DNA of 64,000 nucleotides from Tistrella mobilis. GTDB lineage: Bacteria; Pseudomonadota; Alphaproteobacteria; Tistrellales; Tistrellaceae. The position numbers and the translations under genes were made by a program. A model generated the notes under the pieces. It saw only the letters and a list, made by a program, of their open reading frames with translations. It was not told where the DNA came from and did no database searches. The stretch is from the NCBI RefSeq assembly GCF_039634785.1, contig NZ_JBBIAB010000005.1, forward strand, positions 310,001 through 374,000, given 5' to 3'. Below are positions 1-64,000 of this stretch, piece by piece (positions within the stretch are counted from its first letter, which is position 1; every line of letters starts with the position of its first letter).

Positions 1-299
1 GTGGCGAGCAACAGATGCTCGCCGTCGCCCGCGGGCTGATGTCAGAGCCCCGCCTGCTGATGCTCGACGAACCCTCCATGGGTGTCGCGCCGGTGATCAA
101 GGCCGTGATCTTCGATGCGCTGGCCGACATCGCCCGCGACGAGGGCGTCACCATGCTGATCGTCGAACAGGATGCCGAACTGGCGCTCGACCTCGCCGAC
201 CGGGGCTATGTGCTGGAAACCGGCAGTCTGGCGGTCCAGGGCCCGGCCGAAGCGCTGCTCGCCGATGATGCCCTGCGCCGTGCCTATCTGGGCGGCTGA
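1..299 (+). CDS. livF: Branched-chain amino acid-type ABC transporter ATP-binding protein (LivF-like), 3' part
   Basis: This is the C-terminal part of a cytoplasmic ABC ATPase; the gene begins upstream of the window and the first complete codon is at position 3. The frame opens on the end of the ABC signature (GEQQMLAVARGL), followed by Walker B and the D-loop (LLMLDEPSMGVAP). The H-loop region reads IVEQD, and glutamine in place of the switch histidine is usual in the LivF branch of the family. It would hydrolyse ATP to drive import of a small organic solute. The receptor gene follows on the same strand after 89 nt, so the two probably belong to one importer operon. The permease genes and LivG must lie to the left. 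The substrate is not readable from this fragment. Confidence 0.87.
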   Translation, partial: GEQQMLAVARGLMSEPRLLMLDEPSMGVAPVIKAVIFDALADIARDEGVTMLIVEQDAELALDLADRGYVLETGSLAVQGPAEALLADDALRRAYLGG

Positions 300-388
300 T
301 CCGCCCCCCCTTGAAGACTTCGCATCCGCACCGCCGGCGGATCCGCCCGCATCAAGAGATCCCCGGCACCACAGGGAGGAGAGACCGG

Positions 389-1621
389 ATGACCCTGCGC
401 TTCGACCGGCTGCGCCGCCGTCTGCTGACGGCTGCCGCCGCCATCGCCCTTGCATCCGCCCTGCCGGCGGGGCTGTCGCACCCGGCTTTCGCCGCAGATC
501 CCGGCGTTTCCGACGACGCCGTCAAGGTCGGCAGCACCCTCGCCCTCTCGGGCACGCTCGCCTATATGGGCAAGGCCGTGCAGGAGGGCATGGAAACCTA
601 TTTCGGCATGCTGAACGATCAGGGCGGCGTCAACGGCCGCAGGATCGAACTCGTCTCCTATGACGATGAATTCAAGCCGCCAAAGGCCGTCGCCAACGCC
701 AAGCTGCTGGTGGAGCGCGACGACGTGCTCGCCCTGGTCGGCCCGGTGGGGACCGCCACGGTGCTTGCGGCCTATGAATATCTGGAGCCCAAGGGCGTGC
801 CGATCGTAGGCGCGCTCAGCATCTCGGATGCCGTGACCAATCCGCCGCGGAAGCTGCTCTTCGCCCTGCCCTCGCCGCAGTCGACCGAGGCCCCGGCCTA
901 TGTCGACTATGCCGTGAACGAGCTTGGCGCCAAAAAGGTCGCGATGCTGGTTCAGAACGACGCCTGGGGCAAACCCGCGCAGGACTATACCGAAAAGCAG
1001 CTCGCCACCCACGGCATGAAGCTGGTCGAGGTCCAGAATTTCGAGCGCCTGGCCACCGACCTGACCAGCCAGGTGGCGCGGCTGAAGGCGGCCGAGCCCG
1101 ATGTGGTCATCCTCTATGCCCTGGGCCAGCAGGCGGCGATCTTCTTCAAGAATGCCGAAAAGCTGGGCTGGAACCCGACCGTGTTCGGCGCAGGCGGGCT
1201 GAATGATCCGAAATTCGTCGAGCTGCTGGGCGGCGGTGCCGGCAAGACCCTTTATGTCGCCTCCTATTACGACCCGGTCGATGGCGAGAACCCGGCGATC
1301 AAGGCCTTTGTCGCGGAATACGGCAAGCGCTTCCCGAAATCGACCCCGTCCAGCCTGGCGCTGATGGGCTATTCGGCGGCGGCGACTTTTGCCGAAGCCC
1401 TGAAGCAGGCGGGCGACGACCCCACCCGCGAAAAGCTGGTCGGCGCGCTCGAAGGCATGAAGGGCTTCGATCAGAAGATCGGCCCCGCGATCACCTTCGC
1501 GCCGCTCTCGGACGATCCCTATTCGCGCCGCGGCCAGACGGGCGTGGTGCTGATGCAGCTTAAGGATGGCGGCTTCCGCTCGCTCGGCGCCGTGATCGAC
1601 CCGGTTCGCGGCGGCAGGTAA
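389..1621 (+). CDS. ABC transporter periplasmic substrate-binding protein, LivK/Peripla_BP_6 type
   Basis: A 410-residue solute receptor of the leucine/isoleucine/valine-binding type. The start at 389 has a strong Shine-Dalgarno sequence (AGGGAGGAGA, 373-382) and gives a classical signal peptide: arginines in the first 11 residues, a hydrophobic core, and cleavage near AFA|ADPG. The mature part begins VKVGSTLALSGTLAYMG, the usual first strand and ligand loop, then NDQGGVNGRRIELVSYDDEF and LVGPVGTATVLAA, both typical of the fold. It follows the LivF fragment and precedes a C-C lyase and an IclR regulator. This context suggests a branched-chain or aromatic carboxylate ligand rather than a plain amino acid, but that is inference. 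An in-frame upstream start at 311 would bury the signal peptide and is unlikely. Confidence 0.88.
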   Translation: MTLRFDRLRRRLLTAAAAIALASALPAGLSHPAFAADPGVSDDAVKVGSTLALSGTLAYMGKAVQEGMETYFGMLNDQGGVNGRRIELVSYDDEFKPPKAVANAKLLVERDDVLALVGPVGTATVLAAYEYLEPKGVPIVGALSISDAVTNPPRKLLFALPSPQSTEAPAYVDYAVNELGAKKVAMLVQNDAWGKPAQDYTEKQLATHGMKLVEVQNFERLATDLTSQVARLKAAEPDVVILYALGQQAAIFFKNAEKLGWNPTVFGAGGLNDPKFVELLGGGAGKTLYVASYYDPVDGENPAIKAFVAEYGKRFPKSTPSSLALMGYSAAATFAEALKQAGDDPTREKLVGALEGMKGFDQKIGPAITFAPLSDDPYSRRGQTGVVLMQLKDGGFRSLGAVIDPVRGGR

Positions 1622-1707
1622 CCGCGCCTGAGGCCGGCCGGGTGACACCCCCGGCCGGCCGCGCCGCACGACAGATGCGCTCCTTTCCACGAAAGAGAAT
1701 CCGACCG

Positions 1708-2571
1708 ATGTCCCATGCCCGCATGCTCCGCGACCGGATCGAGGCCGGCCAGACCGTCTGGATGGCCGGTGCCTATGACGTGTTGTCGGCCCGGCTGGTC
1801 GCCGATGCCGGCTTCGACGCCGTCTTCACCACCGGCTTCGGCGTCTCGGCCAGCCTGCTGGGAGAGCCGGATGTCGAGCTTTACACCATGACCGAGAATG
1901 TGGGTGTGGTCCGCGCCATCGGCGACGTGATCGACATGCCGCTGGTTGCCGATGCCGATACCGGCTATGGCAATGTGGTCAACATCGTGCGCACCGTGCG
2001 CGCCTTCGAGAAGGCCGGTGCCGCCGCGATGATCTTCGAGGACCAGGTCGTGCCCAAGCGCTGCCCGGTGGTCGCCGGTGCGCTCGAGATCCTGCCCATC
2101 GACGAGGCCACGGCCAAGATCCGGGCGGCCGTCGATGCCCGCCGCGATCCGGACACCATCATCGTCGCCCGCACCGATGCCGAGACCATGGACGAGTGCA
2201 TCCGCCGCGGCCAGGCCTATGCCGAGGCCGGAGCCGACCTCATCCAGCCGATTTCACGCTGCGTGAAGTCGAAAGCCGATCTCGTCGCGCTCCGGCAGGC
2301 GGTGGGCAAGCCGCTGTCGCTGCAGATCCTGGGCTGGCTGGAAGATGAACTGTCGCCCGAGGAAATTGCCGAGGTCGCAGGCTTCGCCACCTTCCCCCTG
2401 GTGCCGCTGATGACGGCGACCCAGGCGCTGGTCGACAATCTGTCCGTGCTGGCGCGCGACCGCAGCACCCGCAACCTGCCCCGCGCCCGCACCCAGCCAC
2501 AGGTGTTCAAGAGCCTGATCGGCTACTCGCGCATTGAAGAGTTGCAGGATAAGTATATCCGCGCCAGATGA
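1708..2571 (+). CDS. Isocitrate lyase/PEP mutase superfamily C-C lyase
   Basis: A 287-residue cytoplasmic TIM-barrel enzyme of the family that includes methylisocitrate lyase, 2,3-dimethylmalate lyase, oxaloacetate decarboxylase and carboxyPEP mutase. Visible motifs are the N-terminal AGAYDVLSARLVADAGFDAVFTTG, the Mg-binding DADTGYGN, EDQVVPKRCPV at the flexible catalytic loop (the lyases usually have KRCGH here) and IIVARTDA. The missing Gly-His after KRC argues against ordinary methylisocitrate lyase, so the exact reaction is left open. The start at 1708 has a GAAAGAG purine stretch upstream; earlier in-frame codons lack one. Its stop overlaps the next start as ATGA, so it is translationally coupled to the IclR gene, and it lies 86 nt after the ABC receptor gene. 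The four genes look like one uptake-and-cleavage pathway. Confidence 0.85.
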   Translation: MSHARMLRDRIEAGQTVWMAGAYDVLSARLVADAGFDAVFTTGFGVSASLLGEPDVELYTMTENVGVVRAIGDVIDMPLVADADTGYGNVVNIVRTVRAFEKAGAAAMIFEDQVVPKRCPVVAGALEILPIDEATAKIRAAVDARRDPDTIIVARTDAETMDECIRRGQAYAEAGADLIQPISRCVKSKADLVALRQAVGKPLSLQILGWLEDELSPEEIAEVAGFATFPLVPLMTATQALVDNLSVLARDRSTRNLPRARTQPQVFKSLIGYSRIEELQDKYIRAR

Positions 2572-3449
2572 CGGCAGACGCGATCCCGGCCGAGCGGCCG
2601 GTATGGGTGAAAGTGGCAGGCATGAAGGCGAACGGACGGATGGGCGACGAGCCCGAGACGACAGTTGCGGCCGGCGAGACCGCAGGGAGCGACAGTGGCC
2701 CGACCACGGTGCGTGCCGTGCTGCGCGCGGTCCAGGTGCTGCGCGCCTTCACCGTCGTCGAACCCTGGGCGACCCTGACCGAAGTCGTCGCCCGGACCGG
2801 CCTCGACAAGGCCACCACGCGGCGGCTGCTGGTGACGCTGATCGAAGCGGGTCTCGTGGTCCAGGACCGCGAGACCCATCGCTACGCCCTCAGCCTGGCG
2901 ATGATCGAGCTGTCCAGCGCCGTGCCTGACAATCTGGGGCTGCGCAAGGCTGCGGCCCCGATCCTCACCGATCTGGCGCGCGAGATCGACGGGACGACCT
3001 TTCTGTCGATTTACCGCGAACATTCAGCGCTTTGCCTTGAGAAGTTCCACCATGACCGGTCGATTCAGGTGCGCTGGTGGGCGGTGGGCGGTGCCCTGCC
3101 CGCCAATGTCGGCGGTGCCCCCAAGCTGCTGCTCGCCTTCCAGCCATCGGCAGAGATCGAGCGCGCGATCGGCCAGGGGTTGAGCCGGCTTACCCCGCAC
3201 AGCATCACCGATGCCGATGCGTTCCGGGAGGAACTCGGTCGGATCCGCACGCAGGGGCACGTCATCGCCGTCGACGATGTGGTCGAAGGCCTGGCGGCCA
3301 TGGCGGCACCGGTGCGCGATCGCGATGGCCGGGTGATCGCGGCCGTTTCCCTCGCCGGCCTCACCCCGCATATCGCAGGCAGCCGTGCGGCCGCAAATCT
3401 GGCGGCACTGCTCGATGCCGCGCGCCGGATCAGCCAGAGCGTGGGCTGA
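2568..3449 (+). CDS. IclR-family transcriptional regulator
   Basis: A 293-residue regulator. Residues 44-105 form the N-terminal winged helix-turn-helix (TVRAVLRAVQVLRAFTVVEP, then LTEVVARTGLDKATTRRLLVTL). The rest is the IclR effector domain, with GLRKAAAPILTDLAREIDGTTFLSI and the C-terminal VVEGLAAMAAPVRDRDGRVIAAVSL that closes the ligand pocket. Its start overlaps the lyase stop (ATGA, 2568-2571). About 40 residues precede the DNA-binding domain, so internal ATGs at 2622 or 2640 are possible real starts. Being last in the operon, it probably responds to a substrate or intermediate of the encoded pathway. No clear operator was recognised, because the left end of the operon is outside the window. 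Confidence 0.9.
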   Translation: MTADAIPAERPVWVKVAGMKANGRMGDEPETTVAAGETAGSDSGPTTVRAVLRAVQVLRAFTVVEPWATLTEVVARTGLDKATTRRLLVTLIEAGLVVQDRETHRYALSLAMIELSSAVPDNLGLRKAAAPILTDLAREIDGTTFLSIYREHSALCLEKFHHDRSIQVRWWAVGGALPANVGGAPKLLLAFQPSAEIERAIGQGLSRLTPHSITDADAFREELGRIRTQGHVIAVDDVVEGLAAMAAPVRDRDGRVIAAVSLAGLTPHIAGSRAAANLAALLDAARRISQSVG

Positions 3450-4020
3450 TCCGCACGGCCCCCACCCCGTGCCGCCACGCGCGTGATTCCAGGCCGTACA
3501 GGGGGTTGCGCGCCATTTTGCTGTCGCATCCGGCCTGGAACCTGCCTATAGTGGTTGAAGTCATCGTTTCGAATCAGACGATGACCCGCAGGCGATCCCG
3601 CCCGCAGGACGGTTCCGTGCCTCGTTCTCCGACCATACCCCGGTCTTCGTTCGAGCGCTCGGGGTGTCGTGTTCCGGGTGGGTTCCGGCGGAACCTCTGG
3701 AATCAGGAGCGCGCGCGTACCGGCAGGCGATTTCGCCCCCAGCCCCCGTCCGGCCAAGTCTTACGGATCCCGTCAGCGCGGTTCCAGACCTACCCGTTCA
3801 GGCAACGGCACGGCGCCATCGCCGCTCAGTTTCTCCGAAAGCAAAAACCAAACCGGTGGCCGAAAAGGCTGGAGGATTGCGCTACCTGGGGTGGTGGATC
3901 CTGCCCTGATCCGGGACATGGAACCTTTCGGCGTCTCACCGGTTTCCACGCCTCCTTGTATCGTGACGTCCGCCGCGGGGAACGGCGGGCTCCGCAGTCG
4001 GAAGGGAAGGGCGACGCGCC
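3450..4020 (+). promoter_or_regulatory. 571-nt gene-free region: probable long leader of the first cold-shock gene
   Basis: No convincing gene lies here. A possible -10 (TATAGT, 3547-3552) has no good -35. It is followed directly by a perfect 8-bp hairpin (GTCATCGT 3560-3567, ACGATGAC 3578-3585), as expected at a stable transcript 5' end. Further down are the hairpin GGTTCC-GGC-GGAACC (3681-3695) and a motif shared with the second cold-shock leader (3704-3723). GGAAC (3920-3924), 16 nt, then GGTT (3941-3944) resembles alphaproteobacterial EcfG general-stress promoters (GGAAC-N16/17-CGTT). The Shine-Dalgarno region is GGAAGGGAAGGG (4000-4011). A long structured 5' leader is typical of cold-shock genes; which promoter is used is not known. 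Confidence 0.45.
3704..3723 (+). repeat. Cold-shock leader motif, copy 1
   Basis: CAGGAG-CGCGCGCG-TACCGG. The same motif, shorter by one CG dinucleotide and with one C/T change, recurs at 4435-4452 upstream of the second cold-shock gene. This copy lies 317 nt before its ATG and follows a GC-rich hairpin ending in CTCTGGA. Sharing between two leaders that are otherwise different suggests a conserved RNA element or binding site. No function is known to me. Confidence 0.4.
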
Positions 4021-4227
4021 ATGGCGACCGGCACCGTCAAGTGGTTCAACAGCACCAAGGGCTACGGCTTCATCACGCCTGATACCGGCGGCAAGGATGT
4101 GTTCGTGCACATCAGCGCGGTTGAGCGGGCCGGCCTGACGACCCTGAACGAGGGTCAGCGGCTGGAGTACAACGTGTTGACCGAGCGCAAGGGCGAGAAG
4201 GCCGTCGATCTCGTTCCGGCCGACTGA
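4021..4227 (+). CDS. cspA: Cold-shock domain protein (CspA family), copy 1
   Basis: A 68-residue single cold-shock domain, the usual family length. It is an OB-fold nucleic-acid chaperone that binds single-stranded RNA and DNA and melts secondary structure. RNP1 (KGYGFI) and RNP2 (VFVHI) are intact, with the N-terminal [15 protein letters not shown] and the surface aromatics in place. A purine-rich Shine-Dalgarno sequence (GGAAGGGAAGGG) precedes the ATG. The protein differs from the second copy (4602-4808) at only seven positions, including TG/EG, T/S and NV/SL, so the two are recent paralogues. The 571-nt leader suggests regulation at the RNA level as in other csp genes. Whether it is cold-inducible or constitutive cannot be read from the sequence. 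Confidence 0.95.
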
Positions 4228-4293
4228 CAACCCGGCTTCCGGATCCCGGCCGCAGGCCCCGCAGGGAGGCGGGGCAGCGGGTGGTGTCCGGTC

Positions 4294-4348
4294 GGGTCTC
4301 CGGCGACGGAGACCCTGGACGACGCATGGCGCTTCCACAAGCGCCATG
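4294..4348 (+). promoter_or_regulatory. Two consecutive strong hairpins between the cold-shock genes
   Basis: The 374-nt gap between the two cold-shock genes holds no gene. The first hairpin is a perfect 9-bp stem, GGGTCTCCG / CGGAGACCC, closed by GCGA, a GNRA-class tetraloop (4294-4315). Nine nt later there is a perfect 10-bp stem, CATGGCGCTT / AAGCGCCATG, with a four-base loop (4325-4348). No T-run follows either stem, so they do not look like ordinary intrinsic terminators. They may end the first cold-shock transcript or form part of the leader of the second. Confidence 0.5.
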
Positions 4349-4434
4349 ACGGGTGGCTGTCAGGCCAGCCATCTGCACCGGATCGGGTTTGCACCGGATC
4401 GGGGCGCGGATGCGGGGTCGGATGGCCGCAGGAC

Positions 4435-4497
4435 CAGGAGTGCGCGTACCGGAAGATGCCGGACGGCGGGGAGGAACCGGCGATCCGCATCGACGCT
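4435..4497 (+). promoter_or_regulatory. Cold-shock leader motif copy 2 and possible EcfG-type promoter
   Basis: CAGGAG-TGCGCG-TACCGG at 4435-4452 is the second copy of the motif at 3704-3723. Just downstream, GGAAC (4473-4477), 16 nt, then CGCT (4494-4497) is one base from the GGAAC-N16-CGTT pattern of the alphaproteobacterial general-stress sigma factor. The leader of copy 1 has a similar one-off match. Both promoter matches are weak taken singly; the motif is the better supported part. Confidence 0.35.
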
Positions 4498-4601
4498 GAA
4501 CAGTGTCCGGTCACTTTCCGCCTCCATCATCACGTCCGGCGGACCGATCGCGTGTGGAGACGCGGCCGTCGGATCACCAAGACCAGGAAGAGCGACCAGA
4601 C

Positions 4602-4808
4602 ATGGCGACCGGCACCGTTAAGTGGTTCAACAGCACCAAGGGCTACGGCTTCATCACCCCCGACGAGGGCGGAAAGGACGTCTTCGTTCATATCAGCGCC
4701 GTTGAGCGCGCAGGCCTCTCGACGCTGAACGAGGGGCAGCGTCTCGAGTACAGCCTGCTCACCGAGCGCAAGGGTGACAAGGCCGTGGATCTGGTTCCCG
4801 CCGACTGA
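4602..4808 (+). CDS. cspA: Cold-shock domain protein (CspA family), copy 2
   Basis: A 68-residue cold-shock domain protein, nearly identical to the product of 4021-4227, with the same RNP1 (KGYGFI) and RNP2 (VFVHI). The start at 4602 follows an AGGAAG Shine-Dalgarno sequence (4583-4588). The longer in-frame start at 4503 would add residues unrelated to the family. The gene is expected to act as an RNA chaperone, like its neighbour. It is followed 29 nt later by a strong intrinsic terminator, so it is the last gene of the cold-shock unit. Divergence from copy 1 is mostly at third codon positions, which points to selection on the protein after duplication. Confidence 0.95.
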
Positions 4809-4837
4809 GGCGGAGCCGGGCTCCCGGGTTTCGAGAG

Positions 4838-4873
4838 AACGGGCGGCAGCGCAGGCTGTCGCCCGTTTTCGTT
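4838..4873 (+). terminator. Intrinsic terminator after the second cold-shock gene
   Basis: A 13-bp stem (4838-4850 with 4855-4867) contains one G-U pair and closes on a GCAG loop. The T-rich tail TTTTCGTT overlaps the foot of the stem. It lies 29 nt after the stop codon. Confidence 0.85.
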
Positions 4874-4935
4874 GCGGGATGCCCCTTCTTTGCCGAACCC
4901 CCTTCCTTTCCGAAACCCCTTCCTTGCCTGAGCCA

Positions 4936-4990
4936 TCGTCACCGGAACGTCATTGCCACGCCATAAAACCTGACGGTCGAACGGGTTAAG
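4936..4990 (+). promoter_or_regulatory. PHO-box-like tandem repeats and candidate -10
   Basis: Four 11-nt units in direct register: TCGTCAC-N4 (4936), ACGTCAT-N4 (4947), ACGCCAT-AAAA (4958) and CCTGACG (4969). The 7+4 spacing is that of PhoB-binding PHO boxes (CTGTCAT, 4 nt, CTGTCAT); units 1 and 2 match four and five of the seven consensus bases. A possible -10, GTTAAG (4985-4990), lies 9 nt after the fourth unit, close to the spacing seen in E. coli phoA. It is the only candidate promoter between the upstream terminator and the phosphatase gene. The match to consensus is imperfect. Confidence 0.5.
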
Positions 4991-5071
4991 ACTTCGCTCC
5001 GAGAAAGCGACACGTGCCGAGGGAGCGGTGCTCCGCCGCTTCAGGCGCCAGTCGCCCGGAGGGCCCTTCCG

Positions 5072-6064
5072 ATGACCACGGTCGCACGAGTTCAGCCGCC
5101 GCTCTCCTTCCGCCCGGGTACCACGACATCGGGCGATCACGGCCATGCCGGCCATCCCCACCGACGGCCGCCGGCAGGCCAGGACCGGCGAACGGTCGAC
5201 AGCCGTACGGGTGGCGAGCGTCGGCAATATCGGACGGTGTTCATTTCCGATCTTCATCTGGGCACGCGCTTCTGTCGCACCGATCTGCTGCTCGATTTTC
5301 TCGACACCGTCGACTGCGATCATCTGTTTCTGGTCGGCGATATCGTCGACGGCTGGCGGCTGCGCCGGTCATGGTTCTGGGATGGGCCCCATAATCAGGT
5401 CGTGCAGGCGATCCTCGCCAAGGCCGCGGCGGGCACCCGGGTCACCTGGGTGATCGGCAATCACGACGAGTGTCTGATGGCCTATGCCGGCCTCGCCTTC
5501 GGCGGGATCGAACTGGTCCGCGAAAGCGAACACGAGCTGGCCGACGGCCGCCGCTTCCTGATCGTCCATGGCGATGCCTTCGACATGGTGGTGCGCTACG
5601 CCAAGGGCGTCGCGCTGCTGGGCGACGTTGCCTACAACCTGGCGCTTCGGACCAATCGCTGGCTGAACATCGCGCGCAGGCGGCTTGGCCTGCCCTACTG
5701 GTCGCTTTCGGCCTATCTGAAACAGCGGGTCAAGGAAGCGGTCGACTTCATCAATCGCTTCGAGCATGCGGTGACCGACGAGGCCCGGCGCCGCGGTTAT
5801 GACGGCGTGGTCTGCGGTCATATTCACCATGCCGACATCCGCGAAACCGATGGCATCGTCTATGCCAATGATGGCGACTGGGTCGAAAGCTGCACGGCCA
5901 TCGCCGAAACCCGCGATGGCCGTCTGCAGATCCTCGACTGGGGCGCCCGCGCCCGCCGCCGCGAACTCGTGGCCCTGGCCCGTGCCCGCCGGTCCCAGAC
6001 CACCGGTGGGCTGCTGCCGGCACCGGCCGATGCCCGTCGCCCTGCGCGTGAGCCGGCGGCCTGA
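5072..6064 (+). CDS. plcP: Calcineurin-like metallophosphatase, candidate PlcP-type phospholipase C
   Basis: A 330-residue two-metal phosphoesterase. The metal-binding motifs are in order: DLHLGT (about residue 60), GDIVDG, GNHDE, HGDAFD and GHIHH. The family is often labelled UDP-2,3-diacylglucosamine diphosphatase. Relatives called PlcP (for example in Sinorhizobium and marine alphaproteobacteria) instead remove the head group from phosphatidylcholine during phosphate starvation and leave diacylglycerol. I prefer PlcP because a GT4 glycosyltransferase gene follows after 3 nt, as in known plcP-agt pairs, and PHO-box-like repeats lie upstream. The start at 5072 has GGAGGG 8 nt before it. About 50 N-terminal residues rich in His, Arg and Gly precede the domain and are unusual. 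An LpxH-like role cannot be excluded. Confidence 0.7.
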   Translation: MTTVARVQPPLSFRPGTTTSGDHGHAGHPHRRPPAGQDRRTVDSRTGGERRQYRTVFISDLHLGTRFCRTDLLLDFLDTVDCDHLFLVGDIVDGWRLRRSWFWDGPHNQVVQAILAKAAAGTRVTWVIGNHDECLMAYAGLAFGGIELVRESEHELADGRRFLIVHGDAFDMVVRYAKGVALLGDVAYNLALRTNRWLNIARRRLGLPYWSLSAYLKQRVKEAVDFINRFEHAVTDEARRRGYDGVVCGHIHHADIRETDGIVYANDGDWVESCTAIAETRDGRLQILDWGARARRRELVALARARRSQTTGGLLPAPADARRPAREPAA

Positions 6065-6067
6065 TCG

Positions 6068-7180
6068 ATGACCCAGGACATCACGCCCCCCGTCACGCGC
6101 CTCGCCCTGGTCACCGATGCCTGGGCGCCCCAGGTCAATGGTGTGGTCCGCACGCTGGGACGCATGGTCGATGCCATGACGGCAGGTGGTGCCGCAGTCA
6201 GGGTGATCGCGCCTGCCGACTTCCGCACCCTGCCCTGCCCCACCTATCCGGAAATCCGGCTCGCACTCGCCACCCCGGCCATGGTCGGGCGGCGGATCCT
6301 GGCCCACCGCCCCGATGCCCTGCACATTGCGACCGAGGGCCCCCTCGGCAGCGCCGCACGGCGCTGGGCTTTGCGCCATGGCATCCCTTTCACCACCGCC
6401 TTTCACACCCGCTTTCCGGAATATGTCGCCGCCCGCACCGGCCTGCCGCTCAGCCTCTCCTATGGCTTCATGCGCCGGTTTCACAATGCCGGGGTGCGGA
6501 CCATGGTCGCGACCCCTTCGCTTGCCGAGGACCTCAGGCAGCGGGGGTTTTCGCAGGTCGCCATGTGGTGCCGCGGCGTCGACCTCGACGGTTTTTCGCC
6601 CACCCTCCGCGGGGCGCCGCCCCCTAAGGGCGATGATGAACTCGCGCGGCTTCCCGATCTGCCCCGCCCCCTGATGCTCTATGTCGGCCGGGTGGCGGTG
6701 GAAAAGAATATCCAGGCCTTTCTCAACACGCCGGATCTGCCCGGCACCCGGGTGGTGATCGGCGACGGCCCGGCCCGGCCGGAGTTGATGCGGCGGCACC
6801 CGGACGTCGTCTTCCCGGGGCTGCGCCGCGGTGCCGCCCTTGCCTGGGCCTATGCCCAGGCCGATGTCTTCGTCTTTCCCAGCCGCACCGACACTTTCGG
6901 CCTGGTGATGCTGGAGGCGATGGCGAGCGGCGTTCCGGTTGCCGGCTATCCCGTCACCGGACCGATCGACGTGGTCGACGAGGCCGGCGGTACCGGCGCG
7001 CTCGACGAAGATCTCGGCGCCGCGATCCGCCGGGCCCTGCCTCTGGGTGGCAGCGCGGCACGCAGCCATGCGGAGCGTTTTACCTGGGATGCCTGTGCCA
7101 GCCGCTTTCAGGCGCTGCTGGCACCGTTTTCCCCGGCCCGTCTGCCGGCACCCGCCGGAAAGGCTGCACTGGCAGGGTGA
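6068..7180 (+). CDS. GT4-family glycosyltransferase, candidate diacylglycerol glycosyltransferase
   Basis: A 370-residue GT-B glycosyltransferase. The N-terminal acceptor half opens RLALVTDAWAPQVNGVVRTL. The C-terminal nucleotide-sugar half has YVGRVAVEKNIQAFL, GDGPARPEL and the EX7E-type stretch PSRTDTFGLVMLEAMASGVPV. It is closest in appearance to the MgtA/PimB/Agt group, retaining GDP- or UDP-sugar transferases. The gene starts 3 nt after the phosphatase stop, and its own stop (TGA 7178-7180) overlaps a GTG of the next frame, so the three genes are probably co-transcribed. In phosphate-limited alphaproteobacteria an Agt enzyme glycosylates the diacylglycerol released by PlcP, and this context suggests the same reaction here. 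Sugar donor and acceptor are not determined. Confidence 0.78.
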   Translation: MTQDITPPVTRLALVTDAWAPQVNGVVRTLGRMVDAMTAGGAAVRVIAPADFRTLPCPTYPEIRLALATPAMVGRRILAHRPDALHIATEGPLGSAARRWALRHGIPFTTAFHTRFPEYVAARTGLPLSLSYGFMRRFHNAGVRTMVATPSLAEDLRQRGFSQVAMWCRGVDLDGFSPTLRGAPPPKGDDELARLPDLPRPLMLYVGRVAVEKNIQAFLNTPDLPGTRVVIGDGPARPELMRRHPDVVFPGLRRGAALAWAYAQADVFVFPSRTDTFGLVMLEAMASGVPVAGYPVTGPIDVVDEAGGTGALDEDLGAAIRRALPLGGSAARSHAERFTWDACASRFQALLAPFSPARLPAPAGKAALAG

Positions 7181-7242
7181 CGGCCGCGCGACTGCGCCCC
7201 ATATCGACGATGACACCCCATCACGCGTCGAGGTTGCCGCAG

Positions 7243-8088
7243 ATGCCCGTCACATCCGATCCCGCCGGCATCGCCGCCGTGGAAGGCCTTGTCCGCGGTC
7301 TTCTGTTCCTCGGCGGGTTCCTGCTGCTGGCCCTGGCGGAGCGGTGGCGGCCGCGGCGCGGCCGTCGGCACAGGCTCGACCGTCGCCGGCGGTGGACCAC
7401 CAATCTGGGTCTTGCGGTCATCGATACCCTGGTTCTGCGTCTTGTTCTGCCGGCAGCAGCGGTCGGCGCCGCTCTCGGCTTCGAAGCGCAGGGTGTGGGC
7501 GCCTTCCCGATGCTGGGTCTGCCCGGATGGCTGGCCGCCGTGGTCGGTTTCCTGGCGCTTGATCTCGCGATCTGGGCGCAGCATGTGGCGATGCACCGTG
7601 TGCCACTGCTCTGGCGGCTTCACCGCATCCACCATCTCGATACCGCCCTCGACACGACGACGGCCCTGCGCTTTCACCCCGCCGAGATCCTGCTCTCCGC
7701 CGGCTGGAAGATCCTGGTCATTCTGGTGCTCGGTATACCGGCCGCGGCAGTTCTCGCTTTCGAAGCGGCCCTGAGCCTGGCGGCTTTGTTCAACCATGCC
7801 GATCTCGATCTCGGCCGGGCAGACCGGCCACTCTCCCGCGTGATTGCCACACCGGACTGGCATCGCATCCATCATTCGACGGTTCCGGCCGAGACCGACA
7901 GCAATTACGCCTTTCTGCTGACCCTCTGGGACAGGCTGTCGGGCCTGGCCCGGACGGCACCGGCAGGGGGGCATGACGCGATGAACATCGGCCTTCAGGA
8001 CGACCCGGCCGGGCAGGCATCGCTGCCCGGACTTCTTATCCTGCCCTTCCGGAAACACGAACCGGGATCTTCCAACCGGTTTGCATGA
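7243..8088 (+). CDS. Sterol desaturase / fatty acid hydroxylase superfamily membrane protein
   Basis: A 281-residue integral membrane di-iron oxygenase. The histidine clusters are complete: HVAMH, HRIHH, RFHP, FNHAD and WHRIHH, spread between several hydrophobic segments (first about residues 8-30). Such enzymes hydroxylate or desaturate lipids or sterols; OlsE, which modifies ornithine lipids, is one bacterial member. The start at 7243 has GAGG 9 nt upstream. A GTG at 7177 overlapping the glycosyltransferase stop and an ATG at 7210 are alternatives with less support. Its place directly behind the phosphatase/glycosyltransferase pair suggests a third step in membrane-lipid modification, perhaps hydroxylation of a phosphorus-free lipid. 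The substrate is unknown. Confidence 0.8.
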   Translation: MPVTSDPAGIAAVEGLVRGLLFLGGFLLLALAERWRPRRGRRHRLDRRRRWTTNLGLAVIDTLVLRLVLPAAAVGAALGFEAQGVGAFPMLGLPGWLAAVVGFLALDLAIWAQHVAMHRVPLLWRLHRIHHLDTALDTTTALRFHPAEILLSAGWKILVILVLGIPAAAVLAFEAALSLAALFNHADLDLGRADRPLSRVIATPDWHRIHHSTVPAETDSNYAFLLTLWDRLSGLARTAPAGGHDAMNIGLQDDPAGQASLPGLLILPFRKHEPGSSNRFA

Positions 8089-8203
8089 TGCAGCACTTTT
8101 GCGCAAATCACGTGAATCTGATTCTAGTAATAATTGATTAACCAAGCCCGGCATACCTTCGGGGTCTCGGTGTTCGTCGGCCACTTCGCCCAAAGGGTTT
8201 CGC

Positions 8204-10321
8204 ATGCGTATCTCACTCGGGCTCTCCGCCAAGATCATCCTCATCGGCGGCGGGGCGCTCGCAGCCCTTCTGGCGATCGGCATCCTGGCGGTCAGCCGGG
8301 TGGCCGAAGATCGTGTGCTCGACCTCTCCCGCGAGTCGGGTCGCACCCTCTCGCGGGAGATCGCACAGGAAGCCGCGCGAAACCTCTCCCTCGATCTTTC
8401 GATCGCCCGCGGCATCGCCGGCACGATGGAGACGCTGAAGGCGCAGGGGGTCAGCAGCCGGGCGACCTATGATGCCGTCCTGGAACGGAATTTCACCGAG
8501 CACCCGGACCTGCTCGCCGTCTGGGCGGCTTTCGAGCCCAATGCCGTCGACGGCCAGGACATCCTCTTCCAGGGCGAAGAGAACACCGACGACACCGGGC
8601 GCTACCTCACCCGGTTCAGCCGGGTCAAAGAGGCCCGCGAACTCGGCGCCGTCACGGGCTATGCCGACGGGCCGGATGCCGGCTTCTACCGCTCGCCGAT
8701 CGAGACCGGCAAGCCTTATGCCAGCCCGCCGGTGATCCGGCGGATTGCGGGCATTGATGTGCAAACCATCTCGCTCACTGCGCCGATCCGGCTCGACGGC
8801 AAGGTGATCGGCGTCGCCGGCGTCGATCTCAATCTGAAGGTCTGGAATGATCGCCTGAACGCGATCCATCCGCTGGATGCGGGCAACGCCGTGCTGTTCA
8901 CCGACGGCGCCCTGACGGTGACCCACCCCGATCCGTCCAAAATCGGGGCGCCGCTGACCGATCTCTCGGCCGATGCGGCAGATTTCGCCGATGCCGTTCG
9001 CCGGGGCGAGGCGCTGGAGCGCACCGCCTGGTCGCCCAGCGTCGAGGCCATGGTCTTCCGGAACGCCGTGCCGGTCGCCGTCACGGGCCTTGAGAGGCCG
9101 TGGAGCGTGCTGGTCAACATCCGCGAAAACGCCATGCGCGCGGCATCCTGGGAGATCCGCGATGCGATGGTGATCGGCGGCATCGTGCTCGTGGTCCTGA
9201 TCGTCGCAGCACTTGCGGTCACGGTCTGGCTGCTGGTGCAGCGGCCGCTCAAGGCATCGATGACCACGATCGGCCGGCTGACCGATGGCGAGACCGCGAT
9301 CGACGTGTCCGGCACCCATCGTCGTGACGAGATTGGCGGGCTCAACCGTGCCCTGGTGCATTTCCGCGACACACTTGCCGAGGCGGAGCGTCTGCGCCTT
9401 GCCCAGGCGGCGGCGGAACGCCGGGCGGAAGAGGCACGGCGCGAGTCGACGCTCGGCCTCGCCGACACGCTGGAACGCGAGGTGCGGGGCATCGCCGACG
9501 AAATGACCGAACTTGCCCACGAGCTGGAGCGCGGCGCGGCCGAGATGCGCGGCATCGCCGATACGACCTCGGCCAATTCGGCGACCGTCGCCGCAGCCGG
9601 CGAAGAGACCAATGTCAACGTCCAGACCGTCGCCACGGCCACCGAAGAACTGACCGCGTCGGCGCATGAAATCGGCCGGCAGGTTACCACCGCCTCGGAC
9701 ATCATCGCCGAAGCGTCGAGCCGTGCAGCGGACACCGACGGGATCGTCCGCAGGCTTGCCGGTTCGGCCCGGCAGATCGGCGATGTGGTGCAGCTGATCA
9801 ACGACATCGCCGCGCAGACCAATCTGCTGGCACTCAACGCCACGATCGAGGCGGCCCGCGCCGGTGAGGCCGGCAAGGGCTTCGCGGTCGTCGCCTCCGA
9901 GGTGAAAACGCTGGCGACACAGACCGCCAGGGCCACTGAAGAGATCACCGCCAGGATCTCCGCCACCCAGGGCGACACCGAGCAGGCGGTGACCGCCATC
10001 GCCCGGATCGTCGAGACCATCGGCCGGGTGCGGGAGGCCTCCACCACCATCGCGAGCGCTGTGGAAGAGCAGATCGCCGCGATCGGCGAGATTGCGCACA
10101 ATGTCAACCAGGCCGCCGACGGCACCCGTACCATCTCCTCGGCCATCGGAGAGGTTGCGGGCAGTGCCGGACGTACGGCGGAAGCCGCCACCTCGGTTGC
10201 CGACGCGACCGGCCATCTTTCCGGGGCGGCGACCACGCTGCGGCGGGCCGTTGAAAACGTGGTCGACTCGCTCCGTCGCGAGGCCCGGGAGACGGCGGAG
10301 CGTCTGGGCATGCAGCCCTGA
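8204..10321 (+). CDS. Methyl-accepting chemotaxis protein with dCache-type sensor, copy 1
   Basis: A 705-residue transmembrane chemoreceptor. Transmembrane helix 1 is at about 10-30 and the periplasmic double-Cache sensor at about 35-305, with the usual [10 protein letters not shown]. Transmembrane helix 2 (about 322-344) is followed by HAMP and a long signalling coiled coil with the hairpin tip [45 protein letters not shown]. It should control CheA through CheW in response to a periplasmic ligand, perhaps an amino or organic acid. The start at 8204 follows AAAGGG. The signalling half is almost identical to that of the gene at 11303, including 140 identical nucleotides (9524-9663), while the sensors have diverged. 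No che genes are nearby. Confidence 0.93.
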
Positions 10322-10335
10322 TCTGACTGTCCCGC

Positions 10336-10935
10336 TCAATCGGCATAGGGCGGCGGCGGCGGCTCCATCAGGCTGCGATGGGCGTCCAGGAAGGACGCCA
10401 TGGTCGCCTCCGCCCGGCGACGGTTGAGTTTCTGCACCGGCCCCGGCCGTTCGCGGGAGCGCAGCCGGTCGAACAGCACCAGGCTTGCCGCCATGGCAAC
10501 GTTCAACGAGAAGCGCATCGGAATCTTCACGACATGGGCCGCCCGGTCCAGGAACTCCGGCGCCAGCATCCCGCGCTCAGGGCCCAGAACATAGATTGCC
10601 CGCGACGGGTGTCGAAACGACGGCAGATCGACGGCATCCGGGGTCAGTTCAACGGCCACCAGGGTGAAGCCGTCGGGGAAAACCGTGGCGGCCGGCGTTT
10701 CGAAGGCAAGATGCGGCACCGTCGGCCGTGGCGCCGCGGCCTCGGCGGCGGCGGCCTCTTCCCAGAATCGCCAATGCCGGCTCGCCTGCCAGTCGGCCCC
10801 GGCCGTGAAGGTGTAGGATCCGCCATGCGCCGCCGCCAGCCGGTTGAGCGTACCGGCGTTGAAGGGCTTGCTGGACCGGTCGAGGCCGATCGCAAAACAG
10901 CCACCGGCCACAGGATCCTCAATGGGTGTCGACAT
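10336..10935 (-). CDS. TrmH/SpoU-family RNA 2'-O-methyltransferase
   Basis: A 199-residue SPOUT-class methyltransferase that uses S-adenosylmethionine to methylate ribose in tRNA or rRNA. The family motifs are visible: SSKPFNAGTLNRLAAAHGG (motif 1), YVLGPERGMLAPE (motif 2) and KIPMRFSLNVAMAASLVLFDRL (motif 3, the knotted cofactor site). The start at 10935 has GGAGAAAG upstream. A longer frame to 11082 adds residues unlike the family. The C-terminus ends in a run of prolines. It lies between two chemoreceptor genes on the opposite strand, with its end 14 nt from the first receptor's stop. The RNA target cannot be told from sequence. Confidence 0.85.
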   Translation of the reverse strand: MSTPIEDPVAGGCFAIGLDRSSKPFNAGTLNRLAAAHGGSYTFTAGADWQASRHWRFWEEAAAAEAAAPRPTVPHLAFETPAATVFPDGFTLVAVELTPDAVDLPSFRHPSRAIYVLGPERGMLAPEFLDRAAHVVKIPMRFSLNVAMAASLVLFDRLRSRERPGPVQKLNRRRAEATMASFLDAHRSLMEPPPPPYAD

Positions 10936-11302
10936 CGGTGCTTTCTCCGTCGGGCCTGTCATCCGCGCGGCAGGTATAACCGCCAGCCGACGGGACCGGC
11001 AATCCACCTTCGCCCCAAAGATCGATGCAGACCCGTGATATTCACACATTCTTGAACAATACGGAAATGCCCTGGCTGTCATAAATAAACATCCTGCCCG
11101 CTATGAAGTACAAAATTCCCTTTCTGGTTTTATATTACAGAATAAACTTCGATCTTGTGGATCTTCATTCATTACTGACTGAAGGAGTTGATTAACACAT
11201 TTCGTCTAAAGTACCTCGCAATGGACGAGAATGCTGCGCCGACCGGCGGCAGCCAAGTATCCGTGCGTCCGGAACACGCAGGAAATAAACGCGGGGTACC
11301 GT
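10936..11302 (+). promoter_or_regulatory. AT-rich gap upstream of the second chemoreceptor
   Basis: This 367-nt gap holds no gene. From about 11040 to 11220 it is far richer in A and T than any other part of the window. It carries the promoters of the methyltransferase (left) and the second receptor (right). TTGATTAAC occurs here (11188-11196) and upstream of the first receptor (8134-8142), which may be a common site. A single PHO-like unit, CTGTCATAAAT (11076-11086), stands alone and is probably chance. Confidence 0.4.
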
Positions 11303-13414
11303 ATGCGTCTCACGCTCGGGCTTTCATCGAAGATCATCCTCATTGGCGGCGGAGCGCTCGCCGTGCTGCTGACCGCCGGGATTACGGCGGTCACCCGGAT
11401 CGCAGAGAACAGGGTTCTCGAATCCTCGCTGGAGACGGGGCGGACTCTGTCGAAGCAGCTGGCGGCAGAGGTCGGGCGCGATCTTGCCCTTGATGTGGGC
11501 ACCGCTGCGTCTCTCGCCAGCTCATTGAGTGCGCTCAAGGCCAATGGCACGACCGATCGCGGTGCCTATGACGCGATCATCGACCGGACTTTTGCGGACA
11601 AGACCCATCTGCTCGGCGTCTGGGCCGGCTTCGAGCCTGATGCGCTCGACGGGAATGATGCCGCCTTCCGCAACACGCCCCGTTCGGACGATACCGGTCG
11701 CTTCATCAGCTATGTCAACCGGATCGGCGGCACTGAAAACATCAGCCACCTGACCGTCTATACCGGCCCCGGTTCCGAGTATTATCAGATCCCGATGAGC
11801 ACCGGGAAAACCTATCTGACGCCCCCCACCATCTATGACATTGCCGGTCAGAAGGTTATGACGCTGTCGGCGTCGGTGCCGATCCTGGCCGGTGGCAAGC
11901 CGATCGGCGTTGCCGGCGTCGATGTCGAACTCGACGGCTGGAACAAGCGGCTGAACGAAACCAAGCCCTTCGGCACCGGCAATGTGCTGCTGTTCACCGA
12001 TGCGGGGCTGGTGGTCAACCACCCCAAGCCGGAACTGCGCGGCCGACCGATGAAGGATCTGACCACCGAGGACATCACCGACTATGCCCGCGCCGTGACC
12101 GAAGGTCGCGGTCTGGAACGTGTTTCCTGGTCTCCCAGTCTTGAAAAGAACGTTTTCAGGATGGTGGTGCCTGTCAAGATCACCGGCTATGACAAGCCCT
12201 GGAGCCTGTTCATCAATATTCCCGAAGAGTCCATGCGGGCCGCATCGATGGATGTGCGTGACAGCATGATCCTCGGCGGCATCGTTCTCGTCATCCTGGT
12301 CGTCGTCGCGCTCGCCGTCACCGTCATCATGCTGATCAAGCGGCCGCTGACAGCCTCGATGGGCGTCATCGGACAGTTGACCAAAGGTCAAACCGGTATC
12401 GATATTCCCGGCACGGATCGCCGCGACGAGATCGGCGGGCTCAATCGGGCCCTGGTGAATTTCCGCGACACGCTTGCCGAGGCGGAGCGTCTGCGCCTTG
12501 CCCAGGCTGCCGCCGAACGCCGGGCGGAGGAAGCCCGTCGCGAGTCGACACTGGGTCTTGCCGACACCCTGGAACGCGAAGTGCGGGGCATCGCCGACGA
12601 GATGACCGGCCTCGCCCAGGATCTGGAGCGCGGCGCGGCCGAGATGCGCGGCATCGCCGATACGACCTCGGCCAATTCGGCGACCGTCGCCGCAGCCGGC
12701 GAAGAGACCAATGTCAACGTCCAGACCGTCGCCACGGCCACCGAAGAACTGACCGCGTCGGCCCATGAAATCGGCCGGCAGGTCACCACCGCTTCGGACA
12801 TCATCGCCGAGGCATCGAGCCGTGCAGCGGACACCGACGGGATCGTCCGCAGGCTTGCCGGATCCGCCCGGCAGATCGGCGATGTGGTGCAGTTGATCAA
12901 CGACATCGCCGCGCAGACCAACCTGCTGGCCCTCAACGCCACGATCGAGGCGGCCCGCGCAGGCGAGGCCGGCAAGGGCTTCGCGGTCGTCGCCTCCGAG
13001 GTGAAAACGCTGGCGACCCAGACCGCCAGGGCAACCGAAGAGATCACCTCGCGCATTGCCGCCACCCAGGGCGATACCGAGCAGGCAGTCAGCGCCATTG
13101 CCCGGATCGTCGAGACCATCGGTCGCGTGCGGGAGGCCTCCACCACCATCGCGAGCGCTGTGGAAGAGCAGATCGCCGCCATCGGCGAGATCGCGCACAA
13201 CGTCAATCAGGCTGCCGACGGTACCCGCACCATCTCCTCGGCCATCGGAGAGGTGGCGGGCGGTGCCGGGCGCACGGCCGAAGCTGCGACTTCGGTTGCA
13301 GATGCGACCGCCCATCTCGCCCACAACTCGGAAGCCCTGCGCCGGTCGGTCGAGAATGTGGTCGATTCGCTCCGCCGCGAGGCCCGCGAAACCGGCGAAC
13401 GCCTGGGCCTCTGA
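11303..13414 (+). CDS. Methyl-accepting chemotaxis protein with dCache-type sensor, copy 2
   Basis: A 703-residue chemoreceptor with the same layout as copy 1: transmembrane helix 1 at about 10-30, Cache sensor, transmembrane helix 2 at about 320-342, HAMP, and the signalling domain with the same hairpin tip. The sensor differs throughout, for example [21 protein letters not shown] against [22 protein letters not shown], while the last 300 residues are nearly unchanged. The start at 11303 is chosen because [19 protein letters not shown] matches the N-terminus of copy 1. A start at 11231 would put a hydrophilic tail before the membrane helix. A strong terminator follows. The pair probably reports two related ligands through one signalling output. 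Confidence 0.92.
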
Positions 13415-13438
13415 TCCTCATATCATCAATCATCGCTG

Positions 13439-13470
13439 CCCCCCGCTCCCCCGGAGCGGGGGGTTGTCGT
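13439..13470 (+). terminator. Intrinsic terminator after the second chemoreceptor
   Basis: A perfect 11-bp GC stem (CCCCCCGCTCC 13439-13449, GGAGCGGGGGG 13453-13463) with a three-base loop, followed by TTGTCGTT. It lies 25 nt after the receptor stop codon. Confidence 0.8.
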
Positions 13471-13560
13471 TCGTGACCGGTGCTCGCGTGGTTTCGCGAC
13501 GTTTCGATGGCCGTTTTTTGGCACTTCCGAAACCGCGCGTCCGGGCTTACCCTCAGCGCC

Positions 13561-15225
13561 ATGATCAGTGACGCTTCCGTAGAGGGTGCCACGGTGCCCG
13601 TAACCGCCCCCGCCGCCTCTGCCCCTGTCGGCCAGTCCGATGGGGCGGCCGTCGTTTCGCCTGTCGTCGCACCCGCTGCCCTGCCGGCCATGCCCGCGGC
13701 GCAGCATGCGTTCGACACCGAGCGGTTCAACCTCACGGAATACTGTCTGGCCTGGAATGCCGAACGGCAGCCCGACAAGGCGGCACTGATCCTGCTGGAC
13801 GATACCGGTATTCGCGGCGAGATCAGCTTCGGACGGATGTATGATCAGGTCCGCCGGGTGACGGCGGCGCTCCATGCGCTCGATCTGGCCCCGGGCTCAC
13901 GGATCATGATCCGGATGGGCAACCGTCTGGAATTCGCCCTGGTCTATTTCGCTGCAGCCGCCGCAGGCCTGATCGCCGTGCCGACATCGGCCCAGCTGAC
14001 CCCGGCCGAGGCAGGCTTCATCGCGCGTGACTGCGGCGCTGCCCTCGCTTTCGTCGCGGACGGGCTGGAGATCGCGCCGCCCTATCCGGGTGGCGTGCGT
14101 CTGCTCGGCCTCGACTGGCTGGAGGCTGCCGTACGGGGGCGCCGGGACATGGCGCCGGTGCATCTGCCGGCCCATGATCCCGCGCTGATGATCTACACCT
14201 CCGGCACCAGTGGCCGCCCCAAGGGCGTGCTCCACGCCCATCGCGCGGTCTGGGGCCGCCGGCCGATGGGGCCGGGCTGGCACGGCATGGGGCCTGAGGA
14301 TCGCGTGCTGCATGCCGGCCAGTTGAACTGGACCTATACCCTCGGCGTCGGCCTGATGGACCCCTGGGCGCATGGGGCGACGGCAGTTCTTTATGCCGGC
14401 CCCCGCGATCCGTCGGTCTGGCCGTTGCTGATCGAACGGGCGGAGGCCACGATTTTCGCCGCCGTTCCCTCGGTCTATCGACAGATGCTGAAATACGGCA
14501 CGCTGACCCCCGACCGTCTGCGGACGCTTCGCCACGGTCTGACAGCCGGCGAAGCCCTGCCGCCGCCCCTGACCCATCGATGGTTCGATGCCGCGTCCCT
14601 GCCGCTTTACGAGGCGCTGGGGATGAGCGAGGTGTCGACCTACATCTCCAGCGGCCCGGAGACGCCGCTCCGTCTGGGCAGCCCCGGCCGGCCGCAACCG
14701 GGCCGGCGGATCCAGGTTCTGCCGCTCGACGGAGGGACCGATCCGGTGGGACCTGATGAGGTCGGCGTGATTGCCGTGCATCGCGACGAGCCCGGGCTGA
14801 TGATCGGCTACTGGAACCGGCCCGAGGATACCGCAGCCGCGTGGCGGGGTGACTGGTTCCTCACCGGTGATCTCGCGCGCGTCGACAGTGACGGCTACTA
14901 CTGGTACGATGGCCGCTCGGACGAAGTGATGACCGTGCTGGGCTATCGGGTCTCTCCGATCGAGGTGGAGGCGGCGTTGAGCGCCCATCCGGCGATCGCG
15001 GAAGTCGCCGTCGGCCCCAGGAAAGTCGATGATGCGCTGACCATCATCGCTGCCTATGTGGTTCCCAAGCCCGGCCGCGCCGGGGAGCTGGATCTCGACG
15101 GCCTGAACGCCTGGGTCGGCAAGCACCTCGCCCGCTACAAATGGCCGCGCGACCTTATCCTGGTCGACAGTCTGCCACGCGGCGTGAACGGCAAGATACT
15201 CCGGCGGGCTCTCGGCGCCGGATGA
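13561..15225 (+). CDS. AMP-dependent acyl/aryl-CoA synthetase (ANL superfamily)
   Basis: A 554-residue adenylate-forming ligase that activates a carboxylic acid with ATP and transfers it to CoA. The ANL core motifs are present: IYTSGTSGRPKGV (phosphate loop), YEALGMSE (A5), DWFLTGDLA (A7), YDGRSDEVMTVLGYRVSPIEVE (A8 hinge) and PRGVNGKILRR (A10 with the catalytic lysine). The pattern resembles benzoate-CoA ligases and medium-chain acyl-CoA synthetases. The first 50 or so residues are Ala/Val/Pro-rich and not part of the fold. The start at 13561 is preferred to 13480, but neither has a good Shine-Dalgarno sequence. It ends 50 nt before the response-regulator gene. The substrate is unknown. Confidence 0.85.
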   Translation: MISDASVEGATVPVTAPAASAPVGQSDGAAVVSPVVAPAALPAMPAAQHAFDTERFNLTEYCLAWNAERQPDKAALILLDDTGIRGEISFGRMYDQVRRVTAALHALDLAPGSRIMIRMGNRLEFALVYFAAAAAGLIAVPTSAQLTPAEAGFIARDCGAALAFVADGLEIAPPYPGGVRLLGLDWLEAAVRGRRDMAPVHLPAHDPALMIYTSGTSGRPKGVLHAHRAVWGRRPMGPGWHGMGPEDRVLHAGQLNWTYTLGVGLMDPWAHGATAVLYAGPRDPSVWPLLIERAEATIFAAVPSVYRQMLKYGTLTPDRLRTLRHGLTAGEALPPPLTHRWFDAASLPLYEALGMSEVSTYISSGPETPLRLGSPGRPQPGRRIQVLPLDGGTDPVGPDEVGVIAVHRDEPGLMIGYWNRPEDTAAAWRGDWFLTGDLARVDSDGYYWYDGRSDEVMTVLGYRVSPIEVEAALSAHPAIAEVAVGPRKVDDALTIIAAYVVPKPGRAGELDLDGLNAWVGKHLARYKWPRDLILVDSLPRGVNGKILRRALGAG

Positions 15226-15275
15226 TCGCAGGGCAACGGCAGAGGCATCCTTCGCGACGGGAGACTCCGGCGCCT

Positions 15276-16604
15276 ATGGCTCATATCGCGCGCGTCCTGG
15301 TCGTCATGCAAGATCCTCGCGCGGCGCAGCAGGTGATGGACGGCCTGCGCGCGCAGGACATGTTTCTGTTCAGTGCGCGGACCGGCGCCGAGGGGCTCCG
15401 CCTCTCCCGACAGCTTCTGACCGACGTCATCATCATCGACGACCGCCTGCCGGATGGCGATGGCTGCGATTTCGTCGACATGCTGCGCAACGATCCCGAT
15501 ACCCGGCACATTCCGGTACTGATGATCGGCACACAGGCATCGTCGGCCCTGAGGCGACGATCGCTTGCGGTCGGGGTCGACGAGCTGCTGACCGGCGGCA
15601 TCAATCTCGGCTTCCTGGCCGCCCGCATGGCCAAGCTGGTGCGCCTCGGCATCATGCAGGCGGAGCTCCGCCGCCGCACGGCCACCGCACGCAGCTTCCG
15701 GGTCGAACTGGACAAGCGCCGCCCGATCGCCAATGACGGCCCGCCCACTCTCCTGCTGGCGGCCCAGATGGGCGAGGATCTCGACGATGTGGCGGAGCTG
15801 CTGCAATCGCGCTATCGCCTGCTCAGGACCGCGGGCGCAGCCGAAGCGGCCCAGCTTCTGCACGAGCAATCGGTCGACACCCTGATCCTGTCCTTCGACG
15901 GTGGCAACAGCGAAGACTGGCTGGGTCTGGCACTGCATGTCCGTGACACGCCGGCCCTCTACGACGTGCCGGTCCTCGCTGTCGGCCATGCCTCGATCGC
16001 GCCCGATGCGGGTACCCTGCTCAAGACCGGGATCGACGACCTGATCCAGCGTCCCTACCCGCCCGACGAACTCCATGGTCGGGTGCTGTCCGCCCTGCGC
16101 CGTCGGCGCATCCGGCGGCGGTTGACCGATCTCTTCACCTCGCTCGAGGCACCCTCGACCGTCGATGCCGAAACCGGCGCCTATCGGCCCGAATTCCTGC
16201 GCGTCCATCTGTCGCGGCTGGTTTTCGAGGCGGCGAAATGGGAAAAGCCGCTCAGCATCGCCACGGTCTCGTACCGCAACCTCTCGCTGCTGATCGAACG
16301 CCGCGGTCCCGCCGCAGCCCGCTCGGTGATGAGCCGCGCCACCGAGACCCTGAAACGGCTCGTCCGGGTCGAGGACATGGTGGCACGGGCCGATGATGCC
16401 ACCCTGGTGGTGGTTCTGCCCGATACCCCCGGGGACCGGTCGATGAAAGCGCTGCACAAGATCGCCGGCAGCCTCGCCACCACCGATTACGGGCTGGGCG
16501 GGCTGCCGACGACGCCGATCTGGATGCAGATGGGCCATGCGACGCTGGAGCCGTCGGACACGGCCGATTCCCTGTTGCTCAGGGCGCGTCAGGTCCTGCT
16601 CTGA
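15276..16604 (+). CDS. PleD-like two-receiver response regulator with degenerate GGDEF domain
   Basis: A 442-residue cytoplasmic protein in the REC-REC-GGDEF order of PleD. Receiver 1 (about 1-120) keeps the phosphoacceptor region (DVIIIDDRLPDGDG), but the conserved lysine site is altered. Receiver 2 (about 155-285) has no clear acceptor (LILSFDGGNSED). In the output domain (about 295-442) the position of the GGDEF signature reads ARADDATLVVVLP, so diguanylate cyclase activity is very unlikely. The domain may bind GTP or c-di-GMP, or act only in protein contacts. The start at 15276 has GGGAGA upstream, and MAHIARVLVV begins a receiver strand. Its last 16 nt overlap the end of the convergent membrane-protein gene. 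Confidence 0.83.
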   Translation: MAHIARVLVVMQDPRAAQQVMDGLRAQDMFLFSARTGAEGLRLSRQLLTDVIIIDDRLPDGDGCDFVDMLRNDPDTRHIPVLMIGTQASSALRRRSLAVGVDELLTGGINLGFLAARMAKLVRLGIMQAELRRRTATARSFRVELDKRRPIANDGPPTLLLAAQMGEDLDDVAELLQSRYRLLRTAGAAEAAQLLHEQSVDTLILSFDGGNSEDWLGLALHVRDTPALYDVPVLAVGHASIAPDAGTLLKTGIDDLIQRPYPPDELHGRVLSALRRRRIRRRLTDLFTSLEAPSTVDAETGAYRPEFLRVHLSRLVFEAAKWEKPLSIATVSYRNLSLLIERRGPAAARSVMSRATETLKRLVRVEDMVARADDATLVVVLPDTPGDRSMKALHKIAGSLATTDYGLGGLPTTPIWMQMGHATLEPSDTADSLLLRARQVLL

Positions 16605-17071
16605 CGATCATCCGAGGGCGGCTTGGGCGCGAGCGCCGCGCGGGCGGCATCGGCCAGAATCCGGCGGATTTCCGGTGACGCGCCGATGGCGACGCCCGCA
16701 AGGGCTGCCATGGTGACGCCTTCGGCCGGATTGCGGCGGATCAGTTCCGAGACCACGCCGGTCATGGCGGCAACATCGGCCGCGCCCGGGGGGCCTGAAG
16801 ATCCGGCAGCAGAAGGCTGCTGACGCACCGGCGGCTTCGGCGCACGCAGAACCACGCGACCCGCCCCCATCATCAGCAGACCGATCACAGCCAGAAGCAG
16901 CGCCGTCCACAGCGCAGGCGAGGCCGGATGCCAAGTGATGCCGTCGATCCAGATGTAGAAGGCCGCCACACCAAAGCCGGCCGCGCCCAGAAGGACGAGG
17001 CCGGCCAAACCGTAGAGGCCTGCAGCGGCACCGGCTCTCGCCAGTGCCGCTTCGATACGTCTCATCAGCAT
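16589..17071 (-). CDS. YqjE-like (holin-superfamily III type) membrane protein
   Basis: A 160-residue protein with two transmembrane helices (about 18-44 and 54-76), then a Pro/Gly-rich linker and a polar C-terminal region with a short hydrophobic stretch (VTMAALAGVAIGAS). Helix content and context suggest a member of the YqjE/Holin-X group, because the gene follows a YqjD/ElaB-like gene by 64 nt on the same strand, like yqjD-yqjE in enterobacteria. In that family the pair is linked to stress and stationary phase, with an unclear role. The start codon at 17071 is followed two codons on by another ATG. The end overlaps the convergent regulator gene by 16 nt. The assignment rests more on context than on motif. 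Confidence 0.6.
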   Translation of the reverse strand: MLMRRIEAALARAGAAAGLYGLAGLVLLGAAGFGVAAFYIWIDGITWHPASPALWTALLLAVIGLLMMGAGRVVLRAPKPPVRQQPSAAGSSGPPGAADVAAMTGVVSELIRRNPAEGVTMAALAGVAIGASPEIRRILADAARAALAPKPPSDDRQSRT

Positions 17072-17135
17072 GGCTGCAGGCTCCGGTGTCGTTGGAAGGT
17101 CGGAAGGGATCGGATGATCCCCGGATGATCCGCAC

Positions 17136-17468
17136 TCACCGGCGATCGATCAGCTTGCCGATCACCAGGCCAACGCCAAAGGCCACCAGAACGCTGGTCA
17201 GGGGCCGCTCTTCGATCTTGTGCTCGGCGGCGGCAACCGCACCGCGGCTCCGCTCGCTCGCCAGATGCATCAGGCGATCGACCTCGGCCTTCAGGCGGCT
17301 GATCTCTTCATTGGCCTTGTCGCCCAACTCCTCGGCGCCGACGCCGGCCGTGCGTCCCGCCTGTCGGGTCACCTTGGCCAGATCGGCCTTAAGGGCGGCC
17401 AGGTCGGCCTTCAGGGTTTCCATCTCGGTGTCGACGGCCTTCCCGGCAGCGGTATCGGCGTTCGCCAT
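17136..17468 (-). CDS. ElaB/YqjD/DUF883-family protein with C-terminal membrane anchor
   Basis: A 110-residue protein. The first 75 residues are charged and helical (METLKADLAALKADLAKVTRQ, then ISRLKAEVDRLMHLASERS), predicted to form an amphipathic coiled coil. The C-terminus is PLTSVLVAFGVGLVIGKLIDRR, the Gly-patterned tail anchor typical of YqjD, ElaB and YgaM. E. coli YqjD tethers ribosomes to the inner membrane in stationary phase; the same role is possible here. The start at 17468 follows AGGAAAGGA. An upstream in-frame start at 17516 adds a tail outside the family. It is the first gene of a two-gene unit with the YqjE-like protein and is separated from mfd by 171 nt. Confidence 0.75.
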   Translation of the reverse strand: MANADTAAGKAVDTEMETLKADLAALKADLAKVTRQAGRTAGVGAEELGDKANEEISRLKAEVDRLMHLASERSRGAVAAAEHKIEERPLTSVLVAFGVGLVIGKLIDRR

Positions 17469-17639
17469 GGCTGACGTCCTTTCCTGTCGCGATGGGGGTG
17501 CACCTGCAGACATCATGCCTGCAGGCCATGAAACTCAAGGCACCACACATATGGGAAGGATGTCGGCCCAGCGTAACCCGTGGCGTGTGACCGTTTTGGG
17601 GTGCAGACGTGACAGGGACGCGACCTGCCCGGGCAGGAT

Positions 17640-20600
17640 CTATGCCGCCTTCCCGGTCCGGGCGATCCGGGCCAGGGTCGCGATCAGGTCGCGCGCACCC
17701 CTCAGCCGGTCGTCGACGGTCGCCCAGGCCCTGATCACCACCAGCTTGTGATCCGGTCGCAGCCGGATCGTGCCCGACTGGCCGGCAATGAACTGGATCA
17801 GCCCGTCCGGGCGGGCGAACTGGTCGAGATGGAAGGCGATGGTGGCACCCTTGGGTCCCGCCTCGACCTTTTCCACACCCGCGGCGATGCACAGCCGCTT
17901 GATCGCGACGATCTGCAGCAGCTGGCGGACCTCGTCGGGCAGCGGCCCGAAGCGGTCGACCAGTTCGGCGGCAAACGCATCCAGCTCGTCGCCCTCGTCC
18001 AGATCGGCCAGACGGCGGTAGAGCGACATGCGCACATCCAGATCCGAGACATAGGTCTCGGGGATCAGCACGGCGGCGCCGAGATTGATCTGCGGCGACC
18101 AGTCGCGCACCGGCGCCCGCGCGGGGGCGTCACCGCCTCCGGTCTTTGCCGCCTCGATCGCGTCGTCGAGCATCTGCTGGAACAGTTCCAGCCCGACCTC
18201 GCGGATATGGCCCGACTGCTCTTCACCCAGAAGATTGCCGGCACCACGGATGTCGAGATCGTGGCTGGCCAGGGTGAAGCCCGCGCCCAGGCTGTCGAGG
18301 GTCTGCATCACATCCAGCCGCTTCTCGGCGGTGCGGGTGACACCGTGATTTGCAGGCAGCATCAGATAGGCATAGCCGCGCAGCTTGCCGCGCCCCACCC
18401 GCCCGCGCAGCTGATAGAGCTGGGCCAGGCCGAACAGATCGGCACGATAGATGATAATCGTGTTGGCCCGCGGAATGTCGAGCCCGCTTTCCACGATGCT
18501 GGTGGAGAGCAGCACATCGTATTCGCCGCCATAGAAGCCGCCCATCACGTCTTCCAGCTCGCCCGCCGCCAGCCGGCCATGGGCGACTGCGATCTTGACC
18601 TCGGGCACCAGGCTGCGCAGCCGTTCCTCCACCTCTTTGACCTGCTCAATCCGCGGGCAGACGAAGAAGGTCTGGCCGCCGCGATAATGCTCGCGCAGGA
18701 TCGCTTCGCGGACGATGACGCTGTCATAGGGCATGGTGAAGGTGCGCAGCGCCAGGCGGTCGACCGGCGGTGTGGCGATGATCGACAATTCCTTCACGCC
18801 GGCCAGCGCCAGCTGCAGGGTACGCGGGATCGGCGTTGCCGTCAGGGTCAGCACATGGACGTCGGCCTTCAGCTCCTTCAGCCGTTCCTTGTGCTTCACC
18901 CCGAAATGCTGTTCCTCGTCGATGATCATCAGGCCGAGATCGCGGAACGAGATGCCCTTGGAGAGCAGCGCATGCGTGCCGATGACGATATCGGCCGTGC
19001 CATCGGCGATCGCCTTCTTCGCCTCGGTGGCGCGCTTGCCGGCGACCAGCCGCGACACTTCGACGATCTTGATCGGAAATCCCTGGAAGCGCTTGGTAAA
19101 TCCCAGAAAATGCTGATGACAGAGCAGGGTCGTGGGCGCGACCACGGCAACCTGAACCCCGCTCATCGCCGCAATGAAGGCCGCCCGTAGCGCCACCTCG
19201 GTCTTGCCGAAGCCGACATCACCGCAGATCAGCCGGTCCATCGGCCGGCCCGATGCCAGATCGTCGATCACATCCTCGATCGCGTGCAGCTGATCTTCGG
19301 TTTCCGTGTACGGGAAACGGGCGCAGAACTCGTCATACAGCCCCTGTGGCCGCTCGATCCGGGCAGCGCCCTTCAGCTGCCGCTCGGCCGCGACCGCGAT
19401 CAGCGCGTCGGCCATGTCCTTCAGCCGCCGCTTGGTGCGCTCCTTGCGCTGCTGCCACTGGCTGCCGCCCAGCCGATCGAGCGGCGCCGGCCCGTCGGCC
19501 GTGCCATAGCGCGACAGCATGTCGATATGCTCGACCGGCACGAACAGCCGGTCACCGCCTTCATAGACCACCAGCACGCAGTCATGCGGTGCGCCGCCGG
19601 CGGTGATGGTCTCAAGCCCCTCATAGCGGCCGATGCCATGATCGACGTGCACCACCAGATCGCCGACGGTCAGGCTGTCGGCATCGCGCAGGAAATTCTC
19701 CGCGCGGCGCTTGCGGCGGGTCTTGCGGTGCAGACGGTCGCCCAGAATGTCCTGCTCGGTCAGGACCGAAAGATCGCCCGCAACATAGCCGTGGTCGAGC
19801 GGCAGCACGATCAGCACCAGCGCGCCGGGCTTCGCCTTGCCGATATCGGCCCAGGTCTCCACCTGCTCCAGCTGTTTCAGACCGTGATCTTCGAAGACCG
19901 TCCGGATACGGTCGAGCGAACCGGCGCTGTAACAGCAGACCACCACCCGCCGCCCGGCCGACCGCTCGGCATCGACATGGGCCTTCAGCGCCTCGAAGAG
20001 GTTGACGTCCTCGTCCTTGCGCTCGGGCGCGAAGTCGCGGGCGGCACGCCCGGCAAGCCGTGCCGCCTGCCAGCCCTGTTCAAGCGGCCGCTCCGCAGCA
20101 CCGGGCTGTACGGCAACCAGGGTCTCGCTGCGGCCGATTTCGGCCCATTCCTTCGCGGTCAGGTACAGCTGATCGGGCGGCAGCGCCCGATAGGGGGCCT
20201 CGCGCTCGCCGCCGATGATCGACACGGGCCCCGTGCGCCGCGCCTCGTAATAGTCCTCGATCAGCACGCGCCGTTCGGTGAAGGCCTGATCGGCCAGATG
20301 ATCGAACACCATTATCGGACGGTCGAAATAGGCGGTCACCGGTTCCAGATGGGTGTGGAACAGCGGCAGCCAATGCTCCATACCGGCATGGCGCCGTCCG
20401 GCGCTGATCGCCTCGTAAAGCGGGTCGCCGGTGCCGACCGCGCCGAAGGCCTGGCGATATCCCTGGCGGAAGCGCTGGATCACCCCTTCGGTCAGCAGAA
20501 TCTCGCTCACCGGCTTCAGGTCCAGCCGGCGGATGCGGGCATTGGACCGCTGGGTGACGGGGTCGAAATTCCGGATCGCCTCCACCTCGTCGCCGAAAAA

Positions 20601-21203
20601 ATCGAGGCGGACCGGGTCCGGCTCACCGGCCGGGAACAGATCGACGATGCCGCCGCGCACGGCGAACTCGCCCGGCTCCATCACGGTGCCGGCGCGGACA
20701 TAGCCGTTATGCATCAGATAGTCGACCAGACGCTCTGTCGACAGCCGGTGTCCCGGCTCCAGCCGAAGCCGGGCCAGCGCCAGGCTCTCGCGCGGTGGCA
20801 CGCGCTGGGCCAGCGCATTGACCGTGGTGACGACGATGGCGCGCGGCCGGCTTCCCGTCCCCGCCTTCGGGTCGTCCGCCGCCGGGCCGCCGGCCAGCCT
20901 CGTCAGCGTATCCATGCGCTCGGCGGCGATCATGCCGTTGGGGGACGCCCGGTCGTATGGCAGGCAGTCCCAGGCCGGCAGGCGCAGCACCTCCGCCTCG
21001 GGCAGATGAACTTTCAGCGCGTCGGCCGCGGCCGCCATCCGGGCGTCGTCGCGCATCACCAGAACCAGATCACGCTTTGGTCTGCTGGCTGCGAACTCCG
21101 CCGCCAGCTGCCAGACCAGACCGTCGGGCGCCTCGGTCAGCAGGATGCGTCCGGGGCGGTCGAAGAGCGTGGGATCGATCAGCACGGGCGTCGCATCCTT
21201 CAA
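17640..21203 (-). CDS. mfd: Transcription-repair coupling factor Mfd
   Basis: A 1187-residue protein of full family length. It removes RNA polymerase stalled at DNA lesions and recruits UvrA. Visible parts are the UvrB-like N-terminal module, the RNA-polymerase-interacting domain beginning GDLVVHVDHGIGRYEGLETI, Walker A (GDVGFGKTEVA, near residue 660), the DEEQ box (IDEEQHFGVKHKE), LTLTATPIPRTLQLAL (motif III and translocation region), QLRGRVGRG (motif VI) and the C-terminal autoinhibitory domain. The start is a TTG at 21203 with GGAGGA five bases upstream; no in-frame ATG fits better. It lies downstream of sdhE on the same strand with a 153-nt gap containing a 12-nt direct repeat. RecG, a related translocase, lies just beyond sdhE. 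Confidence 0.97.
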   Translation of the reverse strand: MKDATPVLIDPTLFDRPGRILLTEAPDGLVWQLAAEFAASRPKRDLVLVMRDDARMAAAADALKVHLPEAEVLRLPAWDCLPYDRASPNGMIAAERMDTLTRLAGGPAADDPKAGTGSRPRAIVVTTVNALAQRVPPRESLALARLRLEPGHRLSTERLVDYLMHNGYVRAGTVMEPGEFAVRGGIVDLFPAGEPDPVRLDFFGDEVEAIRNFDPVTQRSNARIRRLDLKPVSEILLTEGVIQRFRQGYRQAFGAVGTGDPLYEAISAGRRHAGMEHWLPLFHTHLEPVTAYFDRPIMVFDHLADQAFTERRVLIEDYYEARRTGPVSIIGGEREAPYRALPPDQLYLTAKEWAEIGRSETLVAVQPGAAERPLEQGWQAARLAGRAARDFAPERKDEDVNLFEALKAHVDAERSAGRRVVVCCYSAGSLDRIRTVFEDHGLKQLEQVETWADIGKAKPGALVLIVLPLDHGYVAGDLSVLTEQDILGDRLHRKTRRKRRAENFLRDADSLTVGDLVVHVDHGIGRYEGLETITAGGAPHDCVLVVYEGGDRLFVPVEHIDMLSRYGTADGPAPLDRLGGSQWQQRKERTKRRLKDMADALIAVAAERQLKGAARIERPQGLYDEFCARFPYTETEDQLHAIEDVIDDLASGRPMDRLICGDVGFGKTEVALRAAFIAAMSGVQVAVVAPTTLLCHQHFLGFTKRFQGFPIKIVEVSRLVAGKRATEAKKAIADGTADIVIGTHALLSKGISFRDLGLMIIDEEQHFGVKHKERLKELKADVHVLTLTATPIPRTLQLALAGVKELSIIATPPVDRLALRTFTMPYDSVIVREAILREHYRGGQTFFVCPRIEQVKEVEERLRSLVPEVKIAVAHGRLAAGELEDVMGGFYGGEYDVLLSTSIVESGLDIPRANTIIIYRADLFGLAQLYQLRGRVGRGKLRGYAYLMLPANHGVTRTAEKRLDVMQTLDSLGAGFTLASHDLDIRGAGNLLGEEQSGHIREVGLELFQQMLDDAIEAAKTGGGDAPARAPVRDWSPQINLGAAVLIPETYVSDLDVRMSLYRRLADLDEGDELDAFAAELVDRFGPLPDEVRQLLQIVAIKRLCIAAGVEKVEAGPKGATIAFHLDQFARPDGLIQFIAGQSGTIRLRPDHKLVVIRAWATVDDRLRGARDLIATLARIARTGKAA

Positions 21204-21216
21204 GCGCGTCCTCCGT

Positions 21217-21242
21217 CCCCGAAGGACCGGCCCCGAAGGACC
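21217..21242 (-). repeat. 12-nt direct repeat upstream of mfd
   Basis: CCCCGAAGGACC occurs at 21217-21228 and again at 21231-21242, two bases apart. On the mfd strand the units read GGTCCTTCGGGG. They lie 14 nt before the TTG start, next to the Shine-Dalgarno sequence, so they could affect translation or bind a regulator. They may also be a simple slippage duplication. Confidence 0.5.
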
Positions 21243-21356
21243 AGAGCGAGGCGGCGACGTCGTTCATCGAAACGGTCTGGGGCGTGAAAGGTTGGCGGGA
21301 ATGGGGAGGTTCCGACCGGGCCCCGATCCTGGAGGCCCGATCTCAGAGGTCAGTTC

Positions 21357-21665
21357 TCAGGCGCCGCCGAGGCCGCCCTCGGCCAGGCCGCGATCGGGCG
21401 CGGTTGCCACGTCGAACTGCATCATCATCTTCATGACCGGGTTGTCCGCCAGATCTTCGGGCAGAGGCTCGCGGCCGCTCAACCAGTTGTAGAGGTCGAC
21501 ATCGCTTTCGTCGAGCAGCGCTTCGAAGGCATCGAGCTGGTCGGCATCGAAACGGTCGATCCAGGCATCGGCGAATTTGCCGAACAGGATGTCGGTTTCC
21601 TTGCACCCGCGATACCAGCTCTGATAGCGCAGCCGGCGGCGACGGATTTCGAGGTCTTCGGCCAT
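21357..21665 (-). CDS. sdhE: FAD assembly factor SdhE
   Basis: A 102-residue cytoplasmic protein of the SdhE (formerly DUF339/YgfY, Sdh5) family, needed for covalent attachment of FAD to succinate dehydrogenase. The diagnostic RGxxE motif is present as YRGCKETD (about residues 18-25), preceded by RRRRLRYQSW and followed by the helical bundle with FDADQLDAFEALLDESDVDLYNWL. Length and motif order are normal. The C-terminal 15 residues are Gly/Ala-rich and variable in the family. It is divergent from recG (184 nt apart) and upstream of mfd on the same strand; this sdhE/mfd/recG neighbourhood recurs in alphaproteobacteria. Confidence 0.93.
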   Translation of the reverse strand: MAEDLEIRRRRLRYQSWYRGCKETDILFGKFADAWIDRFDADQLDAFEALLDESDVDLYNWLSGREPLPEDLADNPVMKMMMQFDVATAPDRGLAEGGLGGA

Positions 21666-21849
21666 GAGAGCTGGTGCCCTTCCTGCTTGTCGTCTGCGTC
21701 CCGTGATATAGCCCGCGCGCCCTTCGCTGTCACCCCCCGGCGCGGCTTCGGGGCCTTGCGGCCATGCAGCTTGTCACGGCCCGGCCCCGCCCCTATCGTT
21801 GGCGCCCGATGCGCCCACCACGCCCGACCGTGCCTGTTGACCGGACCAG

Positions 21850-23949
21850 ATGCGCCCCGAAGCCCTCTTCCCGCTATTTGCCGAAGCCACCAGCCTGCCC
21901 GGCATCGGCCCGCGCGTGCTGAAACTGGTGGAGCGTGCCGCACGCGGCAACCGGGTGATCGACGTGATCAACACGCTGCCGGTCTCGGTGGTCGACCGGC
22001 GTTACGCGCCGCCCGCCGTGATCGCACCGGCGGGACGGATCGTCACCTTCACGCTCACCATCCTTGAACACCAGCCGGCCGAACGCCCGCGTCAGCCGCA
22101 CCGGGTGCGGTGCGCGGATCCCGACGGCACCGGCGTCACCCTGGTCTTCTTCCACGGCCGCGAGGCGGACTGGCGGCGGCTCATGCCCGAAGGGGAGGTT
22201 CGCATCGTCAGCGGCAAGGTCGAACGCTATGGCGGCGAGGTGCAGATGCCCCATCCCGACCATATCGTCCCGCCCGAGAAGCGGGCCGAGGTGGAGACGG
22301 TCGAGGCGATCTATCCCGGCACCGACGGTCTGTCGCCCAAGCTGTTGCGCAAGGCCGCGAAATTCGCGGTGTCCCGCCTGCCCGAGCTGCCGGAATGGAT
22401 CGATCGCGGCGTGCTTGCCCGTGAAGGCTGGGCCGACTGGCGGGGCGCACTCGCCACGGCCCATGCCCCGACCGATGCCGATGATCTGTCACCGCTTCAC
22501 CCGGCCCGGCGCCGCCTGGCCTATGACGAGCTCTTCGCCAATCAGCTGGCGATTGCGCTGGTCCGCAACCGTCAGCGGCGGGCGGCCGGCCGCCATCTGG
22601 CCGGGAGCGGGCGGCTGACCCGGCCGATCGAAGCCGGCCTCCCCTTCCGTCTGACCCAGGATCAGCGTCAGGTCTTGTCGGAGATCGCCGGCGACATGGC
22701 AGGGCCCCTGCGCATGCTTCGTCTGCTTCAGGGCGATGTCGGCAGCGGCAAGACGGTGGTGGCGCTGATCGCCATGGCGATCGCGGTCGAAGCGGGGGCG
22801 CAGGCGGCGCTGATGGCGCCCACGGACGTGCTTGCCCGCCAGCACATGGAAACGCTGGCAAGGCTCGGCGCCCCGGCCGGGCTTCGCTTCGGCCTGCTGA
22901 CAGGGCGCGAACGCGCCAAGGCGCGGCGCGACGTGCTGGCGGCGCTGGAGGCCGGCGAGATCGACATCCTGGTCGGTACCCACGCCCTGTTCCAGGAGGG
23001 CGTGGCTTTCCGCGATCTGGGCCTGGCGGTGATCGACGAGCAGCACCGCTTCGGCGTTCATCAGCGCCTGCAGCTTTCATCCAAGGGCCGGGGGGTGGAC
23101 ACCCTGGTCATGACGGCGACGCCGATCCCGCGGACCCTGGCGCTCACCACCTATGGCGATATGGATGTTTCGCGGATCCGGCAGAAGCCCGCTGGCCGCA
23201 AGCCCATCCAGACCCGGGTGCTGCCGATGGACCGCATGGATCAGGTGATCGATGCCGTGCGTCGGACCATCGACGAGGGCCACAAGGTCTATTGGGTGTG
23301 CCCCCTGGTCGACGTCTCCGAGAAGGCGGATCTCTCGGCGGCCAGCGCCCGTGCCGAGGATCTGGTGGATCAGCTGGGGCCGCGGGTCGGCCTGATCCAC
23401 GGCAAGATGAAGGGCGCGGACAAGGATGCCGCCATCGCCCGCTTCCGCGCCAGGGACGCCGATGACCGCACTGATGTACTGGTGGCGACGACGGTGATCG
23501 AGGTGGGCGTCGACGTGCCCGATGCGACGGTGATCATCATCGAGCACGCCGAGCGCTTCGGGCTGGCCCAGCTCCACCAGTTGCGCGGCCGGGTGGGCCG
23601 GGGCGACGATCAGGCGAGTTGCCTGCTGCTCTACGCCGCCCCGCTGGGCGAAATCGCCCGCAAGCGCCTGGAGGTGATGCGGGCGACGGAGGACGGGTTC
23701 GTGATCGCCGAGGAGGATCTGAAGCTCCGCGGGGCCGGCGATGCGCTGGGGACGAAGCAGAGCGGCGAACCGGAAATGCGGTTCGCCGATCTTGATCTGC
23801 ATGCCGACCTGATCGAGACCGCCCAGGCACAGGCCCGGCTGGAGATCGAGCGCACGCCGGAACTCGACGGGCCGCGCGGCCAGGCGCTCAGAACCCTGCT
23901 TTATCTGTTCGAGCGCGATCAGGCCGTGCGCTATCTCCGCTCCGGCTGA
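21850..23949 (+). CDS. recG: ATP-dependent DNA helicase RecG
   Basis: A 699-residue monomeric translocase that remodels stalled replication forks and branched DNA. The N-terminal wedge/OB domain (about 1-240) includes PLPVSVVDRRY-like sequence and QPHRVRCADPDG. The helicase core has Walker A (GDVGSGKTVVAL, near residue 297), the DEQH box (VIDEQHRFGVHQR), MTATPIPRTLALTTYGDMDVS, ATTVIEVGVDVPDATV and QLRGRVGRG. The C-terminal end has the normal RecG shape. ATG at 21850 gives MRPEALFPLF, a standard N-terminus. It is divergent from sdhE. Its stop codon is followed immediately, with no gap, by the stop of the convergent GreA-like gene. Confidence 0.97.
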   Translation: MRPEALFPLFAEATSLPGIGPRVLKLVERAARGNRVIDVINTLPVSVVDRRYAPPAVIAPAGRIVTFTLTILEHQPAERPRQPHRVRCADPDGTGVTLVFFHGREADWRRLMPEGEVRIVSGKVERYGGEVQMPHPDHIVPPEKRAEVETVEAIYPGTDGLSPKLLRKAAKFAVSRLPELPEWIDRGVLAREGWADWRGALATAHAPTDADDLSPLHPARRRLAYDELFANQLAIALVRNRQRRAAGRHLAGSGRLTRPIEAGLPFRLTQDQRQVLSEIAGDMAGPLRMLRLLQGDVGSGKTVVALIAMAIAVEAGAQAALMAPTDVLARQHMETLARLGAPAGLRFGLLTGRERAKARRDVLAALEAGEIDILVGTHALFQEGVAFRDLGLAVIDEQHRFGVHQRLQLSSKGRGVDTLVMTATPIPRTLALTTYGDMDVSRIRQKPAGRKPIQTRVLPMDRMDQVIDAVRRTIDEGHKVYWVCPLVDVSEKADLSAASARAEDLVDQLGPRVGLIHGKMKGADKDAAIARFRARDADDRTDVLVATTVIEVGVDVPDATVIIIEHAERFGLAQLHQLRGRVGRGDDQASCLLLYAAPLGEIARKRLEVMRATEDGFVIAEEDLKLRGAGDALGTKQSGEPEMRFADLDLHADLIETAQAQARLEIERTPELDGPRGQALRTLLYLFERDQAVRYLRSG

Positions 23950-24366
23950 TCAGCCGACCGCCGTCACGGTCAGATGGCGCTCGCGCCCCATGCGGTCGCG
24001 CCAGGCGATCGATGCTCCGGTCCTGAGGCCGATCAGCGCGGCCCCCACCGGGGTCAGGATCGACACCCGGTTGGCAGCGATATCGGCCTGACGGGGGAAG
24101 ACCAGCATCGCCTGATGCTCGGCACCGTCATCGGCGCGATAGGCCAGGCGGCGGTGCATCGCAACCACGTCGCCCGGCAGTTCGTCATCGGCCACGATCG
24201 TTGCGCGATCGAGTTCGGCGGCAAGGAAGGCGACGGCGCTGCCGGGTTCCACAGCGGCCATATCGGCCAGCGCGCTCAACCGGTCGTAATCGCTTTCGCC
24301 CAGCATCACCGGCGGCGGCTGAGCGGGAATGGCCGGGGCGTGCTGAAGGCTCTCGTTGTTCATCAT
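23950..24366 (-). CDS. Rnk/GreA C-terminal-domain protein
   Basis: A 138-residue protein with a short helical N-terminus (GESDYDRLSALADMA) and the GreA/GreB C-terminal FKBP-like domain (ELPGDVVAMHRRLAYRADDGAEHQAMLVFPRQADIAANRVSILTPVGAALIGLRTG). It lacks the long GreA coiled coil, so it matches Rnk, the regulator of nucleoside diphosphate kinase that binds RNA polymerase near the secondary channel without stimulating transcript cleavage. Two ATG codons in a row (24366 and 24363) make the start ambiguous by one residue. It lies 46 nt after a zinc-ribbon paralogue on the same strand, so the two may be co-expressed. Confidence 0.82.
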   Translation of the reverse strand: MMNNESLQHAPAIPAQPPPVMLGESDYDRLSALADMAAVEPGSAVAFLAAELDRATIVADDELPGDVVAMHRRLAYRADDGAEHQAMLVFPRQADIAANRVSILTPVGAALIGLRTGASIAWRDRMGRERHLTVTAVG

Positions 24367-24412
24367 GAGTCTCTGGTCCAGTCTTTTGGAAGGTTCAGGT
24401 TTTCAGGTCGGC

Positions 24413-24931
24413 TCAGGCGGCATCACGCACCCCGTCCAGCCGGACGAGGCGTCGCGTGCCGCAGAGGTCGGTGAAGGGCATGACCGCGCCCGCGGCCAGC
24501 CCGACCAGCGCGATGCCGAGGGGTGTGGCGAGGGACAGATCGAACCCCTGGGCGGCCTGCCCCGCCGTCTCGGGCAGATGGAGGCGCCGGCGGACGGGTT
24601 CTGCGCTTCCATCAAGGCGGAAACGCAGTTCCGCGCCGATCCGTGCAGTTCCCCAGGCGCCATGCGCATCGCGCACGATCACCGCACGGGCCAGTTCACG
24701 GGTCAGAGCCCCCACAAGCGTTGGATTCTGCGTCACCAGCCGGCCGGCAAGCGCGGCCAGCCGGCGGGCATCGTCCGGCAGCAACCGGATCGGCGGCAGA
24801 TGCCGGCCGGCCCCGCAAACGGGGCAGCCATCGCGGTGGAAATCATCGGCCCCCACGGCGCGATGACAGACGAAACAGATCACGGTGGCCCGGCTTTCGG
24901 GGCCCCGTGACGGATCATGACGGGCGGACAT
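24413..24931 (-). CDS. Zinc-ribbon protein with Rnk/GreA-like C-terminal domain
   Basis: A 172-residue protein. Residues 19-39 form a four-cysteine ribbon (C19xxC22 and C36xxC39), which probably binds zinc. The rest resembles the neighbouring Rnk-like protein: a helical segment (PPIRLLPDDARRLAALAGRLV), then a beta-rich GreA-C-like fold with ATPLGIALVGLAAGAVMPF matching TPVGAALIGLRTGASIAW next door. Similarity of the second half is clear by eye but not strong. The combination of a zinc ribbon with a Rnk-type domain is not one I can name. A role at RNA polymerase is inferred from the fold. It is the upstream gene of a two-gene unit. Confidence 0.6.
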   Translation of the reverse strand: MSARHDPSRGPESRATVICFVCHRAVGADDFHRDGCPVCGAGRHLPPIRLLPDDARRLAALAGRLVTQNPTLVGALTRELARAVIVRDAHGAWGTARIGAELRFRLDGSAEPVRRRLHLPETAGQAAQGFDLSLATPLGIALVGLAAGAVMPFTDLCGTRRLVRLDGVRDAA

Positions 24932-25210
24932 CCTGACGGCTCTCTCGTCGCGAGGGCGATAGACCGGGCGGCGGCGCCCCCGGCCCCGAGACTGCGACCT
25001 CGGTTGCCTGGGCGGATCGACGGGTCCGGATTTTGAATGTGACCCATGTCCCGAATACGGGCACGGCCACGGCGCCGCAACGGCGCAGGCACCCGGACCG
25101 GGCGCCGGTTCAATGGACGCGAACGGTCCGGGCGGTCAGCCCGTGACGAGATTGCCGCCGCGCAACAGGCAGGCGGACCGATGATGAACGCCGAAATGCA
25201 TCATGATGGA

Positions 25211-25957
25211 TTAAACATGCGCATTCCGATCGGGTTTATCAAGCCCTTCGCGCCGGTCGGTCCCGCGCGGAGCGGCAATTGCCCGCGCCTCGGGATCCGC
25301 CGCATCCGGCGGCGTGATCAGCCCGCCTGAAATGACCAGCTTCACGCCTTCCTCCACGGTCATCGCCAGGCGGACGATCTCGGTCTCGGGCACGAACAGC
25401 AGGAAGCCCGAGGTCGGGTTGGGGGTGGTCGGCACGAAGACGTTCACCATCCGCGCCTTGGTCAGCCGCTGGATCTCCCCGCCAGTGGTGCCGGTGATGA
25501 AGGCCAGCGACCAGAGCCCGCGGCGGGGATATTCGATCAGGACCACCTCTCGAAACGACTGCGACCCCTGGGTCAGCACCGTCTCGAAGATCTGCTTCAG
25601 GGCCGCATAGATGCTGCGCAACACCGGCATCCGGGCAACGATGCCCTCGCCCAGCCGCACCAGTTCGCGGCCGACCAGACCGGCGGCAAAGGCGCCGATC
25701 AGGGTGATGCCGATCACCACCACGATCAGACCGGCGCCCGGAATGCTGAACGGCAGGTACTGGTCCGGATGGTAGGCCGGCGGCACGAAACGCAGCACCA
25801 GATCGTCGACAAAGGCGATGAACCACCAGCCGACATACAAAGTGATGGCGATCGGCGCCGTCACCACGATTCCGGCCAGGAAATAGCGCCTGAGCCGCCC
25901 GCCACCATGCGGTCGCTCGGCTGTGTCGCTCTCGGCGTGTCGGTCGCGTCTGCTCAT
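25211..25957 (-). CDS. DUF502-family inner-membrane protein
   Basis: A 248-residue protein with two or three transmembrane helices near the N-terminus (RRYFLAGIVVTAPIAITLYVGWWFIAF and PGAGLIVVVIGITLIGAFAAGLVG), separated by a short periplasmic loop. A soluble domain follows with the hallmarks of DUF502: ELVRLGEGIVARMPVLRSIYAALKQIFETV, VVLIEYPRRGLWSLAFITG and MVNVFVPTTPNPTSGFLLFVPETEIVRLAMTVEEGVKLVISGG. The molecular role of the family is unknown. The start at 25957 gives MSRRDRHAES and a charged cytoplasmic N-terminus; a start at 26056 is possible but has no Shine-Dalgarno support. It lies downstream of the dehalogenase gene on the same strand. The 279-nt gap after it (24932-25210) shows nothing I can support. 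Confidence 0.85.
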   Translation of the reverse strand: MSRRDRHAESDTAERPHGGGRLRRYFLAGIVVTAPIAITLYVGWWFIAFVDDLVLRFVPPAYHPDQYLPFSIPGAGLIVVVIGITLIGAFAAGLVGRELVRLGEGIVARMPVLRSIYAALKQIFETVLTQGSQSFREVVLIEYPRRGLWSLAFITGTTGGEIQRLTKARMVNVFVPTTPNPTSGFLLFVPETEIVRLAMTVEEGVKLVISGGLITPPDAADPEARAIAAPRGTDRREGLDKPDRNAHV

Positions 25958-26074
25958 GGTCTGGCCGGTCCCCTGATGCCCTGCATGTTTTGCACGGGCG
26001 AATGCCTCATCATGGGCATCGCCCGCGGCAGGGCTCAAGGGACAAGCTTGGGACACATGGCGTCCGGCTGGTTT

Positions 26075-26965
26075 TTATGTGGTGAAGAAAGCGATCATCC
26101 GCCGGACCACCTCGTCCGGTGCCTCTTCCGGCAGGAAATGACCGCAATCGAGCGCCTCGCCCTCTACCGTCTCGGCGTAACTGCGCCAGATCGCGAGCGG
26201 ATCGAAACGTTTCCCGACCAGGCGATGGGCGCCCCACAACACCAGCAGCGGCACGGTCAGTTTCAGATCCCGATCCGCCCGATCATGCTCCAGATCGATC
26301 GTCGCCCCGGCCCGATAGTCTTCGCAGGTCGCATGAATGGTTTCGGGCAGAACGAACCAGCGCTTGTATTCCTCCCGCTCTTCGGGGCCGATCGCCGCCG
26401 GGTCGACGCACAGCCGGTCACAGGCCCAGTCGAGCAGGAAGCCGGGATCGCCCGCAATCAGCCGCTCCGGCAGCCCACCCTCCTGGATAAGGAAGAACCA
26501 GTGAAAATAGCTGGTGGCCACCGTGATGTCCGTCGCCTCGTAGACGTCGAGCGTCGGCACCACATCCATCACCGAGGCTTTCACGATCCGCTGCTGGTGA
26601 TCGCGCAGCAGGCGGTGGGTCACCCGTGCACCGCGATCATGGCCCGCGATCGAAAACCGCTCATGGCCAAGGGCGGTCATCACCTGTGCCATATCGGCCG
26701 CCATGCGCCGCTTGGAATAGGTCGCATGGGCCGCGTCGCCGGCCGGTCTGTCGCTGTCGCCATAGCCGCGCAGATCCGGGATGACCAGCCGGAAACGCGC
26801 CGCCAGCGCCGGCGCCACCTTGTGCCACATCACATGGCTTTCAGGGTAGCCATGCAGCAACAGCAGGGGCGGCCCCTCGCCGCCTTCGACCAGATGAATG
26901 CCGGTCCCGTCGTCGACGGTGATGCGACGGCGGGTGAAGCGATCATCATAAAAGCTTGTAGACAT
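26075..26965 (-). CDS. Alpha/beta hydrolase, probable fluoroacetate/haloacetate dehalogenase
   Basis: A 296-residue cytoplasmic hydrolase. With the start at 26965 (AGGAGGAGAC upstream) the key residues fall almost exactly on the numbering of the Rhodopseudomonas palustris fluoroacetate dehalogenase: nucleophile Asp110 with Arg111 and Arg114 (GHDRGAR), the halide-binding pair His155-Trp156 (SYFHWFF), a tyrosine at 217 (EDYRAGATIDLEHD; Tyr219 in the reference), and the catalytic histidine in CGHFLPEE. HGYPES forms the oxyanion region. Such enzymes split fluoroacetate into glycolate and fluoride by an Asp-ester mechanism. Epoxide hydrolase is less likely, because the His-Trp pair and double arginine are dehalogenase features. 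No fluoride exporter gene is adjacent. Confidence 0.82.
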   Translation of the reverse strand: MSTSFYDDRFTRRRITVDDGTGIHLVEGGEGPPLLLLHGYPESHVMWHKVAPALAARFRLVIPDLRGYGDSDRPAGDAAHATYSKRRMAADMAQVMTALGHERFSIAGHDRGARVTHRLLRDHQQRIVKASVMDVVPTLDVYEATDITVATSYFHWFFLIQEGGLPERLIAGDPGFLLDWACDRLCVDPAAIGPEEREEYKRWFVLPETIHATCEDYRAGATIDLEHDRADRDLKLTVPLLVLWGAHRLVGKRFDPLAIWRSYAETVEGEALDCGHFLPEEAPDEVVRRMIAFFTT

Positions 26966-27121
26966 TGGGTTGGTCGTCTCCTCCTGTCGCGGCATTGCGT
27001 CTGACATGCACCGGTCCGTCACCGCCGCCATGCGGACCTCTGCCTGACAGCATAACCTCGTGCCCGCCCGTGCGTCCGTCGCATCCGCGACGATCGGGAA
27101 TGATCGTCACATGAAATTCGG

Positions 27122-27150
27122 TTGACACCCCCTCCCCCCATCCCTAGGTT
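27122..27150 (+). promoter_or_regulatory. Sigma-70-type promoter for speD
   Basis: TTGACA (27122-27127), a 17-nt spacer, and TAGGTT (27145-27150). The -35 is a perfect consensus. Transcription would start near 27157, giving a leader of about 165 nt before the GTG of speD. The rest of the gap from 26966 holds no gene. Confidence 0.65.
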
Positions 27151-27322
27151 CCAGCCACTTTATCCGGGCACGAGGCAATGCTGGTGACCCGTTCCGATGG
27201 CCGGACCGTGTTCCGATCGTGTGAAGATCGGGCGGCCCGGCTTTCGTCCTCTTGGGTGTGTAACGAACTGTGGCGTGAGACCTGGGGTGGATCGCCACCT
27301 TCTCTGAAAAGGGGGGTGTGCC
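27151..27322 (+). promoter_or_regulatory. Structured 5' leader of speD
   Basis: About 165 nt would be transcribed before speD. It contains the hairpin CCGATC-GTGTGAA-GATCGG (27213-27231) and GGTGG-ATCG-CCACC (27286-27299), the latter ending just before the AAAAGGGGGG Shine-Dalgarno region (27307-27316). An ATG at 27178 opens a 58-codon frame that runs through the speD start and stops at 27354. Control of polyamine synthesis through such a leader is plausible but not shown. Confidence 0.35.
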
Positions 27323-27724
27323 GTGAAGGCTCTCGGACATCAGATCATCGCTGAATTCTACGATTGCGACGGCGATCTTCTGGCAAATGTCGACTACGTG
27401 ACCGATGCGATGCTCGAGGCCGCCAAGCGCGCCAAGGCGACCATCGTCACCCATACCTTCCATCATTTCTCGCCGCTGGGTGTCAGTGGCGCGATCATCA
27501 TCGCCGAAAGCCATCTGGCCATCCACACCTGGCCCGAATACGGCTATGCGGCGGTGGACCTGTTCACCTGCGGCGACAGCCTGCACACCGAACAGGCCTT
27601 CCACTATCTGCGCGAAGCGCTGAAGTCGGGAACCTTCTCGACCATGTCGCTGGAGCGCGGCCATCAGGCGATGCTTGCCGGTCGCGTGCCTGTCGAAGCG
27701 CCCAAGAAGGTCGTCAACGGCTGA
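27323..27724 (+). CDS. speD: S-adenosylmethionine decarboxylase proenzyme, short bacterial type
   Basis: A 133-residue class-1b AdoMet decarboxylase. It makes the aminopropyl donor for spermidine. Self-cleavage to the pyruvoyl enzyme occurs between Glu62 and Ser63 in AESHLAIHTWPE, which is intact, as are the upstream HTFHHFSPLGVSGAIII and the cysteine in DLFTCGD that serves as general acid. The start is a GTG at 27323 with a strong Shine-Dalgarno sequence. The C-terminal 15 residues extend a little beyond the B. subtilis enzyme. speE follows after 49 nt, so both steps are in one operon driven by the promoter at 27122. Confidence 0.95.
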   Translation: MKALGHQIIAEFYDCDGDLLANVDYVTDAMLEAAKRAKATIVTHTFHHFSPLGVSGAIIIAESHLAIHTWPEYGYAAVDLFTCGDSLHTEQAFHYLREALKSGTFSTMSLERGHQAMLAGRVPVEAPKKVVNG

Positions 27725-27773
27725 CCCTGGGTCACCTGCCCTTTCCGACGTTCCAGCTCAGGTATCGGACAAG

Positions 27774-28652
27774 ATGGAAAAGATCATCGCAGCTGCGGAC
27801 AGCGAGCTGTGGTTCACTGAACGCATGGCCGGCACCGGCTTCCAGTACAGTCTGCAGGTGGCGGAAGTCCTCCACGCCGAGCGGACGCCGTTCCAGCGCC
27901 TGGAGGTGTTTCGCACCACCGGCTTCGGCACGGCCATGGTGCTGGACGGCTTCGTGAACGTGTCCGACAAGGACGAGTTCTTCTATCACGAGGTCATGGC
28001 CCATCCGGCGCTGTTCATTCATGAACGGCCCCGTCGGGTGCTGATCATCGGTGGCGGCGACTGCGGGGTCCTGCGCGAGGTGTTGCGCCACCCCGGGATC
28101 GAGCATGTCGACATGGTCGAGATCGACGAGCGCGTCGTGCGGGTGTCGGAGAAATTCTTCCCCGAACTGACGGCGTCGAACAATGATCCGCGAGCGTCGA
28201 TCCGTTTCGAGGACGGCGTCGCCTGGGTGCGCAACGCAGCCGCCGGCAGCTATGACGTGATCATCGTCGACAGCACCGATCCCGTCGGCCCGGCGGAGGG
28301 GCTGTTCGGCGCCGCCTTCTATGCCGACTGCCATCGGATCCTGACCGATGGCGGCATGGTGGTGGTCCAGAGTGAATCGCCGCTCTTCCATCAGGGCCGC
28401 CTGAAGGAGATCCATCGCTGCCTGCGCGGTGCCGGCTTCGTCGACAGCCACCCGATGACCTATCCCACCGTCATCTATGGCGGTGGCACCTGGTCGTCTT
28501 CCATCGCCCGCAAGGGCCGGAAGCTGAACGATGGCGTGCGGTGGGACGATATCGAGACCTGCCCCTTCCCGACCCGCTACTACAATCCCGGCGTGCATGT
28601 GTCGCTGATGACGCTGTCGGGCTATCTGGCGCCGGTCCTCGACGGCCTCTGA
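27774..28652 (+). CDS. speE: Spermidine synthase
   Basis: A 292-residue aminopropyltransferase that joins putrescine and decarboxylated AdoMet to form spermidine. Visible motifs are the N-terminal beta domain (ADSELWFTER, LEVFRTTGFGTAMVLDG), the gatekeeping DKDEFFYHEVMAHPALF, the cofactor loop IIGGGDCGVLREVLRH, VEIDERVV and the catalytic DSTDPVGPAEGLF with its two aspartates. The start at 27774 gives MEKIIAAADSELWFTE; the longer frame from 27675 overlaps speD and is not family-like. A strong intrinsic terminator lies 24 nt beyond the stop. Together with the ornithine decarboxylase gene at 32844-34067 this completes a putrescine-to-spermidine route within 7 kb. Confidence 0.95.
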   Translation: MEKIIAAADSELWFTERMAGTGFQYSLQVAEVLHAERTPFQRLEVFRTTGFGTAMVLDGFVNVSDKDEFFYHEVMAHPALFIHERPRRVLIIGGGDCGVLREVLRHPGIEHVDMVEIDERVVRVSEKFFPELTASNNDPRASIRFEDGVAWVRNAAAGSYDVIIVDSTDPVGPAEGLFGAAFYADCHRILTDGGMVVVQSESPLFHQGRLKEIHRCLRGAGFVDSHPMTYPTVIYGGGTWSSSIARKGRKLNDGVRWDDIETCPFPTRYYNPGVHVSLMTLSGYLAPVLDGL

Positions 28653-28676
28653 GCGCCGCGCTGTTCACCAGACCAC

Positions 28677-28717
28677 GAGAAAGGGCGCCCGCTTCGTCGG
28701 GCGCCCTTTTCTCTTTG
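28677..28717 (+). terminator. Intrinsic terminator after speE
   Basis: A perfect 12-bp stem (AAAGGGCGCCCG 28680-28691 with CGGGCGCCCTTT 28698-28709) with a six-base loop, followed by TCTCTTT. It lies between speE and the convergent MarR gene and may serve both directions. Confidence 0.88.
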
Positions 28718-28742
28718 GCTGTCGTCTTTTATACGGCCAGGC

Positions 28743-29198
28743 TCAGAACCGGCCGTAATTGATATAGTCGGACCAGACCCGCTCCAGGGTCCGCAGGCTC
28801 TCATTCACCTCGGTGAGATCATCGGCCTCCAGCACGCCCTTGGACAGGGCCGTGCAGTTGCGCTCGTAGAGTTCATTGACGCGGTCGCAAAGATCCCGCC
28901 CCTTCTGAGTCAGGCGAATGCGCATCGCCCGCTTGTCATGAGGGGAGCGTTCCTGTTCGAGATATTCATTCTCGACCAGTTTCTTCACGTTGTACGACAC
29001 GTTGGAGCCCAGGTAATAGCCACGGACGGTAAGCTCGCCGATGGTGAGCTGTTCCTCGCCGATATTCGACAGGATCAGTGCCTGGACGTTGTTGATGTCG
29101 CTGATACCGAGACGATCCAGCTCGGCCTTGATCACGTCGAGAAAGCGGCGGTGAAGCCGCTCGATCAGACGAATTGTCTCCAGATAAGACTGTCGCAC
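28743..29198 (-). CDS. MarR-family winged-helix regulator
   Basis: A 151-residue dimeric DNA-binding protein. The order is an N-terminal helix (ETIRLIERLHRRFLDVIKAELD), the winged helix (VQALILSNIGEEQLTIGELTVRGYYLGSNVSYNVKKLVENEYLEQERSPHDKRAMRIRLTQKG) and a C-terminal dimerisation helix. The recognition segment GYYLGSNVSYNVKKL resembles that of the alphaproteobacterial LdtR-type MarR proteins; that link is from memory and tentative. The start is a GTG at 29198 with GAGGA upstream. The 241-nt gap upstream carries a direct repeat (29294 and 29414) that could be its operator. The target genes are not evident. Confidence 0.85.
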   Translation of the reverse strand: MRQSYLETIRLIERLHRRFLDVIKAELDRLGISDINNVQALILSNIGEEQLTIGELTVRGYYLGSNVSYNVKKLVENEYLEQERSPHDKRAMRIRLTQKGRDLCDRVNELYERNCTALSKGVLEADDLTEVNESLRTLERVWSDYINYGRF

Positions 29199-29293
29199 CT
29201 TGTCCTCGGCGTTGCCCGGCGGGAGTTCAGGCCATGGGTCGGGGCTGCGGGTGTCGCCGGTCCGCTGCCCGTGCCGCCATGAGCGGGGCCGTT

Positions 29294-29423
29294 TACTTTG
29301 ACGAACGTCCTGCTGTCGCCGGTCTCTCTGCCGGCGTTGCAGTCCAATAGGCGATCATCTCGACCACGACGCCGAAGTCAAGATGGCCGCGCCGGTTCTC
29401 CGGTGCGGCCATCTACTTTGACG
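29294..29423 (-). repeat. Pair of direct repeats upstream of the MarR gene
   Basis: TACTTTGACG occurs at 29294-29303 and 29414-29423, exactly 120 bp apart. Each is preceded by GGCC three bases earlier. A third, partial inverted copy lies between them (GAAGTCAAGATGGCC, about 29370-29384). They fill the only control region available to the regulator gene. Operator function is a guess. Confidence 0.45.
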
Positions 29424-29439
29424 CAGAATCGACGCAAAA

Positions 29440-31786
<2,347 letters not shown>

Positions 31787-31837
31787 GCCGCATCGCACGG
31801 CCTTTCTCTTTATCCCTGACGGTTTCCGGAGTTCCAG

Positions 31838-32851
31838 GTGCCGATCTCGTTCCGTCTTCCGGCCATGGCGGCCGCAACCGGCCTTGTGGCCGCCCTTATC
31901 GCCCTGCCCGCCGTGGCACAGCAGTCGGGACCGCGGGTTCTTGTCCCGCAGGCACCCGTGGCACCCACCGCCCCTGCGGCACCGACCCAGCCGGGTGTGT
32001 CACAACCGGCAGGTCAGCAGCCGCCCGCGACGCGGCCCGCCTCCGTCGCCCTGCCACCCAAGGTCGCGGAAGAGGCGGAGCGTCTCGGCCGGGCCTGGCT
32101 GGCGCGCATCCAGCCCAAGGCGCCTGAGGTGAAGCCGGATCTTGCGCAGGCCTATGCCGCCCAGGACCGCTTTCTGGCTGCCGCGATGCCGTCGCGACCG
32201 GCACAGCTGGGCTGGAAGCTGACGCTGACGGCCCGCACCACGCAGGAGATGTTCGGGGCCCGCGCCCCGGTGGTGGGGCGGATCTTCGCCGGCCAGATCC
32301 TGGAGAATGGTGCCGATGTGCCGCGCGATGTCGGCGCGCGGCCGACGGTCGAGGTCGATCTGGCGGTCACGGTCAAGGATGCCGGCATCATGCAGGCAAC
32401 CAACCCGCTGGAGGTGGCCGCCCATCTCGCCACGGTTTCGGCCTATATCGACGTTCCCGACCTGCTGCTGGCCTCGGGCGAGCCGCTGAACGCCGAGACC
32501 CTGGCGATGATCAATGCCGGCATGCGTACCGGCGTGGTCGGCAAGGCGGTGCCGGTTCAGCCCACACCGGAATTCGTTGCCGCCATGGCCGAGATGCAGG
32601 TCAAGGCGCTCGACGGTCATGGCGGGCTGATCGTCGAAAGCCGGTCCTCGGCCATCATGGGCCAGCCCCTGAATGCCCTGGTCTGGCTGATCGGCCATCT
32701 GAAGGCCCGCGGCGAAAGCCTGAAGCCGGGCGACCTGATCACGCTGGGCGCCATCAGCCGGCCGCTGCCGCTGAAAGAAGGCCAGGTCGTGCGCGCGGTC
32801 TATACCGGCCTGCCGGGCGGGCCGCTGGAGGCGCAGCTGTCGGTCAAGTGA
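31838..32851 (+). CDS. Exported protein of the 2-keto-4-pentenoate hydratase / fumarylacetoacetase fold
   Basis: A 337-residue protein. Residues 1-27 are a clear signal peptide (hydrophobic core, AVA|QQ), followed by a Pro/Ala/Gln-rich linker to about residue 75. The remainder resembles MhpD-type hydratases: GWKLTLTARTTQEMFGARAPVVGRIF near the N-terminal end of the domain, PTVEVDLAVTV at the acidic metal-site strand, and a C-terminal GDLITLGAISRPLPLKEGQVVRAVYTGL. Relatives are cytoplasmic enzymes of aromatic meta-cleavage, so export is unusual. Whether metal-binding and catalytic residues are complete is uncertain. The start is a GTG at 31838 with GGAG upstream; ATG 31865 would shorten the signal peptide. 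The 3' end overlaps the ornithine decarboxylase gene by 8 nt. Confidence 0.72.
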   Translation: MPISFRLPAMAAATGLVAALIALPAVAQQSGPRVLVPQAPVAPTAPAAPTQPGVSQPAGQQPPATRPASVALPPKVAEEAERLGRAWLARIQPKAPEVKPDLAQAYAAQDRFLAAAMPSRPAQLGWKLTLTARTTQEMFGARAPVVGRIFAGQILENGADVPRDVGARPTVEVDLAVTVKDAGIMQATNPLEVAAHLATVSAYIDVPDLLLASGEPLNAETLAMINAGMRTGVVGKAVPVQPTPEFVAAMAEMQVKALDGHGGLIVESRSSAIMGQPLNALVWLIGHLKARGESLKPGDLITLGAISRPLPLKEGQVVRAVYTGLPGGPLEAQLSVK

Positions 32852-34067
32852 CCGGAAGCATCGCCTGTGCCCGCCGCAACACCGAACCCGCCGCCCTTGC
32901 GGCGGGTTCGCCGATTTCGACCACGGCTTCGGGCAGAAAGCCGTTGAACCGGGTGGCGAGCGCGTTGGAATAGGCGCCGATCATGTCGATCTCGATCCAG
33001 TCGCCCTCGCGAATGTCCGACGGCAGCAGCAGCGGCGCCGGCAGCACATCGGTCGAATCGCAGGTGGGCCCGAAGATGGTGAAGGGCTGACGCTCTGCAT
33101 CCAGCGGCCCGGTCGGGCGGATGGCACGGGCAGGGAAGCGCAACTGGCCGGTCACGGTCTCAGACAGGCTGCCATAGATGCCGTCATTGATGAACAGCCG
33201 GTCGCCCTTGCGCAGATGCACCTGCACCACCAGCGACAGCCCGTCAGCCACCAGCGCGCGCCCCGGCTCGCACAGAATGCGCCGGCCGGGCAGCGGTGGG
33301 ATGGTGTCGAGCGCACGGCGGACGGCGGCGAAATAATCGCCGACCGGCGGCATCTCCACGCCCATGTCATAGCGGCCCGGGAAGCCGCCCCCGACATCCA
33401 GGGCCACCACCGGCACCTCCGGTGCGTGATCCATCGCCGCCCGCACCACCGCCATGGCCTCGTCATAGGCCCGCGGATCCGGGCATTGCGACCCGACGTG
33501 GAAGTAGAGCCCCACCTGATGGCCCAGACGGTGGGCCTCGCGCATCATCGCCGCCGCCTCGGGCACCGAGGCGCCGAACTTGGCCGACAGGTCATAGGTG
33601 CTGCGGCTGCTGTCGGTGGTCAGTCGCACCATCATCACCACCGGCCCGCCGCGGGTCTCGGCATGGATCTTGGCCAGTTCGTCGGGATGATCGACGGCGA
33701 AGCGTTCCACGCCATAGACCCGATAGGCATTGGCAATGGCCGCCCGGCTCTTGATCGGGTGATGAAAATGCAGTTCCGCCTCTTCAAAGAGATCGGCGAC
33801 CAGCGCCACCTCGGCGAGCGAAGCGACGTCGAAGCCGGCGATCCCTGCTTCGTAGAGCGTGGAGATGACCGCACGTTCGGGGTTGCACTTCACCGCATAA
33901 AGGACTTCGCCCGGAAAGCCTTCGATAAAGGTACGGGCGGCATCGGCCAGCCGCGACGGTTTCAAACAATAGACCGGATAGCTGGGCTTCAGCCGCGTCA
34001 CCATCGTATCGACATCCGGAAAACGGCCCGGGGTGCTGCGTCGACGGGTGGGGAAGAGGTCCGACAT
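32844..34067 (-). CDS. Type III PLP-dependent ornithine (or lysine/ornithine) decarboxylase
   Basis: A 407-residue fold-III decarboxylase of the alanine-racemase-like barrel group, producing putrescine from ornithine. The PLP lysine is in YAVKCNP. Phosphate and substrate contacts are at HVGSQ, DVGGGFPG and CEPGRALVADG, and the second-subunit catalytic cysteine is in FGPTCDSTDVL. These features match eukaryotic-type ODC and the short bacterial ornithine/lysine decarboxylases. Strict substrate choice depends on a short helix that I cannot judge by eye. It should supply putrescine to SpeE, encoded 4.2 kb to the left. The start at 34067 has GGAG upstream. The upstream gap to 34278 is a divergent control region and could hold a polyamine-responsive leader. 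Confidence 0.9.
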   Translation of the reverse strand: MSDLFPTRRRSTPGRFPDVDTMVTRLKPSYPVYCLKPSRLADAARTFIEGFPGEVLYAVKCNPERAVISTLYEAGIAGFDVASLAEVALVADLFEEAELHFHHPIKSRAAIANAYRVYGVERFAVDHPDELAKIHAETRGGPVVMMVRLTTDSSRSTYDLSAKFGASVPEAAAMMREAHRLGHQVGLYFHVGSQCPDPRAYDEAMAVVRAAMDHAPEVPVVALDVGGGFPGRYDMGVEMPPVGDYFAAVRRALDTIPPLPGRRILCEPGRALVADGLSLVVQVHLRKGDRLFINDGIYGSLSETVTGQLRFPARAIRPTGPLDAERQPFTIFGPTCDSTDVLPAPLLLPSDIREGDWIEIDMIGAYSNALATRFNGFLPEAVVEIGEPAARAAGSVLRRAQAMLPVT

Positions 34068-34278
34068 CCGGTTCTGCTCCTCGTGGATCTGGGGGGCGGA
34101 AGGTCATAGCTCTCCCGCATCATATGGGGATGACGTTGCGGATCCGCGACCGTCGATCCGTTCTTCTTGCCCCCGTCGCGTGACGCAGAGGTTGATCCGG
34201 AGCCGCGCCTCCATCAGACTGCCGCCGTGACGCGGCACGGATTCCGCGGCGTTCTGACGGCAAGAGGCGGGGATCTTC

Positions 34279-36723
34279 ATGCGCTGGATCGGTCGAATTC
34301 TGGGCGGTCTCGTCTTCATCGTGATCGCCGCCGTGGTGATCGGCGTGATCTGGCTGCGCACCAGCCTGCCCGAGACCGAGGGGCGCCTGGCCCTGCAGGG
34401 GCTTTCGGGCGAGGTCACGGTCATCCGCGACGAGAACGACGTTCCCCATATCAAGGCCCGGAGCATCGAGGACGCGGTCTTCGCCCTCGGGTTCCTCCAC
34501 GCCCAGGACCGGCTCTGGCAGATGGAGTTCCAGCGCCGGGTCGGATCGGGGCGGCTGTCGGAATTCGCCGGCAAGTCGACGCTGTCGATCGACCGCTTCA
34601 TCCGCACCATCGGTGTCTACGGCCATGCCGAACGAGCCTATGCAAAGCTCGACGATCAGACCCGTCGCCGGCTGGATGCCTATGTCGCCGGTGTGAACGC
34701 CTATATCGCCGGCCATGACGGCGCCTGGCCGCTGGAATTCGTGCTGACCGGCATCACGCCGACGCCCTGGAAGCCCGCCGATTCGATGGTCTGGCTGAAG
34801 ATGATGGCCTGGGACCTGGCCAAGAACTGGCGCGACGAGTTGCTGCGCGCCCGCATGCTTGCAGCCGGCATCACGCCGGAGCAGATCTCGGATCTCTGGC
34901 CGGATTACGATGCCGACGGCAATGTCGCCCTGCCGGAAATCGCCGGGCTCGGCACCGATCTGGACGCGTTGACGAAGATCTATGCCGCAACGCCCTTCGC
35001 AACCCTGCTGGACCAGGGGGCTGCGCCGCCGATCGACGGTATCGGGTCCAACAACTGGGTTCTGTCGGGCGCCCATACGGCGACCGGCAAGCCGATGCTC
35101 GCCAACGACCCCCATCTGGGGCTCGGCGCACCGTCGCTCTGGTACCTCGCCCATCTCTCCGCACCCGGCCTTGAGGTGATCGGCGCCACCCTGCCCGGCC
35201 TGCCCAGCGTCATGCTGGGGCGCACCAACACTTTCGCCTGGGGCTTCACGAATACCGGCCCCGATACCCAGGATTTCGTGATCGAACAGCTGACGGCGCC
35301 GGGCGCCGACACTTACGAAACACCGGACGGCCCCCTGGCCTTCACCACCCGCAGCGAGACCATCCAGGTCAAGGGGGCGGAGCCCGAGAGCTTCACGGTA
35401 CGCGAAAGCCGCAACGGCCCGATCGTGACCGATGTCGTCAATGGCGGCGGGGAACTGACCGACCGGCGCCATGTGCTCGCCTTCCGCTGGGTGGCGCTGA
35501 CCGATGACGATCCCACCCTGCGTGCGGCCTTCGCCGCCAACACCGCCACCGATTTCCCCAGCTTCCGCGAAGGCTTGCGCGACTTCTACTGGCCGCAGCA
35601 GAACATCGTCTTCGCCGACACCGGCGGCCGGATCGCCTATCTGGCGCCGGCCCGGGTGCCGATCCGGGCCTCGGGCGACGGCTTTCTCCCAAGCCGCGGC
35701 TGGACCGGCGAGGGAGACTGGACCGGGTGGATTCCCTATGACGAGTTGCCGCAGCTGACCGACCCGGAAGATGGCCGGATCGTCACCGCCAATCAGCGGA
35801 TCACGCCCGAGGGCTATCCCTATTTCATCAGCCGGGAATGGACCGCCCCCTATCGCGCCGACCGCATCGACCAGATGCTCGACGAGACGGACAAGCACGA
35901 TACCGAAAGCTTCCGCGCGATCATGGGTGATACCGTCTCCCTGATGGCCCGCCAGTTCATGCCGCTGATGATGGCCGGCATCCGCGATGCCAGCCCGGAG
36001 CACCCGGCCGCCGCGGAGGCGCTCGATATCCTGAAGCGCTGGGACGGCGACATGGCGGCCGATCAGACCGCGCCGCTGATCTTCTCGGCCTGGTATGACG
36101 CCCTGCTGCCGCGCATCGCAGCCGACGAGCTGGGCGACGATCTGTTCGGCGACTATCGCGGCCACCGCACCGAATTCCTGCGGGTCGCGCTGACCCGCGA
36201 CCCGGTCTGGTGCGACGACCGGCGGACCACGGAGACGGAGAGCTGCGCCGTTCAGATCGCCCGCGCGCTGGACGACGCAATGGCCCTGCTGATCCGCACC
36301 CAGGGTGAAGACATGTCCGCCTGGATATGGGGCAAGGCGCATCCGGCAGTCTCAGAGAACCGGGTGCTGTCGGCCGTGCCGGTGCTCAAGGACGTGCTCG
36401 CCATCTCGCACCCGATCGGCGGCGACCCGTTCACCGTCAACGCCCAGCGCTGGGCTGCCGATGCACCGGAAGGGCCGCAGATGTTCCGATCGACCCACGG
36501 CCCCGGCTATCGCGCGATCTACGATCTTGCCGACCCGCAGCGTTCGATGTTCATCCAGAGCACCGGACAAAGCGGCAATCCGCTCTCCGCCGGCTATGAT
36601 GCCTTCGCATCGCGCTGGACCGAGACCCGCTTCATCCCCATGATCACCGACTGGTCGCGGATCGACGCCGCGGCCGGGACGAAGCGACTGACCCTGGCGC
36701 CCGCGACCGCCCCGGCCAACTGA
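34279..36723 (+). CDS. Penicillin acylase-family Ntn hydrolase
   Basis: An 814-residue amidase precursor. An N-terminal hydrophobic segment (about 8-27, LVFIVIAAVVIGVIWL) is a signal or anchor, so it acts outside the cytoplasm. The alpha part includes EVTVIRDENDVPHIKA and FLHAQDRLWQMEFQRR. Autocatalytic cleavage should expose Ser257 in GIG|SNNWVLSG, the catalytic N-terminal nucleophile of the beta chain. NDPHLGL and the later STGQSGNPLS (about residue 760) are also family features. Substrates in this family range from penicillin G to acyl-homoserine lactones and N-acyl amino acids, so the name does not imply antibiotic metabolism. The threonine ammonia-lyase gene starts 37 nt downstream and may be co-transcribed. 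Confidence 0.9.
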   Translation: MRWIGRILGGLVFIVIAAVVIGVIWLRTSLPETEGRLALQGLSGEVTVIRDENDVPHIKARSIEDAVFALGFLHAQDRLWQMEFQRRVGSGRLSEFAGKSTLSIDRFIRTIGVYGHAERAYAKLDDQTRRRLDAYVAGVNAYIAGHDGAWPLEFVLTGITPTPWKPADSMVWLKMMAWDLAKNWRDELLRARMLAAGITPEQISDLWPDYDADGNVALPEIAGLGTDLDALTKIYAATPFATLLDQGAAPPIDGIGSNNWVLSGAHTATGKPMLANDPHLGLGAPSLWYLAHLSAPGLEVIGATLPGLPSVMLGRTNTFAWGFTNTGPDTQDFVIEQLTAPGADTYETPDGPLAFTTRSETIQVKGAEPESFTVRESRNGPIVTDVVNGGGELTDRRHVLAFRWVALTDDDPTLRAAFAANTATDFPSFREGLRDFYWPQQNIVFADTGGRIAYLAPARVPIRASGDGFLPSRGWTGEGDWTGWIPYDELPQLTDPEDGRIVTANQRITPEGYPYFISREWTAPYRADRIDQMLDETDKHDTESFRAIMGDTVSLMARQFMPLMMAGIRDASPEHPAAAEALDILKRWDGDMAADQTAPLIFSAWYDALLPRIAADELGDDLFGDYRGHRTEFLRVALTRDPVWCDDRRTTETESCAVQIARALDDAMALLIRTQGEDMSAWIWGKAHPAVSENRVLSAVPVLKDVLAISHPIGGDPFTVNAQRWAADAPEGPQMFRSTHGPGYRAIYDLADPQRSMFIQSTGQSGNPLSAGYDAFASRWTETRFIPMITDWSRIDAAAGTKRLTLAPATAPAN

Positions 36724-36760
36724 CCGGACGCGGCACGGGCCCTGTACCGGAGCCCCCGAC

Positions 36761-38017
36761 GTGCCAGCCTCCACCCTGCTGACGCTCGACCAGATCCGCG
36801 AGGCGGCTGCCCGCCTTGCAGGATCGATCGAGCGTACCCCCTGCAAGGCCTCCCGAACGCTCAGCGACCTCACCGGCGCAAAGGTGGTCTGCAAGTATGA
36901 AAACCTTCAGTTCACCGCCTCGTTTAAGGAACGCGGCGCGCTGAACCGCATGCTCGCCCTGGATGACGCGACCCGGGCGCGGGGTGTGATCGCCATGTCG
37001 GCCGGCAACCACGCCCAGGGTGTCGCCCTTCAGGCGCGCAGGCTCGGCATTCCCGCCACCATCGTGATGCCCCGCTTCACGCCCTTCACCAAGGTCGGCC
37101 ACACCCGCGCGTTGGGCGCAGAGGTCGTGCTTGAAGGCGACACGCTGGAAGAGGCCCGCGCCAAGGCGGATTCGCTTGCAGCCGAGCGGGGCCTCACCTT
37201 CGTCCACCCCTATGACGATCCGTTGATCGCGGCCGGTCAGGGCACGGTGGCGCTGGAAATGCTGGAGCAGGCACCGGAGATCGACGTGATGCTGGTGCCG
37301 GTCGGGGGTGGTGGTCTGATCGCCGGCTGCGCCGCAGCCGCCAAGGCGCTCAAGCCGCAGATCGAGGTGATCGGCATTCAGGCCGATCGCTACCCGTTCA
37401 TGGTGCAGGCGCTGGGCCGCGAGGTTCCGGCCGCCCAGGGCATGACCATCGCCGAAGGCATCGCGGTCAAGAGCCCCGGCCAGTTCACCCGGCAGGTGAT
37501 CGCCGACTGCGTCGACGACCTGCTTCTGGTCGATGAAACCGCCATCGAGCGCGCGGTTCAGCTGTTCGTCGAGATCGAGAAGACGGTGGTCGAGGGTGCC
37601 GGTGCCGTTGGCCTGGCGGCCCTGCTCGACCCTGCCCATCATGAACGCTTCGTGGGCCGCACCGTCGGTCTCGTGGTCTCGGGCGGTAATATCGATACCC
37701 GGATCCTGTCCTCCATCCTGCTCCGCGGCCTGGTGCGGGACGGCAAGGTCATGCGGCTCAGGGTGATTTCGTATGACCGGCCGGGAGAGCTGGCGCTGAT
37801 CGCCCGGCTGATCGGCGATGCCGGCGCCAACATCCTTGAGGTCTATCATCAACGCGCCTTCTCTCACGTGCCGATCAAGGCGGTCGAGGTCGACCTGGTC
37901 GTGGAGACACGCGGCCCCGACCATGCCCGGGAACTGATCGGCCGGCTCGAAAAAGAAGGGCTGGAAGTTCAGCGCCTGGATCACGACATCAGCGAGAGCG
38001 GCTCTCTTCAGATGTAA
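36761..38017 (+). CDS. ilvA: Threonine ammonia-lyase (threonine dehydratase)
   Basis: A 418-residue PLP enzyme that deaminates threonine to 2-oxobutyrate, entering isoleucine synthesis or propionate metabolism. The PLP lysine lies in SFKERGALNRML, the glycine-rich phosphate loop in PVGGGGLIAG, and the substrate loop in SAGNHAQGVA. A C-terminal ACT-like domain (about 330-400, LRVISYDRPGELALIARLIGDAGANILEVYHQR) suggests feedback control. This single-ACT form is shorter than E. coli IlvA (514) and resembles the tdcB-plus-ACT type, so either biosynthetic or catabolic use is possible. The start is a GTG at 36761 with CCGGAG upstream. The stop codon lies inside a hairpin (38016-38034). Confidence 0.92.
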   Translation: MPASTLLTLDQIREAAARLAGSIERTPCKASRTLSDLTGAKVVCKYENLQFTASFKERGALNRMLALDDATRARGVIAMSAGNHAQGVALQARRLGIPATIVMPRFTPFTKVGHTRALGAEVVLEGDTLEEARAKADSLAAERGLTFVHPYDDPLIAAGQGTVALEMLEQAPEIDVMLVPVGGGGLIAGCAAAAKALKPQIEVIGIQADRYPFMVQALGREVPAAQGMTIAEGIAVKSPGQFTRQVIADCVDDLLLVDETAIERAVQLFVEIEKTVVEGAGAVGLAALLDPAHHERFVGRTVGLVVSGGNIDTRILSSILLRGLVRDGKVMRLRVISYDRPGELALIARLIGDAGANILEVYHQRAFSHVPIKAVEVDLVVETRGPDHARELIGRLEKEGLEVQRLDHDISESGSLQM

Positions 38018-38062
38018 GGCCCCCGCGGGGCCTTGGTCCGGGGTGGAAGCGACTGCTATAGT
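38016..38062 (+). promoter_or_regulatory. Hairpin at the end of ilvA and promoter of bpt
   Basis: AAGGCCCC (38016-38023) pairs with GGGGCCTT (38027-38034) around a three-base loop and overlaps the ilvA stop codon. There is no T-run. TTGGTC (38033-38038), an 18-nt spacer and TATAGT (38057-38062) form a good sigma-70-type promoter for the next gene. Its predicted start near 38068 makes the GTG at 38071 an unlikely start codon. Confidence 0.6.
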
Positions 38063-38118
38063 TATCGTCAGTGAACGCGCGTCACACGCCGCGCGTGCTC
38101 CCGCCTTCGGAGATCGCC

Positions 38119-38847
38119 ATGAGGGAGTGGCCGCATCGGGCGCAACATCTGTTCACCATGACCGTCGCCCATCCGTGCCCCTATATCGAAGGCCGGCTGG
38201 AGCGGGACGTCGTGGCGGATCTGAATGTGCCCAACGCCCAGTCCTTCTACGACTGGCTGCTGCGCTCGGGCTTCAGGCGTGTGCAGCATATGGCCTATCG
38301 GCCGGCCTGCCCCGGATGCTCGGCCTGCGTGCCGGTGCGCATCCGGGTGGCAGGCATGGAGCCGACCCGCAGCCAGCGGACCGTATTGCGCCGGAACGCC
38401 GATCTCGCCCACACCATCGTGCCCCTGACGGCGACGCAGGAGCAGTACCAGCTGTTCCTGCGTTATCAGAAAAGCCGCCACGCCGACGGCGAAATGGCGA
38501 CCATGACCTTCCACGACTACCGCATGATGGTGGAAGAAAGCCCCATCGATACGCAGGTTGTCGAATTCCGGGGCGAAGAGGGGCAGTTGATCGCCGTCTG
38601 CCTGACCGACCGGGTGCGCGACGGGCTCTCTGCCGTTTATAAATTCTACGATCCCGACGCGGCACGCCGCAGCCTGGGAACGCGGATCGTGCTCTGGCAC
38701 ATAGACCGCGCACGCGAGTTGGGGTTGCCCTATGTCTATCTCGGCTATTGGATCGCCGAGAGCCGGAAGATGGCCTACAAGGCCCGCTTCGCTCCGATGG
38801 AAGCCCTGGTCGATGGCGCCTGGGTGCCCCTGCCCCGTCAGGCATAG
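38119..38847 (+). CDS. bpt: Bacterial aminoacyl-tRNA protein transferase (Bpt/Ate family)
   Basis: A 242-residue transferase of the N-degron pathway. It attaches leucine (Bpt) or arginine (Ate) to proteins with acidic or oxidised N-termini, marking them for ClpS/ClpAP. The family motifs are PCPYIEGRLERDVVADL, GFRRVQHMAYRPACPGCSACVPVRI (the cysteine cluster), FLRYQKSRHADGEM and the C-terminal GNAT-like half with KFYDPDAARRSLGTRIVLWHIDRARELGLPYVYLGYWI. The start at 38119 has GGAG 7 nt upstream and fits the promoter at 38033-38062. A GTG at 38071 would be almost leaderless and adds 16 residues. Leucyl versus arginyl specificity is not decided by eye, though the length and bacterial context favour Bpt. 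Confidence 0.9.
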   Translation: MREWPHRAQHLFTMTVAHPCPYIEGRLERDVVADLNVPNAQSFYDWLLRSGFRRVQHMAYRPACPGCSACVPVRIRVAGMEPTRSQRTVLRRNADLAHTIVPLTATQEQYQLFLRYQKSRHADGEMATMTFHDYRMMVEESPIDTQVVEFRGEEGQLIAVCLTDRVRDGLSAVYKFYDPDAARRSLGTRIVLWHIDRARELGLPYVYLGYWIAESRKMAYKARFAPMEALVDGAWVPLPRQA

Positions 38848-39152
38848 TGCCGGTATTCGAAACCATCGAAGACTGTTCGCCCTTCACGCTATGACCGCGG
38901 CACGCAGCGGTGGCGAAAGCACGTTACATGCATGGTCGTATTCGCGAACGCATGGTTGACCTATTCACTTTCGGCGCACGCCTCCTATAATCGGCGACCA
39001 AGAATGGTCGCGCGGCTCGTCCGTCCCGCAGACGGGGTATGCGCGCCCATCGGCCCGGCACCGGCAGATCCAGGTCCCACCGCATCGGGAGAGCGCGGCG
39101 GTGGCCGTCGGCAACGGGCCGTACAGCATCCACGTGGGGAGGCCCGTCCAAA
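38848..39152 (+). promoter_or_regulatory. Control region of the first TRAP receptor gene
   Basis: No gene is seen in this 305-nt gap. TTCACT (38964-38969), a 16-nt spacer and TATAAT (38986-38991) make a good promoter. Just upstream, GCATGGT is repeated at 38930-38936 and 38950-38956 around the palindrome TTCGCGAA (38941-38948), a likely regulator site. The leader of about 155 nt ends in a GGGGAGG Shine-Dalgarno sequence. Confidence 0.55.
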
Positions 39153-40265
39153 ATGAATCGCCGTTCCTTCCTCCGCGGTGGCGCCGTCGCCGCCGCGGCA
39201 ACCACAGCTGCGGCCGCCAGCGGCCTTGCGGCACCCGCGCTTGCCCAGTCGCGCACCGAATGGCGCATGGTCACGTCCTGGCCGAAGAATTTCCCGGGTG
39301 TCGGCACCTCTGCCCAGCGGCTGGCCGATCGCATCGCGGCGATGAGCGCGGGCCGTCTGGTGATCAAGGTGTTCGGCGCCGGCGAACTCGCCCCGGCCTT
39401 CGGGACCTTCGATGCGGTCCAGCAGGGCGCTGCCGAGTGCTATCACAGCCCGAGCTACTATTTCGCCGGCAAGAATCCGGGCCTGACCCTGTTCACCTCC
39501 ATCCCGCTCGGCATGACTGCCTGGGAGGCCCATGGCTGGTGGCTGCATGGCGGTGGTGAGGCGCTGCAGGACGAGATGACCAAGCCGTTCGGCATCAAGG
39601 CCCTGCCCTGCATCAATACGGGCGTCCAGGCCGCCGGCTGGTTCAACAAGGAAATCAAGACGGTCGAGGACCTGAAGGGCCTCAAGATGCGGACCGCCGG
39701 CCTCAACGCCGAAATCCTGCGCCGGCTGGGCGTCAATGTCGTGACCCTGCCGCCCGGAGACATCTTCCAGGCCATGCAGTCGGGCACCGTCGACGCGGCG
39801 GAATGGATCGGCCCCTGGAACGATCTGGCATTCGGCCTGCATCGCATCACCAAGAACTATTACGTCGCCGGCACCAACGAGCCCTGCGCCGTGGCCGAGC
39901 TCGGCATCTCCGAGAAGCACTGGAACGAGCTTCCCGAGGATCTGCAGGCGATCGTTCGCAGTGCCTGCGCCGCCGAATACGAGACCGCCTTCACCGAGTA
40001 CTTCACCCGCAACGCCGAGGCGATGGTGGTGTTGAAGAACGAGCATGGCGTGCAGGTCCGGACCTTCCCGGACGAGGTCCAGAAGGTGCTGGCCGATGCC
40101 GCCCGTGCCGTGGCCCTGGAACTGCGCGATCGCGGCGACGACGTGACCCGGCGGGCCTGGACCTCGTACATGACCTATCTGGACCACGCCCGCACCTATG
40201 GCAGCAGCGCCGAGGGCGGCTATCTGGCACTCCGGGCGAAGTTCGACCCGATCCCGGTCGGCTGA
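39153..40265 (+). CDS. dctP: TRAP transporter substrate-binding protein (DctP/TakP type), paralogue 1
   Basis: A 370-residue periplasmic receptor. The N-terminus has a twin-arginine motif (NRRSFLRG), then a hydrophobic stretch and cleavage near ALA|QSRTEW, so export in folded form by Tat is expected. The mature protein begins WRMVTSWPKNFPG and has AGELAPAFGTFDAVQQGAAECYHSPSYYFAGKNP, DLKGLKMRTAGLNAEILRRLG (arginine that clamps the ligand carboxylate) and GTVDAAEWIGPWNDLAFGLH. This pattern is closest to TakP, which binds 2-oxo acids. The start at 39153 has GGGGAGG upstream. It is the most divergent of three tandem receptors and has its own promoter and terminator. It presumably feeds the DctQM pair at 43504-45628. 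Confidence 0.92.
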   Translation: MNRRSFLRGGAVAAAATTAAAASGLAAPALAQSRTEWRMVTSWPKNFPGVGTSAQRLADRIAAMSAGRLVIKVFGAGELAPAFGTFDAVQQGAAECYHSPSYYFAGKNPGLTLFTSIPLGMTAWEAHGWWLHGGGEALQDEMTKPFGIKALPCINTGVQAAGWFNKEIKTVEDLKGLKMRTAGLNAEILRRLGVNVVTLPPGDIFQAMQSGTVDAAEWIGPWNDLAFGLHRITKNYYVAGTNEPCAVAELGISEKHWNELPEDLQAIVRSACAAEYETAFTEYFTRNAEAMVVLKNEHGVQVRTFPDEVQKVLADAARAVALELRDRGDDVTRRAWTSYMTYLDHARTYGSSAEGGYLALRAKFDPIPVG

Positions 40266-40300
40266 TCCGGATACGATCTTCCAGCCTGCCAGACGCAGGA

Positions 40301-40338
40301 ATGCGCCGCACCAGATGATGGTGCGGCGCATCATTTTT
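40301..40338 (+). terminator. Intrinsic terminator after TRAP receptor 1
   Basis: A perfect 12-bp stem, ATGCGCCGCACC (40301-40312) with GGTGCGGCGCAT (40320-40331), and a seven-base loop, followed by CATTTTTCT. Receptor 1 is therefore probably transcribed alone. Confidence 0.88.
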
Positions 40339-40389
40339 CTGCAGATGCTCCTGGACAGCGGCGGCGCACGGGCCTAGACAGGTCGCCCG

Positions 40390-40401
40390 ATGGTATACCA
40401 T
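40390..40401. promoter_or_regulatory. Palindromic operator upstream of TRAP receptor 2
   Basis: ATGGTATACCAT is a perfect 12-bp palindrome 49 nt before the receptor start. TGGTATACCA is the type of site bound by FCD-class GntR regulators, which often control TRAP and organic-acid genes. The central TATACC may double as part of a -10 element. Confidence 0.55.
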
Positions 40402-40449
40402 TGCAGTATGTCCCTCGGGTTTCAGGAACCGTGCAAGGAAGACCGGCCG

Positions 40450-41550
40450 ATGGACCGCCGTTCATTCATCAAGCGCAGCGTCGCCACCGGCGCTGCAGCC
40501 GCCGCCACCACCTTCGCCGCCCCGGCCATCGCCGAGGGCCGCATCGAATGGCGGCTGATCACGTCCTGGCCGAAGAATTTTCCCGGCCTGGGAACGACAG
40601 CCGAACGCCTCGCACAAAAGATCACCAGAATGAGCGGCGGCCGGCTGACCGTGAAACTGTATGCCGCGGATGAACTCGTGCCGGCTTTCGGCGTGTTCGA
40701 TGCCGTCCAGCAAGGGGCTGCCGAAGCCTACCATTCAGCCGCCTATTATTACGGCGGCAAGCACCCCGCGCTCAACTTTTACACCAGCGTGCCTTTCGGC
40801 ATGTATGCGCCCGAACACATGGCGTGGTGGCTGTATGGCGACGGCGAAAAGTTGCAGGACGAACTGTACGCCCCGTTCGGCATCAAGGCGATCCCGGCCG
40901 CCAACACCGGCGCCCAGGCCGCAGGCTGGTTTGCGCGCGAGATCACCGGCCCGGATGACCTGAAGGGGCTGAAGTTCCGCACCGCAGGACTGAACGGCGA
41001 ACTCTGGCGTGAGGCCGGCTGCAACGTTGTCCAGCTGCCGGGACGGGAGATGTTTCAGGCCTTCCAGAGCGGCATGATCGATGCGGCGGAATGGGTGGGG
41101 CCCTGGAACGATCTGGCTTTCGGGCTGCATCGTCTGGCGAAAAACTACTATACCCCCGGTATCGGCGAGGGCCAGGGCGCAGTCGAGATCGGCATCGGCC
41201 GCAAGCATTGGGATGCCCTGCCCGATGATCTGAAGGCGGTCGTCCGCGAGGCGGCAATTTCCGAGTATCAGGCCAATGTCTCGGAGTTCCTTATTCGCAA
41301 CGCCTCGGCGCTCAAGGCGCTACAGACCGAGCACGGCGTGAAAGTGCAGCCCTTCCCCGATACGGTGAATGACGCACTCGCCAAAGCCGGCGAGAGCGTG
41401 ATGTTGCGTCTGCGCGATGGTGGCGACGATCTGCTCAAGAAAGTCTGGGCCAGCTATTACGGCTTCCGGAACGACTGCATGACCTGGACACGCCACGCCG
41501 AGCAACCCTATCTGAATGCGCGGGCGAAAGGCCCCGCCTTTACCGACTGA
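40450..41550 (+). CDS. dctP: TRAP transporter substrate-binding protein (DctP/TakP type), paralogue 2
   Basis: A 366-residue Tat-exported receptor (MDRRSFIKRS, cleavage near AIA|EGRIEW). The mature sequence follows paralogue 3 closely: SWPKNFPGLGTTAERLAQKITRMSGGRLTVKL, ELVPAFGVFDAVQQGAAEAYHSAAYYYGGKHP, DLKGLKFRTAGLNGELWREAGC and GMIDAAEWVGPWNDLAFGLHRLAKNYYTPG. Some ligand-proximal residues differ, such as NTGAQAAGWF here against NTCAQAVGWF in paralogue 3, so ligand preference may differ. The start at 40450 follows AAGGAAGA. A palindromic operator lies 49 nt upstream and a large stem-loop 30 nt downstream. No permease gene is attached directly, so it must share the QM pair with its neighbours or act with one elsewhere. 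Confidence 0.92.
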   Translation: MDRRSFIKRSVATGAAAAATTFAAPAIAEGRIEWRLITSWPKNFPGLGTTAERLAQKITRMSGGRLTVKLYAADELVPAFGVFDAVQQGAAEAYHSAAYYYGGKHPALNFYTSVPFGMYAPEHMAWWLYGDGEKLQDELYAPFGIKAIPAANTGAQAAGWFAREITGPDDLKGLKFRTAGLNGELWREAGCNVVQLPGREMFQAFQSGMIDAAEWVGPWNDLAFGLHRLAKNYYTPGIGEGQGAVEIGIGRKHWDALPDDLKAVVREAAISEYQANVSEFLIRNASALKALQTEHGVKVQPFPDTVNDALAKAGESVMLRLRDGGDDLLKKVWASYYGFRNDCMTWTRHAEQPYLNARAKGPAFTD

Positions 41551-41580
41551 TACCTACGCGCGAACTTCGCACGGCAGTTG

Positions 41581-41621
41581 TGGCCCTTGCGTGTTTCCTT
41601 TTGGTAAAGGCGCAAGGGCCA
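41581..41621 (+). terminator. Large stem-loop after TRAP receptor 2
   Basis: TGGCCCTTGCG (41581-41591) pairs perfectly with CGCAAGGGCCA (41611-41621). Inside, CCTTT and AAAGG form a second stem. The tail AATCATTTC is only weakly T-rich, so it may be a terminator or a 3'-end stabiliser. Confidence 0.55.
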
Positions 41622-41975
41622 AATCATTTCTACCCCGCCGAACAGGTGCTCGGCGCCGATTTGCATTGCATTGCATCATCGTATTTTGCGTCGCAACACA
41701 ACAGAAGCCTTGATCCGATTGGGTGAACATTACTGACCCAATCTCACCATGTCAGCTTGCGTTCACTCGATGACCCCTTATACTACCCCCAGATCGTCGG
41801 GCCGGGGCCTGATCGCGGCGGAGACCCGCGGCCAGGGAGGGGCCGGACCGACGATGGTTTCGGGGGTATCTCTACGTTCGCCGGCGATCCGCCCCCCGCC
41901 GGATCCGGGGACGTCGGGCAACCGACCAAAACGCACGAAAAGCTGCCAAAAAATTCATCAGGGAGAGACCGATCG
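41622..41975 (+). promoter_or_regulatory. Control region of TRAP receptor 3
   Basis: No gene is seen here. TTGCGT (41757-41762), a 16-nt spacer and TATACT (41779-41784) form a promoter. A perfect 8-bp inverted repeat, GATTGGGT (41717-41724) with ACCCAATC (41736-41743), lies just upstream and is a likely operator, different in sequence from those of receptors 1 and 2. TTGCA is repeated three times in tandem at 41661-41675. The leader is about 185 nt and ends in AGGGAGAG. Confidence 0.55.
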
Positions 41976-43085
41976 ATGGATCGTCGTTCGTTCCTCAAGG
42001 GATCGGCCGCCGCGGGTGCCGCTGCCGCCGCCGTCGCCGCTTCCAACTTCCCGGCGCCGGCCATCGCGCAGGGCAAGATCGAGTGGCGCATGGTCACCTC
42101 GTGGCCGAAGAACTTCCCCGGCCTCGGGACGGCCGCGGAAAGCATCGCGCAGAAGATCACCACCATGAGCGGCGGGCGCCTCACCGTGAAGGTCTTTGCC
42201 GCGGGTGAGCTGGTGCCGGCCTTCGGCGCCTTCGATGCCGTGCAGCAGGGAGCTGCCGAAGTCTACCACTCGGCCGCCTATTATTACGGTGGCAAGCATC
42301 CCGGTTTCCATTTCTTCACCACCGCACCCTATGGCCTCTATGCGGCCGAGCAGTTCGCGTGGTGGGCGGTCGGCGACGGTGAGAAGCTCCAGGACGAACT
42401 CTACGCACCTTTCGGCGTGAAGGCTTTCCCGGCGGTCAACACCTGCGCGCAGGCGGTCGGCTGGTTCGCCAAGGAGATCAATACTCCCGACGACCTGAAG
42501 GGCCTGAAGTTCCGCACTGCCGGCCTGAATGCGGAAATCTTCCGTCGGCTTGGCTGCAACGTGGTTCAGCTGCCGGGTGGCGAAATCTTCCAGGCCATGC
42601 AGTCCGGTACCGTCGATGCGGCAGACTGGGTCGGCCCCTGGAACGATCTGGCCTTCGGCCTGCACCGGGTTGCCAAGAACTACTATACCCCCGGCATCGG
42701 CGAGCCGTCTGCGACCATCGAGATGGGTATCGGCAAGAAGCACTGGGACGAGCTGCCGGATGATCTGAAGGCGATCGTCCGTCAGGCCGCCTATAGCGAC
42801 TATCAGGAGGGCGTCGGCCAGTTCATCGTCCGCAACTCCGCTGCCGTCGCAACCCTGATCAACGAGCATGGCGTGAAGGTCCGCCCCTTCCCTGATCCGG
42901 TCTACAAGGCCCTGGGTGAGGCTGCCGAGTCGTTCATTAACGAGCTGAGCGGCAGTGGTGACGACATTCTGAAGCGGATCGTCAAGAGCTACTATACCTT
43001 CCGCAACAACAGCATGACCTGGCAGCAGCATGCTGAGCAGCCCTATCTGAACATCCGGGCCGCCGGTCCGAAGTTCGCGGTCTGA
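41976..43085 (+). CDS. dctP: TRAP transporter substrate-binding protein (DctP/TakP type), paralogue 3
   Basis: A 369-residue Tat-exported receptor (MDRRSFLKGS, cleavage near AIA|QGKIEW). Key segments are ELVPAFGAFDAVQQGAAEVYHSAAYYYGGKHP, DLKGLKFRTAGLNAEIFRRLG (carboxylate-binding arginine), VVQLPGGEIFQAMQSGTVDAADWVGPWNDLAFGLH and EPSATIEMGIGKKHWDELPDDLK, all as in TakP-type 2-oxoacid receptors. The start at 41976 follows AGGGAGAG; the longer frame from 41757 begins upstream of the predicted promoter -10 and is rejected. It is nearest to the membrane genes, but a strong terminator (43144-43187) separates them. Confidence 0.93.
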   Translation: MDRRSFLKGSAAAGAAAAAVAASNFPAPAIAQGKIEWRMVTSWPKNFPGLGTAAESIAQKITTMSGGRLTVKVFAAGELVPAFGAFDAVQQGAAEVYHSAAYYYGGKHPGFHFFTTAPYGLYAAEQFAWWAVGDGEKLQDELYAPFGVKAFPAVNTCAQAVGWFAKEINTPDDLKGLKFRTAGLNAEIFRRLGCNVVQLPGGEIFQAMQSGTVDAADWVGPWNDLAFGLHRVAKNYYTPGIGEPSATIEMGIGKKHWDELPDDLKAIVRQAAYSDYQEGVGQFIVRNSAAVATLINEHGVKVRPFPDPVYKALGEAAESFINELSGSGDDILKRIVKSYYTFRNNSMTWQQHAEQPYLNIRAAGPKFAV

Positions 43086-43143
43086 GGTCGCGCAGGGTAT
43101 GGGCTTTGGCCCCTACCCTGGGCGTCACACCGCAGATAAGCCG

Positions 43144-43187
43144 AGCCCGTGTCACCGCCTGCATCAACGCGGAGACACGGGCTTTTT
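43144..43187 (+). terminator. Intrinsic terminator after TRAP receptor 3
   Basis: AGCCCGTGTC (43144-43153) pairs with GACACGGGCT (43174-43183), extended inward by CCGC/GCGG, and is followed by TTTT. It separates receptor 3 from the dctQM genes. Confidence 0.85.
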
Positions 43188-43503
43188 GTACGGGCGGCGG
43201 CGTTCCACATTGCGGCACCAAGGCGGATCGCTGCTCAACCGGTGCGCTCTGCGGTGGACGGGCCTTGAAACGTCGTTTCACAAATCGACGACTGCAAGAC
43301 ATCTTGCGCTGACGACTTGGCGAACTTTAAGTCGGATCGTTCGCAGGAACGAAAATGTGCCCTGATCTGTCAAAAAATGACAAAAAGACTGCAATTTCAG
43401 GGCGCTTCTTCTATACAAGGAGCACGTTTCGGCCGGGTTGTGGCCGATCGCTCCCCCAGCAGCCGCCTGTGAAGGCACAAAGAACCCATTAGGAGGGAAC
43501 ACC
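43188..43503 (+). promoter_or_regulatory. Promoter and palindromic operator of dctQM
   Basis: No gene is seen between the terminator and dctQ. TGTCA-AAAAA-TGACA (43368-43382) is a perfect inverted repeat. It lies just upstream of CTGCAA (43389-43394), 17 nt and TATACA (43412-43417), a probable promoter. The leader of about 80 nt ends in AGGAGGG (43491-43497). The position suggests regulator binding next to RNA polymerase. Confidence 0.6.
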
Positions 43504-44046
43504 GTGAACGCCCTCAGAGCGCTTGCAAGCGCCGTGGACGCGGTGAACGAAGGGATCGGACGAGTCGTTTCCTGGCTTGCTCTCGTGCTGGTGGTCGTGC
43601 AGTTCGGAATCGTGCTGATGCGCTATGTCTATGGCGTCGGCGCGATCGCGGTTCAGGAATCGATCCTGATCATGCACGGCGTCCTGTTCCTCGTCGCTGC
43701 GGGCTATGCGCTGCTCTATGACGCGCACGTCCGGGTCGACGTGTTCTACGGCGAAGCCAAACCCCGCAAGAAGGCGATGGTCGATCTCATCGGCTGCATC
43801 GTTTTCCTCGCTCCGTTCATCTACGTCATCTGGGACGTCGCCTTTCCTTACGTCGCCTCGTCCTGGGCGGTGAAGGAAGCGTCGAACGAGACCAGCGGCC
43901 TGCCCGGCATCTACCTGTTCAAGACAACGATCCTGGCCTTCACGGTCCTGGTCGGCCTTCAGGGCGTGGCGCTGGCGCTGCGCTCGATCCTGGTGATCGC
44001 CGGCCTGGCGGAAACCAACAAGTCTCGGACGGGCGGGGCTGCGTAA
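43504..44046 (+). CDS. dctQ: TRAP transporter small permease subunit
   Basis: A 180-residue inner-membrane protein with four predicted helices: about 18-40 (VVSWLALVLVVVQFGIVLMRYVYG), 52-75, 93-115 and 142-165. VVSWLALVLVVVQFGIVLMRY and the polar stretch EASNETSGLPGIYLFKTTI are typical of DctQ proteins that serve the DctM group. Its role is to join the receptor to the large permease. The start is a GTG at 43504 with a perfect AGGAGGG; the frame continues to 43438 without such a site. dctM follows after 4 nt. Confidence 0.92.
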   Translation: MNALRALASAVDAVNEGIGRVVSWLALVLVVVQFGIVLMRYVYGVGAIAVQESILIMHGVLFLVAAGYALLYDAHVRVDVFYGEAKPRKKAMVDLIGCIVFLAPFIYVIWDVAFPYVASSWAVKEASNETSGLPGIYLFKTTILAFTVLVGLQGVALALRSILVIAGLAETNKSRTGGAA

Positions 44047-44050
44047 CGCC

Positions 44051-45628
44051 ATGCTGATCAAGGACTATCTCGACATCGCCATGTTCCTCGTCCTGGTCGG
44101 GGCGTTGCTCATGGGCTTTCCGGTCGCCTTCACGCTGGGCGGCGTATCGATCATCTTCGCCTTTATCGGCAACGCCCTCGGCGTCTTCGACCTGTCGTTC
44201 CTCAGCTTCCTGCCCCAGCGCATCTTCGGCACCATGACCAACGAGACCCTGGTCGCCGTGCCGCTGTTCGTGTTCATGGGCGTGGTACTGGAACGGTCCA
44301 AGGTTGCCGAGGAACTGCTCGAGACCATGGGCCTGCTGTTCGGCCGCCTGCGTGGCGGTCTCGGCATCTCGGTCTCGGTGGTGGGGGCCCTGCTTGCCGC
44401 ATCGACCGGTATCGTCGGCGCAACCGTCGTGACCATGGGGCTGATCGCCCTGCCGACCATGCTGAAGCGCGGCTACGACCCGCGCCTCGCCACCGGCGGC
44501 ATCGCCGCGGCCGGCACGCTGGGCCAGATCATCCCGCCCTCGATCGTGCTGGTGCTGCTGGGTGACGTCATGGGCTCCGCCTACCAGCAGGCGCAGCTCA
44601 AGATGGGCATCTTCTCGCCGGATACGGTTTCGGTCGGCGATCTCTTTGCCGGTGCGCTGATCCCGGGCCTGATGCTGGTCGGCATCTACATCCTGTATCA
44701 GGTGTTCGCCGGCATCATCAACCCGGCCGGCTCCCCCGCACTCTCTGAAGAGGAAGTTGCGGCCGGCCGTGGTCCTGGTTTCGGCAAGCGCATCTTCAGC
44801 GCCCTGGTCCCGCCACTGGTGCTGATCATCGCCGTGCTGGGGTCGATCCTGGGCGGTCTGGCGACGCCGACCGAGGCGGCTGCGGTTGGCGCCGTCGGCT
44901 CGCTGATGCTGGGTGCAGCCCGCCATCCGGATCGCAGCCCCATCCCGATCTATATCTCGGGCGCCGCCCTGATCGCGATCCTTGTCCTGACCGGCCTGAT
45001 GGATCTGCGCTTCCAGCGCAGCGTGATCAGCACGGCCGAGAATATCGGCATCATCGTCGCCGCGATCCTGCTGGTGCTGATCGCCTGGGGCCTGATCATC
45101 TCCATCCTGCGCGCCGCGCGGACGAGCATGCTGAACGAGGTGATGCGGGGCACAGCCCGGGTCAGCTCGATGGTCTTCGTCATCCTGATCGGTGCGGCGG
45201 CGTTCTCGCTGGTGTTCCGTGGCCTGGGCGGCGACGACCTGGTTCACGAACTTCTGACCGGCATGCCCGGCGGCACGTTCGGCGCCCTGATGATCGTGAT
45301 GATCGTCATGTTCATCATGGGCTTCTTCCTGGACTTCATCGAGATCACCTTCGTGGTGGTCCCGCTGGTTGCCCCGGTGCTGCTCCAGCTGGATGTGAAC
45401 CCGGTCTGGCTCGGCGTCATGATGGCGATGAACCTGCAGACCTCGTTCCTCACCCCGCCCTTCGGCTTTGCGCTGTTCTATCTGCGGGGTGTCGCACCGC
45501 CGTCGGTCAAGACCTGGGACATCTACAAGGGCGTGATCCCCTTCGTGCTGATCCAGATCGTGGCGCTGGCCATCCTGTGGATCTTCCCGGGCATCACCAC
45601 CTTCCTGCCCGATCTGCTTTACCGGTAA
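44051..45628 (+). CDS. dctM: TRAP transporter large permease subunit
   Basis: A 525-residue inner-membrane secondary transporter that uses a sodium or proton gradient to take up receptor-bound organic acids. About 13 hydrophobic segments are visible. MGFPVAFTLGGVSIIFAFIG, VPLFVFMGVVLERSKVAEELLETMGLLFG, GGIAAAGTLGQIIPPSIVLVLLGDVMG and MMAMNLQTSFLTPPFGFALFYLRGVAP are DctM hallmarks. It is about 90 residues longer than minimal DctM proteins because of an extra central segment (about 270-350), as in the mannitol/chloroaromatic group. It is co-transcribed with dctQ and ends 62 nt before a strong terminator. Confidence 0.94.
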   Translation: MLIKDYLDIAMFLVLVGALLMGFPVAFTLGGVSIIFAFIGNALGVFDLSFLSFLPQRIFGTMTNETLVAVPLFVFMGVVLERSKVAEELLETMGLLFGRLRGGLGISVSVVGALLAASTGIVGATVVTMGLIALPTMLKRGYDPRLATGGIAAAGTLGQIIPPSIVLVLLGDVMGSAYQQAQLKMGIFSPDTVSVGDLFAGALIPGLMLVGIYILYQVFAGIINPAGSPALSEEEVAAGRGPGFGKRIFSALVPPLVLIIAVLGSILGGLATPTEAAAVGAVGSLMLGAARHPDRSPIPIYISGAALIAILVLTGLMDLRFQRSVISTAENIGIIVAAILLVLIAWGLIISILRAARTSMLNEVMRGTARVSSMVFVILIGAAAFSLVFRGLGGDDLVHELLTGMPGGTFGALMIVMIVMFIMGFFLDFIEITFVVVPLVAPVLLQLDVNPVWLGVMMAMNLQTSFLTPPFGFALFYLRGVAPPSVKTWDIYKGVIPFVLIQIVALAILWIFPGITTFLPDLLYR

Positions 45629-45690
45629 ACGACCCGGCTTCCGGCCGGCCCTGTCGGGGGACGGGACGGCCGGAAGGAGCAGTCTCCACG

Positions 45691-45733
45691 AAAAACGGCC
45701 CGGCGGATGGGGATCCGCCGGGCCGTTTTTTTT
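45691..45733. terminator. Bidirectional intrinsic terminator between dctM and parC
   Basis: A perfect 18-bp stem (45691-45708 with 45713-45730) closes on GGGG and is flanked by an A-run on one side and a run of eight T on the other, so it can stop transcription from both sides. It is the strongest terminator in the window. A weaker CTTCCGGCC/GGCCGGAAG stem lies just before it. Confidence 0.92.
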
Positions 45734-45758
45734 GCGTCCGATCAGACGTGCTGAACGC

Positions 45759-48077
45759 TCAGTCGCCGAACCGGTTATCGCGCGGGAAGCCGTTAGGGGC
45801 CAGCGCGCCCGGGCCGCCCCGGGCCTTGGTGATCCAGCGCGCCAGTTCAGGCATCAGCACCTTGCGGGTCTGCGGCCCCCTCTGCCAGGACAGGCCGTCC
45901 TGCGGCTCCACCAGCTTCAGGCCCCGCACATCCGACGGACCGCCCTGGCGATAGGTTTGCAACCGCACGCCCTTGCCCCGCGTCATATGTGGCACCTGAT
46001 CGATGGGATAGATCGCAAGCTTGCGGTTCTCGCCCACGATGGCGAGATGGGTCGCATCGGCGTCGATCCGGCGCACGAGCTTCAGCTTCTGTCCCTCGCC
46101 CGGCACCAGCACCTGGCGGCCGGTGCGGGTCTGGGCAACGGCATCCTCGGGCTTCACCATGAAACCGCGGCCGTCGCTCGCCACCAGCAGCAGGTCGCCC
46201 GGGGTTCCGGCCAGTGTCAGGGTCACGATCTGGGCGTCGGCTGCAAGATCCACCATCAGCCGCAGCGGTTCACCGAAACCGCGGCCGGGCGGCAGCTTGT
46301 CGCCCTGCAGCGTATAGACCCGGCCGTCATCGGCGAAGACCAGGATTCTGTCGGTCGTCTGGGCCTCGATGCGCAGCGCCTCGGCGTCGCCCTCCTTGAA
46401 ACGCAGCTCCTGGTCGGGCCCGATATGGCCCTTCATCGCCCGGATCCAGCCCATGGTCGACAGCACGACGGTGATCGGCTCGCGCTCGACCAGTGCCTCG
46501 ATCGAGACCATCTCGGTCTTCGGCGCCTCACCCGGCGTGGTCCGCCGGCGGCCCAGCTCGGTCTCAGGGCCGAAACGCTTCACCAGATCGGCAAATTCCA
46601 CATCCAGCGCATCCCGCTGGCGGCCTTCATCGGCGAGCAGCCCTTTGAGCTTCTTCTGCTCGGTGGTCAGCTGCTTGCTTTCGCGCTCGATCTCGATCTG
46701 CTGCAGCTTGTGCAGGGCGCGCAGCCGCATGTTGAGAATGGCTTCGGCCTGGACCTCGGTCAGCTCGAACCGCGTCATCAGCCCCGCCTTCGGCTCGTCG
46801 GCGGTGCGGATGATATGGATGACCTCGTCGAGGTTCAGATAGGCGATCAGCTGGCCCTGCAGCACTTCCAGGCGCCGGGCGATTTCCGAGAGGCGGTGCC
46901 TGGTGCGCCGGCGCAGGACCTCGATCCGGTGCTCGATGAAGGCGGCCAGCACGCCGCGCAGGCTCATCACCTGCGGCACACCCTCGGCGTCGAGCACGTT
47001 CATGTTCAGGCTGAAGCGATTCTCGAAATCGCTCTGGCGGAACAGACTTTCCATCAGCAGAGCCGGGTCGACATCGCGCGAGCGCGGCTCCAGCACGATG
47101 CGCACGTCTTCGGCCGATTCGTCGCGAATATCCGCCAGCAGCGCCAGCTTCTTGGCGGTCAGCAGCTCCGCCACCCGCTCGATCAGCCGGCCCTTCTGGA
47201 CCTGGAACGGAATCTCGGTGACGACGATCTGATAACGGCCATGGGCCAGATCCTCGCGATGCCACCGAGCCCTGACCCGGAAGCCGCCACGGCCGGTGGC
47301 ATAGGCCTCCGCGATCGAGGCCTTGCTCTCTACCAGCACGCCGCCGGTCGGAAAGTCGGGGCCCTGAACATGGCTCAGCAGTGTTTCATGCGGGCAGTCG
47401 CGATAGCGATCCTCGGGGCGGACGGCCGTGCCCTCGGGGAAGTCCCCGTCGGTCTTGCGATGGCCCAGCATCATGCGTGCCGCCTCGGCCAGCTCGGCGG
47501 CGTTATGCGGCGGGATGCTTGTTGCCATGCCGACCGCGATGCCGGTCGCGCCATTGGCGAGCAGATTGGGAAAGCCCGCCGGCAGCACCACGGGTTCCTC
47601 GTCGGTGCCGTCGTAATTGGCACGGAACCCGACGGTGTCGCGATCCAGATCCTGCAGCAGCAGCATCGCGACCTCGGTCAGCCGGGCTTCGGTGTATCGC
47701 ATGGCCGCGGCATTATCGCCGTCGATATTGCCGAAATTGCCCTGGCCGTCGACCAGCGGGTAGCGGAGCGCGAAATCCTGCGCCAGGCGGACCATGGCGT
47801 CATAGACCGCGGTGTCGCCATGCGGATGGTATTTACCGATCACGTCGCCGACCACGCGGGCGCATTTCTTGAAGCCCTGAGCGGGGTCGAGCTTCAGCTG
47901 CCGCATGGCGTAGAGCAGCCGCCGCTGCACCGGCTTCAACCCGTCGCGGACATCGGGCAGCGAGCGCGAGGTGATGGTCGACAGGGCATAGGCAAGATAG
48001 CGCTCACCCAGCGCGTCGGCCAACGGTACGGTCTCGATCAGCCCCGCATTGTCCGGGCTTCCGGTCTCGTCGCTCAT
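45759..48077 (-). CDS. parC: DNA topoisomerase IV subunit A
   Basis: A 772-residue type IIA topoisomerase subunit that decatenates daughter chromosomes with ParE. The winged-helix core has [60 protein letters not shown] and the catalytic tyrosine near residue 127 in [11 protein letters not shown]. The C-terminal domain has degenerate beta-pinwheel repeats and lacks the GyrA box, which separates it from gyrase. In the quinolone-determining region the usual serine is threonine (HPHGDT) and the acidic residue is aspartate. Its ATG overlaps the recO stop (ATGA), so the two are translationally coupled. Confidence 0.93.
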
Positions 48078-48862
48078 CGGATCTCCATCGGGTTGGTGCC
48101 GTCTGCGGAGGATGGTCCCCGGCCGCTCCGGCGCGCCAGCCTGTCGGCCAGCGCGATCCTGAGCGGCGGCACGGGCTGGCCGGCACCGGAAAACAGGTGT
48201 CGATCGAGGAAGTAAAGGGTCAGACGCAGGCCGTCAACGATCTCGGCGACCTCCACCGCATCCAGCGGCAGGCTGCGGGTCATGAAGCCCGGCAGGGGGA
48301 GCAGCCGCCCGGCCCAGGGCGCGCCAGCCGCCCGCGACACCGCCCGGCCGGAGCGGGGAGAGACATGGCTCAGATCCTCGGTCACCCCCGTCAAGGCACA
48401 GCTGCCGAGGTCAAGCCCATAGCCCAGATCCGCCAGAAGATCGCGCTCCAGCAGCACGAACGCGGCCGCCCAGACCGTTTCCGGTGCATGTTCGATGGCC
48501 GCGATCAGGGCGGCGGTCCGTTCGAAAAGCCCACCGATGCGCAGCCGGTCGGGCAGGCTGCGATCCAGCACCGCCGACAATGCGCCAAGGGCCGTCAGTC
48601 TCAAACCGTCGTCGATCAGCCGCCCGGCCGGTTCATCCAGCGCCTCAATCGTATAGCCGCCAAGCTGATCGTCCAGGCGCCCCCGCCAGGTGACCAGCAG
48701 CCGGTTGCCCGGCTCGATCGTGCCGCGCATACGCCGCCCTGCCCCGCCGCGAACCAGCCCCTGATGCCGCCCATGACCGTCGGTCAGGGCCGACAGCACG
48801 ACATCGGCCTCGCCATGGCGACGGGCGGCAAGCACGATGGCCTCCTCGGTCCACTCGATCAT
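48074..48862 (-). CDS. recO: DNA repair protein RecO
   Basis: A 262-residue recombination mediator that helps load RecA on SSB-coated DNA through RecFOR. The N-terminal OB fold is recognisable as [47 protein letters not shown]. The central helical part contains [18 protein letters not shown], the usual site of a zinc ribbon in longer family members; here only one cysteine remains, as in many alphaproteobacteria. The start at 48862 overlaps the end of the LysR gene by 4 nt on the same strand. The gene is followed without gap by parC, so LysR-recO-parC could be read through. Confidence 0.9.
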
Positions 48863-49797
48863 CCGGCCTCTCCCGCCGCGTTATCCTCGCCCGCCGTGAC
48901 ATGACGACGAAGCCCCGCCACCAGGGCATCGAAGACGACCCGGCAGCGCGGGGCCCGGCGCAGGTTCTCGTGCATCGCAACCCAGGTGTCCAGCACCAGC
49001 CCGTTCACTTCGGGCAGTATGCGGACCAGCTCCGGGCTTCGACGGGCGACGGCCAGCTGGCAGAAGCCAATTCCGGCCCCGGCCCGGATCAGCGCCAGCT
49101 GCGCCAGATCATTATCGGTCCTGAGCGCGAAGCGGGCGCGGGTGAACCCGGCCAACCCCTGCGCCGCCGCACCGGCCATGAACCGCCGGACTATGGCGGT
49201 TTCGCGGTCGAAGCCGATCAGCCGATGCCGTTCCAGATCCGCCGGCGTGCGTGGCACGCCGTGGCGCTCCAGATAGTCGCGGCGGGCATGCAGCCCCAGC
49301 GGCACAAAGCCCACGCGCTGCGCAACCAGCGCCTCCTGCATCGGCGCGACCATGCGCACCGCAATGTCGGCGTCGCGGCGCAGCAGATCTTCCACCGCGT
49401 TCGACAGCACGATCTCGATCGTCAGGCCCGGATGGGTCTCCTGCAGGGCGGCCAGAATCGGGGGCAGAACCTCGACCCCGATCACCTCGCTCGCCGTCAC
49501 CCGTACCGTGCCGGCCACCTCCGCAACCGATGCAGAGGCCGCCCGCAGCAGGGCCGATGCGGTCGCCTGCAGGGTTTCGGCATAGGGGCCGAGTTCGAGT
49601 GCCGCCGGCGTCGGCATCAGCCCGTGCAGAGAACGTGTGAAGAGCTGCTGACCGACGGCCTGCTCCAGTGCATCGACATGACGCCCGACCGTCGGCTGGG
49701 CCAGCCCCAGATGGCGGGCGGCGGCCGACAGCGACCCTTCCCGCAGAACCGCAAGAAAGGTGCGATACAGATCCCAGCTCGGGTCACCCATGGCCAT
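48859..49797 (-). CDS. LysR-family transcriptional regulator
   Basis: A 312-residue regulator. The N-terminal helix-turn-helix is WDLYRTFLAVLREGSLSAAARHLGLAQPTVGRHVDALEQAVGQQLFTRSLHG. The effector domain follows, with VRVTASEVIGVEVLPPILAAL and RRDADIAVRM. The start is uncertain. A promoter on this strand (49805-49832) would begin transcription at about 49798, so translation may start on the first bases, at ATG 49797 or 49791. ATG 49818 has a GAGG site but lies upstream of that start. The gene is divergent from an NAD-dependent epimerase gene, its likely target. The 3' end overlaps recO by 4 nt. Confidence 0.88.
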   Translation of the reverse strand: MAMGDPSWDLYRTFLAVLREGSLSAAARHLGLAQPTVGRHVDALEQAVGQQLFTRSLHGLMPTPAALELGPYAETLQATASALLRAASASVAEVAGTVRVTASEVIGVEVLPPILAALQETHPGLTIEIVLSNAVEDLLRRDADIAVRMVAPMQEALVAQRVGFVPLGLHARRDYLERHGVPRTPADLERHRLIGFDRETAIVRRFMAGAAAQGLAGFTRARFALRTDNDLAQLALIRAGAGIGFCQLAVARRSPELVRILPEVNGLVLDTWVAMHENLRRAPRCRVVFDALVAGLRRHVTAGEDNAAGEAG

Positions 49798-49804
49798 ACA
49801 TGGA

Positions 49805-49832
49805 AGTATAGCGGCCATAGGAACCTCGTCAA
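49805..49832 (-). promoter_or_regulatory. Promoter of the LysR gene
   Basis: On the minus strand: TTGACG (49832-49827), 16 nt, TATACT (49810-49805). Both hexamers are within one base of consensus. The predicted transcription start is at or within a base or two of the ATG at 49797, which implies a leaderless or nearly leaderless message. Confidence 0.6.
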
Positions 49833-49891
49833 TTTTCTGGCAGCCGGATCGGGGGGATGCTGGGGCCGTCGCCATCAGACGGAGCGAAGAG

Positions 49892-50875
49892 ATGAGCATG
49901 AGCGGTCAGGCCCTGATCCTGGGGGCCTCGGGCGGAATCGGTGGAGAGACGGCGCGGCAACTGGTCGAGGCGGGTTGGCAGGTCCGGGCCCTCAGCCGCC
50001 GCGCGACCTCGATGCCGGTCACACCGGGCATCACCTGGGTACCGGGTGACGCCATGTCGCCGGACGATGTCCGCAAGGCTGCGGCGGGGTGCAACCTCAT
50101 CCTGCACGCGGTGAACCCGCCCGGCTATCGCGACTGGCACCGGCTGGTGCTGCCGATGATCGATGCCAGCATCGCCGCCGCCCATGCCGTCGGCGCCACC
50201 ATTCTGCTGCCCGGCACCATCTATAATTATGGCGCCGATGCCTACCCCATCCTCACCGAAACATCCCCGCAGCACCCCGATACGCCGAAAGGTGCCATCC
50301 GCACCGAAATGGAGCGCCGTCTCGAACGGGCGGCAGATAGTGGCGTGCGCAGCATCGTCCTGCGCGCCGGGGACTTCTTCGGGCCCAGGCCCGGCAACAA
50401 CTGGTTCTCGCAATGCCTGGTACAGCCCGGCGGGCCGGTCCGTCGGATGACCCATCCCGGCCGGCCGGGCATCGGCCATCAATGGACCTATCTGCCTGAC
50501 ATGGCCGCCACCTTTTTGCGCCTGATGGCGATCCGCGACCGGCTGCCCGCCTTCACCACCCTGCACATGGCGGGTCATTGGGACCCGGACGGCACCGCCA
50601 TGACCGCGGCAATTGCCCGGGCCGTCGGCCGGCCGGTCAGGACGATCCACCTGCCCTGGCGTTTGCTTGGCCTCGCCGCGCCATTCGTGCCGCTGATCCG
50701 CAATCTGCGCGAGATGCGTCATCTGTGGCAGATCCCGATCCGGATGACCAATGACCGGCTGCGGGGGTTGATCGGCGACGAGCCGCACACGCCGCTGGAC
50801 GAGGCCGTCCGTCGGACCCTGACCGGTCTCGGCTGCCTGCCCCGGGCTCAGACGTCCCAGCCGGGATGGCGATAG
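49892..50875 (+). CDS. NAD(P)-dependent epimerase/dehydratase family protein (extended SDR)
   Basis: A 327-residue Rossmann-fold protein. The nucleotide-binding loop is ALILGASGGIGGETARQLVEAGW; the family catalytic Tyr/Lys pair is not in the standard YxxxK form (TIYNYGADAYP stands near its place). It belongs to the NmrA-like/atypical extended SDR group, whose members reduce substrates or only sense NADP. VLRAGDFFGPRPGNNWFS is a typical C-terminal-domain entry. The start at 49892 follows GGAGCGAAGAG. It is divergent from the LysR gene and probably controlled by it. The last 28 nt overlap the end of the convergent small membrane-protein gene. Confidence 0.83.
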   Translation: MSMSGQALILGASGGIGGETARQLVEAGWQVRALSRRATSMPVTPGITWVPGDAMSPDDVRKAAAGCNLILHAVNPPGYRDWHRLVLPMIDASIAAAHAVGATILLPGTIYNYGADAYPILTETSPQHPDTPKGAIRTEMERRLERAADSGVRSIVLRAGDFFGPRPGNNWFSQCLVQPGGPVRRMTHPGRPGIGHQWTYLPDMAATFLRLMAIRDRLPAFTTLHMAGHWDPDGTAMTAAIARAVGRPVRTIHLPWRLLGLAAPFVPLIRNLREMRHLWQIPIRMTNDRLRGLIGDEPHTPLDEAVRRTLTGLGCLPRAQTSQPGWR

Positions 50876-51372
50876 ATCATCGGCCCGTCATCCTCCTCCT
50901 CGGGGCCGCGCTTGGGCGGCGGGGCCGGCTGCGGGGCCGCGTAGAAGCGGGGCTCGCGCCGGTCCCAGGTGGGTTCATAGGGCGAGCGCATCTTCAGCCC
51001 GTTCTGGTTCTTATCGGCGTCGCGCATCGCGTTCTGCAACTGCTGGGCCTGTTTCAGGTCCCAGGGCAGAACGTAATAGCGCGGGATATTGCCGCCCTCG
51101 GGCTGGATCCAGAGATAAATCCCCTCGCCCTCTCGTATCACGGAACCCAGCACCGTGGCCTCGCCCGCCCCCTTGTCGAGCCATTCCATCGTGATCGGCT
51201 TGGGCTGTGACAACAGCGTCGTGAAGCCAAGATAGGCCGCGGGCAGCAGCAAGGCCGTCAGCCCGATGGCGGCCATCCGGACCGGCAGGCGCCGGGGCGC
51301 CCAGATCGCAAGCGTCGCAAGCAGGGCAGTGATGCCGGCTGTGGCGGCGAAGACATAGACGACATCGTTCAT
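50848..51372 (-). CDS. Two-helix membrane protein of unknown function, third member of the ExbB/ExbD-like cluster
   Basis: A 174-residue protein I cannot assign to a family. Two hydrophobic helices (about 4-25 and 33-55) are followed by a soluble region of about 120 residues. It has a beta-rich part (ITMEWLDKGAGEATVLGSVIREGEGIYLWIQPEGG), a helical part (DLKQAQQLQNAMRDADKNQNG), then Pro-rich and acidic sequence ending MIYRHPGWDV. It starts 15 nt after the ExbD-like gene and is surely in the same operon. The two helices may sit beside the ion-channel subunits. The end overlaps the convergent epimerase gene by 28 nt. Confidence 0.7.
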   Translation of the reverse strand: MNDVVYVFAATAGITALLATLAIWAPRRLPVRMAAIGLTALLLPAAYLGFTTLLSQPKPITMEWLDKGAGEATVLGSVIREGEGIYLWIQPEGGNIPRYYVLPWDLKQAQQLQNAMRDADKNQNGLKMRSPYEPTWDRREPRFYAAPQPAPPPKRGPEEEDDGPMIYRHPGWDV

Positions 51373-51387
51373 GCGTCTCTCCTTCCC

Positions 51388-52002
51388 TCACCCGCGATTG
51401 CTGCGCAGGCGCTGATACAGGCTGTTGACGCTGTCCGGCACCAGCCGCGCCTTGTCGTCGAGCCGGAACCGCATCGCAGTGATTTCCTCGCCCTCGCGGT
51501 TCAGCGCCACCTCGGTCGCCAGGATCTGCCGGGCCGAAGACTGCTGGTCGCTCTTGACGCTGGCGACGACCTTCACCCGCACGGGCAGCTGCCGGCTCTG
51601 ATTGCGGAACAGATGGACGTTCACGATGTACTCGCCCGGTGGAATGCCGCGGCTGTACGAGACTTCGTGATTGCTGTCGGTGGCGTCGCCATAGCGGCCC
51701 AGATCGTCACGCAGCAGGTTGAAGATCACCCCGCCCTTGTTGGAATAGCCGACCGGCACATCGCCCGGCGCCTTGACCCAGAGGTCGACATCGGTGTCGA
51801 GGTCGGCTTCCCACAGCGCCTCGACGATCACATTGCCGGGCGCCGTGACTTCCGCCTGATCCTGTTTGCGCGGCGGGTTGAGATGCGGCAGCAGCAGGAT
51901 GACCACAGCCACGAAACCGAGCAGGGTGAGCGTGATGACATCGCGAAAGACGGTCCCCGCGCCATCGTCACCATCGGGTTTGAGAGGGTCGTCATACAGC
52001 AT
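51388..52002 (-). CDS. ExbD-like single-helix periplasmic protein
   Basis: A 204-residue protein with a short cytoplasmic N-terminus, one transmembrane helix (about 21-41) and a periplasmic domain of about 160 residues. The helix opens FRDVITLTLLGFVAVVILLLPH. Asp21 followed by Val occupies the position of the proton-carrying aspartate of ExbD/TolR (PFIDVMLVLL). The periplasmic part is not a normal ExbD domain. VIVEALWEADLDTDVDLWVKAPGDVPVGYSN and IPPGEYIVNVHLFRN read as a beta-sandwich, like modules that bind partner proteins or carbohydrate. The start at 52002 is inside the end of the ExbB-like gene (11-nt overlap). I propose an ExbD-type energy transducer with an unfamiliar head domain. Confidence 0.65.
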   Translation of the reverse strand: MLYDDPLKPDGDDGAGTVFRDVITLTLLGFVAVVILLLPHLNPPRKQDQAEVTAPGNVIVEALWEADLDTDVDLWVKAPGDVPVGYSNKGGVIFNLLRDDLGRYGDATDSNHEVSYSRGIPPGEYIVNVHLFRNQSRQLPVRVKVVASVKSDQQSSARQILATEVALNREGEEITAMRFRLDDKARLVPDSVNSLYQRLRSNRG

Positions 52003-52615
52003 CGCCTTCACCCCGCGCGACAAGATCCGCGACCAGGGTGACGGTGCCGCCCGCAAGGATCTGATAGTTCAGCCGAAGCCAGATGTGCAGGATGCTGCCG
52101 ACCAGCGTCGTCCAGAGAGCGATCGCCATGCCGTCGAGCAGCTGGGCGACCATCGGCCCGACCGCCGAGACGTCGGCGACACGGTTCTGATCGACGCCCG
52201 ACAGCGCCACGATGAAGCCCACCACCGTGCCGATCAGGCCCAGCAGAACCAGGCTGTCGGCGATGTAGCGCACATTGGATGCCCGGGCATAGAGCTTGGC
52301 CTTCAACCCTTCGGCCACCACCGGGCGGCGTGCCTCGGGCACGCGGGTCAACGTCGCGAGATAGGCGGCGACCCGGCCGTTCTTTGCCGGCTGGGCGCGC
52401 TTCAGATCGTTCAGGCCGTCGCTGATCTGGATGATCCGCCAGGCGCAGAGCGTCAGGCCGACCAGAAACACCGCAAAGATCAGAACCGAGATCCGGCTCG
52501 AATCCGAGGCGAGCACCCGGTCGATCCAGCCATGGACCCAGGCCATAGCCAGCCCGGCGGCCGCCACCATGTTCACCAGCAGGAAACGATAGATCAGAAG
52601 ATAGCGATGATGCAT
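51992..52615 (-). CDS. MotA/TolQ/ExbB-like proton-channel protein
   Basis: A 207-residue inner-membrane protein with four helices (about 5-27, 41-61, 115-138, 151-176) and a cytoplasmic loop between helices 2 and 3, the MotA/ExbB arrangement. The signature is in the last two helices: LVLLGLIGTVVGFIVALSGV and LLDGMAIALWTTLVGSILHIWL, matching the GTVxGM...GMxxALxTTLxG pattern of the family. It should assemble as a pentamer around the ExbD-like helices and pass protons inward. The start at 52615 has GAGGGGG upstream; a GTG at 52636 is less likely. It is the first gene of a three-gene operon. No tonB, tolA, pal or flagellar genes are near. Confidence 0.78.
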   Translation of the reverse strand: MHHRYLLIYRFLLVNMVAAAGLAMAWVHGWIDRVLASDSSRISVLIFAVFLVGLTLCAWRIIQISDGLNDLKRAQPAKNGRVAAYLATLTRVPEARRPVVAEGLKAKLYARASNVRYIADSLVLLGLIGTVVGFIVALSGVDQNRVADVSAVGPMVAQLLDGMAIALWTTLVGSILHIWLRLNYQILAGGTVTLVADLVARGEGDAV

Positions 52616-52900
52616 GCAAACCACCCCCTCGGACACGCGCGCCGCGGGCGCGGGTCTGGCCGCGCCATCGGCGTGGGACGGGGGGCGGGATCGGGGGCCG
52701 GCCGGGCGTGTCCGGCCCGGCGGGCGCTTGCGCGCACATCACCGGACCGGCAGCCGGATCGGCGCTGCGGGGTCCATGAACCGGACCGGGACCTCTCGCA
52801 GGAAACCCGCCCTCCTTTTCAGGAGGTGGTCGGGTACATGCGAGTGATCAAGCCGTTATTGAATGCTGTAACATCAATCCCTTGAGGGGATCCGGTGCGG

Positions 52901-53980
52901 TCAGCGGGGGTAGTCGAGGTTCATCTCGCGGTAGCGCTCGGGATCGTCGGCCCAGCTTTCGCGGACCTTCACGAACAGGAACAGGTGCACCCGGCGTTCC
53001 AGGATCTGCTGCAGTTCCGTCCGCGCTGCGCTGCCGACATGCTTGATCGTCCGCCCGCCGGCGCCGAGCACGATCTTGCGATGGCTCTCGCGCTGGACAT
53101 AGACCACCTGATCGATCCGGGCGCTGCCGTCCGGCTTCTCGGTCCAGGCTTCGGTCTCCACCGTCAGCGCATAGGGCAGTTCCTCATGCAGGCTCAGGAA
53201 CAGCTTCTCGCGGACGATCTCGGCGGCCAGGAAGCGGAGCGGCACGTCGCTCGCCTGATCTTCCGGATACATCCACGGCCCCTTGCGGGCGATCGCGGCC
53301 AGGGCGTCGGCCAGATCGTCGACGCCAGACCCGTTCTCGGCCGAAATCATAAAGATCCGGTCGAAGATGCCGAGCCCGTCCACCTCTGCCGCCAGCGGCA
53401 GAAGCTTCTCGCGCGCCAGCAGGTCGACCTTGTTCAGCACCGCCCAGGCGCGGCGCCCTTCGGCCTTCAACCCGTCCACGATCAGCCGCACATCGTCGGT
53501 GATGCCGCGCTTGGCATCGATCATCATCAGCAGCCCGTCGCCGGCATCGCCAGCACCGCTCCAGGCGGCCTGCACCATGGCCTTTTCCAGCCGGCGCTTG
53601 GGCCGGAAGATGCCGGGGGTGTCGATGAACACCAGCTGGGCCGGCCCGTGCATCGCGATGCCGACGATCCGGCTGCGGGTGGTCTGCACCTTCGGACTGA
53701 CGATCGAAACCTTGGAGCCGACCAGACGGTTCACGAGCGTCGACTTGCCCGCATTGGGCGCCCCGATGACCGCGAAGAAGCCGGTCTTCTGCTCGTCGAC
53801 CGGCACCGAGGCCGGAGCCTCGGGCGGCGGCAGCATGTCGAGGCCGTCGTCTTCGTCCTCGTCGTCGTCATCCCAATCGTCGTCGAGATCGGAGGTGAGC
53901 CCGCCTTCATGCAGGTCCTCGTCGCGGATCTCGTCTTCGGCGGGCGTCCCAGGGGTCTTGCCGGGGGTTTCAATCGTCAT
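52901..53980 (-). CDS. era: GTPase Era with an acidic N-terminal extension
   Basis: A 359-residue GTPase that assists 30S ribosome assembly. The G motifs are G1 GAPNAGKST (about residue 73), G2 QTTR, G3 DTPG, G4 NKVD and G5 SAENG. The C-terminal KH domain that binds the 3' end of 16S rRNA contains HRKIVLGAGGRTIKHVG. Typical Era proteins have about 300 residues. Here about 65 residues precede G1, with a strongly acidic run (DDDWDDDDEDEDDG, about 33-46) and then a Pro-rich stretch. The ATG overlaps the rnc stop (4 nt) and no internal start has a better site, so the extension appears genuine. It is the last gene of the long housekeeping operon. Confidence 0.96.
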   Translation of the reverse strand: MTIETPGKTPGTPAEDEIRDEDLHEGGLTSDLDDDWDDDDEDEDDGLDMLPPPEAPASVPVDEQKTGFFAVIGAPNAGKSTLVNRLVGSKVSIVSPKVQTTRSRIVGIAMHGPAQLVFIDTPGIFRPKRRLEKAMVQAAWSGAGDAGDGLLMMIDAKRGITDDVRLIVDGLKAEGRRAWAVLNKVDLLAREKLLPLAAEVDGLGIFDRIFMISAENGSGVDDLADALAAIARKGPWMYPEDQASDVPLRFLAAEIVREKLFLSLHEELPYALTVETEAWTEKPDGSARIDQVVYVQRESHRKIVLGAGGRTIKHVGSAARTELQQILERRVHLFLFVKVRESWADDPERYREMNLDYPR

Positions 53981-54705
53981 TTCTGGTCTCCACCGCGCCC
54001 CTCGGCGCGGCTCAGCAGGCTTTGGGCCGCGGCCTGCTCGGCAATGCGCTTGGAGGCACCGGTGGCCTCCTCGGCGCCGAGCCGTGCCACCTGGGCACGG
54101 ACGCGGAAGGACGGGGCGTGATCCGGGCCTTCACGGCCGATCACGGTGTAGACGGGCGCCTCAAGGCCTCGCGCCTGCGCCCATTCCTGGAGCGCGGTCT
54201 TCGGGTCCTTGGGCGGACGGAGGTCTTCCTCCATCAGCGGCGCCCAATAGCGTTCGACGAAACGACGGGCGGTATCGAACCCGCCGTCGAGATACAGGGC
54301 CGCGATGACCGCTTCGCAGGCATCGGCAAGATTGGCCGGGTTTCTGCGGCCACCGCTGTCGTCCTCGCCGCGCGACAGGCGCAGATAGCGGCCGAGCGAC
54401 AGCATCTCCGCCACCCGTGCCAGGCTCTCGCGTCGGACCAGGGCTGCGAAACGACGGGCAAGCGCGCCTTCGCTCTCTCCCGGGAAGCGGTGATAGAGCT
54501 GGTCGGCCACCGCCAACCCAAGCACCCGGTCGCCCAGGAACTCAAGCCGCTCGTAATTCAGCCGGACCCGGCCGTTGCGATCGCGACCGCCGCCATCGAC
54601 GCTCGGATGGGTCAGGGCCGCCTCCAGCAACGACGGGTCGTCGAAGTCGTGGCCGATCTCACGCGCGCATTCCGCAAGCGTGGTGGCCTGGCGTTGTTCA
54701 TCCAT
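53977..54705 (-). CDS. rnc: Ribonuclease III
   Basis: A 242-residue double-strand-specific RNase that processes rRNA precursors and structured mRNAs. The catalytic domain shows the signature NYERLEFLGDRVLGLAVADQLY with the metal-binding acidic residues, then EALIGALYLDGG-like CEAVIAALYLDGGFDTARRFVERYW. The double-stranded RNA-binding domain covers about residues 160-232 (DPKTALQEWAQARGLEAPVYTVIGREGPDHAPSFRVRAQV). Length is normal. The stop overlaps the era start as ATGA, and lepB lies 69 nt upstream on the same strand, the conserved lepB-rnc-era order. Confidence 0.96.
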   Translation of the reverse strand: MDEQRQATTLAECAREIGHDFDDPSLLEAALTHPSVDGGGRDRNGRVRLNYERLEFLGDRVLGLAVADQLYHRFPGESEGALARRFAALVRRESLARVAEMLSLGRYLRLSRGEDDSGGRRNPANLADACEAVIAALYLDGGFDTARRFVERYWAPLMEEDLRPPKDPKTALQEWAQARGLEAPVYTVIGREGPDHAPSFRVRAQVARLGAEEATGASKRIAEQAAAQSLLSRAEGRGGDQK

Positions 54706-54774
54706 GCCGTCGTCCGCGGCCGGCCTCGACCGCCGCCGCCCTCATGCCTCTGGTCTTCTTCACCCGGCTCATCC

Positions 54775-55575
54775 TCAACCCACGCCGTCCAGCAGGCGCG
54801 ACCAGCGGATGGCCGACGGCCACTTCCACACCTGCCACCAGGCAGCGCTGTCGTCGATCGAGAAGAACAGCACTTCGGCCCGGCCGATCAGGTTCTCCTC
54901 GGGTACGAAGCCCACGGCCGACAGAACACGACTGTCCTGGGAGTTGTCGCGATTGTCGCCCATCGCGAAATAATGCCCGGCCGGAACGGTATAGACCGGC
55001 GTGTTGTCCAGCGCGCCATAGGGCGTCTGGTCCAGCGTCTCGTAGGACGGGCCGCCATCGGGCATCGTCTCGACATAGCGCGGGATGCGGATTTCCTGAC
55101 CGCCCGGGCCCGTCTCGACGAAATCCTCGATCCGGCGCCGTTCCACGGCCGTACCGTTGATGTGCAGGATGCCGTCGATCACCTGGATCCGGTCCCCCGG
55201 CAGGCCGACGATGCGCTTGATGTAGTCGACCGAAGGATCGGTCGGCAGGCGGAAGACCGCCACATCGCCGCGCTTCACCGGGCTCGACAGGATCCGGCCC
55301 TCGAAGAGCGGCAGGCTGCCCGGAAAGGAGTAGCGGCTGTAGCCGTAACTGTACTTCGACACGAACAGATAGTCGCCGACCAGCAGGGTCGGCTTCATCG
55401 ACCCGGACGGGATGTTGAACGGTTCGAAGGCGAAGGACCGGATCACCAGGGCGAAGAAGACGGCGATGACCACCGTCTTCACCATCTCGCCGAAACCGCC
55501 CGAGCGGTCTTCGGCTGCCCGCGGCTTGCGGTTCCGCGGATTGTCGCCGTCCGTCCGGCTCGTGTCGCGCGTCAC
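54775..55575 (-). CDS. lepB: Signal peptidase I
   Basis: A 266-residue type I leader peptidase that cleaves Sec and Tat signal peptides at the outer face of the inner membrane. One transmembrane helix (about 31-48, [17 protein letters not shown]) precedes the catalytic domain. The serine is in [21 protein letters not shown] and the lysine in [29 protein letters not shown] is box E. The single-helix topology is normal for alphaproteobacteria. The start is a GTG at 55575 that overlaps the acpS stop by 4 nt. About 30 charged residues precede the membrane helix. Confidence 0.96.
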
Positions 55576-56000
55576 GTTGAACTCCCGTCTTGCGCCGAGA
55601 TATCCGGCACGGCGCTGATGATCACGAGCGCCTGAGCATATGGATATTCGTCGGTCAGCGTCAAATCGATCTTCGGAAGGTACCCCGCCGGAACCAGTTG
55701 CGCCAGAAGGCGTTCAGCCCCGCCGGTCAGCTGCAGGGTCGGCCTGCCGCCGGGCAGGTTCACGACGCCGATATCCCGCCAGGCCACACCACGATCGAGC
55801 CCGGTTCCCAGCGCCTTGGCCCCCGCTTCCTTGGCGGCGTAACGCTTGGCATAGCTGTCCGCCCGGCGCACACGTCCGTCGGACAGGTTCCGCTCCGTCA
55901 CCGTAAAGCAGCGCTGCACGAAACGGTCGCCGAAGCGGTCGAGCGTCTTCTCGATCCGCCGGACGTCGACCATGTCGATCCCGGTGCCGATGATCCGCAT
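55572..56000 (-). CDS. acpS: Holo-[acyl-carrier-protein] synthase
   Basis: A 142-residue phosphopantetheinyl transferase that converts apo-ACP to holo-ACP with coenzyme A. The two magnesium-site motifs are intact: [15 protein letters not shown] at the N-terminus and [16 protein letters not shown] (about 53-68). The start at 56000 gives MRIIGTGID, the standard N-terminus; ATG 56003 one codon earlier is equally possible. It starts 5-8 nt after the pdxJ stop and overlaps lepB by 4 nt, so it is tightly coupled in the operon. The C-terminus is about 10 residues longer than in E. coli. Confidence 0.94.
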
Positions 56001-56007
56001 CATAAGG

Positions 56008-56799
56008 TCAGTCGGCCCCGCGTGTCGCATGGCGCCGCGCCTGCCGGCGGGCGGCGTCGATCAGCCGGCGGGTATGGCGCACGGCCTCCTCGATACCGAT
56101 GAACAGCGCTTCGGTGATCAGGAAACGGCCGCAGGTGATGCCCTGGATATGCGGCAGCCCGGCAATCGGCGCCAGCGTCGAATAGTCCAGGGCGTGGCCG
56201 GCCTGCAGGCCAAGGCCGATCCCGTGGGCGTGGCTGGCGGCATGGCGGATCTGCTGAAGCAGCGGTGCCCGCAATTCTTCGGCGGCTTCGCCATAGAATG
56301 TGGTGTCCAGCTCGATGCCACGAATGCCCGAGGCCTGCACCTGATCGATCGCCTCGATCTCGGGCGCCACCAGCGCCAGCACCGGCACGCCGGCCTCGTG
56401 GAGGCTGCTCGCCACCTCGGCCATGCGCACGACGTCGGCCTCGGGTTCGGGCAACAGCATCACCGCCGCGGGGCTGAGCGAGGTAACCCAGGCAACCCGC
56501 GCCGGGTCGGGACGCATCTCCAGCGTCAGGGGCACGCGGGCACGTTCGGCGATGCGGCGCACATCATCGGCGGTGATCAGGCCGCTGCCGTCATCAACAC
56601 GCAGAACCACACTGTCGGCGCCGGCCTTCACGGTCGCCTCGGCCAGCCGCGCCATATCCGGGCGCTGGCCGTCGCCCGCCTGACGAAGCAAGGCTGCATG
56701 ATTGAGCCGGAGCCCCAGGCGGAGCGGCCCGTCGCCACGCCGGCCGCCATGGGCCTGCAGGGGTGCGGACCAGGCCGCGAGCGGTCGGTTCTGGGTCAC
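56008..56799 (-). CDS. pdxJ: PdxJ-family protein lacking canonical active-site motifs
   Basis: A 263-residue TIM-barrel protein at the usual pdxJ place beside acpS. PdxJ closes the pyridoxine 5'-phosphate ring from 1-deoxyxylulose 5-phosphate and aminoacetone phosphate. The fold is clear ([62 protein letters not shown]). The signature residues are mostly gone. VNIDH is LRLNH, VHLREDRRHI is [11 protein letters not shown] (catalytic His and phosphate-loop Arg/His lost), the TTEGGLD loop is deleted, IEIHTG is IELDTT and LNIGH is ITCGR. Only the LEM glutamate and AGHxLxY histidine remain. The start is a GTG at 56799 with AAGGA upstream. Normal PNP synthase activity is doubtful; a different or regulatory role is possible. 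Confidence 0.8.
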
Positions 56800-56871
56800 T
56801 GGCTTGCATTCCTTCTCGTGCTTTGGTGCCGGGGAGACAGGATCCGCCTGGCACCGGAAGCGGCCCCGCGC

Positions 56872-57474
56872 TCAGGCGAGGCCGCGGCTGCCCGGCTTGA
56901 CGGCAGGCAGGGCCGCGAGTTCAGGCGGAAGATCGTTCGGGTCATAGCTCGGGACGTCGAGGCCGGTGAGCGACACGAGCGGCACCCCCAGATCGACCTT
57001 GCCGGCCGACCGGTCGATCAATGCCGAGGCGGCGACCACGCGCCCGCCGGCCGCCTCGATCGCCGCGATGCACTCCCGGCTCGACTTGCCGGTGGTGACG
57101 ACGTCTTCGGCCATCAACACCCGCCAGCCCGGTTCGATCGCGAAACCGCGGCGCAGGGTAAAGCTGCCGTCCACCCGTTCGGTGAACATGGCCGGCACGC
57201 CAAGCTGGCGAGCGACCTCGTAACCGACGATCACGCCCCCCATGGCCGGCGACACCACGCAGTCGATGCCGCCGCCGGCGATGGTGCCATCGGTCAGCCG
57301 CGCATTGATCCGCTCCGCCAGCGCCCGGCACAGCCGCTCGCCCTGGACGGGATGCATCATGACCCGCGCGCACTGCAGATAGCGCGGGCTGCGCAGACCG
57401 GAGGACAGGATGAAATGGCCTTCGAGCAGCGCGCCGCAGGCGCGGAACACGTCCAGGACTTCTTCGGTGTCCAT
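56872..57474 (-). CDS. pyrE: Orotate phosphoribosyltransferase
   Basis: A 200-residue enzyme of de novo pyrimidine synthesis that makes orotidine 5'-phosphate from orotate and PRPP. The PRPP-binding loop is [14 protein letters not shown], and [35 protein letters not shown] holds the substrate site and the flexible catalytic loop. It belongs to the [22 protein letters not shown] group common in alphaproteobacteria rather than the E. coli type. The start at 57474 is a clean ATG. It lies 86 nt after rsh and 72 nt before pdxJ in the housekeeping operon. Confidence 0.95.
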
Positions 57475-57560
57475 GGGTCGGGCGAACTCCGTGATAGGGA
57501 TGCGTGGAAGCCGCGCATCGCCCGTGCGACACGCGGCCCCGAGGGGTTGGAAACCGGTGG

Positions 57561-59717
57561 TCAGCCGCGGGCTCGGTCGACCGAATTGATCATCGGATCG
57601 GCCCGCAGGGCCGCGATGATATGGGTCAGATGCTTCACGTCATGCACCTCGACATCGACGATCATCTCGAAGAATTCCGAGGTGCGGTTGGTGATCTTGA
57701 GATTGGTGATGTTGCCGTAATTCTTGGCGATCATCGTGGTCAGGGCCGCAAGACCACCCGGCTCGTTCGACACCATCACCGCAAGCCGCGCGGTGTGCCC
57801 CGCATCACCGGTCGAGCCCGTGTCCCAGGCGACGTCGAGCCAGCGTTCGGGCTCGTCGACATACTGCTCCAGGGTCTCGCAGTCGATGGTATGGATGGTG
57901 ACACCCTTGCCGGTGGCCACGATGCCGACGATCCGGTCTCCCGGGATCGGATGGCAGCAGCCGGCATAATGCACCGCCATGCCCGGGATCAGACCGCGGA
58001 TCGGGATGGCGTGGCCGTTGACGCCGCTCTTGCCGCTGCGCATGCGCTTCAGCGGCACGACGTTGCCGGTCTCCCCCTCATCCTTCGGCACACGGGCCTC
58101 GGGGAAGACGGTGTCGATGACCTGGCGGGCGGTGATGTCACCCTTGCCCACCGCTGCGTAGAGGTCTTCCAACGTCTTGTGGGTAAAGACCCGCAGCGCC
58201 CGGTCCAGCCCCTTTTCGGTCAGCGGCCGCTGTTCCTGACGGAAGGTCTTCTGAAGGATCGCCCGGCCCAGGCTGACATACTGCTCGCGCTCCCGCAGCC
58301 GGATAAAGCGGCGGATCCGGGATCGGGCCTTGCCGGTGACGACGAAGCGTTCCCAGGCCGGCGACGGGGTCTGCGCCTTCGAGGTGATGATCTCGATCTG
58401 ATCGCCGTTCTGCAGCTGGGTGCGCAGCGGCATCATGCGACCGTTGATCTTGGCGCCGACGCAGGTATCGCCGATCTCGGAATGGACCGCATAGGCGAAG
58501 TCGATCGGCGTGGCGCCACGTGGCAGCGCGATCAGGTCACCCTTGGGCGAGAAGCAGAAGACCTGATCCTGGAACATCTCGAGCTTGGTATGCTCGAGGA
58601 ATTCCTCGGGATTCGATGCCTGCTCCAGGATATCGAGCAGGCCGCGGATCCAGCGATACTGCCGGCCTTCGTGGCCGCCACTCTCCTGCTTGTAGAGCCA
58701 GTGGGCGGCGACGCCGTACTCCGCAACCTCGTGCATCTCGCGGGTGCGGATCTGAATCTCGATCCGCTGGCGTTCCGGCCCGATGACGGTGGTGTGCAGC
58801 GAGCGATAGCCGTTGGGCTTGGCGTTGCTGATGAAATCCTTGAACCGCCCCGGGACCATGCGATACGCGCCGTGAACGGCCCCCAGAACGGCATAACAGT
58901 CCCGGATGCTGTCAACGGTCACACGGAAGGCCATGATGTCCGACAGCTGCTCGAACACCACATTCTTGCGCTGCATCTTGCGCCAGATCGAATAGGGCCG
59001 CTTTTCGCGCCCGTAGATCTCGGCGCCGATACCGGTCTCCGCGATCACCGCCTTCAGTTCGGCGACGATCCGGGCCACAAGCTCGGACCCGTTCTCCCGC
59101 AGGAAGGACAGCCGCTTCAGGATCGAGTCCCGCGCATCGCCGTGCAGTTCCTTGAAGGCCAGGTCGTCCAGCTCGTCCTTGATCGCCTGCATGCCGATAC
59201 GCTCGGCCAGCGGAGCGTAGATCTCGAGCGTTTCCAGCGCGATCCGCCGGCGCTTTTCCGGCTTGGCGATATAGTGCAGCGTCCGCATATTGTGCAGCCG
59301 GTCGGCCAGCTTGACCAGCAGCACGCGGATATCGTCGGACATGGCCAGAAGCAGCTTGCGGAAATTTTCCGCCTGCTTGGCCTGTTCCGATTGCAGTTCG
59401 ATCTTGGACAGTTTGGTGACGCCGTCGACCAGCCGGGCGACTTCGCCCCCGAAGATCTGCTCGATCTCGTCAAGCGTCGCGGGCGTGTCTTCGATCGTGT
59501 CGTGCAGCAATGCCGTCACGATTGACCGGCTGTCGAGCTTCAACTCGGTCAGGATGCCGGCAACTTCAAGCGGATGGAGGAAATAGGGATCGCCCGATGC
59601 ACGCTTCTGGCTGCCGTGCATCTTCATTGCGTAGACATAGGCGCGGTTCAGCGCCGTTTCGTCCACATCCGGGTCATAGGCCTTGACCCGCTCCACCAGC
59701 TCGTATTGCCTGATCAC
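57561..59717 (-). CDS. rsh: Bifunctional (p)ppGpp synthetase/hydrolase, Rsh (RelA/SpoT)
   Basis: A 718-residue stringent-response enzyme. The hydrolase domain keeps the metal residues ([39 protein letters not shown]). The synthetase domain has [25 protein letters not shown], whose RxKD sequence is the form found in bifunctional enzymes. TGS (about 385-445) and a C-terminal ACT domain (about 640-715, [28 protein letters not shown]) complete the normal order. The start is a GTG at 59717 without an obvious Shine-Dalgarno sequence. It is preceded by rpoZ, the same rpoZ-rsh order as in many proteobacteria, and the omega subunit helps (p)ppGpp act on RNA polymerase. Confidence 0.96.
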
Positions 59718-59843
59718 CGAACAGCGTCACCCGCATGGCAGGACGCCACATCTTCGCACGTCGCCGGCCAGGCCCGCGCGGGACCGGTCCGTCGACGGAA
59801 GCCGTGGCCCCCGTATGACCGGCCTTCCAAGCGAAACCCGTGC

Positions 59844-59864
59844 GCGGCCGGCCGGCCCGGCCGC
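59844..59864 (-). other. GC-rich hairpin between rpoZ and rsh
   Basis: GCGGCCGG (59844-59851) and CCGGCCGC (59857-59864) form a perfect 8-bp stem with a five-base loop in the 201-nt gap between the genes. No T-run follows on either strand. GATGCCCCGA is also repeated at 59882-59891 and 59896-59905. It may modulate read-through from rpoZ into rsh. Confidence 0.35.
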
Positions 59865-59918
59865 TGCTGGGTTGCGACGCAGATGCCCCGAAGCCGATGC
59901 CCCGAGCCCCGGAACGGA

Positions 59919-60320
59919 TCAGTCGTCCTCGGGGTCGGCATCCTCGAAGCGCGGGGCACCAAAGCCGTCGCCGTCTTCCTCCGACACCGACAGCGATCCG
60001 CCGCCCGCCAGTTCATCCTCGGCCAGCTGACGGCTGGCGATCGAGGCGACCTCGCCGATGGCATCGAGGATGTCCTCGTCCGGCTCGTCGACCTCGGGAA
60101 CGCGCTGATGGGTCTGCACCAGCTGCCGCGAGACGGTATCGAGATCGATGGTCTCGTCGGCAATCTCGCGCAGGGCGACGACGGGGTTCTTGTCGTTGTC
60201 GCGGTCGACGGTCAGTGCCGCACCCGACGAGATCTCGCGGGCACGCTGAGCGGCCATCAGCACCAGATCGAACCGGTTGGGGACAAGACGGACGCAATCT
60301 TCGACGGTGACGCGGGCCAT
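59919..60320 (-). CDS. rpoZ: RNA polymerase omega subunit
   Basis: A 133-residue protein. The first 70 residues are the conserved omega core ([34 protein letters not shown], then [17 protein letters not shown]) that wraps the beta-prime C-terminus and forms part of a (p)ppGpp site. The rest is a variable acidic tail ([12 protein letters not shown] and [19 protein letters not shown]), longer than the E. coli protein (91 residues) but common in alphaproteobacteria. The ATG at 60320 gives the standard N-terminus. It lies between folK (106 nt upstream) and rsh. Confidence 0.95.
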
Positions 60321-60426
60321 GGCTGGTTGCTCCGATGACTTTTAGAGTCGCTCAAAAAAGGTATGACGACGGAGAAGCGACCGCAAGGCCGTACTCCCGC
60401 GTCGGGCGCGGAACACTATGACACGA

Positions 60427-61038
60427 CTATGCGGAAGTCAAAGCCTCGCCGCCGGAATCCGGGGCTTCCTCCATGCACGGACGGATGATCTGCCCTGCAG
60501 GCAACGCGGCAATCAGCTCTTCGACCGACCGGTCCAGGGTCGGATGACGCCAGCCCGGCGCCACATCGGCAAGCGGCAGCAGAACGAAGGCACGCTCATG
60601 CATCCGCGGATGCGGCAGTTCCGGGTCCGGCGCCCCGCCCATGGTCTGAACCGGGGCACCCGGCACGATGGGGACCGCTGCGATCCGGGGGCGACGGACC
60701 ATGCCGCCATGGTCTATAATGTCCAGATCCAGCGGCCGCGACTCCCAACGCTGGCGACGCACCCTGCCGAACGCCGCCTCGATCGCATGCAGCCGCTCCA
60801 GGGCCTCGACCGGCTCCAGTGCCGTTTCGGCATGCACGACACCGTTTACGTACCACGGCCCGCCATTGTCCGGCAGCGGCGGGCTTTCGTACCAGCGCGA
60901 CACGCCGATCACATCAAAGCCCATCTCCCCAAGTCGCACCACCGCAGCCTGACAAGCAGCGCGCGGCATTCTACCTTCGGCATCCGGGAGATTGGCGCCA
61001 ACTGCGATAAATATCGTGTCTTTACGCAATTCCATCAT
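60427..61038 (-). CDS. folK: 2-amino-4-hydroxy-6-hydroxymethyldihydropteridine pyrophosphokinase
   Basis: A 203-residue folate-synthesis kinase that transfers pyrophosphate from ATP to the pterin. Motifs: IFIAVGANLPD at the first strand, SRWYESPPLPDNGGPWYVNGVV, RPLDLDIIDHGG (metal and ATP site) and HPRMHERAFVLLPLADVAPGW. The ATG pair at 61038/61035 is the likely start; a longer frame to 61203 would run through the upstream promoter gap. A C-terminal tail of about 40 residues extends past the normal end. It is the first gene of the housekeeping operon and divergent from the NYN-domain gene. Confidence 0.93.
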   Translation of the reverse strand: MMELRKDTIFIAVGANLPDAEGRMPRAACQAAVVRLGEMGFDVIGVSRWYESPPLPDNGGPWYVNGVVHAETALEPVEALERLHAIEAAFGRVRRQRWESRPLDLDIIDHGGMVRRPRIAAVPIVPGAPVQTMGGAPDPELPHPRMHERAFVLLPLADVAPGWRHPTLDRSVEELIAALPAGQIIRPCMEEAPDSGGEALTSA

Positions 61039-61173
61039 GATCGGACGTGTTCCGTCTTGTAATCTGGGGCCATGAGGGATTAAGTACGTCGCGCCGGCGG
61101 ATGATCCGATACGCGACCCAACCGGCCTCTCCTGACGACGACCCATAGGCGAATTCTGGGGAAAGATATACTC

Positions 61174-61998
61174 ATGCCACGGTCCATCGACAGTATTTTC
61201 CACGAAGGCGAGCGTGTTGCGCTGTTCATCGACGGCGCCAACCTTTACGGTGCGGCCCGCAGCCTCAGCTTCGACATCGACTATCGCCGGCTGCTGGATT
61301 ACTTCCGGTCACGCGCTTACGTGGTGCGTGCCTTCTACTACACCGCCCTGCTGGACGAGCAGGACTATTCGCCGATCCGGCCGCTGGTCGACTGGCTGGA
61401 CTATAACGGCTACACCATGGTCACCAAGCCGGCGAAGGAATTCACCGACGCCACCGGCCGCCGCCGGGTGCGCGGTGACATGGATGTCGAGCTGACGGTC
61501 GACGCCATGGAAATGGCCGATCATGTGGATCACATCGTGATTTTCTCGGGCGACGGCGACTTCCGCCGCCTGGTCGAGGCGATCCAGCGCCGCGGCGTGC
61601 GTGTGACCGTGGTCGGAACCATCCGCACCCAGCCGCCGATGGTTGCCGACGAACTGCGCCGCCAGGCCGACGTCTTCCTCGACCTCAAGGATCTGGAGCC
61701 GGTGATCGCCCGCTCGCGCGCCGAGGCCGAGGCCGGCCGTCAGCGCGGCGAGCGTCGTCGCAAGCTGATGGAGGACACCCCCCTCCCCACCTCGGAGCCG
61801 GAGCCCGAGGACGAGGATCTGGAGGATGACGAGGATTACGAGGACGACGACTACGAGGATGATGACGACTACGAGGACGACGAGGATTACGAGGACGAGG
61901 ACGAAGAGGACGAGCCGGCCCCGGCACCTGCGAAGCCCGCGCCCGCGCCCGCGCCGGCACCGGTGAAGCCCCGCACGCCGCCGCGTCGCAAGAGCTGA
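61174..61998 (+). CDS. NYN-domain (LabA/DUF88) protein with acidic repeat tail
   Basis: A 274-residue protein. Residues 15-180 form a PIN-like NYN domain: VALFIDGANLYGAARSL (first catalytic Asp), YYTALLDEQDYSP, RGDMDVELTVDAMEMADHVDHIVIFSGDGDFRRLVEAIQRRGVRVTVVG (further acidic residues). Such proteins are predicted or known ribonucleases. From about 208 the tail is an acidic run with repeated DYEDD units, then a Pro/Ala-rich stretch and a basic end (PRTPPRRKS). Acidic and basic tracts of this kind can drive RNA or ribosome contacts. The start at 61174 has GGGGAAAG. It is divergent from folK; its substrate is unknown. Confidence 0.87.
   Translation: MPRSIDSIFHEGERVALFIDGANLYGAARSLSFDIDYRRLLDYFRSRAYVVRAFYYTALLDEQDYSPIRPLVDWLDYNGYTMVTKPAKEFTDATGRRRVRGDMDVELTVDAMEMADHVDHIVIFSGDGDFRRLVEAIQRRGVRVTVVGTIRTQPPMVADELRRQADVFLDLKDLEPVIARSRAEAEAGRQRGERRRKLMEDTPLPTSEPEPEDEDLEDDEDYEDDDYEDDDDYEDDEDYEDEDEEDEPAPAPAKPAPAPAPAPVKPRTPPRRKS
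61813..61912 (+). repeat. In-gene repeats encoding the Asp/Glu/Tyr tail
   Basis: Short units built on GAGGAY/GACGAC around TAC codons (DYEDD at the protein level, about five copies) recur through this stretch. Codon use shifts between units (GAT/GAC), so the tract is partly degenerate. It could expand or contract by slippage without changing the frame. Confidence 0.7.
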
Positions 61999-62052
61999 TC
62001 CGTCCGTGAACGCCGGCCTCTGATCCTGGACGCCGTCCCGGTCAACGATGTC

Positions 62053-62085
62053 ACGCCACCCGCGCGGAGAACCGCCGGGTGGCGT
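62053..62085 (+). terminator. Terminator-like hairpin after the NYN-domain gene
   Basis: ACGCCACCCG (62053-62062) pairs perfectly with CGGGTGGCGT (62076-62085) across a 13-base loop, 54 nt after the stop codon. The tail CGTCGTTCG is poor in T, so termination may be weak. The right arm runs directly into the tandem repeat. Confidence 0.5.
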
Positions 62086-62096
62086 CGTCGTTCGGG

Positions 62097-62144
62097 GCCC
62101 TCGTCGTTCCCCGCCCTCGTCGTTCCCTGCCCTCGTCGTTCCCT
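62097..62144 (+). repeat. 16-bp tandem repeat
   Basis: GCCCTCGTCGTTCCC followed by C or T occurs three times in perfect tandem (62097, 62113, 62129). Degenerate units in the same register lie on either side (62081-62096 and 62145-62160). It forms a small minisatellite directly upstream of the uracil-DNA glycosylase gene. Confidence 0.85.
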
Positions 62145-62174
62145 GGCCATCGTCACGTCGCCGCCGTCTTCGTA

Positions 62175-62906
62175 ATGGATGCTCCCATGCCGCCAGCCAT
62201 TGCCGCCCCCCTGCTTATGGTTCCGGATCCGGACTGCCCGCTCTGCCCCCGCCTCGCCGCCTGGCGGGCCGAACGGCAGGTCAGCGAACCGGATTGGCAC
62301 AACGGGCCGGTGCCGGCTTTCGGCCCGCTGTCGGCACGCCTGCTGGTCGTGGGGCTGGCGCCGGGGCTGCGGGGCGCCAACCGCACGGGACGCCCCTTCA
62401 CCGGCGATTATGCCGGCGACCTGCTCTACCCGACCCTGATCGACCACGGCTTCATCCGCGGCCGGTTCGACCGCAGGCCCGATGACGGTCTGGAGCCGGT
62501 CGACTGCCGGATCACCAATGCCGTGCGGTGCGTGCCGCCCGAGAACAAGCCGACACCTGCCGAGGCAAATACCTGCCGGCCGTTCCTGGTGTCTGAAATC
62601 GGGGCGATGACCGGGCTGCAGGTCATCCTGGCACTGGGGCGCATCGCCCATGATGCCGTGCTGCGGACCCTGGGCAGGCGGCTGGCCGATCACCCCTTCA
62701 GCCATGGCGCGCTGCACGCGCTGGCACCGGCACCGTCCGGAAAAAAGGCCGCGTCTCCCGTGACGCGGCCCCTGCTGCTGGCGGATAGTTTCCATTGTTC
62801 ACGCTATAACGTGAACACGGGTCGGCTTACGGCCGAGATGTTCGATGCTGTCCTGGCGGAAATCCGCCGTCGCCTGCCTGCCGCGGAAGGCCTTGTTCAG
62901 GAATAG
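62175..62906 (+). CDS. Family 5 (UDGb-type) uracil-DNA glycosylase
   Basis: A 243-residue Fe-S uracil-DNA glycosylase that excises uracil and related deaminated bases. Cysteines for the 4Fe-4S cluster are in CPLCPRL near the N-terminus, and in CRITNAVRCVPPENKPTPAEANTC. The active-site motif GLAPGLRGANRTGRPFTGDYAGDLLYPTL is of family 5, where the usual motif-1 catalytic residue is missing and an Ala/Gly pattern stands in its place. ADSFHCSRYNVNTGRL is the C-terminal H-x-S-x-x-N loop. The start is uncertain: ATG 62175 or 62187, neither with a Shine-Dalgarno sequence. The 3' end overlaps the convergent oxidoreductase gene by 10 nt. Confidence 0.88.
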   Translation: MDAPMPPAIAAPLLMVPDPDCPLCPRLAAWRAERQVSEPDWHNGPVPAFGPLSARLLVVGLAPGLRGANRTGRPFTGDYAGDLLYPTLIDHGFIRGRFDRRPDDGLEPVDCRITNAVRCVPPENKPTPAEANTCRPFLVSEIGAMTGLQVILALGRIAHDAVLRTLGRRLADHPFSHGALHALAPAPSGKKAASPVTRPLLLADSFHCSRYNVNTGRLTAEMFDAVLAEIRRRLPAAEGLVQE

Positions 62907-63604
62907 CGTTCTTCCTCGAACGGATCGGCGTAGTTGTGATAGCCGCGGACTTCCCAGAAGCCCGGCTGATCGGTCTCAGAAAACTCGATCCGGCGAATCC
63001 ACTTGGCGCTCTTCCAGAAATAGCGCTTGGGCACGACAAGGCGCACCGGCCCGCCATGCTCGCGGGTCAGCGGCTCACCCTGCCAGGCATGGGCAAGCAG
63101 AACGTCATCGTCCGCGAAGCCGTCGAGGTCGAGATTGGTGGTGTAGCCGTCATAGGAATGCAGCAGCACGAACCGCGCCTCGGGCTTGGGCTGCACCAGA
63201 TCCATCAGAGCGAAGGCCGACACGCCGTCCCAGTCGTTGTCATAGCGCGACCAGGTCGTGACGCAATGAATGTCGGACCGCATCCGCACCTGCGGCAAGG
63301 CCTGGAAATCGGCCCAGCGCAAGGTGACCGGGTTCTCGACCGCACCTGCGACCGTCAGCTCCCAGTCGCCCGGCCGGATCTCCGGCTGGATCCCCAGGTC
63401 GAGAACCGGGAAGTTGGTGACGAGTCGCTGGCCGGCCGGCAGGCGCTCGGCCTCGGGCCGGGGCCCGGTGCGACCGCTCAGCCCGCGGCCTTCCGCCGCC
63501 CATTTCCGCTTGGTATCGATCAGCTTGCGACGGACCTGACCAAGCAGGCCATCCTCGTCGCCGCTCGTGCGGTCTCCACCGGTCTTGCGGTCGTCACTGG
63601 CCAT
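62897..63604 (-). CDS. Sulfite oxidase-like molybdopterin-dependent oxidoreductase, without export signal
   Basis: A 235-residue protein with the sulfite-oxidase fold: PGDWELTVAGAVENPVTLRWADFQALPQV, the molybdenum-binding cysteine in DIHCVTTWSRYDNDWDGVSAFALMDL and LLAHAWQGEPLTREHGGPVRLVVPKRYFWKSAKWIRRIEF. It resembles YuiH-type and MsrP-type domains. Unlike MsrP it has no twin-arginine signal, and the N-terminus is charged, so a cytoplasmic location is likely. No haem domain or dimerisation domain is present. The start at 63604 follows AAGGGG. It starts 4 nt after smpB on the same strand. Substrate and electron acceptor are unknown. Confidence 0.86.
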   Translation of the reverse strand: MASDDRKTGGDRTSGDEDGLLGQVRRKLIDTKRKWAAEGRGLSGRTGPRPEAERLPAGQRLVTNFPVLDLGIQPEIRPGDWELTVAGAVENPVTLRWADFQALPQVRMRSDIHCVTTWSRYDNDWDGVSAFALMDLVQPKPEARFVLLHSYDGYTTNLDLDGFADDDVLLAHAWQGEPLTREHGGPVRLVVPKRYFWKSAKWIRRIEFSETDQPGFWEVRGYHNYADPFEEERYS

Positions 63605-63608
63605 GACC

Positions 63609-64000
63609 TTACCCCTTCTCGCGCATCAGCCGGCCCTTCTGGCGGTCCCAGTCGCGGTCACGTTCGGTCGCGCGCTTGTCGTGCAGCTTCTTGCCCTTGG
63701 CCAGGCCCAGCTTCAGCTTGGCCATGCCCTTGTCGTTGAAATAGAGCACCAGCGGCACGATGGTAACCCCCTCCCGCTTGATCAGACCGAAGAGCCGGTT
63801 GATCTCCTTGCGGTGCAGAAGGAGTTTGCGCTTGCGGCGGGGTTCGTGATTGAAGCGGTTGCCGCCGCCGTATTCAGGGATGTTCGCGTTGATCAGCCAG
63901 GCTTCGTTGCTTTCCACCGAAGCATAGCTTTCCGCGATGTTGCACTTGCCACCGCGCAGGCTCTTCACCTCGGTGCCGGTCAGCACAAGACCCGCCTCGA
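63609..64000 (-). CDS. smpB: SsrA-binding protein SmpB, cut by the window edge
   Basis: The last 130 codons of smpB; the start lies beyond 64000. SmpB binds tmRNA and delivers it to stalled ribosomes for trans-translation. The edge codons read [26 protein letters not shown], the standard N-terminal core, followed by [40 protein letters not shown] and [39 protein letters not shown], the basic tail that enters the mRNA channel. All parts visible are normal. A tmRNA gene is not seen in this window. The molybdopterin gene follows after 4 nt, so the two probably share a transcript. Confidence 0.96.

Follow-up and report, generated by a model that had tools for sequence, protein, structure and literature searches.

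A three-gene ExbB/ExbD-like membrane cluster of Tistrella mobilis and of alphaproteobacterial phages: a candidate envelope motor

Layout of the cluster and its channel subunit

What might a channel gene of the MotA/TolQ/ExbB kind drive when its two companions are not those of the Ton, Tol or flagellar systems? The question is raised by three genes, here called A, B and C, in a stretch of 64,000 nucleotides from Tistrella mobilis (the window; Table 1). A sequence-only reading of the window had described three overlapping or abutting genes at 50848-52615, and this is the arrangement that we find: A, B and C lie on the minus strand and alike open with ATG and close with TGA, A and B overlap by 11 bases, and C begins 15 bases past B.

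Table 1. Coordinates of the three genes and of their main features in the window
Feature	Position	Strand	Length	Evidence
Gene A, MotA/TolQ/ExbB-like channel subunit	51992..52615	-	207 aa	PF01618, hydropathy and charges, profile match
Codon of Thr130 of A, putative pore residue (helix 3, LIGTVVGF)	52226..52228	-		Thr in 52/56 readable cellular rows
Codon of Thr170 of A, putative pore residue (helix 4, ALWTTLVG)	52106..52108	-		Thr in 57/57 cellular and 65/66 viral readable rows
Gene B, ExbD-like transmembrane helix and predicted DUF2135/TerD-like periplasmic domain	51388..52002	-	204 aa	Profile and AlphaFold model
Codon of transmembrane Asp21 of B, at the position of the proton-carrying Asp of ExbD	51940..51942	-		Row counts
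Predicted periplasmic beta-sandwich of B, residues 56-186	51445..51837	-		AlphaFold model, TerD fold match, DUF2135 profile match
Gene C, two helices, predicted periplasmic domain, proline-rich tail	50848..51372	-	174 aa	Hydropathy, alignment, model
C past its second helix, residues 56-174, from PKP motif to proline-rich tail	50851..51207	-		Alignment, model

The ten genes flanking the trio (Pfam scan) are those for a topoisomerase IV subunit, recO, a LysR regulator, an epimerase, an Era-type GTPase, RNase III, a signal peptidase, an ACPS-type enzyme, pdxJ and a phosphoribosyltransferase; the Tistrella trio is thus surrounded by core genes and does not lie in an island. No Ton or Tol gene (TonB, TolA/TolB/Pal) and no OmpA or flagellar gene was found among these ten, in agreement with the earlier claim that no such partner is near. 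A search of the Tistrella genome with the PF02472 (ExbD) profile found four other genes, B not being among them, and because the genome holds these four other ExbD/TolR-family genes, we regard the trio as an extra system.

The assignment of A to the MotA/TolQ/ExbB family, made beforehand from a signature in helices 3 and 4, holds: PF01618 (MotA_ExbB) matches residues 106-190, which correspond to these two helices, at E 1e-7 and 32.2 bits (Pfam cut-off 22.9). The protein has four hydrophobic segments, and its basic stretch 63-122 is predicted to be cytoplasmic (from hydropathy and charges). Profile comparison with ExbB-type proteins gave an alignment of 125 columns spanning helices 3 and 4 (Prob 91), the ExbB-type template alignment consisting of two sequences seeded from the best match of A's own profile. 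Thr170 is almost invariant in cells and viruses; Thr130 is replaced by Asn in a phage subset and also in rows L030 and L232, and by Lys in rows L225-L227. Viral A proteins are often 130-180 residues in length, very small by the standards of the known motors of the class; these lengths come from longest-ORF calls, which are unreliable in G+C-rich DNA.

Transmembrane aspartate and periplasmic domains of B and C

B has a single hydrophobic helix in which Asp21 lies within the motif FRDV. Among the readable non-redundant rows of the alignment, Asp is found at this position in all 61 viral rows and in 49 of 56 cellular rows, the other seven cellular rows having Val or Ala. The earlier description of B as a protein with a single Asp-bearing helix is therefore correct for the Tistrella protein but does not extend to the family as a universal trait; because those seven rows retain the whole trio as well as the Thr residues of A, proton coupling may not be universal.

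Past the helix, the AlphaFold model of B contains strands alone, so that the predicted periplasmic part is all beta. The alignment of the ExbD profile with B is weak (P 0.04) and limited to 25 columns about the transmembrane Asp, whereas the DUF2135 (PF09906) profile aligns over 115 columns with residues 58-179 (Prob 92, pairwise E 6e-7), which bears out the prior statement that this part is beta-rich and unlike ExbD. B itself has no Pfam match up to E 10, and weak DUF2135 matches (best E 0.0018) occur in nine of 27 relatives of B. When the model was compared with known folds, TerD-titled entries came top (Z 9.8, 8.5 and 7.7), and one vWA entry scored Z 4.0; a profile comparison of B with TerD (PF02342) gave no significant alignment, and a Foldseek search with the model gave nothing below E 0.001. 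As judged from profiles and the model, the domain is probably related to DUF2135 and appears TerD-like in fold, and is not an ExbD domain; it differs from DUF2135 and TerD in sitting behind an ExbD-like membrane helix. We considered and rejected membership of B in the ExbD/TolR family, since PF02472 misses it and the ExbD profile aligns at the helix only.

C had been described as a two-helix protein that could not be placed. It does have two hydrophobic segments, and no known family was found for it; what the model adds is an alpha/beta domain, predicted to be periplasmic. A Pfam scan of 22 C proteins returned scattered weak rows (best E 0.0066, in one member), and structural likeness gave weak matches (best Z for the soluble part 6.2, to an eIF5A entry), which we discarded as a guide to the fold. 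The proline-rich tail is conserved across cellular rows, and in viral rows not at the same level. Between cells and viruses, C as a whole shows little conservation, some viral matches being weak, down to E ~1e-4.

Conservation and distribution in cells and phages

The sequence-only reading had made its proposal depend on the three genes being kept together in other genomes, and they are: 53 of 55 cellular regions (17/17 and 36/38) have A, B and C together, as do 68 of 74 IMG/VR contigs (order A-B-C in 66 and C-A-B in two) and five of six isolated-phage neighbourhoods. This conservation elsewhere rules out a chance association. Within the class the distribution is patchy, with matches in 61 of 385 sampled genomes (55 of these at E 1e-20 or better), and in Azospirillum brasilense Sp7 two places match B.

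The phage-borne nature of the trio is new here. Trio matches were found in 238 stretches of IMG/VR, and the phage copies comprise 27 records, 19 of them from named Rhizobium/Sinorhizobium phages; 16-3 and RHph_N34 are among the isolated phages with the trio. A tree of B contains nine changes between cell and virus labels, at least four of them forced by starred branches, and one starred branch consists entirely of cellular rows, 22 in number and drawn from several families. Contigs L067-L070 sit among cellular rows or (L067-L069) inside mostly cellular branches of this tree, and may be host DNA. A terminase search matched 14 of 46 virus-contig records, and its profile also matched 11 of 14 control genomes; because of these control matches, and because many contigs are fragments, the result neither proves nor disproves the viral origin of the remaining contigs.

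We looked for a fixed neighbour that would name the function of the trio, and found none in 60 cellular regions (genes called with a home-made gene caller) or among 143 of the 198 listed neighbours of viral copies. The 143 neighbours came from a longest-ORF choice, which is unreliable in G+C-rich DNA, and the results for them are therefore a rough guide. The largest non-trio cluster of neighbours occurs in 17 of the 60 cellular regions, in variable places, and a lipoprotein-like gene recurs in six. On the viral side, a trypsin-like protease gene lies upstream in 15 of 86 loci, 1.0-1.9 kb from B (centre to centre), and both protease examples scanned match Trypsin_2 (Pfam); other phage copies adjoin gyrase, sigma-factor, repair or sugar-nucleotide genes.

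A candidate motor and its alternatives

We consider it likely that the trio is a motor of the 5:2 class, minimal in make-up and driven mostly by protons, which has a new output domain, has passed between alphaproteobacteria and their phages, and acts on the envelope. The three proteins would form one small inner-membrane machine of the MotAB/ExbBD/TolQR class, their mutual contact being suggested by synteny. By analogy, A would be the ring (a pentamer) and B the axle (a dimer), Asp21 of B lying opposite the pore Thr residues of A; C would join them in the membrane as a third subunit, its main domain being periplasmic. Proton flow would move the B axle, so that the pair of beta-sandwiches works on a periplasmic or outer-membrane target, and C may pass on or gate this motion, as TonB and TolA do in their motors. 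Such a module would work without fixed neighbour genes; it occurs mainly in alphaproteobacteria, and would have moved between these cells and their phages; the presence of the same trio in many alphaproteobacteria and their viruses suggests a common cell-surface job. The phage copies most probably work on the envelope of the infected host, in some cases together with the trypsin-like protease that the phage also encodes, or next to genes for lysis. The more specific proposition, that tailed phages of alphaproteobacteria carry a complete, very small proton-driven envelope motor, whose output domain and third subunit are not known from any other motor, and use it on the host envelope in infection, we put forward tentatively.

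Unlikely, although we take it the most seriously of the alternatives, is the view of the trio as a membrane sensor or gated channel and not a force machine: the acidic beta domain of B would bind a periplasmic ligand or a divalent cation and so govern the flow of ions through A, with C tuning the response. It draws on the acidic residues D71, D73, D99, D100, D106 and E113 of B, which almost every cellular and viral row retains, and on the likeness of the domain to TerD, one of the TerD-type matches (2kxt) having calcium-binding properties in its title. The cellular rows that retain the trio with no proton-carrying Asp point the same way, and in neither B nor C do we see a long linker of the kind that is a trait of TonB and TolA. 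The retention of Asp21 in all 61 viral rows and in 49 of 56 cellular rows is, however, what a driven motor leads one to expect.

The motor reading also places the trio outside the Ton, Tol and Mot systems, like Zorya ZorA-ZorB, and we judge it less probable still that the trio is an anti-phage or superinfection-exclusion system, Zorya-like at the envelope, used by cells for defence and by phages against rivals. PADLOC gave 14 rows for A, each of them a ZorA model (best E 4.9e-7), the trio is common to phages and cells, its distribution is patchy, and it is carried by temperate phage 16-3 and by relatives with an integrase gene. Nevertheless, A is short and scores 20.4 bits against the 100-bit cut-off of the NCBIfam ZorA model, B has no PADLOC match (to ZorB or otherwise), C matches just JukB (E 0.068), no recognised ZorC-, ZorD- or ZorE-like gene lies among the ten flanking genes, and the core-gene setting in Tistrella is no island. 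Identity with Zorya is rejected by the score of A and the missing partners, and these family scores, together with the partners missing among the flanking genes, support the initial suggestion that the output lies outside the known Ton, Tol, Mot, gliding and Zorya systems.

Lower again in our estimate is a trio that serves phages mainly as an aid to lysis or envelope opening, the cellular copies being captured phage genes. In the viral locus L131 a GH108 endolysin and two Rz-like spanin genes directly precede A, B and C, and some members of the 16-3 type group (L150, L106 and L108) have genes for a lysozyme and a trypsin-like protease upstream. The spanins of L131, however, stand beside the trio, which therefore does not replace them in that locus; no lysozyme-seed homologue was found in the fetched stretch of phage 16-3; and endolysin-type genes (sought by likeness to four seeds from our own loci, three confirmed by Pfam and a SleB-type seed named by eye) lie close to just 13 of the 62 non-redundant viral loci by raw count. 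The exclusively cellular branch of the B tree also argues against capture. Finally, that A and B are an ordinary divergent ExbBD/TolQR pair working for a TonB or TolA from another locus, with C incidental, is highly improbable: A is an ExbB relative, and Ton and Tol systems are probably present given the other ExbD/TolR-family genes of the genome, but B has no ExbD domain, and C stays with A and B both in cells and in phages.

The proposed motor resembles ExbB-ExbD and TolQ-TolR in its channel motif in helices 3 and 4, its pore Thr, its transmembrane Asp and the order of ring gene then axle gene; it differs in the beta-sandwich that replaces the ExbD/TolR periplasmic domain, in a short A with four predicted helices, in having no TonB or TolA nearby, and in its new third protein. 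PMC12204202 lists as machines of the class flagellar MotAB and relatives, gliding AglRQS, ZorAB, SiiAB, TolQR and ExbBD; its section 8 argues that more remain undiscovered, and describes vWA proteins with an Asp-bearing pore helix, of unknown function and mostly in heterologous pairs, that adjoin TolQ-like genes. The trio is like these in having a TolQ-like ring gene beside an Asp-helix protein with a non-ExbD periplasmic domain, and unlike them in the apparently DUF2135/TerD-like nature of that domain, in being phage-borne and in C, no such subunit being described in that section.

No published account of the trio was found among the matches listed in the open-licence literature (titles and abstract openings), and no mention of DUF2135 in the open-licence literature searched. 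In Azospirillum a MotA/TolQ/ExbB family member, which may or may not be gene A, is cited as up-regulated by FlcA (PMC4264754), and phage AP-16-3 has its own paper (PMC10460002). Few machines of the motor class are known, and the trio would be a further one, distinguished by an output domain of its own and by a third subunit; what surprises most is that so many phages have it. Isolated phages with the trio (16-3, RHph_N34 and others) and A. brasilense Sp7, with its two B matches, offer a tractable start.

The trio locus

The sequence-only reading had placed three genes with an ExbB/ExbD-like character next to one another, and all three were found there, on a single strand, with A overlapping B by 11 bases and 15 bases separating B from C. 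Protein B shares 100% identity with one from Tistrella mobilis KA081020-065, so the window most likely belongs to a Tistrella genome. The same-strand upstream genes encode an Era-type GTPase, RNase III, signal peptidase, an ACPS-type enzyme and PdxJ; beyond the opposite end the first gene, on the plus strand, encodes an epimerase and is followed by a LysR regulator gene, recO and the gene for a topoisomerase IV subunit. No phage genes are present among the ten genes flanking the trio in the window, and these ten look like ordinary chromosome. Era-type genes and recO are neighbours in many bacteria; in the window (48074-53980) they enclose the trio, the epimerase gene and the LysR regulator.

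Genes of the trio in the window
Gene	Coordinates	Strand
A	51992-52615	minus
B	51388-52002	minus
C	50848-51372	minus

The three proteins and their conserved residues

Residues 106-190 of A match PF01618 (32.2 bits, cut-off 22.9). Its hydropathy plot has four segments, the second and third separated by a basic 60-residue stretch, and the topology that we infer from this pattern points to a MotA-like arrangement whose cytoplasmic part is short. A profile of 25 A proteins aligned over 125 columns (Prob 91) with an ExbB-type alignment of two sequences only, seeded with the best match of A's own profile. Against solved structures the A profile reached motility protein A (E 1.6e-6) and PomA (0.004); TolQ and ZorA chains gave only 0.06 to 0.6, a range shared with unrelated coat proteins. 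The pore residue Thr170 is conserved in all 57 readable rows from cells and in 65 of the 66 from viruses, and Thr130 in 52 of the 56 cellular readable rows; Thr130 is replaced by Asn in a phage subset and at loci L030 and L232, and by Lys at L225, L226 and L227, all from outside the alphaproteobacteria.

Protein B has one helix, with Asp21 within the motif FRDV, and its profile aligns with a profile of 27 ExbD-type matches over 25 columns only, around the Asp (P 0.04, weak alone). This Asp is conserved in 61/61 readable viral and 49/56 readable cellular non-redundant rows (one cellular and one viral row being unreadable at the position). The seven cellular copies without it (loci L172, L228, L229, L230, L238, L241 and L242) carry Val in six cases and Ala in one; the six Val copies have in common a Lys a few residues further on, and all seven loci retain the three Thr of A. 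Ion coupling may have been lost or changed in these seven. Given that the Asp is kept in most rows and replaced in seven, proton drive looks likely for the greater part of the family and may be absent in a minority.

As a profile, the remainder of B aligns over 115 columns (residues 58-179, Prob 92, pairwise E 6e-7) to nine DUF2135 matches; no significant alignment was obtained for 17 TerD matches. A Pfam scan detected DUF2135 in 9 of 27 B relatives (best E 0.0018), B itself not being among them. The AlphaFold model (mean pLDDT 86.6) consists of the helix and then strands only. In fold comparison the modelled sandwich matched TerD-titled entries (Z 9.8 over 138 residues at rmsd 4.1, then 8.5 and 7.7), 2qng, of unknown function (Z 9.3), and further rows at 8.3, 8.0 and 6.3; a Foldseek search with the model returned nothing below E 0.001. 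Residues D71, D73, D99, D100 and E113 are almost invariant across cells and viruses, and a putative cation site in B is proposed.

Protein C has two hydrophobic segments joined by a short basic loop, followed by a PKP motif, a predicted alpha/beta domain (model mean pLDDT 81.9) and a tail whose motif, FYAxPQPxxPPK, recurs in most of 22 aligned relatives. No Pfam or NCBIfam family matched C up to E 10; Pfam rows for its relatives are scattered and weak, its best E against solved structures is 0.45, and a fold search gave weak matches. Viral C rows have few conserved positions, the tail falling below that level of conservation, and in certain viral contigs the C match is weak, the poorest being about E 1e-4.

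Conservation and distribution

We searched for loci with B as bait and sought A and C afterwards. With single window sequences as queries, A and C adjoin B in genome contigs with sufficient room. That the genes would be conserved together elsewhere was borne out by the profile-based count (restricted to loci where B is flanked by 700 bases or more in both directions), in which the complete trio occurs in 17/17 genome contigs (five of 22 having been excluded for shortness), 36/38 sampled-genome regions (two of 40 excluded), 68/74 IMG/VR contigs (six of 80 excluded) and 5/6 isolated-phage neighbourhoods, some counted loci coming from the same or near genomes and not all being independent. The order in the 68 IMG/VR trio contigs is A-B-C in 66 and C-A-B in two. 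In the sixth phage neighbourhood, L149, B is followed by an ORF with two helices that went undetected by the C profile; the cellular regions without the full trio are L165 and L231. Two B copies occur at L165, with no A or C found nearby, and two C-matching ORFs follow B at each of loci L239 and L240.

B-like proteins are encoded by 61 of 385 sampled alphaproteobacterial genomes (55 at E 1e-20 or better, six weak or partial) and matched in 18 of 398 genomes of a Pseudomonadota sample (two weakly; three strong matches lie outside the class). Plasmid matches come from seven of 72,556 records, all from Azospirillum, at two places in each, including a replicon of A. brasilense Sp7. The IMG/VR scan yielded 272 pattern matches, 238 of which encode B relatives; 80 were retained and examined. 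Of 50,697 annotated phage records, 27 match, 25 of them when the window's own B is the query; every one belongs to a Rhizobium or Sinorhizobium phage, under 19 different names. The product is annotated as hypothetical protein in 25 and as p040 in both phage 16-3 records, and six gene neighbourhoods were inspected. In a quick tree of B (119 rows), cells and viruses intermingle in both deep branches, with nine cell/virus label changes, at least four of them forced by starred branches; the midpoint root serves for drawing, so we read no direction of transfer.

A putative complex and its neighbours

Gene order, overlap and joint transfer make it likely that A, B and C belong to one putative shared complex, whose parts would fit the known motor plan: A would be the ring subunit bearing the pore Thr, B would supply the axle helix with its Asp and, in its periplasmic domain, the moving part, and C would be a third subunit, edge-bound or regulatory. 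The trio may work in the manner of ExbBD/TolQR, although B is not a member of that family. Identity with Zorya was rejected. Among the literature matches listed, the nearest published idea appears to be a set of TolQ-like genes next to helices that bear an Asp and are fused to vWA domains, described in section 8 of PMC12204202; titles and abstract beginnings of the open-licence matches listed contain neither an account of the trio nor one of a motor of its class encoded by a phage.

Of the viral loci, 15/86 (11/62 non-redundant) have a gene for a trypsin-like protease upstream of the trio, and this gene has no match in any cellular locus; two examples match Trypsin_2, and a phage 16-3 record describes the protease type as typically periplasmic. 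Virus contig L131 (3697-7433) carries a GH108 endolysin, two Rz-like spanin genes and then the trio in a row, parts of this set being common to five related contigs, and at 13 of the 62 non-redundant viral loci endolysin-type genes are no more than about 6 kb from the trio. In other phages it adjoins gyrase, late sigma factor, repair or sugar-nucleotide genes. These viral neighbours point to, and do not settle, a role at the envelope.

Cellular copies of the trio have no constant companion: none of the other gene clusters exceeds 17 of the 60 regions. A same-strand lipoprotein-like gene downstream of it in 6/60 (L167, L169, L170, L225, L227 and L236) is a candidate outer partner; one of two such genes scanned has a sub-threshold match to DUF3108-like.
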